From Paramarasmius palmivorus (Eukaryota > Basidiomycota > Agaricomycetes > Agaricales > Marasmiaceae), in contig JAYKXP010000049.1 of assembly GCA_037176845.1 (NCBI GenBank), forward strand, positions 124,001 to 188,000: a DNA stretch of 64,000 nt, in the 5' to 3' direction. The notes below the pieces were generated by a model that was not told the DNA's origin, made no database searches, and worked only from the letters and a program-made list of their open reading frames with translations. The position numbers and the translations under genes were made by a program. Of this stretch, positions 1 to 64,000 are shown in pieces (within the stretch, counting starts at the first letter, position 1; the number at the start of each line of letters is the position of its first letter).

Positions 1-960
1 GAAAACGAATTCCAAGAATAGCATTTGTTTGATCAGGAAAAAAACTACGAGAAATTCCTGAATGAACCAAAATCAGTCTCAATTAATCGCTCAAAACTGC
101 CGTGGACTCACCAACAACAGAATTGCACCCGCAACCAAGCCACGGTTTGCTCCTTCGACATGCTCTTCACCGACCTCCCTATGCTCGACAATAGCTGGTA
201 TGGGCCTGTTCGCCTGCCGCTCGCGTTCAGCGACCTAGACAACCATGAGAAAAATGCAACAGCAGTGAGGCAGTTTGAGAAGCCTACCTGTATCATGTAG
301 AGCAAACTGTCGTCTTCTATGCAAGGCTGATACTAGATGTCTATTAGAATCACTCGTCGCGCTGATCAAACACCAGAGAAAACCTACTGGGCCATCCTCC
401 TCGTCAGGATACACGGGGCGACGGTAAGGATGGTATCGAGGGACTGAGCTTATGCGTGTCGAAGGGATCCTCAGCCACTGGGCCCTTGCAATGTTTCTGG
501 TCTTCATGGGCATGTCGTACGACCCAGCAGGTGAGAGTTCCGTTCTGAGGTGTGCTGTTAATGGCGCGGGAATGAACCAAACCTTGTCCATCTGTGATGC
601 TTCATACATAACGCAACACAAAACCCAAGCTGCGGAAAACCCAACCAAAACGCGAAGGAAAGGTGCCATAGATATAGCAGGAGCATGAGGGATATGTTGA
701 ATGTCTGGTATTTGGATTCATCAATGGGAGTTGACATTTGCTGAACGTTACAATTTGATAGCACAGCATATTGCTGCTCGCGGCACGACCGCGAAACACC
801 TACACCCTTACAACCCCTTGGTCTGCAAATCCAAATTCATGCCAATAGGCTGGAACGGACGTTTCCCTGAACCTTCATCAACCCCCTCAAAGCCCCATTC
901 TCCCATGAATACCCATATCACAACTTTCGTCCGAAGATAATCCTTGTCGACTTGGTAAAT
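1..960. repeat. Partial copy of the window-end repeat family
   Basis: This stretch aligns by eye with 6,028-6,960: both open with a shared GAATTCCAAGAA and keep matching blocks such as CCACAATAGCTGGTA-like text and a CGACGG-TAAGGATG block. It is the tail of one repeat unit truncated by the window edge, abutting a second unit that begins near 975. All reading frames are broken by stops, and I see no intact gene. The underlying gene, where its intron is preserved in other copies, would run on the minus strand here. Confidence 0.7.
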
Positions 961-1479
961 CAGCCCCCAAGCCCATTCAACCACCTAACAGACCGTGAGG
1001 AAGGTGCAATGGCAGCGAGGTCCGAACGTCCTACCTATGTGATGGAGAGCAAACCGTCGTCCTCTATTCGAGGCTGCTACTAAACACATCAGAACAGCTC
1101 ATTCAACGACAAAGCTAAAGCATACAGGGGCACGTTCCTCGTCAAGATACACAGGACGGCGGTACGGATGACATCGGCGAACAGTGATTTTGGGTGTTGA
1201 AGGCCATTGGGACCGCATAAGAACGTTTGGATTCAAATTTGTGTATCCACGGCGCGGGAACGAATAGTGACCTTGTCCATCTTGTGACGATTCGCACACA
1301 TAACACAACACAGAGACCGGGACGAGGCTACCTCAGCAACGACGCAGGGGAGGAGTGGAATAAATAGCAGAGCACGAGCGGTATGTGGGGTCACAGCTTC
1401 GGTTTCATCAACGGGAGTCATTTGCTGATTGAGACATGACAGCTCGATACTATACCGCGACAATGCTGCTCGCGACCTG

Positions 1480-2580
1480 AACGCCAAGCAGCTGCACCCC
1501 TACAGCCCCAACGCCAAATCTGAAACCATGCAAATATCCTGGACAAAAGCAGAGGTTTTCCGGACACATCATCAACTCCCTAAAGCTCTCCGAGTAGCCC
1601 CACTCTCCATGCATACCCAAATCATAGCTCCCTTGTCGACTCGCTGGACTAACGCCAAGGTTGACAGCCACCTCTTGCAAAAACGGGACACCCCAATGGA
1701 AATCAGTACAGTCGCTCATCTCTCTAGAGGGGGAGGCGACCGGCACGTGGTTCTCTAAAATGCTGTATGATCAGGCTATGGACATTTTCAACAGTTATAC
1801 AACATACCCTCAGCTGCGTCAACGCGCAAAAACCTCGATCATGGGCCCCCCAAGCACTCATTCAATCTTTCCGCCCTTCCGCCCCAATAGTTCTCCGGAA
1901 TCCTCCAAACTAGCCAGAAGCTGGTGTCCTGTTTGTACGAGTGCTAGACAGAGTAATAGTATGTGCACAGCCACGGTCGCACAGTGACTCTCACCAAGCG
2001 CCACCCCTACAGATACTACCGCAATGCCCCATAGAGCAACGTGTGCATGAAGGAAATATGTGTGCAATTGTCCACCACCACCAGCAACAGCTTCAAGACT
2101 GAGACCGACGGCCTCGTCAAGAACCATTGCAATTTGGTAGCAGGCTGGTTTCCAACGACCATTGAACGACAGAGTGCATCAAGAAAACCATCGACCACTG
2201 TGTTCAATCTTGCATCTTCAGTGTGTTGCACCGATGTCCGTTTCGCTGTGAGGTACAGTTTCAGTAAAACACGCTCCAAAAAAATGTGGACTATTGCGAC
2301 ATACCGGAACCCATCCAACTGTTCCAAACCAAAGGCACCACCATTTGGCTATCCAAAGCCTTGAAAAGGTCTCTACATCCTCCAAGTCTCATAAAACAGA
2401 CGACTCGTTGACATGCTGCTGTGTTCTGGGTGTCTTGCCAAATTTTCCGGAGAGCAGGATGCGCTCCTAAGCATTCTTGGGACCACGAATGTCGTCGTCG
2501 TTTGCTGCATCCTTCAGATTGTTACTGGGTTGTTATTTCTTGGGGCTTCCACAGGCTAAATTTCTGAATCGAATGCCGGC
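1480..2580 (-). pseudogene. Relic of the repeat-borne spliced gene, left copy
   Basis: Minus-strand translation gives fragments shared with the other copies, including DGFLDAL, SLEAV, HTYFLHAHV and GVALGE, followed by a hydrophobic run ending in HILLLCLALVQTGHQLLASL. That pattern would suit one or two membrane segments. An intron with a GTATGT donor, a TTTACTGA branch-like site and a CAG acceptor (2,246-2,304) fixes the strand. Frameshifts and stops interrupt every frame. I do not recognise the family. The best-preserved reading frame of this region is in the right arm, at about 62,712-63,097. Confidence 0.5.
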
Positions 2581-3299
2581 TGAAGGCTGGCGGGTCCATT
2601 GTCGGGTCCTTGTTCTTCGAGTACAGCCCAGCTGTCGAGGACGGGTATTACGATGAGAAGAATGGTAAGAAAAAAGGGCGAATCATGACCATGATGGTGG
2701 TGCAAGTAGAAAGCAAGTGACCCTGAAAGCGACCTCGAGGCGGTTATCGAGTGCGGAGACATATTTCGGCTCTATCTATACCCGACGACCCTAGCTTAGG
2801 AATGCTCAGCTCGAGAGCAGGAATGTATCGGCATGTCGTCCACGGTGCATGGGGGTCAGGACGAGTCTCCCCTAGGCAAACATCGGCGCTCGACTACTCG
2901 CCTGATAAGAGGGACTCTGAACTGGGACATTCATGGTCAGTTCTACACTTTTTTGTCCTCTTAACTCATAGACTGCACGCAATAGGTTCGTTCTGGTCTC
3001 ATTCGCATTGAGGCTGGGATGAAGTCCGCCGTCATGCTAGGAGTCGAAGGAGAACCGTCTATCTTCGTTCTCTGCTTCTACTAGACAGTTCCGAAGTCGC
3101 CAGCAAGAGCTCTCGAAAGTTATTTAGGACCTAGAGGTTAGGACGGTGCGTTAACACTCTGGCTTTATCATTACGCCCAAACACCTGTCTTCCGGAATGC
3201 AGAACTCCCAATAAATGTCCTGGCTGAACATTCATTTATTACACCCTTCTCCATTCATCTGTAACATCGCCTTCTCGCTCTCGATGCGAATTCCCCAAC

Positions 3300-3823
3300 C
3301 AATCGATAAAATGTCTATAGACGACCTTCCGAGCCTGCCCATGGCCGGCCAGCTGCAGTCAAGACCACCATTATGATAACGTCCGTCTGGGCGCCAGTCT
3401 TTCCATCAGCTCGTGAAAACGGGCATACCACCATGCTCGCGTTCGATAAAAAAGCTGATTCAATACCGCTGGTCGATAGGACCCCGAGACCTGGAAAAGC
3501 ACGTTAGCCTGAGCCATTCAAAATCAGTACGTTGGGCGAAGTAAACTCCTAGATGGAATCTATACAACCTCCTCTTGTGAACAGCTCATTATAAACAAGT
3601 AGCGCCGAAGAACGAAAAGATGTACAGTAGCCGCACAGACATGATGGATCTTCTCATAATTGAGTGGTAACATTGTCTCGAGTGTTATTGAAGCATATGG
3701 TTGGGTGCGATTACAGATTTTGGAGAAGTTACCAGCCAGGACACACACGAAGACTGGGCTGTCTGGCAGTGTAATGGCCTCAATAAGCCTCTTCGTTAGA
3801 TAAACGTAAACGCCCGTCTTCAA
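3300..3823 (-). pseudogene. Broken copy of the repeat-borne secreted-protein gene (left)
   Basis: The sequence parallels the intact gene at 8,720-9,521: RLSNEEAY matches part of exon 1 and a HFIDWLGNSH block matches its C-terminus (QFNDWLRNSH). The glutamine codon after the conserved Gly-x-Tyr is replaced by TGA, and the signal-peptide part of exon 1 is not recognisable upstream. The right-arm copy carries the same TGA, so the loss appears older than the split of the two arms. Confidence 0.65.
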
Positions 3824-4160
3824 GTCGGGCGCTTGTTTTGGACAGGATGTAGATCACCTCTCTTCGCGAACTCAGTAATTAAGTGTGCCCCTTGACCATC
3901 AGTATGCTCTCTAAAATCTTCAAAAGGCCGATATGTATTCCAGAGCTTCAGGTTGGCGCTGTAGAAGGAGGCCTAAAACTCCGCAAGAAAGCGAAACGAC
4001 TGTCCGTGATAAGCGTATATCTCAGCCAAGAAACACAGATCAGACGAAACCCCATGGGGAAAGGTGGCATGAGAATGATGGGCGCTTGTCTTGTATCCGG
4101 CTTTCCGCAGAACGCCCATCGCAATAGTATACAAAGTCTATGTAAGTGATACCGCTTGAA

Positions 4161-5556
4161 ATGCCCTTCTTACCCCCCGAGCTAATTCCCCCGATTCTCC
4201 AAAATCTCCCAGATGATGCAACGGTCAACAATTGCGCCCTGGTTTGTCGGTCATGGTCCTATATATCCCGCGACATCTCTTTTCACACCCTGGAAATTTT
4301 GCACTGGAAAAGCGGTCTTTCGACAAAGGGAAGAGCCGCAAAAGTCGCCAGGTTTCATTCCCTTTGTGCAAGTCCTTTAGAAACATTTTCGAGCACGAAA
4401 ATCCTCAAACTCGAACTTTCGGATGATTGGGCGGACGAACTAGATGATTGTGATCTGGCAGGACTGCATTGGGAAATCAATGCACTACTGGAGTGGCAGT
4501 CTTCTGAGAAGAGCTTTGCAGGATTGTTTCCGTCTGTGAAGCATATCTCGCTGACCTTCGGGAACGGAAACGTGTCGTGGAGCTCGTTCTCTAGTACAGC
4601 ACAACAAACACTCAGAGGGTTCGTGACTGTCACAGAACTCACCCTGAAGGGCACACGTTTCAGCCCCATCGAGGTTCAGGATCTCATTCATTCTTTCCCA
4701 TTGCTAGAGTCGTTGGAACTCAGTCTTCCTCGCTCCCTTCCCGACCAAATACCCATGACCCTGACTGCCCCACAACCCTGTCCTCTCACACTGGAGAGGA
4801 TATCGATCCATAGCGTACAAGCCTCCCAAGTCATTCTTTCGCTCGTCACCTCCCCATGCCGAATCACCACTCTGCACATTGGAGCCGCCATATTTCTCAT
4901 TCCACCTCAACGGCAACCTCTCCATACCGAGCCCCATTCATACATATCACAATTGCTCCGCACAGTCTCTTTCACCCTTGAGGAACTGAGATGTCACTCC
5001 GGTTACTTCAGAACACGCGAAGTCGGTGAGCATGTTGCCTCTGTTCTCAAAATTTTCCGTCTGTTGCTAAGCTCAAATCTTAGACAGATGTCTTGCACAC
5101 CTTGATCTGAACGGGCTCAACAAGTTACGGCAACTAGAGCTTTATTTCACTCGCATAGATGATGACGCACCATTCCCGTCGTCACTCCTCGATTTCTTCG
5201 ACAAAATCTCACAATACGACAAACCCCCGCGCCTAGAAGTGCTCTCCATACCATATCTTCCCGAGCATGTTCATTTCATGGACATGCAAAAATTCGATGA
5301 GATACTCCAACGACCTTGCTTTTCCTCTCTCCGGCAGCTCAAATGCGAGTTTTTCTGCAGCTACACGCAGAAGGACGTAAGAAAGCAGCACGATTCCGGG
5401 AAGAGGCAATTTCCCAAGCCAGATGAGGATTCTCCCGCTGAGGTAGATCTTCAAAAGCGGATCCAGGACTTCAGGACCGTTCACCTCTGCAAGTGCGAAG
5501 AGCGTGGTATTCTCGTGATGGATATTTACTATGACTACAATCCTCAACCCAAGTAG
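4161..5556 (+). CDS. F-box protein with leucine-rich C-terminal half (left paralog)
   Basis: The first ATG in the conserved frame is at 4,161 and gives MPFLPPELIPPILQNL, an F-box start followed by NNCALVCRSWSYISRDISFHTL. F-box proteins are substrate adaptors of SCF ubiquitin ligases; the remaining ~370 residues form irregular leucine-rich strands that would bind the target. Two exons: 4,161-5,025 and 5,084-5,556, joined by a 58-base intron (GTGAGC donor, TTAG acceptor) that restores the frame into RCLAHLDLNG. The protein is a clear paralog of the gene at 56,329: both share the intron position and the C-terminal KPDEDS...QKRIQ...RGILV block. It lies between two repeat copies. F-box families expand widely in agarics, so the target cannot be guessed. 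Confidence 0.8.
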
Positions 5557-6027
5557 GCGTGTTCACCCACTCCAATGGGTCTCGATACCGATCTGTATGT
5601 AGATTCAAGGACAGGGCGCTTATTACGGCGCGGACTTTCAGAAATAGGACATCTGGTGCTTTTGATTCGTTGACAAGTGCTCTACATAGGCTAGCACGAC
5701 GGGCATAGAAAACGCCAGGTAGTTACAGAGTACACCTTCGGAGTCCTTTGAATTAATGTGGATACGTAGCAGAGCTTGACCAGACATGACGGGTAGCAAT
5801 AGCGGGCAGTAGTGATATAATATACATCTGAAGTAAAATGTGTAAAATGTGAGGTTGCGAAATGTAAAGCGATTGTATGGCACAGGAAAGGGTTCTAAAA
5901 GTAGGCGAGAGAGCAAACTGTGTCTTCAGTCAGTTGATGCCTCCAAACAAGAAGTACGACTACTCACAAGTCCAGAAGATCGATGTTTTGGCCACATAAA
6001 CTTCACTCTCCATTCGCTTGACCATGT
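5557..6027. other. Intergenic, no gene seen
   Basis: AT-leaning spacer between the left F-box gene and the inner repeat copy. No reading frame with conserved content, RNA gene or clear promoter was found. Confidence 0.6.
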
Positions 6028-9000
6028 CTGAAAATGAATTCCAAGAACAAGAGTTGTTTGACCATGAGGGAAAGCGCGAGGAATTCCTGAATGAGCCAAC
6101 ATCAGTTCTGAGAGTAACTGCTCACAACAGCCACGGACTAACCAACAACAGTACCACACCCACGATGAAGCCATAGTTTTCTTCTTCAACATGCCCTTCA
6201 CCATCCTCCCTACGTTCCACAATAGCTGGTACGGGTCCGGGGGCGACCTAGACAACCATGAGAAAGATACAGGAGAGAGATTGAGTAGCATACCTGTATC
6301 ATGTAGAGCAAACTGTCATCTTCTACGCGGGGCTGATACTAGACATCTATCAGAATTGCTTGTTGCGTTGGCCAACTGCGAGGTAAAACATACTGGGCCA
6401 TCCTCCTCGTCAGGATACACTGGGCGACGGTAAGGATGATAACGGGGAACTGAGCCTTTGCGTGTCGAAGGTATCCTCAGCCACTGGGCCCCGGCAATGT
6501 TTCTGGTCTTCGCAGGCATGTCGTACGACCCAGGTGGTGAGAGTTAAGTTTTGAGGTGTGCTGTTGACGGCGCGGGAACGAACAGAAACCTTCTCCATCT
6601 TGTGATGTTTCGAACATAACATAACGCAAAATCCAAGCTGCGGGGAACCCAACCAAAACGCGAAGGATGACGGGGGCAATCATAAGCTGGAGCGTGAGTG
6701 ATTTGTGAAATGTCAGGTATTTGTTTTCATCAGCGGGAGTCGACATTTGTTGATGGAGATGTTACAGTTCGATAGCACGCCACGACAATGCTGCTCGCAG
6801 CCTGAAGGCCTGACCACCGCTGCAACCCTACAGCCCCATCCCCTGCAAATCTGAAACCATGCAAATATCCTGGACAAAAGCGGAGGTTTCCTAGACTCTT
6901 CATCAATTCCCCAGAACTCTCAGAGTACGCCCCACTCTCCATGAATACTCGAATCACAGCTCGATGTCGTCTAAGGATATCCCTTGTCGACTCGCCGGAC
7001 TAACGCCAAACCCAACCTGAGCCACCTCTTGCAAAAACGGGACACCCCAATGAAAGTCAGTGCGGTCGTTCATTTCTCTGGAATGCTGTATAATGAGGCT
7101 ATGGGCATTTTCAACGATCATACAACATACTCTCAGTCGCGTCAAGCAAGATAACGCGCAGAAACCTCAAACATAATTCCTTCAAGCCCTCGGTCGACCT
7201 TTCCACCTCAAAATAGTTCTCTAGATCCCCCAAACTAGCCAGAAGCTGGTATCCCGTGTGTACGAGCGCTAAACAGAGTAATATCAGCACGTGCATAGCA
7301 TGCTTGCGGAATGACTCACCATGACCGAGCGCCACCCCTACCGATACTACCACAGTGCCTATGGAACAACAGTGAAGGAAATATGTGTGCGATTGTCCTC
7401 CACCACCAGCAGTTTCAAGTCTGAAATCGACTGCCTCGAGAAGAACCATTGCAAGTTGGTGACAGGCTGGGTTACGACGACCATAGACAACCGAGTGCAT
7501 CAAGAAAAGTATCGACTTCTGTGTTGGATTCTGCATCTTCATGTGTCGTGCCGAAGTCTATTTCGCTGTGAAGTGCCACCTCAGTAAAACACACCCCCAA
7601 GAGTGTGGATTATTGCGACATACCGGACCCTTCTCAAATGTTCCAAACCAAAGGCGCCACCATTTGGCTATCCAAGCCTTAAAAAGGTCTCTACATCCTC
7701 CAAAGTCTGTAAAGCAGACAAATCGTTGGCATGTTGCTGGAGAGGTGGTCCTAGTGTCCTGTCGATTTTTCTGGAGAGCAGGATGCTCCTGAAGAGCTCT
7801 TGGAGATTTTGAGATCACGAACGCCGTCTTCTTCTTCTGCGTCCTTTGGAGTGTTGTTTCTTGGGGGTTTCACGGGCTGATTTCCTGAATGAAATGCCAG
7901 CTGAAGGCTGGTAGGTCCATTGTCGAGTCTTTGTTCGTGCTGCGCCCACGTCTGGAGTCTAATCCCGGCTATTGTGTATGGTTGCTACGACGAGGAGAAC
8001 GGTGAGAGCGAAAGACGAGTCGTGACGAATATGGTGGTGGAATGCAAGTGACCTGGAGGCCGTGATCGAGGGTTGAAATTTCGGCTCTATATGATATACC
8101 CGACGACCCTAGGCCCCTCAAATTGAAAAACTTTCTTTCTGTCGTCCTCTACGATGCTTAGAAATGTCCAGCTCGAGAACAGGAATGGATAGGCATGTAG
8201 TTCATGACAGGATGTGAGTTCGAAGGGGACTTCGAGAGTCACGGTGAGTTCTAGTACACACACGTCCTGTCCTCTCACGGTTGGCTTATGACCCACGATA
8301 GCCTTGTTCGTATCGGGAATGCGACGGAGACTGTCGCCATGCTAGAAGTTGCAGGAGAGTCATTTCTCGCAAAAAGACTCGAAGAAGTGGGTATCTTAAC
8401 ATATGCTGTCAGTGGAACGCGCAGGGGTACTCTGCCATACCGCTCAGCGGCTCAGTCTTCAGCAAGAAATCTCGAACATTCTCTAGCGGCCCATGATGCA
8501 TGACGGATCGACGTCTCTCTGGCTTTACAAGTTTAATACAAGAATGAGGAGTCTTAGTATCTTTGTCCAGAATACCTATGGTCGCAAGGCATCACACAGT
8601 AACGCGGAATCTCAATAATCAATAACCTCCATTCAACTCTTCCTGGCAGGGTGTACAGTGTACATTCGTGTATTACGCTCTTTATATGCATTTGTCTCGC
8701 CTATTGCCTCACTCAGACCTCACTCTGAATGCGAATTTCTCAACCAATCGTTGAACTGTCCGTAGATCACCTCTCCTCCAGTTCCCGAACCTGCCCAGTC
8801 AAGGAGGGCATCCCACCATATATCAATGACTTCCGTCTGGGCACTAAAATTCTTTCATCAGCAAACACAGCTCGTAAAATGAGTTATAGCAGGCACGACA
8901 CGTACTCTGGCCATACATCCGAACCTAGCTCGTCCAGTGTCCGATAAATAAAATCGATGTAATACTGTTGGTCGATAGGACACCGAGGAGGTGCGGAAAG

Positions 9001-9420
9001 GCAATACGTCGCGATATTTTGATTCCAGACCTGCGCAAAACCGGAGCTTCAGCCTGAACATTTCTTGCTCGTGGAAGGGTAGAGCTCGTACGTCCTGTGT
9101 GAGGAAAAATCCTTGATGTCCGAGGCTAGCAATCTCAGGATTCATACATCCTGCAATTCCAACGGTTTTCTCTGTCTGTGCGTACACAAGTCATTTTCGA
9201 ACAAGTGGCAGCGGCGAACGGAAGGACTTACACCTTGACAAGTAGCAGCGGCCACACAGACATGGTCGTCCCACAGCTGAGTGGTGAGGTTGTCCCGAAC
9301 GTTGTTGAAGCATGCGGTTGTCTACGCGCGGATTACAGACCTGAAGGAGATTGCAAGCGGGAGCAACATACAAGAACTTTACATGCAGGGCTATAATGGC
9401 CTTGATACACCCCTTCATTA
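6028..9420 (-). repeat. Inner left copy of the window-end repeat
   Basis: This copy lies in the same orientation as the left arm. It begins with the GAATTCCAAGAACA block also seen at position ~8 and carries the conserved intron at 7,566-7,623 (minus strand). Its distal part holds the only intact version of the repeat-associated secreted-protein gene (8,720-9,521). Across the first 2 kb the frames are broken as in the other copies. It is more diverged from the two outer arms than they are from each other. Confidence 0.7.
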
Positions 9421-9521
9421 GATATCCACTCATCGCATTGCGAGGCTGTTTGGGCCGATGCTGATCCCAAACCCGACACCGCGAGTAGACAGAAGGAGAA
9501 GAGTGCTTTCGAGCTGAACAT
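8720..9521 (-). CDS. Small secreted cysteine-containing protein, 5 exons, 189 aa
   Basis: I built this model by hand. Exons on the minus strand are 9521-9372, 9321-9232, 9175-9092, 9030-8902 and 8836-8720; all four introns (50, 56, 61 and 65 bases) are GT-AG and fall between codons. The protein starts with a classic signal peptide (MFSSKALFSFCLLAVSGLGS, cleavage likely after SASA or AQT) and has seven cysteines after it. The C-terminus reads EVIDIWWDALLDWAGSG then QFNDWLRNSHSE. Tryptophan-rich secreted proteins ending in a similar NDWL motif are, from memory, common uncharacterised agaric proteins. A TATA-like TATAAAAA on the minus strand lies about 40 bases upstream of the ATG (near 9,561). 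Paralogous copies in both outer repeat arms are broken. Function is unknown; an extracellular role is inferred from the signal peptide only. Confidence 0.75.
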
Positions 9522-10223
9522 CTTGATGCTGAGTACTCTACAGAGAGTGTCTCTGGGTTTTTATAGTGTAGAGTTCCAGTCATCTGATTTTGGATATGGG
9601 CATCGTAGGCCGTTTTGCGAAGGGTAATCATAAGGGTCGAAGGTTGGACAGCTTGTTGGACGTTTAGACAGATGCCATGGCAGGCTGAGTAGTCGCATCT
9701 AGTCGTATACACCCGAATTCTGGTTTGTGAAGACGAGTGGTGTCCGAAATGCTGCTGAGGTTAGTGTTCTTTGACGGGGTGCAAGGATGCGCTAAGTGTA
9801 GGTATAGACATTGCAAGAACCTGGAGGAGGCGTTCTGAAAGAAAACATGATCCGAAGGTTCTTGCAGAACACGGAGGCCTCGACGTATGGAAAGCACGCC
9901 AAGGAAAAGAGGCGCGGACCAGACTCGGAGAATTATACGGTAACGATGGTGTTGTGGCCAATGGACGATCCTTCGATGCTCGGTTGATGAGGGGAAAAGG
10001 TGGCTATGTATCAGTACTAGAGCTTTGGCCTCGGCATTCCGACTTCATGTGTGCAATTCTTCGTGTTACACTTGTCGGGTATGGGGTCTCTAGTTCGCGG
10101 CTCGTCTCAAGTTCGTCTGAAATTAGATGCATTAAACATTCGGCGTAGGTATACAAAAAAGCACCTTCTAAACCCAACCATAAGCTTACACATAAATCGA
10201 AATTGAATGTCACACCCCATGCA
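9522..10223. other. Intergenic between the secreted-protein gene and the kinase gene
   Basis: Holds the promoter of the minus-strand secreted-protein gene (TATA-like element near 9,561-9,568) and the 3' flank of the kinase gene. Short frames here show no family resemblance. Confidence 0.6.
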
Positions 10224-12391
10224 TCACGACTGGCCTCTCAGCGCCTTCCCAACCCCAGTGACGAAAGCGACTAAACTCATAGCACCTGGATCCGGCGGCA
10301 ATTCATCGTTCCCTCCGACGTATGTCGCCCTACCCAACTTGGCCGTGAGCTTTGCGGTACCTTCACCGCCAGCACGACACGCTTGTTCGGCATGATCAAA
10401 AGACTTGGACGCAGCGTCCTCTGCCAAAGCCTCAACAAAGGGAATCAATGCATCCATAACTGTTCGATGACCGACCCGTGCCTTGGTGCTCTGTTTTAGG
10501 GTCTCGATAGCCCTGGAGGCAGCAAGACCCCAAAAGGCGATGTCGACAGCCGGGGCTCGACCAGAGGAATCAGATGATGAAGGTGCCAACATCCTGACCT
10601 CCGCAGTCAAAGCAGCGAGGAAAATCGAGTAGATGGCGCCAAGAGTACCACCGCAAGTGTCTGTAAAAACGTCGTTATAGACCGGAATACACAACAAAGA
10701 ATAGAAAGCAAGCGCTCACCATCGATGACTTCTGTTAGCGTGTTCAAAACACCGACCAACTCTCCACTGTCACAAAGGCCGTCATCCAGCGCCTTGAGAA
10801 CGGCCTTGGCACCATTTGCACACGTCTCACCACAATCGCCATCTCCAACAATGGTGTCCCATTTGGTGAGGTCAGGCTCGGCACCTAAAACCTCCAAAGC
10901 GCCTGCACGGATGATATCGCGAAGAGTCGCAGGGTTGACTAGAGGTATCACGAATGCTTTTCAGTCAAGTATGTAGGAGGTGATTCAGAGAGACTTACCC
11001 AATATCTTCCTTTCGCCACCTTCTTTCTGAGTTTCCTTGAGCGCTGCCTCGAGCTCAAATTTCTCGAACCTATCTTCCCGTGGCCGCTGATCTGCATCTG
11101 GGTTTGCTAAGGTACCTCCTGGCCAACCAGCTGCACCATGTGGAGCATCGACAAGAGAAAGAAGGAAGGGAATGTCGGTCTTCAAGTCTGGGTGTGAAGG
11201 AGATTCCGGAGACAAGAGTAGTCTGGAATTGTGGGTAAGGTTCCATAAGGATATTGAAAACCCAGGTGCATTCAGGGAGGTCATGAATGATCCACAGTAG
11301 CTACGTCTGACGCGAACCTTGAGCTTCTCGAGTTGTGTAATCACCTCGTCGATGACCGCATACATCTCAAGCACGCTCATTCCTCCCATGTTATTCACGA
11401 AGAGAACAACTTCGTCTCCCTGACCATTGCCCAAGTGCTCTCCGTAGGTGAAAGGTACGAAAGCTCGTTCCTTATCTTCTTGATTCAAACACAAATCGAG
11501 CATTCGAGCGATGAGCTGGTCTGGCGGAGGTTGATCTACGACGAACACCCCAGGTTCATTGTGGAGACCGAGACCAATTTCTATCTTGCCGGGTGGGATG
11601 ATTGAGTACTGTGAATTGTCGCGACCAGGGACATGGCAGTGGCCAAGGGTGCATGCAATGGAAACTAAGGAGGAAGTAACGGTTCTCCCGAGATGTAGAA
11701 CAGATGAAAAAGAAAGTGAAGCCTCTGAAGCAGCTCCTAGGATCTTGCACACTGGAGACGAGATAGCATAAGCATACTGTCGATGGACAGCAAGTATTTT
11801 GCTCACCTAGAATGACACCAGCTAAAGCACGTCGCCCAACCAATGCTCCTTTTGTACGGCCCACAGACACATCGTCGCCAACTGGAAGAATTGCGATATT
11901 CTCTACTCCGCTAGCGCGAGCTTGTTGGGCAGCAAGTCCGAAATGAAGGTTGTCACCGGCTGAAAAGAGCTTGTCAACAGCGAAAAATAAAGGACTAAAC
12001 AGAGCTCATACTGTAGTTTGTGATTATCACGACGATCCCATTGTTGCTCTTCACTTTGTTGATCGCGCCGAGAACTTGCTTCGCGCTGGGGCTGGCAAAG
12101 GTATCTCCGCTGACGCTGGCAGTCAGGAAACCGCGTCCAACGAAACCCGTCGAGCCTGGTTCGTGACCTATATCATTGGATTTAGATTAATCTAATACAC
12201 AGTAAATCAAGAAAAATTGAGGTCTCACCGGCTCCTCCACCACATATCAATGAGACCTTATTGGGGTCGTGCGATACATGATACACCGTTCGAATAGCAG
12301 GAATGAGTGCAAGGTCAGGATGCGAAGCAACAAGCCCCTTCAGCGATCTCACGACCAGGGTAGAGTGATCTGGGAAGATATGTCGGTCCAT
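10224..12391 (-). CDS. DAK1: Dihydroxyacetone-kinase-type sugar kinase (DhaK+DhaL fusion)
   Basis: ATP-dependent kinase of the dihydroxyacetone kinase family, which phosphorylates short ketoses such as dihydroxyacetone or, in bacterial relatives, erythrulose or apulose. The N-terminal DhaK domain shows LICGGGAG continuing into HEPGSTGF, then GDNLHFGLAAQQARASGV, GDDVSVGRTKGALVGRRALA and GLGLHNEPGV, whose histidine is the residue that binds substrate covalently in this family. The C-terminal DhaL domain has the nucleotide-metal motif VGDGDCGETCANG and GGTLGAIYSIFLAAL. Several short introns separate the exons. The ATG at 12,391 gives MDRHIFPDH, matching the family's N-terminus. It ends head-to-tail with the regulator gene next door, whose stop lies only about 220 bases from this start. 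The yeast enzymes detoxify dihydroxyacetone; the cluster context here suggests a dedicated C3-C5 ketose instead. Confidence 0.9.
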
Positions 12392-12609
12392 TTCAACTTG
12401 TCGGCCATGCTAGTCATTGGATCTTTAAAGTGAAGGTGGAAGGAACTTGGAAGTCGGAGTGAAAGGAGTTCGGACAACGTTCGGGATCATATATTCCCAT
12501 TATCCCGCGTTCCTCTTTCTCTCACAACATGAATCCGAACCAAAGTCCTTGACATAACAGAATTATAGTAATCGTACAATTCAAACATCCACTCAATACA
12601 TCCTAGGAC

Positions 12610-15600
12610 CTACCCAGCCGTCATCCCAGTTCCTATACCCGGGGGAACACCCGGCGGTGTGCCTCCGTTGACCATTCCTCCGGAGTTCATCAAACTTTGT
12701 AGATCGAAATTGTCGGCCGGCTGGATATAGAATCCCTCGACAGAATAACTCGAAAGCAGGTCATCGAGGGAGTAAGAAGCTGATCATGGATGTCAGGGTC
12801 AAACTTACGACAAACTCTGGACGAACATACCTGCATCGGCGGCCTCCTTCGCGATGGAGGCCCTTAGAGATGTTTCCGTAGGGGGCGCGGTATTGTGAGG
12901 AAGATTGGGATCTATTGCTTGTTAACGCACTCAATAGAAAAGATGAGTAGGGGTCGCACTTGTGAACCGCTTCAACAATCCTCTATCCGGTAAAGATATG
13001 AATGTCTTTTTTAATCGTGGTCGCGTATTCAAGTTGATACCCAACCCAACAAGGCCTATATTTCGTTCCTGGGATTAGTACCACACCCCAGTATTTTAGG
13101 AACTCACCTCGAGCCCTTTGCTCTAATATCCCAGATACATACGAAACACCTGCCCAGTAATGCTCCATCTGACCGAGCGCTTTAATCAGTACTGAAAAAT
13201 TCTGCTTCGCCATCGAAGTCAACAAGAGTTCTGCCGTCCGACCCGAATTGTGGCGCTTCAGCGATGGCTCTTGCGAATCATCCATCATATCAGAACCCAA
13301 TGCGGTCAACTTCATGTCCTGAATGAACGATAGACTGGAACCCTTATGAGCGAATGGAAAAGGCGAACAAAAAGCCAACACCGACCATGCAACGTATACT
13401 GGTTGGACGGCATGCGGACTGTAAAGCTACATAAAAATGTCAGCCTCAATCTAACGAGAGAGAAAGTCAAACGGCTTACATATGACTGGCTCGCAAATAA
13501 GTCTGCAAAGACGAGGCATTCGCTGATCGTTCTCGAGCTCGCAAGTGCCAATTTTATAGACCGATCCATTGTTTGCGTCAACGGTGTCTCAGTCCCACTC
13601 GGGCTTGATAGAAGTTCAGGGTGGTAGACAAGGGCCATCACTGCATTGGCCCATAAATGAAGCGTCAGATACGTTCCCTGAAGAATAAACTGAGTCCCGG
13701 AACCCTAACATTCCAATAAAACACCTACTCCATGACCTCTGGCTTCTTGCCTCTTAAACGCTTCCACGCTCCATTTCATCTCCTCTGGCAACTCGGCATA
13801 GAACTGCACTAGCTGAGCTTGTAGACCGCTCAAAACCTCCGTACCCGTTCCCGCTCCAGGCCCGATGAGAGTCCTTACACGTCCGCGTCGCCCGTTGAGT
13901 ACGCTGGCTATCCGACCGCAAAGCACGAGTAATCGTACTAAGTGCTGAAACGGTACGGGTTGGACATCCTCGCCTAATGCTGTTGGGTCATTCGTTCGTG
14001 CGGGATCAGGGAAAAAGTCTTCATCGGTTGGGAGTGGTATCTCGATGATTTCTTCGGAAATGGAGGGTGGGCGGCCAGTTGAGAACGCCAATATTCGATC
14101 CTGCCTCGTGCTTTTCAGTATACTGAAAGGGTTTAATTAATTGAAGACCAACCGTAATAAAGAGGCTCCAGAACAGCAGCCGTGTTCGTACAACATGCGC
14201 CAGCGATTCATATATCTCGGATATCTAAAGAGACCGTCAGATGACCCGGTAAATCATCAAGAAAACCGCTCCAAGGAACCACTAACTTCATGTAATCCGA
14301 GGTCAAGTGCCATCCTAATGGCCATACTACGGTTGCCGCAATGTCATTTTGATGCTTTATGCGTGCGAGGGTGTTGAACTCGGTGACTTACCCGGAATAT
14401 TGCTGTAGAAATCCGATTATCCGAATGAACTAGAAAACAAGAGAATCTCATCCTCACCCACAGACCACTATCAGAGTTCTATGACCATGGAAGTGAGCTT
14501 CAATTTGCAGGAACGAATCGTGCACATACTTGTCCATAATTAGCCCATGCTAACAACAAAAGTCCAGTTACCACGTCCGTGGTCGGTAAGTGTAACAGGG
14601 GTATTATCAACTCCTGCGCCTTAGTGATGAATGGTGCACAAGCCTAGATATCAATGGAAACACGAGTCAACGCGTATGGAAGAAAAATGATTATCCCAAC
14701 TCACGTTTGCTGGTGAATTGCTTCCTGAAGGATGAAACCTGGGTAACTTCAGAAACTGACGAGAACTATGGCAGTGCGAAGCCTACCGTGCGCTGATAGC
14801 GCAGATACCTGTTACCAGAGTGAGAATTTCAAATGATGGTCTTGAAACGAGTAGGCGGACCCACAATTCAACAGGAATGCAGACATAGTCCCGGTCTCAA
14901 GTCGTTCCTCCATCCTCTTTCTGCTGATGCTTGGGAAATGCCGACTCATAGTCCGAAAGAACGTATCCAGCAAGGGTATGTAGACGGAAGGTAGAGGTAG
15001 GCCACTTTCATCGAACATCTGGTCCGGAGGTTCGGGCGACCCAGGTTTTGACTGGGCCGTGGCCATCGGAGCACTGACATTAGACTTCTGAATTCGAGGC
15101 TGTAGCTTGAGAGAGATCCGATTGATTCCTGGGCTGCATGTTCGATGACGTTCAGTAACAGGTGGTTCGAGGACAATGAATGATGCGTACTGAATTGCAG
15201 TCGAACCCGACTATTCCACGGGAGAATGATGATTAACATTTGGAGTTGCTAGATCCCACGAGAAAGACGTACGAAGCGATAGTAGTAAAGTTCCAAGCCT
15301 TCCTGTCGGGTTGGATCCCCATCGATATAGGCAACATTTGATTCGAGTGCGCGTGCTATTTGTGCAGTTTCCTTCTCAGCGGTGTTGCCAAAATGCGAGA
15401 AATTCATGGGTGGTGAGGGTGGTGATACATTCTGAGTTTTGGACTGCGCAGGCCAGATGTACGATGGGGTCAGTAAAGAACCGGGCATGGGGTAATTCCA
15501 CATATTGGCGTGGGGAGACCCAGACATTACGTGCTGTGCGGAGGCTATCGGGGTCGCGTTGGGCTGATAGAAATTTGTTAGGCTTGCTCTCGGAAAATAA

Positions 15601-16143
15601 CAACCGCTCGCTCACCCATAGAGTCGGTGACTCAACAGTAGGTCTATCGGATATGCCAGTATTACTGTAGGAAGTCGAAGGCACAGGTTGGTGAGAGTGC
15701 CTCTGTGGTAGCATTTCCCCAGCACGAGAGTAACCGCCGTTCATGACATCTTGGTGAGTAGGTATATGTTGCATGACTCCAGTGACTGCCGCTTGCGCCT
15801 GTGCCTGTGCGACCGCAGCCTCTCTTTCTCGACGTTCCTCTTCCTCCATTTCTCTCCGGGTTCGTTTTCTCTTCCTTCCTGCAGGCCAAGTACAGACTTC
15901 ACCGACTTTTTGACAGGCATTGCACGTCGGTTTTTCACCCGAACACCTAGCCCGCTTTGCTCGACATCGTAGACATGCTAACGGAACGCGTTTTTCATTG
16001 GCTTGCTGGTCGGCTTGGTGCCCCCTTTGCGGAACATTTGAGGATGGTGTATCCGAAGAGCCGTTCGCCAGAGGAGATTGGTCCGAAGATAAGGATTGCG
16101 GAGAGGTTTTTGAGTATTCCTGGGGTGACCGCGAGTGATCCAT
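12610..16143 (-). CDS. Zn2Cys6 fungal transcription factor, likely cluster regulator
   Basis: The N-terminus carries a Gal4-type zinc cluster at about residues 56-83: CLRCRAKRARC, then SGEKPTC, NAC, QKVGEVC, spacing C-x2-C-x6-C-x6-C-x2-C-x6-C. A basic stretch (RKRKRTRREMEEEERRERE) and an Ala/Gln tract follow. The middle region contains LLDTFFRTMSRHFPSISRKR and METGTMSAFLLNC-like text typical of the fungal-specific transcription factor (MHR) domain. Many short introns break the gene; the C-terminus is Gly/Pro-rich, ending GIGTGMTAG at 12,610. Exon borders in the middle third were not all resolved. It sits between the kinase and dehydrogenase genes of the putative sugar cluster, the usual place for a pathway-specific activator. 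A GGTCCGAACC palindrome-like site lies about 130 bases upstream of its ATG, so autoregulation is possible. Confidence 0.85.
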
Positions 16144-16267
16144 TGGGGTCCGAGTATAAAACTAATCGTCGAGTCTGGTGAAGGAACGGAAAATGGATTC
16201 TTCCCCTTTCCTCTAGTGGCAATGATATTGCGTAAGCATTTCGACCGAAGACCCCGAAGCTTGGCCC

Positions 16268-16283
16268 GATGGTCCGAACCATC
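16268..16283. promoter_or_regulatory. Candidate regulator site (GATGGTCCGAACCATC)
   Basis: Near-perfect dyad 125-140 bases upstream of the zinc-cluster regulator's ATG and downstream of the dehydrogenase stop. It contains GGTCCG, also present in the dehydrogenase/isomerase promoter. Zn2Cys6 proteins usually bind CGG-type half sites as dimers. Binding is inferred, not shown. Confidence 0.35.
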
Positions 16284-16353
16284 TCAAGTTTGCTTTGCAG
16301 AATAGATTACTATATGGTATACCTACTGATACAATACCAAGTGGTACTTTCTT

Positions 16354-17599
16354 TTATGCAATTCCAGCCTCGACATCCTTCTTAAATTGCTCTACAATTG
16401 GCACCATGCCACCCTCATCGACCACGAACCCTAAGCTCAAGGGATATGAATTGTCAAACCGTGCCGGCCAAGATGAGACAATCCGTCGGTTGGTGGGATC
16501 ATCCTTGAACTTGACAAGTTTGAGAGCATCCTTCCCTGCGACCTTCTCCAGTGCCTCCAGTTCCTCACGAACGGTCGTCGTGAAACCAGGTAGGCAAACA
16601 ACCCGAGTGTGTTTGAAGAACTTGTCGGCAGGTACATGTTTCGCAATAACAAAGTTCTTAATCGTGATCTCGGGACTGGCAACCCAAGCGGCAAGATTAA
16701 GTTCGGGTGAGTCTAGCGAGTCACCGATAGGGCAGATAGCCTCAACTCCCTTGAGAGGCTCACGAATGATACCTAGGGAAAATTAGCACAAGCTTGATCA
16801 GCCTCCTGGCATAAGGTTTCCATACCAGATATGAAAGCCGACGTTGCTGCAGATGGAACACCGGGACGGACAACAATCGTAGGAAGACGGATGATACGAC
16901 CATCCACGTAACCTCTTCTTGTGAATTCGTTGACAAGAAGCTCGGAGCTGAGCTTTCCCGTGCCGTATGCGCCTTCAGGAGTGGCAATGGTGTCAGGCTT
17001 CACGACTTCGGGCTGTTTTGTGGTGCCTGTATGTGAATAAGAGACCATGTTAGGTGAGAGGATGACGTACCAGAGGGCCACCATAGACGGCGAGCGAGGA
17101 GGTGAAGACGAACTTGATCGGTGACGAGACTTTGCTACCATACTTTCTGGCAGCTTGGAGCATCTCTCGGATAGAGTCAATGTTGACCTGTATTCATGAA
17201 GAGTTTGGGTGAGTCGGAGACAAGGAACGCATAGTCAACAACGTTTACCTTCAATCCAAGGTCAAAGTTGTCTTCAGATCCACGAGACATGATGCCGTGT
17301 AGACAGTAGATAGTATCGGGGATACCAAACTCAGTGTTGAAAAGTTTGTCGATTTGTGCAGGGTCCGTGAGGTCCGCCTTGAATGTGACGGCCTTTGCGC
17401 CCTGTGGTGTCTTTGGCTCAACGATGTCGGCAAGGATGAAGTGCGGATTCGGCGTCTTGGGGTCCTCGATAAGAGCACCCGAAAGCTAAAATCCACAATA
17501 GTCAGCAACTGGCTCACACGAAAGGGTAAAGCAGAGACGCACGAGGCCACCAAGCCATCCAGCAGCACCAGTAATCAAGACAACACTCTTGTCAGACAT
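16354..17599 (-). CDS. NAD-dependent dehydrogenase, D-erythronate dehydrogenase (DenD)-like
   Basis: Extended short-chain dehydrogenase/epimerase-fold protein. The N-terminus MSDKSVVLITGAAGWLGG has the Rossmann GxxGxxG motif. Then come LADIVEPKTPQGAKAV, a conserved TIYCLHGIMSRGSEDNFDLG, the catalytic-type FVFTSSLAVYGG and the Tyr-x3-Lys pair in GAYGTGKLSSELLVNEF. RIIRLPTIVVRPGVPSAA followed by FISGIIREPLKG is the signature that separates the DenD group, D-erythronate 2-dehydrogenases of tetronate pathways, from other epimerases. The C-terminus runs through RRIVSSWPARFDNSYPLSLG to VEAGIA. About five exons. A TATATAAA-like element on the minus strand lies about 70 bases upstream of the ATG. The gene is divergent from the isomerase gene with a 399-base shared promoter. 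Other members of the group act on different hydroxy acids, so the exact substrate is open. Confidence 0.85.
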
Positions 17600-17998
17600 A
17601 GTAGAGGACGAAGGGCGAGAAACGTGTGTGAAAACAAAGTATAGTATGAAAACATGTCGGTATGTTTTATATACCGGAATATCTCCATGATTTAGGGACT
17701 TCGGAGAGAGGAACCAAGGGGCTTGGAGGCGCCGGAGGACAACAAGTCAGCCGCTCAGGCCGATTAGATGTATCGGTCCGTAAAATCCCACGGACCATTC
17801 CTCCGCCATTTACTTCCATCATCGCGGGCCAAACATAGGTCCTATTTTTTCAACGCCAAACGTAGCCTCGGAATTCCGGGACAAAGTGTCGTTTTATCAT
17901 GGTCCTGGTAGAAAAGAATGAGGAATCTTGCCTCCCAGTCAATCCTCTTTTGATAATTTCGGAACTTGCATCTCTTCTTTCGTATTCACGCTGCAGTA
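17600..17998. promoter_or_regulatory. Shared divergent promoter (dehydrogenase / isomerase)
   Basis: 399 bases between two divergently transcribed cluster genes. It holds a TATA-like element for the minus-strand gene (about 17,665-17,674) and the perfect inverted repeat listed at 17,775-17,796. No other gene is visible. Confidence 0.6.
17775..17796. promoter_or_regulatory. Perfect inverted repeat, candidate operator of the cluster
   Basis: GGTCCGT, eight spacer bases, then ACGGACC: two perfect 7-base arms placed centrally between the divergent dehydrogenase and isomerase genes. CGG/CCG half-sites in inverted orientation are the usual target layout of Zn2Cys6 dimers, and such a regulator is encoded in the cluster. 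Related CGGTCC and CGGACC words occur at 21,316 and 21,405 in the transporter/aldolase promoter. Confidence 0.45.
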
Positions 17999-18613
17999 AT
18001 GGCCATCGATGCGTCTCCTTTGAAATGGCGAGTTGTTGTTGGCGCGGATGTATGTCAGTCATTCAATGTTCCGTATAGAACGCTAATGCCCCGTCTTTGC
18101 TATAGGAAGCTGGGGTTGCATACAAGAACATTCTCAAAGCAGACCTTGAGAAAGACCCTCGTGTTACTCAAGTCATTGACGTCGGGGTCGATACCGACAA
18201 AGACAAGACTGCCTACCCACATGTTGCCGTGACTGCCGCCAAGAAGGTCGCAGCTGGCGAAGCCGATCGTGCCATCCTTATTTGCGGGACTGGACTGGGT
18301 ATGTTTGTATCCGGTCGTTTGTTCATTACCTGTACTAACTGGCGGTATGATTCTACAAGGCGTCGCAATCTCCGCCAACAAAGTACCAGGCATTCGCGCT
18401 GTCACTGCTCACGACAGCTTTTCCGTGGAGCGATCAATTCTCAGTAACGACGCTCAGGTACTCTGTATGGGGCAACGGGTCATCGGTATCGAGCTAGCGA
18501 GGCGCCTGGTCAAGGAGTGGTTGGGTTATGTATTTGACAAGTCATCTCCATCTCAGGCAAAGGTCGAAGCTCTTTCGCAGTATGAAACCGTCCCAGGAGA
18601 CTGCAAATGCTAA
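17999..18613 (+). CDS. RpiB/LacAB-family sugar-phosphate isomerase, 165 aa
   Basis: Aldose-ketose isomerase of the ribose-5-phosphate isomerase B family. Three exons, 17,999-18,049, 18,106-18,298 and 18,360-18,613, joined by GT-AG introns, give an uninterrupted protein. The ATG at 17,999 yields [17 protein letters not shown]; an in-frame upstream codon would add residues that the family does not have. The catalytic-cysteine motif is intact ([20 protein letters not shown]), followed by [19 protein letters not shown] and [12 protein letters not shown]. The HDSFSVERS segment differs from ordinary RpiB (usually a Tyr-x-Ala-Arg-type segment) and resembles the isomerases of tetrulose-phosphate pathways as I remember them. 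Most fungi use the unrelated RpiA for pentoses, so an RpiB gene next to a Dak-type kinase suggests a special substrate such as erythrulose-4-phosphate. Confidence 0.88.
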
Positions 18614-18908
18614 GACACCCTTAATAGAAGTTGCATTGTAATGAACATATTGTTTTTGTAAAGTCCTTCCAACCGGTGGTTTTACATTCTACAGAGTCGA
18701 GCACTTCCTGGTCTATCTGAGATGTCCGAATTGACACATGTAAGTCATTCCTAAACAATGGAAATGGGGTGCTTGAAGGCAGCCACTGAACTATTCGCGC
18801 CTGCATTACTGTAAAACTTGAATTCATTAATTGCGCTAATACATAAGTGCCTACATATACTACTAATGTTTAAGAAATGCATTAAAACAGGGACCTCGTC
18901 GCCTGGAA

Positions 18909-20874
18909 CTAAACACTGGATTCTTCCACTTGCTTAGCACTCTCGTCCAGAGTCGCCGATGGATACTTGGCGAGGAGATACTTGAGGACTTGCGCAAGAA
19001 CCGCTAAAGCAAGAACGAAAGCACTAGAAGAACACTCAATACGCGAGAACGCTGGTGTTGCAATTGAACTTACGTTGTAGTGGCAAACCCTTGAACATAA
19101 CGAGGTCCAGTCCTATCCGGCCATAGGAACGAGCCGTAGATGGAGGCGCTATAACTCAATGATCAGATGTCTTTGCTTAATTCGATCTAACGTATCACTC
19201 ACGAGTTTCCAAGACCATTAACCAGAGCAATAGCAACAGCTCGCTTTTCTGCTGGGAACGGGATGACGCTGGATACCCACTAGAAGCAAGAGAAGTCAGA
19301 TTAGAAAGCGAGGTAAGCAGATGGATCGGAACTCACAAGAAGCGTCAGCGGGCAAGCTGCATATACACCACCGACAGCAAAGCACAAGAATGCATATTTA
19401 GCCTTCTTGTTGTCCACAGCGACAGTGATAATAAACGAAATTCCCGCAATCAAGCTGGCTATCGTGACATAGTTGCCTCTTTCCTTTCTGATATCGGAAA
19501 TGAAGCAAAATACGACGATACTGACGAGGGCGACAGCATAAATGGGGATCGTCATGTATCTATTTAGAGTGAATGTTAACCCTCAAGCTCGACGCGTGAA
19601 ACCAGAGAAAGACGGGACACTCACTGCTTCATATATCCACTATAGCCCAGTTGTCCAACCAGAGTTGGAATGAAATACTGAATGGTCTGAGACCCGGTGG
19701 CCAGCATGTACATCACGGCAAGCATCCAGGTGCGCCAGTCGGTGACAGTCATCTTGAACGCCTCGCCGTGAGTTGGCTCCAATGCTTTATCACCACCAGC
19801 GTTTCCGATACCGTCGTAGGCCAGTCTTTGGGTCGCGATGAACTACGATAAATATTCAAGCCACTTAGCCAACGCTCATTGTTTCACAGTCAACCGACGA
19901 CTTACTCGTTCTTCGGGGGTGAGCCACGTAGTGGTGCTAGGCCAATCAGGTAAAAAGTACCAAGTCACACAGCCTGGGGAAAGTCAAGTCAAGCAGACCG
20001 AGAGGAAAATGGTATGAGACACTAACCAGCAGCCGAAGAAGCAACTCCTTCGATGAGGAGAAGCCATTGCCAGCCCTCGAGACCCCGCGCGTACTTGAGA
20101 TTGTCAGTGATTACTCCGGCAAGGAGTCCTGAGAAAGCACCCTGTAGGACCGCTATGAGACTTACAACTACAGCGAGAAGGAGTCACACTGACCGATACA
20201 GCAGTGGCGGTATAGTATATCGAGAATCGCTTGGCCAATTCGTGACGTTTGTACCACGAAGAAAGATAAAAGGCAACACCTGGAGCGAACCCAGCTTCGA
20301 CTACACCCAAAGCGAAACGAATACCGGCGAGTTGATGCCAGTTGGAAACAGCGGCCATGCAGGCAGCGACAGCTCCCCATAAGAAGCAAAGACCCGAAAG
20401 GCTATGAGTGAGGTCAGGAATAGTGTTGAGCAATATTAACAGCGTTGTCTTACAAGAATGATGGTCTCACTCGCGTGAGGACCATGTTGGCGGGCACTTC
20501 GAAAACAACATAGGAGACCTGGTACAAGATGGCGGTAAGTCAACGAACGACGCATGGTGCACTTGGGCTGAAAATACTCACAAAGAAAACCAAAAGAACG
20601 ACGGAGTATTGAGTAGAAGTCAGCCCTAAGGCTTCTTCCATCCCTCCAGCTTTGGCATTTCCGATGTTGGCTCTATCCAGGTACGAAAGTGTGTACAGGA
20701 CCCAGATAGTGGGAACCTACGCAAAGTTTCATTAATTAAAGTCTAAAATGTAAAGAGACAACGTACAATATGCATGTCAATCTTCCTGACGAGCCTTTTC
20801 TCTGCATCCGACCCGGGAGCATAGGTCATTTGAGAGAACTCTTCTCGCCATTCTTGCTCGGGTTTTTGCACCAT
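18909..20874 (-). CDS. MFS transporter, ACS (anion:cation symporter) family
   Basis: Likely plasma-membrane importer. The ATG at 20,874 gives MVQKPEQEWREEFSQMTY; the next exon carries WVLYTLSYLDRANIGNA, whose DRxNIGNA motif in the first membrane helix marks the Dal5/Tna1-type ACS group of carboxylate and vitamin transporters. Further pieces are RFALGVVEAGFAPGVAFYLS (helix 4) and SWYKRHELAKRFSIYYTA. Many short introns separate single helices. The tail is hydrophilic, ending ESAKQVEESSV at 18,909. It is divergent from the aldolase gene across 613 bases. ACS members usually carry small organic acids, which would suit a sugar acid such as a tetronate feeding the DenD-like dehydrogenase. The substrate is an inference. 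Confidence 0.85.
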
Positions 20875-21487
20875 GTCGGAGTAGGCAAGAATGCGAAGGA
20901 TGAATGCGGGGAAACACGAACCGTGATTATACGCGTCGACCTTTTTGTACACGCGCAAAAGTGGCTGCCGCAGGTAAAATTTGTGGGTGGAACAAATATG
21001 AAGCACAGGAACCAACACCCCGCTGTGGAGGTGCAAACCCCCACCTGGAATTATATCTATCCGGCTGGATCTGGACCCCGAAGTGCCGCATTTGAGGGGT
21101 TGAGCTGGGGAAACTGGGGAACCAGCTTTTCTTTCAACTCTAGAGATTTTATGCTTTGAAGTTTGGATCTACCGTGCAGAAGATGAGCTTGTAAAGTAGG
21201 TACTCCTTGGCAGGAGAGTCTACTTGTCAAGACTTGGTCGAATATCAGCTGACTATCTGGAACGATTGCCAGCGGTATTTTCGATGAGTGGTAACGGTCA
21301 GAAAGTCGGCCGTGCCGGTCCAGAGCGGTCGGCATGGATGTGACGTGTAACGTGACATCTGCCATCCGGAACGATTATGTAATATACTTCCTGCACTCCG
21401 GAAGCGGACCTTGGCCTTCGGAAAACTCTCACTCCTTAAGAACGATGGGAAAGCAAATCCATCTTCCTGGAACGCTCAGTTATCACG
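20875..21487. promoter_or_regulatory. Shared divergent promoter (transporter / aldolase)
   Basis: 613 bases with no gene. It contains several CGG-rich words: CCGGTCC near 21,315, GCGGTCGG just after it, and GCGGACC near 21,404. They match the half-site of the operator candidate at 17,775. An ATG at 21,445 is in frame only until a stop before the true aldolase start, so it is probably 5' leader. Confidence 0.45.
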
Positions 21488-22621
21488 ATGTCGACTCAAG
21501 GACTTGAAGGAAACAGAACTCTGGACATCTTGTACAAGGCTGAGAGGGGTGGATACGGTATTCTCGCTCAGACATGGTGAGCAAACCAGTTCTTGTTTAT
21601 GGCATTGAACTAACACTTGCACAGTTATGATGCTCATTCAGTGATTGGCCTTGTTCGTGCTGCTGAGAGGCTGAAGAGTCCTGCACTTTTGCAACTATTC
21701 CCAGTCACGCTAGCGTATGGAAAGGGTCCTTTTCTTCAGTTCTGTCTCAACGCGTCAGTGATCTTCTCAAAGTATCGAAGAAGACGTGCTGAAAACACAG
21801 CAGGGCTCATGGCGCATCCGTACCCATCGCGGTCCATCTCGATCACGCCACAGATCCTGAGCATATCGAGCTCGCATTAAGTCTCGCTGAGCAGGGGATT
21901 GCATTCGATAGTATAATGGTTGACGCCAGCCATGCAGACGTGAGTATTGTTCTCTGCTTCCTCGCCATCCAGCCGACACGCTTTCTAGAGTGACGAGGAG
22001 AACATTGCAATTGCCAGGCCATATGTCGAACGCGCTCGCAAACTCGGCATCGCAGTCGAAGTTGAACTTGGTCGTTTAGAGGGTGGTGAAGCTGGTCTTC
22101 GTATGATCTCAGACGCCAAGCTCACCGACCCTGCTAAGGCTGTCGAATTCATAAAAGGGCATGTCTTACTGGCATTAGAGTCAAATATGACTACTGATAC
22201 ATCGCAATAGCACCGGCGCAGTGATTCTTGCACCCAGTATTGGCAACCTTCACGGTTCATATATCAACCCACCTAATTTCAGGCAAGACATGTAAGCTCA
22301 CACATTCATTGGGTTCGCGTACCCATGTTGACATACGCGGTTTTTAGTCTTCGAGACCTTCGCTCTATATTCCAAGGCCAAGGTATCCCAATCTGTTTAC
22401 ACGGTACAGACGAACTCCCCGACGAACTCTTCCGAGAATGTGTCAAGAGTGGTGTCAGCAAATTCAATGTCAACTCATGGGCCCGCGATCCTTATGTTAA
22501 GGCACTTACTGCTGCACTTCAGACGAAACCTTTCCCAGACGCTGTCGAGGAGGCGACTGAGGTATTTGCGAGTGTCTGCGAGAGGTTCATTAAGCTATTT
22601 GGATCCGATGGAAAGGCTTAA
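21488..22621 (+). CDS. Class II (metal) ketose-bisphosphate aldolase
   Basis: TIM-barrel, zinc-dependent aldolase of the fructose/tagatose-bisphosphate aldolase family, which cleaves a ketose phosphate to dihydroxyacetone phosphate plus an aldehyde. The ATG at 21,488 gives MSTQGLEGNRTLDILYKAE; then AVHLDHATDPEHIE (metal-binding His), IMVDASHADSDEENIA, AVEVELGRLEGGEAG, SIGNLHGSYINPP (second metal His) and ICLHGTDELPDELF (third), then GVSKFNVNSW. These place it with the shorter GatY/KbaY/AplA-like enzymes, not with yeast-type Fba1, which is longer. Five or six exons; a 47-base intron (GTCAGT donor) precedes RAHGASVPIAVHL. It closes the cluster and would supply its carbon-carbon cleavage step. 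Substrate chain length cannot be read from sequence. Confidence 0.88.
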
Positions 22622-22845
22622 ATCTACACTAACTAATGTAACTTGTACTTCTTACGACGCGATTCCGATGGTATGGCATCCTGAGCTCAGAATATAGCCT
22701 AAATTGTGATATTCGAAAGCAGACATGAATTTAGACAACAAGTAAAGAATAAAGTGGTATACAAAACCCACAGTAAATGTAACTATAAAAAGTCCTTCGT
22801 GTCCATTGACAACAGAATGAAATAAATCATAAGCAAAAAGGTACC

Positions 22846-25744
22846 TCAAGGATCATACGGCGTCTTATACTGCGCCTGCCACGGCGGATACCCACTCGCA
22901 GCCTCAAACGCAGCTCTCGTTGACGAATCTCCTATATCCGCCTTTGAGCTCGTATTCACCTTCTCATGCCCACCCAGCAAAGCCTGCATCGCCTCATCTC
23001 TATTCTGCTTCATACTCTTCAACGATACCGGAGCATCATCAGCAACCAACGCTCCCGTTCGTCTATCCAACCGGAATCGCAGTTCGCTCAACTTATCTCG
23101 CATCGTATCCTCCTTGTCATACGGCATGAGCAGCTGTCCAAACCCAGAATGAGACGTTATAGACATTATGGCTGCAATAGTCCCAGGGGGTGCGGCTAGG
23201 AATAAGCCTTTGCGTTGGCGTCGGTGGATGATGTGGAGGAAGATTCCGATGCAGCCAATCAGGAACATGATAAGTGCAAGAACGTGACCTGGGATTGGGC
23301 TAGAATTGTTGATTAGGACACGACTATGAACAAGATAAGAGTAAGACCGACTTGATGACGAGCCTAGGAAGAAGGGAATTCATTTGTGCAGGTAAATTGT
23401 TGGCGCTAGACACAAAGTAAATCGATTTTGCGGACAGGGAGAGATGTTGTCGCTTAAAAACCCGTGTCAGTAGTCATGATTAGAGAAACGAGACGAGAGA
23501 CATACGTATGCCACCGTAGTCAAATCCAAGAAACTGTTTGATTGGTCAAAGACACTCTGTAAACCGCCAGGTTGTTGCGTGGCGTTGCGGAATATAGCAC
23601 CCGGAACTCCACTTTGCACTGCAAGGGCACGAGCTTGGATGAAGGGATTGTCGCTGGATTGAAAGAGTAACCTGTACAAAACATTCGTTACTGTATTGGA
23701 CTGTTCCGGCACCATGCTTACCCGTTGAAAACTTGATCATTGAGAGCATCAGTGACGCTATTCGGTTCAGTGTAGTCGGACTTTATTTCCACATCCGTCA
23801 AAGACCCGTCGTCAAGGCTTGAGGTTGCCTCGATATTGAAAAATTTGATCGTTGGTCTACAGAAAATTGTCCGAGCTTCATCGGCATCTGTCGCTTCGTT
23901 CTTGTGGAAAAACCTAGTTCCGACGCCGATCAACGAAATGATATAGCACAATTCGCAGAAAGCTTACCAGAACATGACTGGCCTGAAAGTAATATTATGG
24001 GCGTCGCTACAACTTGCGTCCTCCACACCATACTGTTGTGCTGCCAACTAGAAATGGTGGGTCAATATCGTGCAATATGTCCAAAGGGGCGACTTGTACA
24101 CACTGCGGGATTAAAAGAAACGTTCACAGAGCAGCCGCCAGAAGTAGAAGTTATTGTGCGATTAGATGTAGCCTGCAACCGGCCGAACCACCGGCGTCTC
24201 ATCTGGTGGCTTACAGCCTGGGTCTGTCTGAATCGCGGTGGTGTTCACGACCATGGTTCCGTTCAAGTATTTTTGAGTAGGGAACTGAATAGACGATTGA
24301 GCGCCTATGTTGGAGGGGAGCCAAGACACGCACGATAAATTCAGCTATTGCCCAACCACCTTTGATAAAACTGGGATCTGTCAGATTATTGAAGACTGCA
24401 GCCTCAACGAACTATAAGTATTGCCATGTGAGTCGGATAATGAATAAGCCACGAAAGAATTAAACCCACCCCTGCAGCTGCGACAAAGGCATTGAGCTCT
24501 CCAATGTCACTGGCAAGACCAATACTTCTCACGCTGGTAACAGTCGACGCTAGAAATAGAGATTGACACGAAGGCTTGCATTTTAATTTGGAAGAAAACC
24601 TACATGTGGGCTGAGCTCGTTGTTGTACTTGAAAGATGGATCCAGCTAGAGTGTGGCGAATGAGTCAGCGAGTAAAAGTAATTTCGATCGTTTATGGTAT
24701 ACCTAGTGGTTGTAACGTGTAGGTGGCGGCTGCTGTCAGCGCTGACCAAAATACGACTCGATGTTTGAATCGTAGCGAGTTAACGATGGCACCGAGGATA
24801 CTGTGTACTGCCGTCAGTCCGGTTCAGAAGAGAGATGGCATGAACCATACCCTATAGAAACCTGAATCGATCAAATAGAGTGTGAGTTTTGTGGAATTAG
24901 TAATTGGGAGATTGCTGACGTAGTCGTTTGTGAGGGTCTCTTCCGCAGTCGCACTCCCCCTGGACAAGAGTACGTAGGGCTGAGAAGAATGGTTAGATGA
25001 ATTGACCGGGCACCGAACAGGAATGGAAACGCACCTGGTATTGCCGAACATACCAATCGAGCTCTCTCCACAAAAAGGCAACTGGAATGATCAAACTAAA
25101 GCAGATTAGCCTTAATATAGTGTTTGAATGCATCATGTCGCAAGACTTACACTGTCGGAACGAAGGCCTACGTTCCATGTTCAGCATACTGTCGTCAACC
25201 ACCTCATGGAACGACTCACGAGTAGAAATTGTGCTGATGCAAATGAAAGGGCATTCTCCTTGGGCACCGCGAAACCTATGACGATAATGTCAGCATCGCA
25301 CTGGCTGGCAAATCTGTTGCTAAGGCTCACCATTATCCCTTTTAGAGATGAATAGCGCAATCTCTAGCCCAATGCCTAAAGCAAGCATTAATATCGGGGT
25401 TCCTATCGCGATGGGCAACCGAAGAGCCAGAGGATGCTAACGAACGGCAAATTTCTTGAGTAGCAGCACAAGACAGTCGTACGAGTATAGTAACTCACAA
25501 AGCCCTTGGTATTGCTGTCCGATATCGAGGGTATAAGGTGTGTTGAATCTCGAGCTTCCCGGGCAAAAGAGGAGGTGCTTGCGCGTTCGACGAATTCATG
25601 CGAATAGACGCTGCCAGTGTTGGAGTGCCGGGAGTCTACATAGGTGGCAGAAAGGGGAAGTGTGGGAGACTGTGAGCGGGAGGTTGTAGCTGAGCCTCGA
25701 CGACCGTTTGGTCCGTCTGGAGCAGTGGGCGATAGGTAATCCAT
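22846..25744 (-). CDS. Large multi-pass membrane protein with DUF3433 segments
   Basis: Fungal-specific membrane protein of unknown function. The first ATG is at 25,744 (MDYLSPTAPDGPNGRRG). It is followed by a Ser/Pro-rich cytoplasmic-type N-terminus, then many short exons rich in hydrophobic helices. The segment WRELDWYVRQYQ, then QPYVLLSRGSATAEETLTND, is the hallmark of DUF3433. The C-terminus has a final membrane helix (IGCIGIFLHIIHRRQRKG) and a soluble tail ending YKTPYDP. About 15 exons, not all resolved. The 3' end lies 225 bases from the aldolase stop, tail to tail, so it is probably not part of the sugar cluster. Confidence 0.75.
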
Positions 25745-26145
25745 GGGGAGAGACCTAGAAGGAGACCTGAAGGAGACTGAACCTGCAGTCGGCTCGTGAA
25801 AGTCGTGAATAAAGTTGGCAACAGGCCAAATGGCCGACACTGCCAGTTATTGTTGGCATTGATCGCAGAACAAGAGGAATCAGTTAACCACGTGCACGAA
25901 CCATTTGTGCCTCGGCAAACCTCGAGGGTCAACAGATCCGGTTATCTCATACGGTTTCTACCAGACATTTGATTCAAATCTGCCATTCATTCGTACTGGT
26001 AACTGTCCTTTACAACAAATTCTACTCGAGGAACACTAGGAAGGCTGTACCCGAAAACACCGAGAATGCCAAAGCACAGGGTATGGGTGACTGTATGTCC
26101 TCGCACACCACAGCACGCTGGCATACCTAATGGGTACAGCCATAG

Positions 26146-28089
26146 CTATCCAGCATCCTTTGCCGTCTTGAGCCTTTTTCGCTTTCGTTCGTCGTCGATC
26201 CCGTCCGCGGATCTCTTCCCAATGACAGCAGCATATGGATTGGGATATGATGGCACTGGCATAGGCAAACTCCAGTTCGGGTTGTAACTGGAAAGCGAAA
26301 AGGGAGGACTGAACTCTGGAATCTTGGCTTTCTTTCGACCTTTAGACCCTTCGGTGACCTCTCCATGTTCTTGCGCCTCGATGGTCTTTGTGAGGATTGC
26401 TGATGCTTCCATTGCAAGGGAAGCGTATTCCGGAGATCTAGCAGACAGAAAATCGAACAGACCGTCTCGGGTGGCTATACAGAAGAGAGCATCTTCGGCA
26501 TCTGGTTTTGATCGATATTCCTTCGGCACCGTGAACTTTTTCTTTTGGCTATCCGATTTGACCTTCAAACTGGCACCAAATCCTAAGTAGGTATTAACAG
26601 GTACCGACGAGCGATAACCATAATGCACATATATCTCACCGTTCTTATCATTCTTGAACTTGACCTCGGTGGAGAACGGTTGAGCGTTGCGCAGCTGTTC
26701 CAGGGCGGGAAGCACCCTTTGACGGACTAGAGTTCTCATCTCCTTTGTCACCCGGTGGTCGACTGACGGACTGAGTGATCGCAAATAACTCTCGACATCT
26801 TCAGACATGGCCTGAAGACAAACCGCTGCCCTTGCTTCCTTCTCCTTCCTGAACCGGGGTTCCACCAGGTATGTCTTGACCTGGTCAGCATGTTCAAGGC
26901 GGAGAACGAAACCGAATACTGCGTGCACGTCAGACGTGTTATAAACCAGACGAGATGATTCTCACGTTGATCTTTCTTGTTGTGTATGATGTAAAATGCG
27001 TGTTTCATGTCGTCCACCTGTTTTACCGCATCATCCAACCGCTTCACAGCCTGCATTTGTTCGGCAGTAGCATTTGCAACGTTCCCAGGGAATGGCCGAG
27101 GTAACGATTCAAAGAAATGCTGCAGGTTATCCCAGGAAGGAGGGGGAAAGTCTTCGGGTTCCCCGCCTGGTGTAGATTGTATGTAATCCACGACGCCTTC
27201 CCGCAAGGCTACGTTCGCGCACTCTATCCGGGCCTGCATTTCGTCGTCCCAGGCGGCGGGTGTGGAGTATGCGCGCAGATTGCCTTTGGAGAGTCGAATT
27301 AATAGCGCGTAGCCGCATTCTAGAAGCCCATTAGACCAGTACAACCCATAACATAGCAATTACACATACTTCCGCCCTTTTGTAGCTTTTCAGCATGTCT
27401 GTACCAACAAATTCTTGCATGGGTAGAGGCAAGCTTGGCCATAGCCTCCTCTATTTGTGCGACAGGGTTTTCCTGGGCCGGTCCAGAATCGGAGGGATTC
27501 TTTAGCGAGTCTGGAGATACACCAGCTGCAATGAAATCGAGGGCGCCTTTTTCGATGGCAATACGGGCAGTATCAGCACGTACACCCCTCTTTTTCGTAG
27601 ATTGGACAGACATTGAAGTTCCATCTGGTTTGGAGATCGTGAAGGTGCATGCTGCATGAACAATCCTATCAGTACAATGAGTAGACACCGTGTGTAGTTA
27701 CACGCACTTTTTGTCACTTGATTAGTTTGGGGATCCTTAGTAGATTGAGAATCCCATTTCAAGACCTGCTCGACCTGGCATTGAGGCAAGTAGCGTTGAC
27801 ACTGTTGTGTCAATCGAGTGACTGGGTCTTCTCCAGACTGTCCCTGCGTAGGTTCCACTCCAGCTCCAGCACTTTGCAGCTGTTCTTCTGTGTCCTCTTG
27901 AGAGATATTCTGCAACCTCTCCACTGCCCGGCGGCATTCCTTGACATCCAGGTTCAAGTCTTCAAAGGCATAACTGATGTCGTTCTGGTCGTCGTTGGTA
28001 GGATCGAGATATTCATCGACGGGAATTGCCCCAATTTTGCGAAAATTGAGAGATACGAGTTCAAATACATTCTGTGAGGAGGAGCTCAT
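26146..28089 (-). CDS. Hypothetical protein with four similar alpha/beta repeats and a C-terminal NLS
   Basis: Unrecognised. The ATG at 28,089 opens MSSSSQNVFELVSLNF and an acidic N-terminal region. Four repeats follow, each with two or three beta-like strands, a short basic/proline loop, then an alanine-rich helix ending in a (V/L)-x-(F/Y)-(I/L) motif. Examples are ARIAIEKGALDFI, ECANVALREGVVDYI, AVCLQAMSEDVESYL and LFCIATRDGLFDFL. The layout recalls a degenerate double-stranded-RNA-binding fold, but I cannot confirm it. The C-terminus contains KRSADGIDDERKRKRLK, a likely nuclear localisation signal. About five exons. A nuclear nucleic-acid or protein-binding role is a guess. Confidence 0.7.
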
Positions 28090-28176
28090 CGTCCATGGCT
28101 GTCGAGTTTCGCGGCGTCGTGATGGTTTGTGGAAAGATTCAAATTTCCGAAGACGCGTCTCTTACTCTTCGCCATC

Positions 28177-29201
28177 ATGTCAACCATCACATCTACTACC
28201 TTTCGCTCTTTTGCGCAGATTCATACTACCCTCAGAATCACCACTCTACCTCTCACTTTGTCTGAACTTGCGGTTCTAGTTCTCATCGCCTATGTCCTAG
28301 GCTTCTGCACTCGGTATATCAAGCTTCCAGTTACGCCTACCTCTCAAGACCTCAAGATTACGGCGGAACCACAAATGGTACATGAGCATGGTCAAGCGAT
28401 GTCTGCTGAAGTATGGCTACCATTATCGTCTCTGCGATGGCTTGTTAAATGCTTGTTCAGCGAGGCAGGCCATCCGTAGCCTCCAAAAAAGACCTTGACA
28501 CCAAATACCACCCCACGGTTAGTGATACTGATGTTCAACGGCCGTTAGTCGCTCAGCTTCATGCATAGGAATTTGATTCGATATTGGTTGTGCACGACGT
28601 GCAAGCTCCAGCAGCTTCAGAGGCGACACTCGCCTGTTCAGTTTCACTTGGATATGTATGCCCTTCCAGCTGAATACTTCTCATTGGACCTTTTTCGAAA
28701 CGCGTTCTCCTTCAGCTAGATACCTTTGAAACTGGCGGCGAGCTCGCAACCCCCGTCTCGGTTCACCCCTCCGTGAAAGCCATTGAAGAGAGGATGGCCC
28801 GCTGGCACGAATGGCATACCGCTCGCTCTAACCTCAAGACTTCTGAACACGCTGAAACGGCTATCTCGCCATCAACAACTCCACTCAAGGCCTCCACTCC
28901 GACTCGTACTACATTCAACACGCAAGCTCTTTCCTATTCTCCTGAACACACGCCCGTCAAAGCACGTAACTGGAATGGAGGTTTCTATGGAAATAATCGA
29001 TTTCACGGTCTAGGGAAAAGGTTCCAGGAAGAAGCCGCTGAAACAATGCAGAAGGTTCGGAACGAGAAGGTTGAGACGTTGTACGCAATTCTTAATGGCG
29101 CTGAGGCCGACGGTTCTCCCGGCGGAAGTCTGCAGACCCCGGTTCGAGTGACCAGTTATCCGATAGGAAGCTACTGGTCTCCAGATACCCCTCAACACTG
29201 A
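28177..29201 (+). CDS. Hypothetical single-pass membrane protein
   Basis: Unrecognised. The ATG at 28,177 gives MSTITSTTFRSFAQIHTTL. One strongly hydrophobic segment follows (LSELAVLVLIAYVLGFCTRY), then a hydrophilic tail. Introns begin after PQM and again after KYHPT-like sequence. The last exon holds VKAIEERMARWHEWHTAR, a Ser/Thr-Pro-rich stretch and a C-terminal GFYGNNRFHGLGKRFQEEAA then SYPIGSYWSPDTPQH. It is divergent from the four-repeat gene, with only 87 bases between the two ATGs, so they share a compact promoter. An organelle or plasma-membrane location is likely; the function is unknown. Confidence 0.6.
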
Positions 29202-29690
29202 CGGGATGGTTTTATTCACTGGTATGTGCATAGTCAGCTATAAAGTTTCTTCCTAAAGTCCTTGAGCTGAAGCTTTGCACAGGACGTTATAGTTGTACAC
29301 ATCTACACATGGACTCGGAGCAAATAAACGATTATTATTTTCAGCGATCAGTGTAGTTCTCAGAGATGTCACCTTATGTCTTGAAGATTATGAACTCTCG
29401 GAGGCCACCTCCGCTCCGCTGAAAATTTCTCGATGGAAGATGATGTGGATCAGTCAATTGTCGCCCAAGATGGTTTAATTGTACAAAGGAAAACAAGGAA
29501 CCGTCATAAAGTATTCAGAAAGTGTGTCACTATGCTATCTGAAGGACAGGGTGAATTAAAACCATCAACGCCAAGATTTGTTTTCCATGTCATGTTTTTT
29601 TCGCCTTGGGGTACAGACTGAGATATAAAGCGTGCTGGAAATATCTTTGGATCCAGGAATCTTTCTTTCCTTTCTGTCGTTCTTTCAGCG
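29202..29690. promoter_or_regulatory. Intergenic, promoter of hydrophobin 1
   Basis: No gene seen. A TATA box (TATAAA, 29,624-29,629) lies 62 bases upstream of the hydrophobin ATG. Confidence 0.6.
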
Positions 29691-30376
29691 ATGTTCTCCC
29701 GCATCTACAGTCTCTCTCTCTTCACCCTTGTTGCCTTTGCAGTCCTTGCTGCCGCCACTCCTGTGGCCCAGACAGTAAGTTTGCCAACGCTTCTAGACCG
29801 CATCATATGTTTCTTACCGAAATGATCTCTCCAGGGTGTCGTTGCAAGGGATGCTATCCCTGCTAGTCAATGTAGCACGGAAAGCCTCCAGTGGTATGGT
29901 CATGCTGTTGATCTGAAATCTTAAGTAGCTAAATTTAACTTATAGTTGCGATGCTATGGAAAGAGCAAGTAATTTTCCTTACTGTGTCAATCTGTGACTA
30001 ATGAGACACCGTACAGGCTGATAGCAGCGTTGTCGGCGTTCTGCTTGGCCTTCTCGGCGTTGTCCTTCAGAACGTCGAGGTCCTCGTGTACATTCAAATC
30101 CAACCGTGAAAGAACACTATTAATGATATACTAGGGGCATTACCTGCTCTCCTATCAACATCTTGGGCATCGGTGAGCCGTTATCTCCTCTTCGTGGTGA
30201 TCCTTTAGCTAATGTAATCTAGGTCAAGGCGGAAAGTGCCTTGCTCAGCCTGTTTGCTGCCAAAACAATGACTTCGTAAGTTGGAAGCCTTCTCAATCGT
30301 GATCCACTCCCTCAATCTTCCTTTGCAGAAGGGTATTATTGCCATTGGCTGCGTTCCCATCAACATCAGCCTCTGA
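29691..30376 (+). CDS. Class I hydrophobin (paralog 1)
   Basis: Small secreted surface-active protein that assembles into amphipathic layers on aerial hyphae and fruit bodies. The signal peptide is MFSRIYSLSLFTLVAFAVLA. The mature protein has the eight-cysteine hydrophobin pattern: QC, a CC pair (LQCCDAM), TCSPINILGIG, KC, a second CC pair (PVCCQNNDF), then GCVPINISL at the C-terminus, with a long hydrophobic run ([20 protein letters not shown]) between Cys3 and Cys4 as in class I. At least six introns. The one after CCDAMER must use a GC donor (GCAAGT at 29,965) to keep the frame into ADSSVVGV. A second hydrophobin lies 3.4 kb downstream, across beta-tubulin. Confidence 0.88.
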
Positions 30377-31009
30377 AGGATGGAAGGTTTATTGTACTCA
30401 AGGGAGCTAGGTAGACTCGGAACCGGTGAAACATAGCATCCTATGTAGTACATATATACTGCAATACAAGTCATTCCTTACCCTGTAAAGACTGCACCGA
30501 GTTGAGAGCTGAGCAAGAACTGAGTGGCGCCGGAGCTGAGCGGCTGAATGTTCGCGGGAGGGTCAATAGACCGCGTTATGTCGGTAACAGTGATCGTTTT
30601 ACGGATAAGTCGAGTGCAGATGGAGTGCTCCTGCAAGTTGTCCGCAAACTTGCCACGAACACATTTTTTCTTGAATTTCGGTAAAGTGTTTAGCGAGAAA
30701 AACGTGTGTTTGGCGTGGTGCCACGGCTGAGTTTGAAATTGAAGCGGAGTTCAAATAAAACCCTGGGGTCTCTGTTTTCCAGTTCGCTTGCAGACTTTTG
30801 TGCCTGCACGACGTCGACGAATCCTTCCCTTATTCTCCTTTATCGTTAAGGTATGTTCTCAGATTTTCTTTTCATCCTCTTCGTGGCGCGTATCGACTTG
30901 ATCTGTGCCAATTTGCTGCTGCAAAGCGCGCCTTTGGCTTCGCGTTTTTCTCGAACCACTTTCTTTATCCATTGACAGCACATCGCTCACTCGACTCTTT
31001 AACCACAGT
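30377..31009. promoter_or_regulatory. Intergenic and 5' leader of beta-tubulin
   Basis: Holds the end of the hydrophobin 3' region and the tubulin promoter and leader. The last ~200 bases are pyrimidine-rich, as is common upstream of highly expressed fungal genes. No coding content was recognised. Confidence 0.5.
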
Positions 31010-32803
<1,794 letters not shown>

Positions 32804-33801
32804 ACGGCCCATTCCTCCTTTCAAAAGGGAAAAGGTTTCTCCACTTCCTTTCACGCACATCTCCATGATACCTTACGGAACCTTTTCACGCTTCTTTGTC
32901 ATGTGTTGCTTTTGGCCTTGCCGTATACATTATCTTCTTTTGCATCGTTTTCCATCACGTCCGGATATCCCTTGTGTTAGTTGGTTTTTAATCAAATGTC
33001 AGAACACCGTCTCTTTCGGCGGTGTGTAATTGCATGAAGTAGATGCCTTGGTCAAGAACAGATGCAACCCTGGGCGCCCCACTTTCATCAGTCTCCTCAT
33101 CATGACCTTCTCCCTTCTGTGATTGTGGCATCTCTACCATTCCTCCCGTAACCATGATCCCCATTTCCTCAATTCTCGGAGCTTCTTTCTCGAGAAACAT
33201 GCCTGCCCTACAACCCTGAAACTGCGCATGTTGCGTGTGTACGGAAAAGCATTGCTTCTTTCAGGACCTCCGGCCTCATCTTTCAAGTCTCGACACGACT
33301 TTCGGTGGTGAGTGACCGTGCATCTTTGTTCTATAGGCTTCTTTTTTTACGGTACTACATCAGCCGCCGCGTTTCACTTATTTTTGCCTTTCAGACTACT
33401 GAATTGTAGACGTGGTACGAGTTTTCTTTGCCGCCCAGCGTTTACTCATTTCTGACGTTTTTTTCTATGTCAGCCGCTTCTTTCCCTCTGACGACGACCC
33501 GCGCTTTACCGCTTTCAGTTATCCTTTTTCCCTAGCGATACTCGAGTGTATATGTTTCATTTTCTTCATTTGCGGATTGACAGATGCTCCATATGTCAGT
33601 GAATTGAACCACAGGTAAAGAACCCAACAATCATCCAACAAGAACAATTCCTTCCAAGAATGTGGCTCGAGGCAAGCTGCCGTTAATGCGCGTATAAAAA
33701 GCTACTGGGAACGGCCTGATTTCTTCAGTTGAACCCAGTTCGCTACTAAAACCCCCACTGTCTTTTTGAAAACAACCACACTCACTCAGAACTTCTTCAT
33801 C
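32804..33801. other. Intergenic, nearly 1 kb
   Basis: Tubulin 3' flank followed by T-rich DNA and the hydrophobin 2 promoter, with a TATA box (TATAAAA) at 33,693-33,699. Short frames occur, but none shows a recognisable protein. Confidence 0.5.
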
Positions 33802-34344
33802 ATGTTCGCTCGTGCTGCTGCTTTCACTTCTTTGTCCTTTGCCATCCTTGCGGCCGCCAGCCCTCTCCCCGGTGGTGGTAGCCAGTGCAGCACCGGTCCC
33901 GTTCAGTGCTGTAAGTGTTTTCTATGGCGAGTTCAAAAGTGTCGCTGATTAACTCTCTTTTACAGGCAACAGCGTCCAATCTGTAAGTAATGGTATCTCC
34001 AAGTGAAAAGACTACTCTGAGCTTCGTATAGTCTGATGCCCCCGCTGTCGCTGGCCTGCTCGGCCTTTTGGGCGTTGTCGTCCAGGGTGTCGTCGCCAAC
34101 GTGTAAGCTTTCTTGTCATCCACAGATTGCCTCTTCACTTATGCTTTGTGTCTTGTACAGTGGAGTCACCTGTTCTCCCATCACTGTCATCGGTCTCGGC
34201 GGCAACTCCTGCTCTGCTCAGGCTGTCTGCTGCGAGAACAACAGCTTCGTAAGTTATCCTCCCCCTGGTATCGGATGATAATAACAATTCCTGCAGAACG
34301 GTATCATTGCTCTTGGTTGCACTCCTATCAACATTGGCCTCTAA
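33802..34344 (+). CDS. Class I hydrophobin (paralog 2)
   Basis: Second hydrophobin. The signal peptide is [20 protein letters not shown], then [64 protein letters not shown] and a terminal [15 protein letters not shown], giving all eight cysteines in class I spacing. The introns seen are canonical GT-AG and lie at the same places as in paralog 1, including the site where paralog 1 appears to have a GC donor. TATA box about 105 bases upstream. It is a tandem-type duplicate of the gene at 29,691, now separated from it by beta-tubulin. Confidence 0.92.
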
Positions 34345-35006
34345 ACGAGCGTCTTCTCATACCCGGAAGTTTTCCTAAGATCGTGAAGTTAGGCGTGAGT
34401 GCACGCATGCTTAGTGTAGCGGTTTTTATGTTGTAGCCTCCATCGTTTCTTGTGGTGAAGATATTCTGCAGTAATTGATCGATCATTTGCTGGTTTATAA
34501 CTGTTATGTGTGAAATGAAGCCTCCTGGATCTTTTGGAAGCCGTTCTGTTCTTGATGTTGATGGTAAGTAGATTTCTTGTGTGGATGCAAATGAAGTGGA
34601 ATCTCTGAGAACCAGGGCATGGATCTAGGCTAGGAGCGACAACATTAGCCTGGGTTAACTCGTCGTGTGAATGTGCTTCTATTCAATACTGGTGCCTTTG
34701 GGTTCCAAGTTCTAGTGGCTAAAGTATTGTTTTGATATTGGTTTTGATATTGTGCAGGATCTTTGAAGCTTGGCAGGCAAGTCAAATTTTCAAACACTGC
34801 ATAGAGACTTGACTATATACGGTAGTTACTCAAAATGTGGTACACAAGAGGTTCAAAGCAGAGTACAGTAGGTCTCGAGAGTTCAAACGTTCGAGTGAAA
34901 GGTTAGACGCGTCGAACCCGGGTCCGAAACACGACTTTTTTTCTTTCAACCTTCACGACCCCAAGCTCTCATTTCCACCGCTCGAGGCTTTCTCGAGGTA
35001 CCAGCA
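34345..35006. other. Intergenic, no gene seen
   Basis: Hydrophobin 3' flank and the upstream region of the oxygenase gene. TG-rich tracts but no conserved coding or RNA feature. Confidence 0.5.
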
Positions 35007-38000
35007 ATGTTGGACCCTCTGCCTGCGACACCCAACACCAATAATTTGGCTTGTCATACCGATATTCCTCCCGTCCAGATCGAAGAGATGATGGATGTAG
35101 ACAAAGAAGATGCAGAAACAGTACAAGCCCAACACAGCGGCGTCGACGAAGATGGGATTCCACTGATACAGGAACATGTTCGCAATGTCGTGGCAGGTAT
35201 CACAAACTCCTGATTTTGTTCGTTTCCTGACAGTCCTTTTTACCAGGGCAAACTTGCGAACGCGTTCTCCAATTCCGAACTAGATTTCCAAGGAAACATC
35301 GCGTTTTCCCAAGCGTACGACGATGCACCAAATCCAACACTCTGTCTAGACGGTATGGGAACGGTTGGCTTACCCCTTAGCACCAGGGAAGCCAGAGCTG
35401 TTATCGAAAACTGCATCCAGGCACCCTTTGGAATGGGCGAACGGACAGTAGTAGACAAAGAAGTCAGAGATACGTGGGAGCTCGATTCCTCCAAGGTTCA
35501 ATTCGACAACCCTGCATGGGATGTTTTCATCAGCCGCGTCGTGCAAGATGTCCGTCAAGCGCTGGGCGTCAACTTCAAAGCAAGCAAACCTCGCTGCGAG
35601 CTTTACAAGTTACTGATTTACGAGACGGGTTCACAGTAAGTTCATTGCAGAATCCTGCTTTGATAAAGACTTAAATACCTCTTAGTTTCCTTCCTCACGT
35701 TGAGTAAGCTCTGCTACACACTGTCCACCTCCATAACTCTTAACCGCGGTTCCCGTTTTCAGCACTGAGAAAACCGACGGAATGTTCGCTTCAATAATCA
35801 TTGTTTTACCAAGCAAGTTTACAGGCGGTGATGCGCACTTGTCACATGGAAACGTTCAAACTGTTTTCAATTCGAGTAGGAACAGTCTTACAACGACGAC
35901 CGTGTTGGCTTGGTATACGGACGTCATGCATGAGATCGTGAGTACTCTACGCATCTTTCTTTTAGACGGATGGCTTAGCGAGTATGTTCGTTATCTAGAA
36001 ACCCATTACCAGCGGCTATCGTCTCGCCCTGGCGTACAATCTCGTTCACACGACCACCTCCCTGCGGCCCGCTCTCTCGGATAGCAGCAATGCTTTTAGA
36101 CTCATACGACACGTCCTTTTGTCCTGGAAACAGCAAAGATCCGGGCCCTCGAAAATCATATACGTACTACATCACAAATATTCCCGTGCCAACATGTCTT
36201 CGAGCGCGTTGAAAGGAAAAGACGCGCATCTACTTGCTATCGTCGATACAATAGCAAAGGAGTTGGGCTTCTACCTTGGCATTGCGAATATTGAACACAA
36301 TGAAAAAGGGTACGCCGACGACTGCGGGTATGGCCAAAGTGATAGTGATGTGGGGATGGCGGAGGTAGAGGAGACGACTACGAGCGTTGTGAACTTGGTG
36401 GATTTGGATGGGAAACTTATTTGCAGCCGGCTTGATGTAGCAGATAGGGACGACGAGGAAGAGGAGGATGACGATGACGATGAAGATGAAGATGACGACG
36501 ATGAGGAGGGAGAGATAGAAACCATACCCGCCCCTCTGAGCAAAGCGTTTGCTAAAGATCGTTGGGATAGCCAGGACTACGAAGGGTATATGGGTAATGT
36601 GGGTAATGTCTTTGCATTTCATCTGGAACGGCTGCTAATCATTATCTCACAATATCAGGGCGCTGGATCACTGGAAAGATGCAAGTAACACCATTGTCTG
36701 GGATCTCCGGTTATAATTATTGATATTCGAATCAGTTTACAGGCGATCTGCACTTGTGATCTGGCCAAAGTGGACCAGGATCGGCAACGGTGGCGGTGGC
36801 GATAGACGTTCCCAGCATGCCCTTGAAGTTCTCGCTTCCCCTCAGGGCACGGAACCGACCAAAGAAGAAATGTCGTTATTCGACTACCTCTGTCGTTCCG
36901 CGAAATATCTTCCGCCGTCTCTGACTATGTCAACACTGTTCCCGGTGGCGCGTCAGTGGAGAAGGGTTGAACTCTGGCTCAAAGCCTCGACAAGCCTCGA
37001 AGGCCCACAATTGCTCGCTGCCTTGCCATTTGAAGAGCTCACTCAAGCTATATCTCTGTTCGGGTTCGAACCAGTTAGCTCAGGGTAAGCAGTGAAATAC
37101 TCGTCTAGCGAGGAATATTCATGGTGCCCACAGGCTGAAAACATTGGTCTTGCATGATCCTTCAAACCAGGAACGTTTCAGTTTTTTGATGACCCTTCAA
37201 AAGTGGGGGAGCGACCAGGGCAGCGATACGTTTCAGGACGCCATCTCGGCATTCGTGTCACAAGTCAAATCGGCGTGTTTGGACCAAATTTCAATGGTGA
37301 AAGAGGACGATATACCGTTAATTACGCGAGAGGCCTTGTCTGCCGGTGGGGCTAACAGAATGAAGCAAGGGTGAGTGTTTCCAACCCATGCGTTTCCACT
37401 TGCGAAATGACACGGTGTATAATCAAGTGTTCTGCCTCAGCTGAAGATGGTGGCATCTACTGACGTGCTGGAAGCTTTTGCCCGTCACCTACAAGCAGAT
37501 TTGGAACGTCTGGCACCTACTCAGGAAGACCAAGCCGTTCTTCGTGAGGTGATCACTGAAGTTCTCGGCGTGTTATTGGACAAGCTCGATTTTCTCAGGT
37601 TGTACAATGCTTCAGGGAGAGGGTATTACTGGCGAACAGAACGTACAGGGAAGCCAGACGTTGCAATGAAGTTTATCAAACAATGCCTTGATTCCGACAA
37701 TGCACCTCTCGCTGCAGAGGCGCTCGAGCGCACGATGGCTGCTTGTGGACAATCGGATCCAGAAAACAAGATTCGCGCAAGGACGGTTCTATTGCCATTA
37801 CTTCCACCTCTGGCTAACGATCTGAAATCGCGGTCCCCTCGACCGGATCTTCCTCTCGCAAAGCTTTGCGAATTCTCGGTGAAGATGTCTTTGGAGGCCT
37901 CGGATTCAAGTGGGGGGTCGTTCACTCGTGAAGACGTCAGCGCGATGCTGAATGCTATTATCATGGGAAACAATGTTGGGCTCTTGGTATCAACGTTAGT

Positions 38001-39039
38001 ACCTTTCTCTTGTATATCGTCTACCGATCGTTCTTAAATCGTCCTTAGAATCCTACCAAAGCTGAAAAGTCTTAATTGGAACGAGGACAGCTGGAAAGCG
38101 TTTTTGGAGGAGCTACATACACATCGTAACGCGCTTAGCCTTCCCGAGGATTCTCCGGTTTCGATTTCTACCATTATCACAGAGATGGCTCAGGAATATG
38201 CCCGTAAAGTCAACCTCAATGCAGGAAATTACAGGGCTACCTCGAACATTCCCGGTGTATTGCAATTCTCGCTGACGATAGGTGGAACCGACTGCCTTAC
38301 GACTGTTTTTGACCGACTCTTTGAGCCTGCCAAACTCAACGCTCAATACGTCTCTGGCTGCCTAGTCCCCCTCATCCCGGAACTCAAAAAGCTATCCGCA
38401 TCACATGGTATACCTCTGCACTCTGAACCGTTCGCGTCTTCTCTTCGGAAGATCATGGCCGGTTGGGTTGGGAAGGTTACGGGACCGAAACCGGACGATA
38501 CGGCTGCGCAACCTCTCCTGGCGAAGATCAACCGCTGGACTTGCCATGACCCTCACTGCGCCAAGGTTCGCCAGTTCCTGTTGAAGCAGCCTGAACGTAC
38601 CATTCGTCTGGACCGAATTGGTGCACCATCAAGAAAACACGTCGAAAAATGTATCTCGAGCCATATATACGGTGCTGCTACATTTCAAATGATCTCTGGG
38701 TCACCTCAAGGTCTGTCTGTGACCAAGGCGGATGCACTTGTCAAGCCGGGAGAGTGGAGGGCTAATCAAGAGAATGGGTACGCGGTGTTGAAGAGTATCG
38801 GGAATGAACAGATGCTGGGGAAGATATGGGGAAATGAGCTGTCTGTGCTGTTGAACACGCTGGCGGGAACGCGTATATCAACTCAAATGGGGACTGGGCT
38901 CGTCGCGTCGGTGAGGACGGCCCAAGCGTCAGCGCCTACGGCGAGCTCGAGCTCGAGTCGCCCCGGTCCTGGCCCTGCGGCGCCCGTAACCCCTGCGAAA
39001 AGGAAGATTATGGATGTTATTGATCTCACGAGTCCTTAA
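35007..39039 (+). CDS. 2-oxoglutarate/Fe(II) oxygenase-domain protein with acidic tract
   Basis: Large basidiomycete protein, about 1,100 residues in roughly 10 exons. The N-terminus starts MLDPLPATPNTNN, then a prolyl-4-hydroxylase-like domain: SKPRCELYKLLIYETGS, spliced to HFLPHVDTEKTDGMFA. HVD there is the HxD iron-binding pair. TVLAWYTDVMHEIKPITSGYR supplies the distal His and the 2-oxoglutarate Arg, so the catalytic residues are present. A long run of Asp/Glu follows (around 36,450-36,520), then helical text to the C-terminus, which has a Ser/Pro/Ala tract and ends KRKIMDVIDLTSP. I recall this family as widespread but uncharacterised in agarics. The substrate (protein residue, nucleic acid or small molecule) is unknown. 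The first exon junction is uncertain, and a split into two genes cannot be excluded. Confidence 0.7.
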
Positions 39040-39254
39040 ACTCCCTACTTATACTCATTGGTTGTGCTAGCCCTGCTAAATAATGTACACTAACTTGGTT
39101 ATAATGCTCTTTGATCTCCGATGAAGGCGAAATTCAGGGGTTAGTGGGAAATGACGTCATGGGACTAAAGTTGAATGTTGCAACGCATGTTTGGAGTCAC
39201 TACTTTTCCTCTTCTCTTCCACGACCTCCAGCATAGCAACTCAGTAGTACAATC

Positions 39255-39793
39255 ATGGGGTACAGTTCTTCTATCTTTGCGTTCCATCTTTGCTCATTAC
39301 GCTTTGTTGTCCAGTTGCATCGCGTCATGCCTTGCAGGTGCGGAAGCGCATGTACCTTGTTGAAGTGGGGCTCATAACGCTCTGTTCGGTTTAGGCATCG
39401 TATCATGTATTGGCGACACTATTATTGCCATCATATCATTTATTGCGGGTGTGCTGGAATGCATTGTCACCAGTGAGTGTGAAAATTCGTTCTTTCTTGC
39501 GACCGAATCGCCCTAATAACCGTCATGTCACCACAGCCATTACCGACTGCCTTGTTTGTATCTTTGATTTCTTAACATGTGGATGCTGTAGCCGGTGCGC
39601 TGTTCTTTATGTGTTTGTTCGAGCTGTCGAACTGATGGATATGCAGACATACCCGTGGGTCGAGTACTGCTGTTTAGAAGAGGGCTCCGAGATCTGCCGT
39701 ATCTTGGAGCCCACGAGTTTAATCATGGGAGGCCCCGTTTACGATTTTCACGACCCTCAAGTTGACGATGCGATACCTGTACGACATGTATGA
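39255..39793 (+). CDS. Possible small cysteine-rich membrane protein
   Basis: Tentative. A hydrophobic exon around 39,395-39,470 reads LFGLGIVSCIGDTIIAIISF then IAGVLECIVT, and after an intron (GTGAGT donor, CACAG acceptor) continues AITDCLVCIFDFLTCGCCSR. Short proteins built this way, two hydrophobic stretches ending in a Cys-rich CGCC-like tail, are frequent in agarics and usually unannotated. The start at 39,255 (ATGGG joined to TGGGGCTC) is my best fit, but the acceptor is weak. The end is uncertain: the frame stays open to 39,793, and a shorter spliced form is equally likely. Confidence 0.3.
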
Positions 39794-40876
39794 TCTAATT
39801 GGTGTAATGGATATGTTTGCTTTCTACGAGTAACGAAGCTCCAACCTCCTCGGACCCTGGTGGCGCTAGGCGTCCATATACCCTGCCAATCAAGAGCCTC
39901 GCATGTTTCGGAGTTTGCAGGTACGAAGGTGAGTCCTGTGCTTCGCATCACGTTCCTTGAATGCTTCGCCAACGATCCCCTATTCTTGTGGTTTCGAGCC
40001 ATATGCAATGTTATATTCCACTTCTGATTTTCTGTCAAGCACGCTATTTCCACTCACATGTCGGCGTCTAAACTGGAAGATCCGCACGAACCGCTGGCCA
40101 TCTTTTGACGATTCAGGCGACTCGCGAGATCCCACTTCACATTCTAATCACACCGACAGGCGATTCTATCACACCGGTATCCAGAAATCACATCTGTCGG
40201 TGGTTTTGAGGTGCGATCATGTTGGTTGAGGCGGAAAGCTGACGTTGCGCTCGCTTACATGACAGACAGCTCGAATGGAAGCTTTGACCTAAATGGAGTT
40301 GGTTTCAGCTACACAGATCTCGTATGCCTTGCAGCTGCAGTATGTGCTGCTCATGGCTGTTGTTCTTTTACCTCAAGATGGTCTACATATTACGACCATT
40401 TCTTCGAATTCCGCGAAGACTTTCGACGTATTCGATCTGTTGCATGTGGCACAGACTGAGTGTAGGCGCACATCGTACTTCTGCTTCAGTTCAATATGCT
40501 ATCCACTAAACCCGCAATGATTAAATGCTTCATTGAGTTTTGATATCTCTGAATTCAGTGAATAAAGTAAAACTGTCCATTATACGTGATTGCTGTATCC
40601 TTTTTTGAACCGTAACACACGGACCTTGCAACGGACTCTCACGCCTCCATCTCGGCGACCTACCAGATCCCAAGCTTAGAATACAAAGATTTCGAACCTT
40701 ACTGCCAGCGCTCAAGACATATAAAGGATTCTTCATCATTCCGCGATGCCAGTTCTTTCCGACCTGAATCGATTAACTGTTAATCCTAGGCCTCCTGGTC
40801 TACGCGTGGTGCGAGTCTTTGAGACCATTTATACTCGGTTTTTCCTGCTCACATTGTCCTTAGCCATTCCTTTTAG
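39794..40876. other. Intergenic, about 1.1 kb, no convincing gene
   Basis: Frames up to ~90 codons on the plus strand show no domain or conserved feature. The last 130 bases are the leader of the SLATT gene. Confidence 0.5.
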
Positions 40877-42144
40877 ATGGATAACGAGAAGCCTACAGCA
40901 CCCACAGGGCCCACGGCCATTCCTTCCCAGCAGAACCCCCCAGTAGCTGGCCCAAGTAGTCAACCTCAGAGTCAACCAGTCGCAGGGCCCAGTAATCCAC
41001 CACCAGCTTCACCGAACCCTAGCAGACCTGTCTCATTTGCTCAAGGCCCAAGTCACTTCGTACCGACCCCGATTCTCACATCACCACCTCAAGCCCGTAT
41101 TGTATCTACCGACGACAGAACGACAGTCCCTGCCGGTGGGCAGACTCAGAGACGATATGGTTCTGGAGATTCGAATGGAAAAGCACCTTCAACGGATCCA
41201 GGAAACGGTATTGACCCTAGACGAATGACGCCCCTTCCCCCATTGCCAAGTCGTGGTAGCCCCGTGATTCACGAGAGTCCGCAGGAGGAGATGGGCCCGG
41301 CGATGCAAGACCTGGGACGGATGAATACGATGAATACGATAAATAGTCGCACGTCTCGACGGTCGAATATAGATTGGATTGTGCCTCAGCTCCCTGCATC
41401 AAAGGAAGCTAGAGAAGTTGTGAGTGCCTGCCTCTTCTGATCATGTGCATGACTGATTAGTGTTCACTGTTCTAGGCATTCCGTCCCAAAACAGTCGGGG
41501 AACGATTAGACCCAACACTACAACACGCATACTCAGAAAAGAACAAGTACGCTGCGAAAGCAAGGCTCACTGGTATTGTTCTGAACGTTGCTATCGGCAA
41601 GTCCCTCTCTCTTACTCTGAGAACTCGTCTAACATGTCAGTTCCCTCCGCAGGCCTCCAAGTGTTGCTGGGTGCTTTGACAACAGGCCTTTCCGCTGTCA
41701 CAACAGGTCGACAGGTATATACTCTATCACGCCGCTTATGAACATAAGCTCATTTCTTGCCAGACCTCTATTACGGTTTCCGTGTTAGGTGGCTACCACT
41801 GTTAACTGGATGTGATGGTTTCCTAATCCTCTACTCAGGTGGATTGTCGACTCTGGTTGCTTCCTATCTAGCAAGAGCTCGAGGTTCTGGCGAGCCCGAA
41901 CTGTCCATCACTCGGACAAAAGACCTTGAACAATTCATTCGAGAAGCTGAAGCATTTAAAATGGATTTTGGGCATGAACACGGACACGAACACGACTCCA
42001 GGTTGGATTACTTCAGAGATAGATTCGAGGATTTACTGGGGAACGCTAGCGGGTGAGTGACGCTGCTGTTACCTATCGGAATGAGGTTTGTTAATTACCA
42101 GGAATGATGATGCCAGGGAACGGAAGTTGGCGACACCTGTATAA
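40877..42144 (+). CDS. SLATT-domain (fungal type) two-helix membrane protein
   Basis: The N-terminal ~190 residues are Pro/Ser/Gln-rich and probably disordered (MDNEKPTAPTGPTAIPSQQN). The C-terminal domain starts with a soluble segment (RPKTVGERLDPTLQHAYSEK) and has two membrane helices, TGIVLNVAIGLQVLLGALTT and SITVSVLGGLSTLVASYLAR. A charged coiled segment with a His-rich stretch (FGHEHGHEHDS) follows. This is the layout of SLATT_fungal, the SMODS- and SLOG-associating two-TM effector domain, whose bacterial relatives are predicted pore-forming effectors of conflict systems. Exon 2 to 3 needs a GC-AG intron (41,597-41,652; GCAAGT donor). The last exon gives NDDARERKLATPV. The function in fungi is unknown. 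Confidence 0.82.
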
Positions 42145-42661
42145 TTCTACAGACTATTACCTACCTATCAAGGACACACAAACAGACTATTGTATTATAC
42201 CCCACGATAAATCTATGTTATGGTCGGCTCATACACATCCACATCCCACTCTAGATCGGCATTTCGGAGCGGCAAGCCTTGCGGATATCAGGCACGCCGT
42301 CTCCGCTGTGATACGCCTTGATAGGATTAGGTGGATTTCGAGACAGTATTCCTAACACACTCTCCCAGAAATTGTCCCAGACTCAATTCATTGCCCACTA
42401 CATGGCACGCGAACCGATAAAGGATGAATACTCTCAGTTCAATGAAGATACACGATATTCCTTCACACGAAGTAATCGATTATGTTCGGATTTTCATCGA
42501 TCATGATCAACCGTGGCGCTCCCGGTCTCCATATTTCCAATTACATATCGAATGACTGCATGGAGACGGAGACGCGTCGGGAGATATAAAGTGTCTACGC
42601 ACTTGTGCTCCTTTATCCACTTGATCATCCACTATCACCACTTGCTAACTCGTAACTCAAC
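42145..42661. promoter_or_regulatory. Intergenic, promoter of the aldo/keto reductase
   Basis: No gene seen. A TATA box (TATAAA, 42,585-42,590) lies 72 bases upstream of the reductase ATG, with a CT-rich leader after it. Confidence 0.6.
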
Positions 42662-43944
42662 ATGCCCGTCAACCCAGTCACCAAACTCAACACCGGTGCT
42701 GAAATGCCCACTGTTGGTCTTGGTATGTGCTCGTTCACTCTGCCTGCTTTAGAGAGTTGACCCTCGGACTAGGCACCTGGAAAAGCGCGCCAGGCGAGGT
42801 CGAGCACGCTGTCGAAGCGTAAGGGGCTAGTGTATCCGTGAAGTGTGTTCTCTGGCTGACGTACGACAGTGCTCTGAGGAACGGCTACAAACACATTGAT
42901 ACCGCCACCGCCTATAGCAATGAAGCTGAGGTTGCCCAAGGAATCAAGGCTTCAGGGGTGCCTAGGGAGAGCTTCTTCCTGACCACCAAGCTCAACAACC
43001 CTGATATGGGTCACCCCAAGGAGGCTTTGGAGTACTCTCTGAAGCAGTTGGATACCCCATACCTTGATCTTTGTATGTCGATTCTTTTGCGCTCGTTATT
43101 GAGACTGAAGGCATTGCTAGGGCTGATGCACTGGCCTGCCCCGATGACCAAGGACGGAAAGGCAGACCATTCGGTACGTTATTCATTTGTGTTATCTTGG
43201 CTAGATCATTCCATTCAACAAATTGAATCGCAGATTGACTGGCTCGACACTTGGCATGAGATGGAAAAACTATACAAGGCGCACCCGGACAAGATCAAGG
43301 CAATCGGAGTTTCCAACTTTTCTATCCCATACCTCGAAAGGCTTCTTGCCAACTCTGAGATTGTTCCTGCTGTCAACCAAATCGAGCTCCATCCGTGCGT
43401 GGCTAACCTTTTCTGTTTCGTTGCTCTGTGCTGAATGTGACGTGCGTAGATCTTGCCCTCAGCAAGCAGTTGTCGACTTTTGCACCAGCAAAGGCATTGT
43501 CGTTACCGCATACTCTCCTCTCGGATCTGACAACTCGCCACTGCTTAAGAATCCCATCGTCAACAAGATCGCTGAAAAGTATGGTGTCGGCCCCGGAACT
43601 GTCTTGATCTCTCTCCAAGCGAACAGGCCCAACGTCAATGGTGCGTGACCAGTCTGTCCAATGCCAATTATTCCTTTATCGTTCTAAATCCCGTTCTTTT
43701 GGTATCACAGTTCTACCGAAATCTGTCAAAAAGGAACGCATCATCGGTGGGTAGTCGTTGAATGTTCGGACAAATTTGCTTGGGGTTTTCTGATGGATGT
43801 TTTGCAGCAAACTTCAAGGTCATCGATTTGACCGACGAAGAGATCAAGGAGTTGAATGATATCTCGAAGACGGCGTCGTTCCGTGCTTGCCACCCCAACT
43901 GGACTGGCTTCACTGATAACTTGGGATTCACTGAGGCAGTTTAG
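42662..43944 (+). CDS. Aldo/keto reductase
   Basis: NADPH-dependent aldehyde/ketone reductase of the AKR superfamily. ATG at 42,662: MPVNPVTKLNTGAEMPTVGL. The catalytic tetrad is present: Asp in GYKHIDTA, Tyr in ATAYSNEAEV, Lys in FFLTTKLNNPD and His in LDLCLMHWPAP. Cofactor and barrel motifs follow: AIGVSNFSIPYLERLL, VPAVNQIELHP, VVTAYSPLGS and LPKSVKKERIIANF. About seven exons. The length of about 300 residues is normal. Related fungal enzymes reduce glycerol-type aldehydes and pentoses; the substrate here is not determined. It is 20 kb from the sugar cluster, so I do not link them. Confidence 0.92.
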
Positions 43945-44108
43945 ATTGTCCGTTGAAACGTATCATGAAGAGGATTTGGTATCATTATAGATAATGTAGA
44001 TATATCTATGTACTGTGTCGCAAGGGAAAATACATGTAAGATCAAAGGAGACCGCAATGTTTCGCGACTACAACTCGCGTTGGATGAAATTTTGATGAGG
44101 ACCGCGTC

Positions 44109-44114
44109 ACGCGT
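44109..44114. promoter_or_regulatory. MluI cell-cycle box upstream of SLD5
   Basis: ACGCGT, 57 bases upstream of the SLD5 ATG, with a second copy in its first intron (44,521-44,526). MCB elements bind MBF and drive G1/S genes in ascomycetes. A role here is inferred from the match and the gene's function. Confidence 0.4.
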
Positions 44115-44170
44115 TTTGCCCTTCCTTCCACTGCTTCACCCAAGCTTGATCTCTATCTTTTTTCTTCTTC

Positions 44171-45242
44171 ATGGATTGGGAGACACAATACCAACGCGGT
44201 ACTCTTCTTAACGACACTTCGGGTTCAACGAGTCGTACTACATCACGACGAAGAAACCAATCTTCTGCTCCATTGGACGACGATGTTAGCCTCCGAGATG
44301 TTTCAATGGCAGCACCATCCAACGATGCCACTTTACAATCTATACTTGGGACATCTTCAACAGACGAAACACCGCTAGAACAGCTCATGCGACATTGGAT
44401 GAATGAAAGGCACTGTCCAGATATATTACCCGCACAAGAAGAGCTCTTATCCTCGTTGCTGGATCACATTCGTCGTCAAGTACGCTATAATGTTGTTGGA
44501 GAGTCGGTCTAGGTGAGCTGACGCGTGTCACTGTACAGTCAGATGCAGTTCAACTCCTTCGAGGTGAACCGTCGACGTCGGAAGAGGAGCATTTACGGAT
44601 TATGTTGGTGCAAACGGAGGTCGAACGCGTCAAGTTTGTTGTGAGATCATATGTCAGGACGAGGCTTTACAAGGTGAGTTAACTAGGTGTCTCCTTGAGA
44701 TGTCTGTGCTCATTTCAGGTTTTAAGATTGAAAAATACGCGCGATGGATAATGCAGAACCCAGATATACAGTCGCGAATTACGATGTCGGAACGCGCACA
44801 TGCTAGTCGGTGTGTTTATAGGGTTTGTCGTGCTAACAAGGTCACTGAAGCTGTTGGTTAGACATGCGAACCTTACGGATAAGCATCTTCACCAATCTGT
44901 TCTGCAAAGTCTTCCAGAGACCCAATCTCATTTGGATGATACTCCCATATTCATGCCACCTATGGGTAAGTTAATCATTGCGTCTATACTGCCAAGGTCA
45001 TTGGCTCATGTTTCTTCCAAGTAACTGCCCCAGACAACACTCGACCGGTCTTCGTTCATGCTCTCACAACATGCCAGCCCATACGCTTCGCAGAGTACGT
45101 GTGATTACTCTGATGTGTTCGATGTCAAGCTGATTCTTTGCCTAGTGGAACCTCTTTACAAATGGAAAAAGGGCACATATCGCTAATGCCCTATTCGTCT
45201 TGTGAGGAGCTTCTACTTCGAGGGGACGTCGAACTTGTATAA
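44171..45242 (+). CDS. SLD5: GINS complex subunit SLD5
   Basis: Subunit of the GINS complex, which with Cdc45 and Mcm2-7 forms the replicative helicase. The exons give MDWETQYQRGTLLNDTS, TPLEQLMRHWMNERHCPDIL (the helical A-domain core), LRIMLVQTEVERVKFVVRSY, IEKYARWIMQNPDIQSR, then the C-terminal B-domain ending ISLMPYSSCEELLLRGDVEL. The RGDVEL ending is the conserved Sld5 C-terminus that packs against the other subunits. About six exons, and the frame is kept across GT-AG introns. The N-terminal ~55 residues are Ser/Arg-rich and variable, as in other fungi. The 3' end faces the NC2-alpha 3' end with about 130 bases between. Confidence 0.88.
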
Positions 45243-45373
45243 CTACATTGTATACCGACGTACTGGTAAGCATGTATACTACCTGTAACGTCCAATTATC
45301 CGTCAAGCATGCTAAACAAAAATACAACAACAATAAGATTACACTCCAGCGCCCAACGATTCCGCAGTATACC

Positions 45374-46129
45374 TCAACGTCTAGGCATATAAGGCTGATC
45401 TTCGTCTTCGTCCTCATCCATTCCATTCCGCCGCCGGTCATATTCATCCTCATCTTCCTCCATTGTATCATTATCGTGTTCCGACCTACCGCCCTCATCT
45501 ACTGCAGGCTGCTTTGCTTTAGCTTTAGGCGCAGCCTCTTCGTCCTTTTTCTTTCTTCGTCGCTTCGGAGCCGCAGGTGTACCGTCAGGGTTAACAGCGG
45601 CTGCTTTCTTGCCTTTGCTTCGCTTCTTTTCCTTCTTCTCGGCAGCCTCCGCTTCTAAATCAATTGTACCGCCCGCAGATGGATCAGGAACACCTTCAAC
45701 GATTTCCTTCAAGAAATCGAACATTTCTGTGGTCTCTACTGCATGTTTTCTGGGGGATTTGCAGTGGTATTAGCACAGAGCGTAAAATATGAACTGTATG
45801 ACGCACAAATGATAAGCTTCCACCTTCTTTGAACCACGTTCAGTAGTGACTTTGCTGGCTTCTTCAACGATTAATGCAAGGAAGAGTTCCAGGGCTTTGG
45901 CTGCCAGAGAGAAGCGATAAGGAACCAGGTAAACCTCAAACTCGATGAATCTGGATACGCACATATAACGATTGGTGTTGCTTGAGCCACCTTTCCAACA
46001 TCCTCGTCCTTTTGCATGATTTTCTTTATCCGAGCCTAGATAGAATGACTGGAGTGTTACAATTGCCTGTGACAGAGAGAGATAAGTACATACGACGGGG
46101 AACTTGGTCTGCTTGTTCTTGTTCTTCAT
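45374..46129 (-). CDS. BUR6: NC2-alpha (DRAP1/Bur6) histone-fold transcription regulator
   Basis: Alpha subunit of negative cofactor 2, which binds TBP-DNA and represses or tunes RNA polymerase II initiation. The ATG at 46,129 gives MKNKNKQTKFPV; splicing then yields ARIKKIMQKDEDVGKVAQAT, ALELFLALIVEEASKVTTER, KKVEAYHLKHAVETTEMFDF and LKEIVEGVPDPSAGG, the complete H2A-like fold. The C-terminal ~100 residues are highly charged: a lysine-rich, AT-hook-like part (KKRSKGKKAAAV, PKRRRKKKDEE) followed by an acidic tail ending DQPYMPRR. Four exons. The related CHRAC/DPB4-partner family was considered, but EMFDFLKEIV matches NC2-alpha better. Confidence 0.88.
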
Positions 46130-46938
46130 ATTGGTGTATATTCCGCAGTAAGAGTTGAGTGGGAAAGGGGAAAGGTGGGGGCAGTTGTTGACTGGTTCAA
46201 GCGTTCGGTGAGGACAAAGGGTATGTGAACAGCCACGTGCTACTCTATCTATGGTATCTATCTATCAACAAGGCTTGCGCACGGACCTTCATCATGAAAC
46301 TTCTGCTTTTCGTTTCTTTTCTTATTCGCAAATAGAAGTTAAGAAGGTATTTGTGAATAGTCGTATAGCCAATCCCCGAGTCTGCTCACGATACTTTTAG
46401 TGACTCGACCATTTCTCCGGTACGCTACCATATGATTTCTCTGGATGCCGGAAGCATATTTTCATACCAGCACTAGTATCTGGCTTCTTCGCATTCCAGA
46501 AGCTCGAAGCTCATATCGGTGTTAAGCGTTCAGTAGTGAACAATGGAACGTTACCATCAGCTTGATGCGACGAGCCAAAGATAGTACATCAACAACCGTG
46601 ACTGTATTCATCAGCGTATCTTTCACACCAGACCCTTAGAATCAAACGCAATACTTCAAGCACGGTGCGCTCTCATATTTGCTTCAGCTTCAGTCGGGGG
46701 CCTTGCTAAAGATCGGCATTCCAGGAAAAAACCTCCTCCAAACGGTTTGCACGCAAAGGGATAAAGGTCGGGAGTTTTCAGGAACCTGCGTACCTCTTGA
46801 CACCTTTTCAGCATGGATGAAGGGTCATAAATCCAAAAATTAGCACACAGAGGCGGACCAACGGTAGCCGGCGGCGAAGAATACCGCGATATAAATCATT
46901 CATTGACCTCTGGTCCGGTCAGGCCTCAGGCTGCAAAA
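46130..46938. promoter_or_regulatory. 809-base divergent intergenic (NC2-alpha / pectate lyase)
   Basis: No gene seen. A TATA box (TATAAAT, 46,890-46,896) lies 49 bases upstream of the pectate lyase ATG. The long spacing suits a regulated secreted-enzyme promoter. Confidence 0.6.
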
Positions 46939-49900
46939 ATGCATCTTCCCTTCCTGGCGAGCCTGTTATGGGCTACATGCCTTTCCCTCGCCCTCAAGAT
47001 ACAAATTGTTCCTGACAGTGCGGTTGAACGGCGCGTCGATGGCTACGAGTACTGGAAGGTCCCGAACGGTGGTAGTTCTGCTAGCGCGACGTTTGGCGAC
47101 ACGAATGTCCAAATTTCTGCTATTGGCGACACGCTCAATGGCAATCGGTACAAGGTCCTGCAGCAAGCTGCAACATCCTTCTTAGGGGAATGGCTGATTG
47201 GAGAAGGCATGTCTACCCAATCTACTACTGGGAATATTCCCCTTCAGGTCACCGTGTCTGGTCTTAGCGCAGGATCGCATACCCTCCTAGCATATCACAA
47301 TGGTTGGGACAACCTCAATGCCGTATCAAGCATAAATGTTGCTATCAACGGAAAGACTGTTCTGGTGAGTTCGGGTGCCATTCTATCTCGAATGTTAGTT
47401 TTAATCAGTGCTTCTTCAGAGCAACTATGCGCAGTCGGTGAGACAGGACAACATATGGACCAGCTCCTCCTCTTACTTGACATTCGATGTCTCTTCTTCC
47501 TCTGCAACAACCACCTTCACCTTTACACCCACTGGCAGTGCTTCCGACAAACGAGCATACTTGAACGCACTCGAGTTTGATGTGCAGGACATCAACTCTC
47601 AACCTTCGTTCCCAGAGCCCCCGAACGGCGATGAACATGCAGATGCAGATAATGGCTCATTGACTTTGCGTTTCAAACCTACTAGCGGCGCAAAGTCATA
47701 CGATATCTATGTCTCGACCAAGTCGGAGACAGATGTTCAGAGCGCTGATAAGAGCTCCTCCGTTTACCGTGGAACCACTTCCTCTACGTCCTATGCCTTG
47801 ACCAGTGTCAGCTCCCTGAATACATATTGGTGGCGAGTTGATACAGTCAAAGGTGATGGCTCTGTTGTGCCGGGGCGTGTATGGGAGTTCCGTTCTCGTC
47901 AACTCGCATTCCCTGGTGCTGATGGCTTCGGAAAGTACGCAAGGGGAGGACGAAGTGGGCAGGTGTTGCGGGTTACAACTTTGGACGACTATATACCTGG
48001 TGGTACTGTGATCCCAGGAAGCTTCCGGTGGGCTACGACAGAGGTTACTGGGCCCCGTGTCGTAGTATTTGATGTTGGAGGTATAGTCTTCGCGGATGCT
48101 TTTGAAGGCGCCGCTCATTCAGTCAATGTATAGGTGTTATTACCCTCAAAGCACGTCTGTCCATTACAGACAAGTATGTGACGATCGCCGGGCAGACTGC
48201 ACCAGGAAAGGGGATTGTTTTCCAGGGCGAACCTCTTGGGCTATCAGGTGCAACCGATGTCGTTATTCGGCATCTACGTGTAAGGCCCGGGAAGATCAGT
48301 GGGGACACGGTCGATGGCATGGGTATGTTTGACTTGCTATGCGTTTTCCGGTAGGCTTACGTCTCTTCACGACAGGAATGCGAGGGTCCAATCATGCCAT
48401 CTTTGACCGCTGCTCTATCTCGTGGACCATTGATGAGTCGTTCTCTTCAAGAGATGCCTATAATATCACTCTTCAGAGGACATTGATCTCGGAGCCTTTG
48501 AATGCTGCGGGACATAAGAATTATCCTGCAGGTAAGGAGGCTATAGCATTCACACGAGTCTTGAGTTTGATGAAATCATCTGTTTAGGGACCGAACACGG
48601 CTACGCAGGAAGTATAGGTGGCGATAGTGGCACTTTCCACCATAACCTTATAGGTGCGTCAACGTCAAGGTTACGTTTTGTCTACTTATATACTAAGGTG
48701 AGAACAGCCCATGCAGAAGGTCGATCCTGGAGTATGGCTGGCGGTCTAGATTATGCCAATAACTTCAAAGGAAGCCTTTCCATTGTTAACAATGTTGTAT
48801 ACAATTACGGGGATCGGGTAACTGATGGAGGTGCACATCGAGTGAGTGTAACCTAGTGGTACACCACTCGGAGAAGCTTACCACGCAAATAGGTCGACTT
48901 TATCAATAACTACTACAAGCCAGGTTCGCGGGCCATTCTTCTTGATGATATATAACTCAGCGTTATCGCAGGGCCCAGCTCCACGCTTCACTACGCTCTA
49001 AAAGCAGAGTACGAAGATAACTTTGGAGGTACTCAACAGTACTATTGTTCTGGGAATGAAATGCCTGGTTACTTCACTGCGGGTAGCACACAGGTATACG
49101 ACGGAAACGGCGCAGGAGCTTGCTGGGCAAAAGTGAGCTTTTCACCGGCGCCGACATACCAGTTCTTCCTCGATAAACCATTCATGCCCAGTACTGTTGA
49201 GTATCAATCGTCGACCGAAGCGTATAAACGAGTTCTATCTGATGTTGGCGCCAATGTACCCTCTCTCGATGACCACGACAAGAGAATCATCAAGGAAACT
49301 TATACAGGAACAACTACATACGCAGGCAGCGTCACTGGGAAGAAAGGAATAATCGATGATCCTAATGATGTTGGCGGGCTGGAGAGCTGGCCAACCACGA
49401 CCCGACCATCTTGGGATAAGGACTCGGATAACGATGGCGTTCCTGACTGGTGGGATGGAAGCACAGGCGGCACTGGCTATACCCCACTTGATGGATATCT
49501 CAACTTCTTAGCTGAACCGCATGCCTTCGTCAATACCGGTGCTTCAATATCTATCGCACTCGCTGACCTGTCAAGTGGCTTCAAGAACCCCACATTTACC
49601 GCCAGTGCTTCTAGTGGCAGTGTCACTGTGTCCGGCTCAACAGCAACGTACACAGCAGGCTCTTCTCCTGCCATTGCCCGTCTAACGGTCAACATCAAGG
49701 ACAGTGAAGGAACCACTTGGACACGCCAAGTCGGTATTGCAGTCCTTGGAAGTGGAACTCCCGTTCCTTCGACAACCGCTGGAAACACCGCGACGACAAG
49801 TAATCCATCAACGACAACGACCTCGCAGTCGCCGACGTCAACAGGTGTTTCTCCTGTGTGGGGTCAGTGTGGAGGTATGAAATGTGTGCATTTAAAAACT

Positions 49901-50080
49901 TCGCGTTAATTTGATTTTCTTTGAAATTTAGGGATCGGATGGACTGGATCCACTACTTGTACGTCAGGCTCTAAGTGCACTTATAGCAACGATTGTCAGT
50001 ATGCTCCCTCTCATCCCGTCGACCCAGTCTGTGCTAACACATTGACTCCTTTAGACTATTCACAATGTATTCCTACCTAA
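46939..50080 (+). CDS. Modular secreted pectate lyase with CBM1
   Basis: Extracellular plant cell-wall enzyme that cleaves pectate by beta-elimination. Modules in order: signal peptide (MHLPFLASLLWATCLSLALK); a ~140-residue beta-rich domain; a fibronectin-III-like domain (YDIYVSTKSETDV, LNTYWWRVDTVKGDGS); the PL1-type catalytic domain (RQLAFPGADGFGKYARGGRS, VVFDVGGIVF, KYVTIAGQTAPGKGI, DVVIRHLRVRPGK, HAIFDRCSISWTIDESFS); a calcium-binding-type DKDSDNDGVPDWWDG; a small beta domain; a Ser/Thr linker; and a C-terminal CBM1 (WGQCGG, IGWTGSTTCTSGSKCTYS, NDYYSQCIPT) with its cysteines and aromatic residues. About ten exons. The CBM1 would anchor the enzyme to cellulose. PL family number and whether the second beta domain is separate are less sure than the pectate-lyase assignment. 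Confidence 0.88.
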
Positions 50081-50254
50081 ATTTCAGTGTCTAGGCAAAT
50101 CATGTAGCGGCTGTTCTCGCATCAGAGTGATTGTCCACGACATATCCTAGTTGACCATGCGATATAACAAGAAAGTACGTTTGTAATGCTTCAAGATGGG
50201 GTATATGCTTGTAAGGGGACAAGATTCGGTATTTTTGGATATGGATGTTGGGCT

Positions 50255-51556
50255 TCATCTCAACCCTAGATGTCTGTCTAAGACACCGTTGGCCAACTTC
50301 TCGTTTTGCTCAAACCCTCTGCGAGCAGTTCTATAGCAATACTTGACCACATTTTTCCAGTCGGCATTCGTCAACGGTACCGCCTTCTGATCCTCAATCA
50401 TCTTCATTCTGCGTTGGAACCATGCTTCTGCGTCCCCAGACCAATATCCATGGCAGTTCAGCCCGCTCCTCTCCCATGCCGATGGTTTTGGCCACCACGA
50501 TTTTTTGGCTCTCCCTCCGTCTGATTGAGAACTCGGCATCAATTTGGTGAGATGGAAGAGGTAGAACTGACCTTTCATACGAATATCATAAACACCACAA
50601 ATCGCATCAACCTCATCCTCAGTCAGTTGGTCGTCCCAGTAGCCGGATTGCCCATCATCAGTGAAGAATGCCCCAGTCTCCTGAACATTTTCGCTCGGAC
50701 CCCTCAATACCAATTCTTCGACCACGATATTCCTTGCTATTCTCCCAACAATACCACCCACCGACATCGCAGCGCGGCCTCGAGGCGAACGAAGGATTTC
50801 CTTCCGAAGTTGTGCATATCTCGCGTACTCGTTGCAATCGAAAATGTGGTCTTCTTCGCGTTCTCCTAACTGAGAGGCTCGTGTTCTCTGAGTCGTGGTC
50901 GGGGACCGACGAAGATGAGGGAGGCCTGGCGGTCCCGGGACAAATGTTCGGAAAGGGATGCCGCATTCCATCAATTCTAGGATTAGGGCGCGTGGGTTGC
51001 ATTTCCATTCACGCCGAATAATCTCTAAAACAGTGGAGGAATTTGGGACTGCCATTAAGAAAGGTGGTCGACCTTCTGTACTATGCGGTTCAAGGAAGTA
51101 GAACCCCGAAGGGCTAGCCCCATCCATGGAGAGGTTCTTAAGGGACACGGAGAACGGCCAATGTCGTGGCTGATGAATCAGCGCATTGGGGTTGAACAAA
51201 TCGCACGAGCTCGTCACGGTAGTTGTGGACTCAAGCATGTCCATTATGTATTGCGAAAAGCCCGCACGGAAGGCTCCGCTTACAGGATACTCGTCGTGAA
51301 AACCCAAGACCTCCATGACTTTCTTCCAGCCACCTTCGTCCACCTTCGCATCAAAATCCCCCGACGACTCGCACTTCATAATGTATCCGAAACGATAGTA
51401 TGCGACATCTTGGATCGTGTCAACAATTGGAATGTTGTGCTGAAAGACAGCATTATGAGGATACAAGCTGCGTATGTAGCATATGGAACGGGTAAATGTT
51501 GTGCTCTCTGAGTATGTTTGTACTTTGTACGACGATTCTCTACCATCTCCAGCCAT
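50255..51556 (-). CDS. Intronless conserved hypothetical protein, 433 aa
   Basis: One uninterrupted frame from ATG 51,556 (MAGDGRESSYKVQTYSESTT) to 50,255. The lack of introns stands out among neighbours with 3-15 each. The C-terminal half contains KSWWPKPSAWERSGLNCHGY, then WSGDAEAWFQRRMKMIE and LTNADWKNVVKYCYRTARRG. From memory, this block defines a large expanded family of uncharacterised agaric proteins. No signal peptide, membrane helix or known catalytic motif is seen. Possibly a retrocopy or a member of a selfish or expanded family; function unknown. Confidence 0.65.
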   Translation of the reverse strand: MAGDGRESSYKVQTYSESTTFTRSICYIRSLYPHNAVFQHNIPIVDTIQDVAYYRFGYIMKCESSGDFDAKVDEGGWKKVMEVLGFHDEYPVSGAFRAGFSQYIMDMLESTTTVTSSCDLFNPNALIHQPRHWPFSVSLKNLSMDGASPSGFYFLEPHSTEGRPPFLMAVPNSSTVLEIIRREWKCNPRALILELMECGIPFRTFVPGPPGLPHLRRSPTTTQRTRASQLGEREEDHIFDCNEYARYAQLRKEILRSPRGRAAMSVGGIVGRIARNIVVEELVLRGPSENVQETGAFFTDDGQSGYWDDQLTEDEVDAICGVYDIRMKGQFYLFHLTKLMPSSQSDGGRAKKSWWPKPSAWERSGLNCHGYWSGDAEAWFQRRMKMIEDQKAVPLTNADWKNVVKYCYRTARRGFEQNEKLANGVLDRHLGLR

Positions 51557-52358
51557 GATACAGTTCCAGGTAGATAAGCTATGTGCAGAGTTAAAAACTT
51601 GCTCTCTCGTCCCTTAGGAGGAAAGATTCCCAAAGCAATCTCTACTGCCGTAGCAGGGAGAGTGGCGCGACGTAATTGTACTTGTGTCGGAACACAAGAC
51701 TACGGTAGTGACAACAGTTCCACAGGCCAATCGGTGTCTAAGATCCCTGCAGCAATCCGGCTGCAACGTGGCAAAAATTTCTGGAGCCTGAATGTTGAAC
51801 GCAAGACTTGCTTAACAGCCAATGGATCTGGAAGACACTTGTTTTCTGATTCAGTCCACAATCCATGTCAGTCGAGCGCTGGAAATGTGAGCCTTACCTG
51901 TTCCGAAAGGTCCTGAGCTTTCTGGATGATGGTGGTTGTGAAGAAGAAGGAATTAAAGTTTCGCTTAGGACACTTAGAATGGCACCTTCGAAAGCAGAGC
52001 CTCCCTCACGTGCCGGAGAAAGCGGGCGCTTAGTTGCTCCAAAAATCCCTTGAAAATTCAAAAACAATTCGTGTACTCAAGAATGAGCAAAAAGGGCTCC
52101 GACCGTCCCTCGGGAGGGCTTCTTAAAAGTGTGGTTGAGAATCGTTTTTGAATTTTGTAGTTAAACCACGCGACGTCGGAGCTTAAGCTTGTTGTCTTGT
52201 TTTTCAACCTCACACGCCACTCCTCGTACCAGCTCCTTCAAAATCTTGATTTTGCTAAAGAATGATTGCTCAGATATAGGTAACAGATGGACTAGATACA
52301 CATAACACACAACAGAAAACAATGAAACACTTTGGCAATACGACTCGCAACCTAGAGC
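51557..52358. other. Intergenic, about 800 bases
   Basis: A plus-strand frame of 111 codons (51,581-51,916) has no family resemblance and weak coding character. The last part is the PCNA 3' flank. Nothing else was found. Confidence 0.5.
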
Positions 52359-53854
52359 CTAGTCATCTCCAATCTTGGGTGCTAGGTAGTACCTAATGTA
52401 TCCAGGACCAAAGTCGTATGATACCTGAAGACGCCCTGATCAGTAATGCGCGCACGACGTGTTCAGCAGACGCGTACCAGTAGGGGAACATCGTTACTCA
52501 TGAAGAGCTCAACTTTATTTGTCAGACTTGCACTCTTGGAGAAGTTGACGAGGTATTTGAGCGAGAAGGTCAAGGAAACATGCGAGTTCATCTGAATGGT
52601 AACAGGCTCGCTGTCATCTTCCTCATCTGTTCACGAGTCATGGTGAGCCTTGACCAAAAAGGCAGTTGGCGACATACCATCTTTCTTTTTCTTGGTCTTT
52701 GTTGCCTTGCCATTGACAGTTTTGGGTTTCTTGGCTGCTTTACCACCGGATGACTGTCAAAAAAGGTCAACATCGGGTTTCAAGTACCATCCGCAAACAT
52801 AAGCGAACCTTCTTTTTCCTCTTCTTGCCGTCGCTCTCCTCGTCACTGTCCTCAACCTCAACCTCCTCCTCACCTTCATCCTCTTTATCTTCCTCATACT
52901 CTTTGTCGTCATCGTCGCCGTCCATGTCAACATCGTCGTCTTTCTTTTCCTTCTTCACTTTTTTCTCTTCCTTTTCCTTCTTTATCTTGACCTTGTCGCC
53001 ATCTTCATCGTCTTCCTCATCCTCACCATCTTCTTTCTTAACACCACTGCCTCCTTCTTCGTTGTCTTCGTCGTCTTCACTTGACCTGGGCTTGTTGGTG
53101 ACGGCAGTAATGGGACCTTGTCCTTTGAGTAGGACTGAACCATTGGCGGCTTCACCGTCAGCGGCAAAGCGAACGCCTTCTTTGGAGACATCGATGCGAA
53201 CGGACTCGCCTAGGGAAGCGAGGTCTCGAACGATCCTGCTGAATTCGCCGGCGGGGAACTTGACATAGGCATCATAGTCTGTGTCCGGGATGGCTGAATA
53301 CATCGAGGTTGTTAGAAAGAGACAAAGAATATCATCACTGTAACACGCACCTAGAGAATCAGAGTCGATATCCATTAGCTTGAGATCGTATTCTGCGATT
53401 CTGTCACTGTCTAAAAACGCGTCAGCGTCGTTCTCAGGTGTCACCCGCTCAGAGATAAAACGCGTCTCAGCGCCGAGAAAGCACTCACTCTTCGCCTCGT
53501 AGACCAAGTTTAATACGTCTGCTTCGTCCGCCGCCTTTAACGTGCACAAGTCATCGTCTTTCGCGCACTTCAACACCTTTGTCAAACTAGCAATGTTTAC
53601 ACCGAGCGGCATCGGTCTGTCGCAGCGATACTTTTTGAAACCTTGATGCTGAAGCTTTACAGCAACAAGAGCGACGTGTGAGTTGTCCATTGCTTGAAGG
53701 TTGATACCCTCTTCATTACACTCAAAGTTGGCGTCGTTGACGAGTTCCTTGATGGCTGCAAGAGGTTTTAGCAGCGATTTTCAAGGTAAATCAAACGCGT
53801 ACCATCAAGAAGCTTTTTGAGCAGTGAAGCTTCAGAGATTTTTGCTTCGAGCAT
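52359..53854 (-). CDS. POL30: PCNA (DNA sliding clamp) with a ~135-residue charged insertion
   Basis: Ring-shaped clamp that tethers DNA polymerases and repair factors. The spliced protein is about 384 residues against the usual ~258. Residues 1-184 align without gaps to normal PCNA: MLEAKISEASLLKKLLDAIK, NLQAMDNSHVALVAVKL, YDLKLMDIDSDSLAIPDTDY (interdomain connector) and VSKEGVRFAADGEAANGSV, with the modification-site lysine exactly at 164. The last 65 (EPVTIQMNSHVSLTFSLKYL to YYLAPKIGDD) are also normal. Between them, where other PCNAs have about 12 residues, lie ~135 residues rich in Asp, Glu and Lys, including KKEKEEKKVKKEKKDDD and a basic KKPKTVNGKATKTKKKK. Two short introns fall inside or at the end of this insert and keep its frame. 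ACGCGT boxes occur in introns 1, 2 and the last. No second PCNA gene is in the window. Confidence 0.92.
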
Positions 53855-54055
53855 GGTGGGCAAAGGGCGGTGTTGGTGGTGGATGAAAGACAGGCAGACA
53901 GTGACACGTCCGTCACACCTCGTGAGGTCGCGTTACTAGAGTAAACCTTAACCCAAGCACTGCTTAGTCAGAGAGCGGTGACGTCCCTGTGACTTGTGAC
54001 AGAGGTCGGAAATTCACGGCGTATCACTGGGTCAGAGTTTTCTGCAACGACCACC
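53855..54055. promoter_or_regulatory. Short bidirectional promoter (PCNA / MPP-beta)
   Basis: Only 201 bases separate the divergent ATGs. No TATA box or ACGCGT box was seen inside it; the ACGCGT copies lie in the PCNA introns instead. Confidence 0.55.
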
Positions 54056-55565
54056 ATGCTCAGCCGCGTCCTTAGAACAGCTGTACGCCATCCAGTGAGT
54101 TTTCTGAGCTTTTTAATGGAATTGTGTGCTAAAATACATATCATTTTTGTAGCGGGCACTGCGGTCATACGCAACCCACACCGCTGGCGGTCCTCTCACC
54201 CAAATTTCTACCCTAAAGAACGGTCTTACCGTTGCTACCGAAACTCACCCTCACGCCGAAACTGCTACCGTTGGTGTCTGGATTGACGCTGGATCTCGCG
54301 CTGAGAATGCGTCGAACAATGGTACCGCACACTTCCTCGAACACATGGCCTTCAAGGGAACCAACCGTCGTACCCAACACGCGCTCGAACTCGAGGTCGA
54401 GAACATTGGTGCTCACTTGAACGCATACACTTCTCGTGAACAAACGGTCTACTACGCAAAGAGCTTCAAGAAGGATGTTCCGGTTGCAGTCGACATTATC
54501 TCCGACATTCTCCAAAACTCCAAGTTGGATTCCAGCGCAGTAGAGAGAGAGCGTGATGTTATCCTCAGGGAGCAGCAGGAAGTTGACAAGCAGCTTGAGG
54601 AAGTCGTTTTTGACCACCTTCATGCAGTCGCCTTCCAAGGTCAACCCCTTGGCCGAACTATTCTTGGCCCTAAAAACAACATTCTTTCCATCAAGCGAGA
54701 TGACCTTGCCTCATACATAAAGACCAACTATGCCGCCGACAAGATGGTCCTTGTTGGTACTGGTGGTGTCTCCCATGAATCTCTCGTCCAACTCGCTGAA
54801 AAGCACTTCTCTTCCCTTCCTTCCTCTTCCAACCCTCTTCCTTTGGGCTCCTCATCAGCCAAGACCAAGCCCACATTTGTTGGAAGCGAGGTCAGAATAC
54901 GTGACGACGAAATTCCTACTGCCAACATTGCCATTGCCGTCGAAGGTGTTGGCTGGTCATCACCCGACTACTTCCCCATGATGGTTATGCAATCCATCTT
55001 TGGTAACTGGGATCGCTCGCTCGGTGCCAGCCCACTCCTCTCCAGTCGTCTCTCCCACATCATCTCCTCTAACAACCTCGCCAACTCGTTCATGTCCTTC
55101 TCCACTTCCTACTCTGATACCGGTCTCTGGGGTATCTACCTCGTCACCGAGAACCTCATGAACCTCGACGATCTCTTGAAGTTCACATTAAAGGAGTGGA
55201 CAAGAATGAGCATTGCTCCGACGGAGGTGGAGGTTGAGCGGGCAAAGTCGCAGCTCAAGGCCGGTTTGCTCCTTAGCTTGGATGGTACGACTGCGATTGC
55301 AGAGGATATTGGTCGCCAGATTGTCACGACTGGACGACGTATGTCCCCTGCTCAGCTAGAGAATGCCGTTGACGCCGTCACCGTTGAGGATATCAAGAGA
55401 GTTGCCCAGAAATACTTATGGGACAAAGATGTATGTTTATTCTCTTAGCTTCTCTTACTTTGCTGACTCGAGTTTTCCTAGTTCGCCATGGCGGCTCTTG
55501 GAAGCATTGATGGATTGTTGGATTACAACCGTATTCGTAATGATATGTCGTCGATGCTCTACTAG
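54056..55565 (+). CDS. MAS1: Mitochondrial processing peptidase, beta subunit
   Basis: Catalytic subunit of the matrix peptidase that removes mitochondrial presequences. The N-terminus is itself a presequence: MLSRVLRTAVRHP, spliced to RALRSYATHTAGGPL, arginine-rich and acid-poor. The M16 metallopeptidase motif HFLEH (HxxEH, in NGTAHFLEHMAFKGTNRRT) is intact, and the downstream helix VERERDVILREQQEVDKQLE supplies the third zinc ligand. The C-terminal half (GVGWSSPDYFPMMVMQSIFG, SQLKAGLLLSLDGTTAIAED) is complete to SIDGLLDYNRIRNDMSSMLY. Three exons, with one large central exon. An active HxxEH separates it from the alpha subunit and from the core I protein of complex III. Confidence 0.93.
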
Positions 55566-56328
55566 ATAGCCTGGCATTCTTTGGTCGTTCGACGTACATT
55601 ATTTTACATAGAACTCGCGCGCGTGGGCTGTAAAAAGCTGGCAGGCTAATACAAATTTCCTTCTAAACATTTCTGCAGCTTTTTAGCGCGGCGGTCGTTG
55701 ATGTCGATGATGAGACGCGCGAGTTGCGACAGGAGGTTTGGGTGGCACTGTCGTTGCATTGTAAATTAGCAAATACTAAAGCGCCAAAGTATTCCTGAGA
55801 TCAGTGAGATACCCATGGACATGGAACAGCCTAGGGCATCATATAAATTCCCCCCAAATACTGTACATACATACCATACAGTCTGTACTGTTCCTCGGCG
55901 TTTCTGCTATGTACATTACGTAACTCCAAAATCCAAACCGGAAATTCTATCGCTGTCTTCAGCTTCCTTCTGAACCCATACTCGTTGACAACATGCTGCC
56001 CAGGGTCTAGCGCATCGTGGACACGAAGACTTGGTGGAGAATTTCGCTTTACCTTAACGGGGACCCCAGAGTCAAAATAGAGTCAGCGGGGCAGCGCAGA
56101 TGACATGATGCATGATGTTTGGACCATTGAAGGCAGTCCAGAGAAGCTTTGTTGAATAGGTATATGACAGTCTCACGTTCTGAACGCTCACCAGCACCCG
56201 TATAACCTCAGGCCTCAGGTTGACAGGAAGCGCCTAACGATAACTGACGCAGAACACTGCCCCTGCGACAGCCTTTCGATCCATATAACAACACCCTGTC
56301 AACCTGTATCGAGGTATTGGCAGACAAG
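55566..56328. other. Intergenic, about 760 bases
   Basis: MPP-beta 3' flank and the upstream region of the right F-box gene. No gene or strong motif seen. Confidence 0.5.
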
Positions 56329-57871
56329 ATGCCCTCGCTTCCCCCCGAGCTCTTCCCCCTCGTTATCGTCCACCTGGATCGAAACATAAAGGCTCTCAAC
56401 AGATGCGCACTCGTATGTCGACAATGGGCCGATATTTCTCGTTCCTTGGCTTTCAACACACTACATGTCACCGGCCAATTCTTATCTAGGAAACGGCGTG
56501 CACGCAAAGTCTCTCGCTTCCTTCAGCTGTGCACCAGTCCTTTCGAAACCTTCTCCAAATCCAAGGTCCAAACTCTCGAGCTTCACGAGTGGCCGAAATA
56601 CACCTCCGATCCTGCTATTCAGCACGTGGATCTTAACGAATTGTTGGGATGGGAGTCTTCGGACGGGACAAAGAACTTTTCATCCTTGTTCCCGCATTTG
56701 AAGGCTCTGAGTATCGTAGGGAGCGTATATTGGCGTTCGCTTTCGATTCCAGCCAAAAATGCCCTTCTTCAAGGGTTCATGACAGTTACCGAGCTCAGGG
56801 TGGCATACATTCGTCTCGAGGACAATTACGACGAGTTCCTCGAGTTTATCAATTCCTTCCCCTTACTGAAATCTCTAGATCTTTGCGGGATCTATAATTT
56901 CAGTTTCTTGATATCGCCAATTAATGCATCCGTGAAACTCAACCCATCCATTGAAAAACTCGAATTGGATTCCCTCGGCGACGTGGATCTCGTTCGTGCC
57001 ATCATGCCCGCTCCCAAGCTCAAAACGCTTCAATTGGAGGGGTCGATTTTCTTTGAAGAGTTGATGAACACGGATGAGCTCCGGGCTGTGACGGACGACT
57101 TGATAAGGTCCGTCGGTCCAACGCTAGAGACGTTCATATGCAAAGGTTATTACTACAATGGTGGTGTTGCTATTTGTGAGTGACTCTCTTTTTTCGCTGG
57201 CACGGGCGCTGATAGCACCTTGATGTCCAGACAGCTACCTCACGACACTGGATCTTTCCGGAATGCCCAACCTGAAGCGATTAGAGTTCGATTTTACATC
57301 CTTCCAAGGATCCTGCTACCCTTCATCAGTCATCGACGTCCTTGACAAACTATCTCAACACCACAACACCCCTCATTTGGAAATCCTCAACATCCCATTT
57401 CTCCCAGAACTATCAGACTATGGGGACTACCCGAAACTCGACACGATCATTTTTCGACGACCGTGCTTCGCCTCTCTCCGGGAACTCAAATGTTCATTCA
57501 ACTGCACATTTACCATTAAAGACGTAGCCAAACAAAAGAAGCGAAAGCTGCGATCGCAGTGGTATTCTAAACCGGATGAGGACTCGGAAGCGGAGAAAGG
57601 TGTACAGAAGCGGATTCAGGAATTCAAAGCGGCATTTGCGGAGTGCGATAAGCGGGGTATTTTGGTCGTAGACGTTGATTATTGCTATGACCCACCGATA
57701 AGGTATGTGGCTTGTATCGTTCAAACGAAAATTTACTGACGCAGATTTGAAGTTTTAAAGAAAAGTTTGCGTCTCGAGCTCGCCGAGCTGTTTATAGGCT
57801 TCGAGGGCTGGTTCGCCTCCGCTCGTAGCTACAAAACGCCTTGCAACATTTCTTTTGGGTTTCATTGTTGA
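56329..57871 (+). CDS. F-box protein with leucine-rich C-terminal half (right paralog)
   Basis: The first ATG in the conserved frame is 56,329: MPSLPPELFPLVIVHLDRNI, then LNRCALVCRQWADISRSLAF, a full F-box. LRR-like strands follow (FPHLKALSIVGSVYW, PLLKSLDLCGIYNF). An intron (GTGAGT donor at about 57,176) joins to SYLTTLDLSGMPNLKRLEFD and on to KPDEDSEAEKGVQKRIQEF and RGILVVDVDYCYDPP. It shares intron position and C-terminal block with the gene at 4,161. A further 3' intron (GTATGT...CAG, 57,703-57,744) would give a 42-residue different end stopping at 57,871; unspliced, the frame stops at 57,739. The left paralog ends close to the unspliced point. Probably an SCF adaptor, target unknown. Confidence 0.78.
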
Positions 57872-58740
57872 ACGTTGAAACGCGATACGGAGCTGGTAGA
57901 CAGGAGTCTTTCCGATACCTGTACGCGTAGCCCGGACGTATGTTAATACGCTACAAAGGGGGGAAGTCTAGGACGTCAAGAATATATCTCATGTACAATT
58001 GCTTGTAGATTACAATTGACGTGACAGTGTAAATAATTTGTACTATAACTGTAGAAGGATGTTTCGTCAAATATCGTCCATAGTGGGAGCTTGAGTCACA
58101 GTCTGTGCCAGTGCTCTCAGTTCAAATCGCTCCTTTTCCTTGATTTTCCTAGACCGCAGCTGGGTGATTCTGGACGGTCAACTGCCTTCGATAGCAGAGA
58201 TTCGGAGCAGCATTCAGCCCGAAAGCCTACAAGACGCCCTCGACCACTCGCAGTCTTGCAATTTATCTGTTTTCAATGAACGTTTCCGGGTCTTCTGCAA
58301 GAGCTGGTTATTCCTTGAAGCCTGCAGACAGTTTTAGCTATAGTGTAACTGTTAACACGAAGTGACTAGGAGAGAATAGAACTGACCGCAATTCCCAGTC
58401 CCTCATCCTCTTCTTCGCAACTCCCATGGGTAACATACCTTCCTATTCCTGCTATCAGAGTTGTGCTGGACAATGCCAGACATATAGAAGACGATGAGAA
58501 AAGGATTAGGGACGTTGCGTATACGGTAAAGCCGAAATTTCCACAACCCTCGATCAGGCGCAAAGTCTCTTGTCTCCTTACCAACATCTCCGTCTCGCGA
58601 CCGGCCATTCGTTCACACCACACGCTCCAGCATCATGGGATTAGGAATGCGAACTGGGAAGATAGGGCTGGCATTTTGCTTCAAGACGTGAAGGACTAGC
58701 ACCATATCATACAGTCGAGGACCAGGACAGGATAGCAGCA
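57872..58740. other. Intergenic between right F-box gene and repeat
   Basis: No convincing gene. Short frames at 58,140-58,340 and 58,460-58,700 show no family features. Confidence 0.5.
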
Positions 58741-60240
58741 ACAGACCCAGCCTTCAGCTGGCACTCGATACCAAAATTCAATCCATGAACCCCAAGATAC
58801 AATACGCCAAAGGACGTAGGAGAAGAAGCTCGAGGGCTCGAACAGGTTCAGGACCGTCTTGCTACCCCCAAAAAATCGGCTGGGCGTCCCAAACACCTAT
58901 TCCACACCACATCGACGACTTGTCTGCGTTACAGACCTTCGCTAATGCAGGGACTTTTCCAAGGCTTGGATGGTCAAACAGTGGCGCTTTTGGTTTGGAA
59001 CGTTTGAAAGGGTTCCGGTATGTCGCAAAAATCCACACTCTTGGGGTTGTGTTTTACTGAGATGGCATCTCACAGCCATTAGACTTTGGCGCAATGTACT
59101 GAAGACACAGGATAAAACACAGAAGTCGAGGTCGATGGTTCTCTTGATGCACTCTGTTGTCTATGGTCGTCGGAACCGAACCTGTTACCAACTTGCAATG
59201 GTTCTTGACGGGGCTCTCGGTTCCGGTCTTGAAGCTGCTGCTGTGGCTGGAGGACAATCGCACACATATTTCCTTCACGCACATGTCGTTCCATAGGGCA
59301 TTATAGGGCATTATGGTAGTATCAGTAAGGAGTGACATGGTGAGTCATATCGCCACCGCGTTATTGCACGTGCTGATATTACCTGTTTGGTGCGCGTTAT
59401 TTGCAGAGGATGTCCAGAGACAAGCTTTGGAGGATTGAATGAGTTGAATGAGTGCTTGAGGAGACCATGTTCGTGGCGTTAACTTGTTGCTGTTGAGAGT
59501 GCGTTGTACGATTGTCGAAAGTGTTCGTAGCCTGACCATAGAGCGTCCAGAGAGGACGATTACTTGGATTTCTACCAGAGTGTTCCTCACCCTGAAAGAG
59601 GTAGCTAGCAGGGCCGAAGTCGATTTTACGAACTGGCAAAGATTATACGTGCATTACGATCAGACCGTGATTTGGGTATTCATGGAGAGCCAGGCTACTT
59701 GAAGACCTTCCGGAAAGGTGGACGAAGATTGAAGTAGCATTCAATATCTGACTTTCTGTGTTCACTGAGCCGTCGCTTTGGCCTGGCTTCGGATACGCAG
59801 ATAAACGGGCTATAAGAGAACGGATGTCTTGCGGTCAAGCTGCGAGTAGCATTGTCGTGGCGTATTGTGTATCGAGCTGCAACGTCTCCATCAGCAAATA
59901 TCGACTCCCGTTGATGAACCCAAACCTGATATCCCATATCTCGCTCATTTCCTGCTATTCCTGCTCCTCGCCGCCCCTCCTTCGCGTTTTGGGTCGGTTT
60001 GCCGCAGCTTGAGTTCTGCATGATGTTATGTACGAAGCATCACAAGATGGACAAGGTTTCTGTTCGTTCCCGCGCCCTTAACAGCACATCTCAAAACAGA
60101 ACGTCCACGTCTTGCATCGTGCGACCTGCCCATGAAGACCAGAAACATTATCAGGGTTCAGTGGCTGAGGATACCTTCGACGCGCAGAAGCTCAGTCCCC
60201 CGTCATCATCCTTACCGTCGCCCTATATACTCTGACCAGC
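58740..60240 (+). repeat. Inner right copy of the window-end repeat
   Basis: In opposite orientation to the left copies. It carries the conserved intron at 59,018-59,075, an exon before it reading DDLSALQTFANAGTFPRLG and a distal block FCMMLCTKHHKMDKVSVRSR, also found at 6,410-6,679 on the minus strand. Frames are broken. It is more like the inner left copy than the outer arms in the distal block. Confidence 0.65.
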
Positions 60241-60714
60241 AAGATGCACCAGTATGTTCTCTCTCGTGTAGCTGAAAAAAACAGTTCTGATAGGAATCTA
60301 TAGTACGAGCCTCGCGTAGAGGACGATAGTCTGCTATACATGATACAGGTATATTCCTCCTCGCTCCTGCTACACTTTTCTAATGGTTGCCTCAGGTTAC
60401 CCAACGGCAGCGTAAAACAGACAGACCCATGCAAGCTATTGTCGGACAAGAGGAAGAGGACAAGGATCAGGGTGGAGAGCACGTCGAAGATGGAAATTAT
60501 GGCCTGGTTGTTGGTGTAATCCTATTACTGGTGAGTGCAACGTGCGCGTCTCGGCTTCCTTGACATTGATGTTGATTCACATAGGACTTTCTCTTCGCCC
60601 TTCTTCTCCTAACACGACAAGTATTGCTTTTGGAATTCTTGTATCGAACCGGTCGAGCAGACGACGCCGAAGAATAAGGTTTCCAGGTGGTTGACGTTGT
60701 GTTCAGGATGAGTG
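60241..60714. other. Spacer between the two right repeat copies
   Basis: No gene seen. A short plus-strand stretch near 60,420-60,600 has a hydrophobic frame but no identifiable product. Confidence 0.4.
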
Positions 60715-63700
60715 AGTCTTCTGGTTTCCTGGCTGAGAGATATACGCTTATCACGGACACAGTCGTTTCGCTTTCTTGCTTGCTACCATATACCCTGCCT
60801 CGAACCAAACAAATTGCTTCTCAATCTCGTCATCACATTCCACTTCATTGTACATTATATTGTCCCATTCTGCTACTTGGACAAATTTCTCTCGTTTATG
60901 CATACCAGCCCTCCGTCTAGTTATCATGTACACCTTTGTGCAGCACCCGCCAACGAATCAAAAGTACTAGCTGCGAATGTCCGTCATCGGCGGCACACTC
61001 TTTTACCGAATTCTTGTGAGAACTCGTTAGAATATTATGTAGAGGCGACACTAGGATACCATACACACTGCACACATCACGTTTCCAGAACCAACGGCCT
61101 GGAGTTTTAGGCCTCCTTCTACAGCGCCAAGCTCTGACATACATATCGGCCTCTTGAAGATTGTGCAGAGCATACTGATGGTCAAGGGGCACACTTGATT
61201 ACTGAGTTCGCGAAGAGAGGTGATCTAGAGTCGCTAGACGATTCCAAAAACAAGCGCCCGACTCGATGTGTCGACTGCCTGATAAGACGAGCGTTTATCT
61301 AACGAAGGGGTTTATTGAGGCTATTGCAGCCCAGCATGTAAAGTCTTCGTATGTGTCCTGGCTGGTAACTTCCTTTAAAATCTGTAATCACACCCAACCG
61401 CATGCTTCAATGACACTCGAGACAATATTACCACTCAATTATGCGATCCGTCATGTCTGTGCGGCTGCTGTACATCTTTTCGTTCTTCGGCGCTACTTGT
61501 TCAAGATAAGAGGAGGTTGTATAGATTCCGTCTAGGAGTTTACTTCGCGCAACGTACTGATTCTGAATGGCTCAGGCTAACGTGCTTTTCCAGATCTCTG
61601 TGTCCTATCGACCAGCGGTATTGAATCAGCTTTCTTATCGAACGCGAGCTTGGTGGTATGTCCGTTTTCACGAGCTGATATAAAGACTAGCGCCCAGACA
61701 GAGGTTATCATAATGGTGGTCTTGACCGGCCATGGGCAGGCTCGGAAGGTCGTCTATAGACATTTTATCGATTGGTTGGGGAATTCGCATTGAAAGCAAG
61801 AAGGCGATGTTACAGATGAATGGAGAAGGGTGTAATAAATGAATGTTCAGCCAGGACATTTATTGGGAGTTCTGCATTCCGGAAGACAGGTGTTTGGGCA
61901 TAATGATACTCGTTCTGTAAAGCCAGAGTATTAATGCACACCTATCATTGTGTGCAGTCTGTGAGTTAAGAGGACAAAAAAGTGTAGAACTGACCGTGAC
62001 TGTCCCAGTTCAGAGTCCTGACCTCAAGCGAGCCGATGTCTGCCTAAGTAGGGGAGACTTGTCCTGACCCCCATGCACCGTGGACGACATGCCGATACAT
62101 TCCTGCTCTCGAGCTGAGCATTATTATAGGGAATGGTAGTAAGAAATGTTTCGAAAGCCTATGTAGGGTCGTCGGGTATATGAGTAAGACAGAGCCGGAA
62201 TATGTCTCCGCACTCGATAACCGCCTCGAGGTCGCTTCAGGGTCACTTGCTTTCTACTAGCACCACCATCTTGGTCACCATTCGTCTTTCTTCTTGCCAT
62301 TCCTCTCGTTGTAATACCCGTTCTCGACGGCCGGGGTTGTACTCGAAGAACAAGGACCCGACAATGGACCCGCCAGCCTTCAGCCGGCATTCGATTCAGA
62401 AAATTAGCCTGTGGAAGCCCCAAGAAATAAGAACCCAGTAACAATCTGAAGGATGCAGCAAATGACGACGACGACATTCGTGGTCCCAAGAATGCTTAGG
62501 AGCGCATCCTGCTCTCCGGAAAAATTGGCAAGACACCCGGAACACAGCAGCATGTCAACGAGTCGTCTGTTTTATGAGACTTGGAGGATGTAGAGACCTT
62601 TTCAAGGCTTTGGATAGCCAAATGGTGGTTTGGAACAGTTGGATGGGTTCCGGTATGTCGCAATAGTCCACATTTTTTTGGGGCGTGTTTTACTGAAACT
62701 GTACCTCACAGCGAAACGGACATCGGTGCGACACACTGAAGATGCAGGATTGAACACAGTGGTCGATGGTTTTCTTGATGCACTCTGTCGTTCAATGGTC
62801 GTTGGAACCCATCCTACTACCCAATTGCGGATGGTTCTTGACGAGGCCGTCGGTTTCAGTCTTGAAGCTGTTGCTGCTGCTGGACAATTGCACACATATT
62901 TTCTTCATGCACACGTTGGTCTATGGGGCATTGTGGTAGTATCTGTAGGGGTGGCGCTTGGTGAGGGATATTGCGCGACCGTGGCTGTGCACATACTATT
63001 ACTCTGTCTGGCACTCGTACAAACAGGACACCAGCTTCTGGCTAGTTTGGAGGATTCCGGAGAACTATTGGGGCGGAAGGGCGGAAAGATTGAATGAGTG
63101 CTTGAGGGGCCCATGATTAAGGTTTTTGCGCGTTGACGCAGCTGAGAGTATGTCATATAACTGTTGAAAATATCCATAGCCTGATCATACAGCATTTTAG
63201 AGAACCACGTGCCGGTCGCCTCCCCCTCTAGAGAGATGAGCGACTGTACTGATTTCCATTGGGGTGTCCCGTTTTTGCAAGAGGTGGCCGTCAAGCTTGG
63301 CGTTAGTCCAGCGAGTCGACAAGGGCTATCCTTAGACGACATCGAGCTATGATTTGGGTATCCATGGAGAGTGGGGCTACTCGGAGAGCTTTAGGGAGTT
63401 GATGATGTGTCCGGAAAACTTCTGCTTTTGTCCAGGATATTTGCATGGTTTCAGATTTGGCGTTGGGGCTGTAGGGGTGCAGCTGCTTGGCGTTCAGGCC
63501 GCGAGCAGCATTGTCGCGGTATAGTATCGAGCTGTCATGTCTCAATCAGCAAATGACTCCCGTTGATGAAACCGAAGCTGTGACCCCACATACCGCTCGT
63601 GCTCTGCTATTTATTCCACTCCTCCCTTGCGTCGTTGCTGAGGTAGCCTCGTCCCGGTCTCTGTGTTGTGTTATGTGTGCGAATCGTCACAAGATGGACA

Positions 63701-64000
63701 AGGACACTATTCGTTCCCGCGCCGTGGATACACAAATTTGAATCTCAACCTTCCCCTGCGGTCCCAATGGCCTTCAACACCCAAAATCACTGTTCGCCGA
63801 CGTCATCCGTACCGCCGTCCTGTGTATCTTGACGAGGAACGCGCCCCTGTATGCTTTAGCTTCGTCGTTGAATGAGCTGTTCTGATGTGTTTAGTAGCAG
63901 CCTCAAATAGAAGACGACGGTTTGCTCTCCATCACATAGGTAGGACGTTCGGACCTCGCTGCCGTTGCACCTTCCTCACGGTCTGTTAGGTGGTTGAATG
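60715..64000 (+). repeat. Right arm of the large inverted repeat
   Basis: Reverse complement of 975-4,035, and it runs off the window end. Contains 320 bases (60,781-61,100) missing from the left arm, between two blocks that are adjacent on the left. It keeps the conserved 59-base intron at 62,653-62,711 (GTATGT donor, CAG acceptor). The longest frame after the intron (to 63,097) contains DGFLDALCRSMVVGTH, MVLDEAVGFSLEAVAAAG and a hydrophobic run to GHQLLASL. Upstream frames are broken. Confidence 0.8.
61290..61793 (+). pseudogene. Broken copy of the repeat-borne secreted-protein gene (right)
   Basis: Parallels the intact gene at 8,720-9,521. RLSNEGVY matches exon 1 but is followed by TGA where the intact gene has Gln, then GYCSPACKVF and a GTATGT donor. 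The last exon is still readable (TEVIIMVVLTGHGQ, then HFIDWLGNSH and a stop at 61,791-61,793). No signal-peptide exon is visible. The shared TGA links it to the left-arm relic. Confidence 0.65.

Follow-up and report, generated by a model that had tools for sequence, protein, structure and literature searches.

Six genes lie between positions 10224 and 22621 of the window, the 64,000-nucleotide stretch of Paramarasmius palmivorus DNA analysed here, the limits being the stop ends of a kinase gene on the reverse strand (10224) and of an aldolase gene (22621). They had been proposed at these positions by a sequence-only reading of the same DNA and proved to be real; gene models and Pfam domains agree, and every domain in a Pfam search of the six proteins scored above its gathering cut-off. 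On the reverse strand lie a Dak-type ATP-dependent ketose kinase with Dak1 and Dak2 domains (10224..12391; 626 aa; six exons, 12391-12229, 12167-12012, 11959-11807, 11751-10999, 10938-10720 and 10660-10224), a Zn2Cys6 transcription factor (12610..16143; 868 aa as searched, its middle exons being uncertain) and a DenD-like extended SDR dehydrogenase with an Epimerase domain (16354..17599; 338 aa, five exons). The regulator scored 26.9 bits with Zn_clus and 23.7 with Fungal_trans against a cut-off of 23, and its six-Cys array lies at about 15.87-15.98 kb. A divergent promoter region (17600..17998) separates the dehydrogenase gene from that of an RpiB-type sugar-phosphate isomerase on the forward strand (17999..18613; 165 aa; three exons, 17999-18049, 18106-18298 and 18360-18613; LacAB_rpiB). 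An MFS transporter of the anion:cation symporter type (18909..20874, reverse strand; 468 aa, 11 exons; MFS_1) is separated by a second divergent promoter region (20875..21487), like the first read from the sequence, from a class II FBA-type (PF01116) aldolase on the forward strand (21488..22621; 292 aa; F_bP_aldolase; six exons, 21488-21576, 21625-21753, 21804-21939, 21989-22158, 22211-22291 and 22348-22621), whose gene has a single GC-AG intron at 22159-22210. The spliced kinase and RpiB match the public P. palmivorus proteins P0241 and P0001 respectively, each with 100% identity over 100% of the length. An inverted repeat, GGTCCGT-N8-ACGGACC, occurs at about 17775-17796 between the DenD-like and RpiB genes. 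The four promoter regions of the cluster had no common motif beyond chance (four shared 6-mers and no shared 7-mers, against a control mean of 1.6 in the 6-mer test, with 30 of 300 controls equally high). Among 20 ORFs sampled from the flanks, Pfam recognised an F-box, two tubulin pieces and an aldo/keto reductase, while the remaining 16 gave nothing above the Pfam cut-off; none of the 20 is clearly part of the cluster.

The kinase scored 320.4 bits with Dak1 and 136.3 with Dak2, and passes the TIGR02361 glycerone kinase equivalog model by 2.5 bits (577.5 against a cut-off of 574.95). It carries Thr at residue 104, in place of a Lys of E. coli DhaK that we take to belong to the substrate pocket. 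Thr was found at this position in 112 of 118 aligned relatives and Lys in none, these being the best matches listed of 2067, among which ordinary DHA kinases are absent because the window kinase was the query. Lys104 is present in the species' own Dak paralogue on contig C7, read across an intron; the 68.3 Mb genome holds two Dak1 loci besides that in the window.

The isomerase scored 155.5 bits with LacAB_rpiB and passes the 'ribose-5-phosphate isomerase' model TIGR02133 (199.7 against 168.2), while falling below the DerI model NF051858 (150.9 against 240 bits). P0001, the identical public protein, is annotated at its source as D-erythrulose-4-phosphate isomerase 1. Among the 120 best matches listed, the catalytic Cys is kept in all, E. 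coli His99 is replaced by Ser in all, His10 gives way to an acidic residue (Glu or Asp) in 116 and to Asn in the other 4, and Arg137 is Lys in all, with Arg133 kept in 2. The window RpiB itself keeps the Cys, has Ser for His99 and lacks the ring-opening His and the basic phosphate site of ribose-5-phosphate isomerase B. The role of that His is described in the available text of a study of the Coccidioides immitis enzyme (3qd5, 3sdw, 3sgw), which reports the same active-site changes, namely Ser for the ring-opening His, an acidic residue for the usual His/Asn and Lys as the one basic phosphate contact (PMC3212906). In the same passages only phosphate was modelled in the crystals despite 20 mM ribose-5-phosphate, and the authors suspect shorter-chain substrates. 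The genome has no RpiB match outside the window; an RpiA-like locus elsewhere consists of short pieces with internal stops, three of four above the cut-off. Fungal and actinobacterial rows are intermixed in the RpiB trees, and a single basidiomycete clade was not rejected in a tree test (p-AU 0.426). A Pleopsidium RpiB from a lichen MAG groups with a bacterium.

The aldolase scored 239.4 bits with F_bP_aldolase (PF01116), which places it in the FBA/GatY superfamily; its nearest solved chain is 3pm6. The class II aldolase of bacterial tetronate sets, with which it had earlier been compared, is a different enzyme: that in the window is PF01116 and not PF00596, the family to which OtnC and the FucA/AraD enzymes presumably belong. 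The PF00596 aldolases of this genome lie on other contigs than the cluster, and two further F_bP_aldolase loci were unmatched when P0121, an aldolase 95% identical to that in the window, was searched against the genome with tblastn at 1e-3. Zinc and catalytic residues are kept (among the 120 relatives listed, Asp109 and His110 in 119, Glu174 in all), and the residues that we assume to contact the 6-phosphate of FBP are lost, Ser61 being Phe in 119 of the 120 and Arg331 occurring in none. Tagatose or FBP metabolism was rejected on account of these losses, which also argue against the joining of erythrose-4-phosphate and DHAP to sedoheptulose bisphosphate. Arg331 is present in FbaA, GatY and KbaY and missing from YdjI, which is annotated for an octuluronate-1-phosphate. 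Ser267, which we take to be a contact to the DHAP phosphate, is kept in YdjI and is Asp in 117 of the 120 relatives listed, so that even the use of a ketose-1-phosphate is unsure. In the reading favoured below, the enzyme is a probable ketose-1-phosphate aldolase.

The spread of kinase, RpiB and aldolase genes was followed in other fungi among the best 120 matches of each protein, as far as these carried a species name and a contig. Outside the window species, and among the matches listed, a contig is shared by RpiB and aldolase in 10 of 13 species, by RpiB and kinase in 13 of 20, by aldolase and kinase in 17 of 24 and by all three in 5 of 10. A caveat that applies to these counts is that contig sharing is a proxy for adjacency and a weak one on large contigs. 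Marasmius sp. AFHP31 and M. tenuissimus were treated as one species (RpiB and aldolase shared via one contig, the kinase not shared), as were strains of Schizophyllum commune, counted as not shared. For four chosen species with small contigs, and with genomes of 40 Mb assumed, the joint chance of the RpiB-aldolase sharing is about 1e-9. Close locus tags were seen in Gymnopilus dilepis (RpiB CVT26_001848, aldolase CVT26_001840) and Cutaneotrichosporon (RpiB _0411780, kinase _0411730); Agaricomycetes such as Trametes, Ganoderma and Agaricus appeared among the aldolase matches, but not among the best 120 of 2067 kinase matches. These three genes tend to share a contig in related fungi, but among the matches listed the genes lay on different contigs in 3 of 13 (RpiB and aldolase), 7 of 20 (RpiB and kinase) and 7 of 24 species (aldolase and kinase). 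RpiB and class II aldolases had also been thought unusual in fungi, and both turned out to be common: fungal names stand on at least 35 of the 120 RpiB matches listed, the Pleopsidium lichen MAG included, and on every named one of the 120 aldolase matches listed, and a fungal RpiB structure has been solved from Coccidioides. The grouping of the six genes looks like more than chance.

A parallel is found in bacteria. The 80 best prokaryotic RpiB loci, of at least 489 confirmed, are all actinobacterial by title and encode RpiB proteins 68-78% identical to that of the window. A Dak-type kinase is present at 74 of these 80 loci, mostly directly upstream, whereas no match to the aldolase (query P0121) or to DenD was found at any of the 80, some of which had less than 9 kb of flank. 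This module, whose gene names we take to be DerK and DerI, has the same pairing of kinase and RpiB as the window cluster, but besides the absence of aldolase and DenD its kinases belong to another branch. They are about 25-36% identical to the fungal kinase and carry Gly at position 104 (read in 72 loci), and the three tested reached 717-749 bits with PRK14479, against 383 for the fungal enzyme. At one Kocuria locus (L019) the RpiB-kinase pair is flanked by an RbtT/DalT/CsbX-type transporter, above the cut-off, and by two polyol-dehydrogenase-like proteins, below it; the RpiB of this locus is likewise low on NF051858, at 148.8 bits. A tetritol pathway of Mycobacterium smegmatis is mentioned in the part of PMC12780249 that was available.

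The reading that we favour, with moderate confidence, is that of a tetrulose-phosphate catabolic cluster in which a Dak-type kinase acting on a four-carbon ketose would work together with RpiB and the FBA-type aldolase. The kinase would phosphorylate erythrulose rather than mainly dihydroxyacetone, and RpiB would convert tetrulose-4-phosphate to erythrose-4-phosphate. The passage from tetrulose through tetrulose-4-phosphate to erythrose-4-phosphate, one scheme of the earlier reading, is the best supported because of the contig sharing in fungi, the kinase neighbours in Actinobacteria and the RpiB active site. From a ketose-1-phosphate the aldolase may release DHAP and a short aldehyde that bears no phosphate; this would be formaldehyde if the substrate were L-erythrulose-1-phosphate. 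Uptake and oxidation of the first substrate would fall to the transporter, of an acid-transporter family, and the DenD-like dehydrogenase. That substrate may be a tetritol, a tetrulose or a sugar acid that is decarboxylated to a tetrulose once oxidised to the 3-oxo acid. The Zn2Cys6 protein is a likely local regulator. The genes, their families, the contig sharing of three of them and the active-site residues are established; all substrates and the order of steps we infer. Several observations run against a tetrulose substrate or a joint pathway: the NCBI glycerone kinase and ribose-5-phosphate isomerase models were passed and the DerI model was failed, the single TPI locus of the genome leaves no second one for an L-erythrulose-1-phosphate isomerase, the 80 best bacterial RpiB loci lack aldolase and DenD matches, and the promoters share no motif beyond chance.

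A somewhat unlikely alternative begins with an imported tetronate or pentonate, which the DenD-like enzyme would oxidise to a 3-oxo acid; after loss of CO2 the Dak-type enzyme would phosphorylate the product, dihydroxyacetone from a C4 acid or erythrulose from a C5 acid. The dehydrogenase is nearest to D-erythronate dehydrogenase (NF043036), the window holds the only strong matches to the DenD model in the 68.3 Mb genome, and the transporter is nearest to D-galactonate transporters in both NCBIfam and the PDB, its solved relatives at E <= 0.001 being only 6e9n and 6e9o. Both proteins, however, fall below the NCBI cut-offs (297.7 against 325 bits for the dehydrogenase, of which the nearest solved chain is 2hrz; 189 against 395 with TIGR00893 for the transporter, which scored 126 with MFS_1), and transporters of this type in fungi are diverse in the compounds that they carry. 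The bacterial tetronate pathway is DenD-OtnI-OtnK-OtnC. It has a DenD-like dehydrogenase in common with the window cluster, but its aldolase is of another superfamily and the OtnK family PF07005 (DUF1537-type kinases) had no match in the genome, against 3 of 14 control genomes with one; the location of the PF00596 aldolases likewise counts against this sugar-acid route. The bacterial erythronate route was rejected for want of an OtnK match in the genome. A D-apiose route was rejected because it would require a transketolase-like enzyme together with an isomerase for apiose, and neither is among the six genes.

An erythritol cluster of the Yarrowia lipolytica type, in which erythritol is oxidised to L-erythrulose and passed by a kinase and two isomerases to erythrose-4-phosphate, is clearly unlikely. 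The Yarrowia cluster, which the sequence-only reading did not mention, comprises EUF1, EYK1, EYD1, EYI1/EYL1 and a TPI-like EYL2; in the available text of PMC5992420 and PMC9835291 its kinase is given as a homologue of a putative dihydroxyacetone kinase. Regulator, Dak-like kinase (EYK1 by that description) and RpiB-type isomerase are common to both clusters, but the window adds an FBA-type aldolase, a DenD-like dehydrogenase and an acid-type transporter. No TPI-like second isomerase was found in the window, and in the genome TIM family matches occur at one locus only, on contig C15; the one dehydrogenase of the cluster is DenD-like, and no EYD1-like polyol dehydrogenase was recognised in the cluster, whose flanks were sampled by 20 ORFs. 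The 'complete set' of the sequence-only reading is in these respects not supported. Among the open-licence PMC papers listed in literature searches, none describes a basidiomycete cluster of this make-up, as judged by titles and the beginnings of abstracts, and the accessible parts of PMC11210129 and PMC9781776 hold nothing decisive on the cluster. Since the Yarrowia pairing of kinase and RpiB is known and RpiB and aldolase are common in fungi, the cluster is nonetheless less novel than had been claimed. A peroxisomal methanol-type pathway was rejected, the predicted cluster proteins having no SKL-like C-termini.

That the cluster salvages dihydroxyacetone and pentose phosphates, its kinase being an ordinary DHA kinase, its RpiB acting on ribose-5-phosphate and its aldolase on FBP, is very improbable. 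The TIGR02361 and TIGR02133 cut-offs were passed, but all three active sites are changed, and elsewhere the genome has a Dak protein with Lys104, an RpiA-like locus and further F_bP_aldolase loci. A still slimmer prospect is that of a natural equivalent of the erythrulose monophosphate (EuMP) cycle, a 'new-to-nature' design, with the FBA-type aldolase interconverting DHAP plus formaldehyde and L-erythrulose-1-phosphate and with RpiB linking tetrulose phosphate to erythrose-4-phosphate. That synthetic cycle, like the catabolism favoured here, has a DHAP-dependent aldolase and a D-erythrulose-4-phosphate isomerase, but according to the available text of PMC10733421 it was engineered for formaldehyde uptake, and no LerI-like gene was recognised in the window. 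Were the cluster such an equivalent, it might allow mushroom-forming fungi to fix or give off formaldehyde, lignin demethoxylation being one conceivable source. Slimmest of all is a set of chance neighbours without joint function, for which the unshared contigs and the lack of a promoter motif speak, but against which stand the sharing of small contigs and the adjoining kinase and RpiB of Actinobacteria.

The substrate of fungal RpiB was left open in the passages of PMC3212906 at hand. The sharing of contigs by RpiB and kinase in Agaricomycotina, mirrored in Actinobacteria with a different kinase branch, points to four-carbon sugar phosphates, and the question has become directly testable. The part of PMC10733421 that was available expresses the wish to study how aldolases of this kind and tetritol isomerases occur together in nature, and if the aldolase acts on tetrulose-1-phosphate the present cluster would meet that wish.

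Family scans found all six genes named by the sequence-only reading at 10224-22621 of the window, which lies on contig C49 of the 68.3 Mb P. palmivorus assembly. They comprise a two-domain Dak kinase, an RpiB-type isomerase (17999-18613), a Zn2Cys6 regulator (Fungal_trans barely above cut-off, with the middle exons of the model uncertain), a DenD-like extended SDR scoring under the NCBI DenD cut-off, an MFS transporter whose closest models, the D-galactonate transporters, were under cut-off and whose only solved relatives were 6e9n/6e9o, and a class II aldolase. The RpiB and kinase models matched the public P. palmivorus proteins P0001 and P0241, respectively, at 100% identity from end to end. 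The aldolase is class II as proposed, but of the FBA type (PF01116); bacterial OtnC and FucA/AraD belong to PF00596, which matched two contigs other than that of the window. Its closest solved chain was 3pm6, from Coccidioides, and its gene contains a GC-AG intron at 22159-22210. The divergent DenD/RpiB promoter region carries an inverted repeat, GGTCCGT-N8-ACGGACC (17775-17796), a candidate regulator site. An F-box protein ORF (4146-5102) lies to the left of the cluster. An aldo/keto reductase ORF at 42838-43431 (PF00248, 72 bits), a possible polyol or erythrose reductase, lies ~20 kb from the cluster on the far side of tubulin pieces (31640-32612).

In the pathway proposed as most likely, the kinase and RpiB would be sufficient to convert D-erythrulose to erythrose-4-phosphate, and the aldolase would act on a ketose-1-phosphate, e.g. 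L-erythrulose-1-phosphate. The transporter and dehydrogenase, both assigned below cut-off, suggest a sugar acid as a possible source of the tetrulose. Erythrose-4-phosphate cannot close a furanose ring, so a ring-opening His would be dispensable. RpiB retains the catalytic Cys, and in all 120 relatives listed E. coli His99 is replaced by Ser and Arg137 by Lys, with His10 changed to Glu/Asp in 116 and to Asn in 4, and Arg133 retained in 2. The same active-site changes are described in the accessible text of PMC3212906 for the structure of Coccidioides RpiB, in which phosphate alone was modelled despite 20 mM ribose-5-phosphate (a mixture was not excluded); ribose-5-phosphate did not alter its melting temperature and shorter-chain substrates were suspected. 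Counting against the proposed pathway, the window RpiB passed the NCBI ribose-5-phosphate isomerase model and failed the DerI model, and the kinase passed the glycerone kinase model.

Kinase residue 104 is Thr, where E. coli DhaK has Lys; among the aligned relatives listed, which were retrieved with the window kinase itself as query, Thr was found in 112/118 and Lys in none. The assembly has three Dak1 loci (window, C7 and C71), of which that on C7 carries Lys ahead of NYTGD, provided that the reading crosses an intron, and that on C71 (L099, G000:C71:56500-60500) carries Asn at the DhaK Lys104 position. The aldolase retains its zinc and catalytic residues, with Ser61 changed to Phe in 119 and Arg331 found in none of the 120 relatives listed; YdjI, annotated for an octuluronate-1-phosphate, likewise lacks Arg331. 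A further substitution, Ser267 to Asp (117/120 relatives listed), is absent from YdjI and is possibly a change at the other phosphate site. The excerpted text of PMC10733421 states that FbaA, GatY and KbaY are reported to yield a 3S product, and that cleavage by an aldolase of that type was proposed during erythritol breakdown in two bacteria. Judging by what the paper says of the 3R case, the 3S product made with formaldehyde is expected to be L-erythrulose-1-phosphate.

Elsewhere in the assembly, RpiB matches and strong DenD matches were confined to the window (four other DenD matches scored ~25-27 bits), and an RpiA-like locus on C1 consisted of short pieces with internal stops. Two other F_bP_aldolase loci were not matched by a relative 95% identical to the window aldolase (tblastn, 1e-3). 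TIM matches fell at one locus, and no PF07005 match was found in the assembly.

The suggestion that RpiB and short class II aldolases are unusual in fungi did not hold. Among the 120 matches listed for each, at least 35 RpiB relatives bore fungal names, and the named aldolase relatives were all fungi, mostly Agaricomycetes and Tremellomycetes. Linkage was approximated by contig identity within one species, taken from the homologue lists with the window species left out. By this proxy, among the matches listed, RpiB and aldolase shared a contig in 10/13 species, RpiB and kinase in 13/20, aldolase and kinase in 17/24, and all three in 5/10. Small shared contigs included those of Gymnopilus dilepis (51,257 bases), Mycena maculata (253,731) and Marasmius crinis-equi (27,896); others were multi-megabase, where sharing carries little weight. 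RpiB and kinase lay on different contigs in e.g. Tremella mesenterica, Hymenopellis radicata, Guyanagaster and Tetrapyrgos. The presence of an aldolase relative and absence of a kinase relative in Agaricomycetes such as Trametes, Ganoderma and Agaricus, among the 120 matches listed, counts against a tight unit. Identity to the window kinase, among the matches listed, was 79-47% in named Agaricomycotina and 46-40% in chytrid, ascomycete and smut relatives. A related Dak kinase of Alyxoria varia (P0304) is annotated as a single protein ending in a PF00596 aldolase domain; it is either a fusion or a merger of two adjoining genes, and suggests a kinase-aldolase pairing with an aldolase from another superfamily.

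Prokaryote genomes were scanned with RpiB, and the best 80 of 489 confirmed loci were all actinobacterial by title, with RpiB 68-78% identical to the fungal protein. A Dak-type kinase was present in 74 of these 80, mostly directly upstream of RpiB, and an MFS match in 23; no locus matched the fungal aldolase or DenD (tblastn, E <= 1e-5). At the Kocuria locus L019 the kinase/RpiB pair has as flanking genes those for an RbtT/DalT/CsbX-type transporter (above cut-off) and two polyol-dehydrogenase-like proteins (under cut-off). Three tested bacterial kinases scored 717-749 bits against PRK14479, whereas the fungal kinase scored 383, and thus closely similar RpiB proteins are paired with different kinase branches in the two kingdoms. 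Fungal and actinobacterial RpiB intermix in trees, with E. coli RpiB very distant; RpiB may well have passed between kingdoms, once or more often and in either direction.

The Yarrowia erythritol cluster, as described in the accessible parts of PMC5992420, PMC9835291 and PMC5557077, contains the regulator EUF1, the kinase EYK1, the RpiB-type EYI1/EYL1, a TPI-like isomerase and the dehydrogenase EYD1. On that description the basidiomycete set has in common with it a regulator together with the same types of kinase and isomerase, but is without the TPI-like isomerase and adds the aldolase, the DenD-like enzyme and the transporter. We accordingly regard it as a variation on a known type of cluster.
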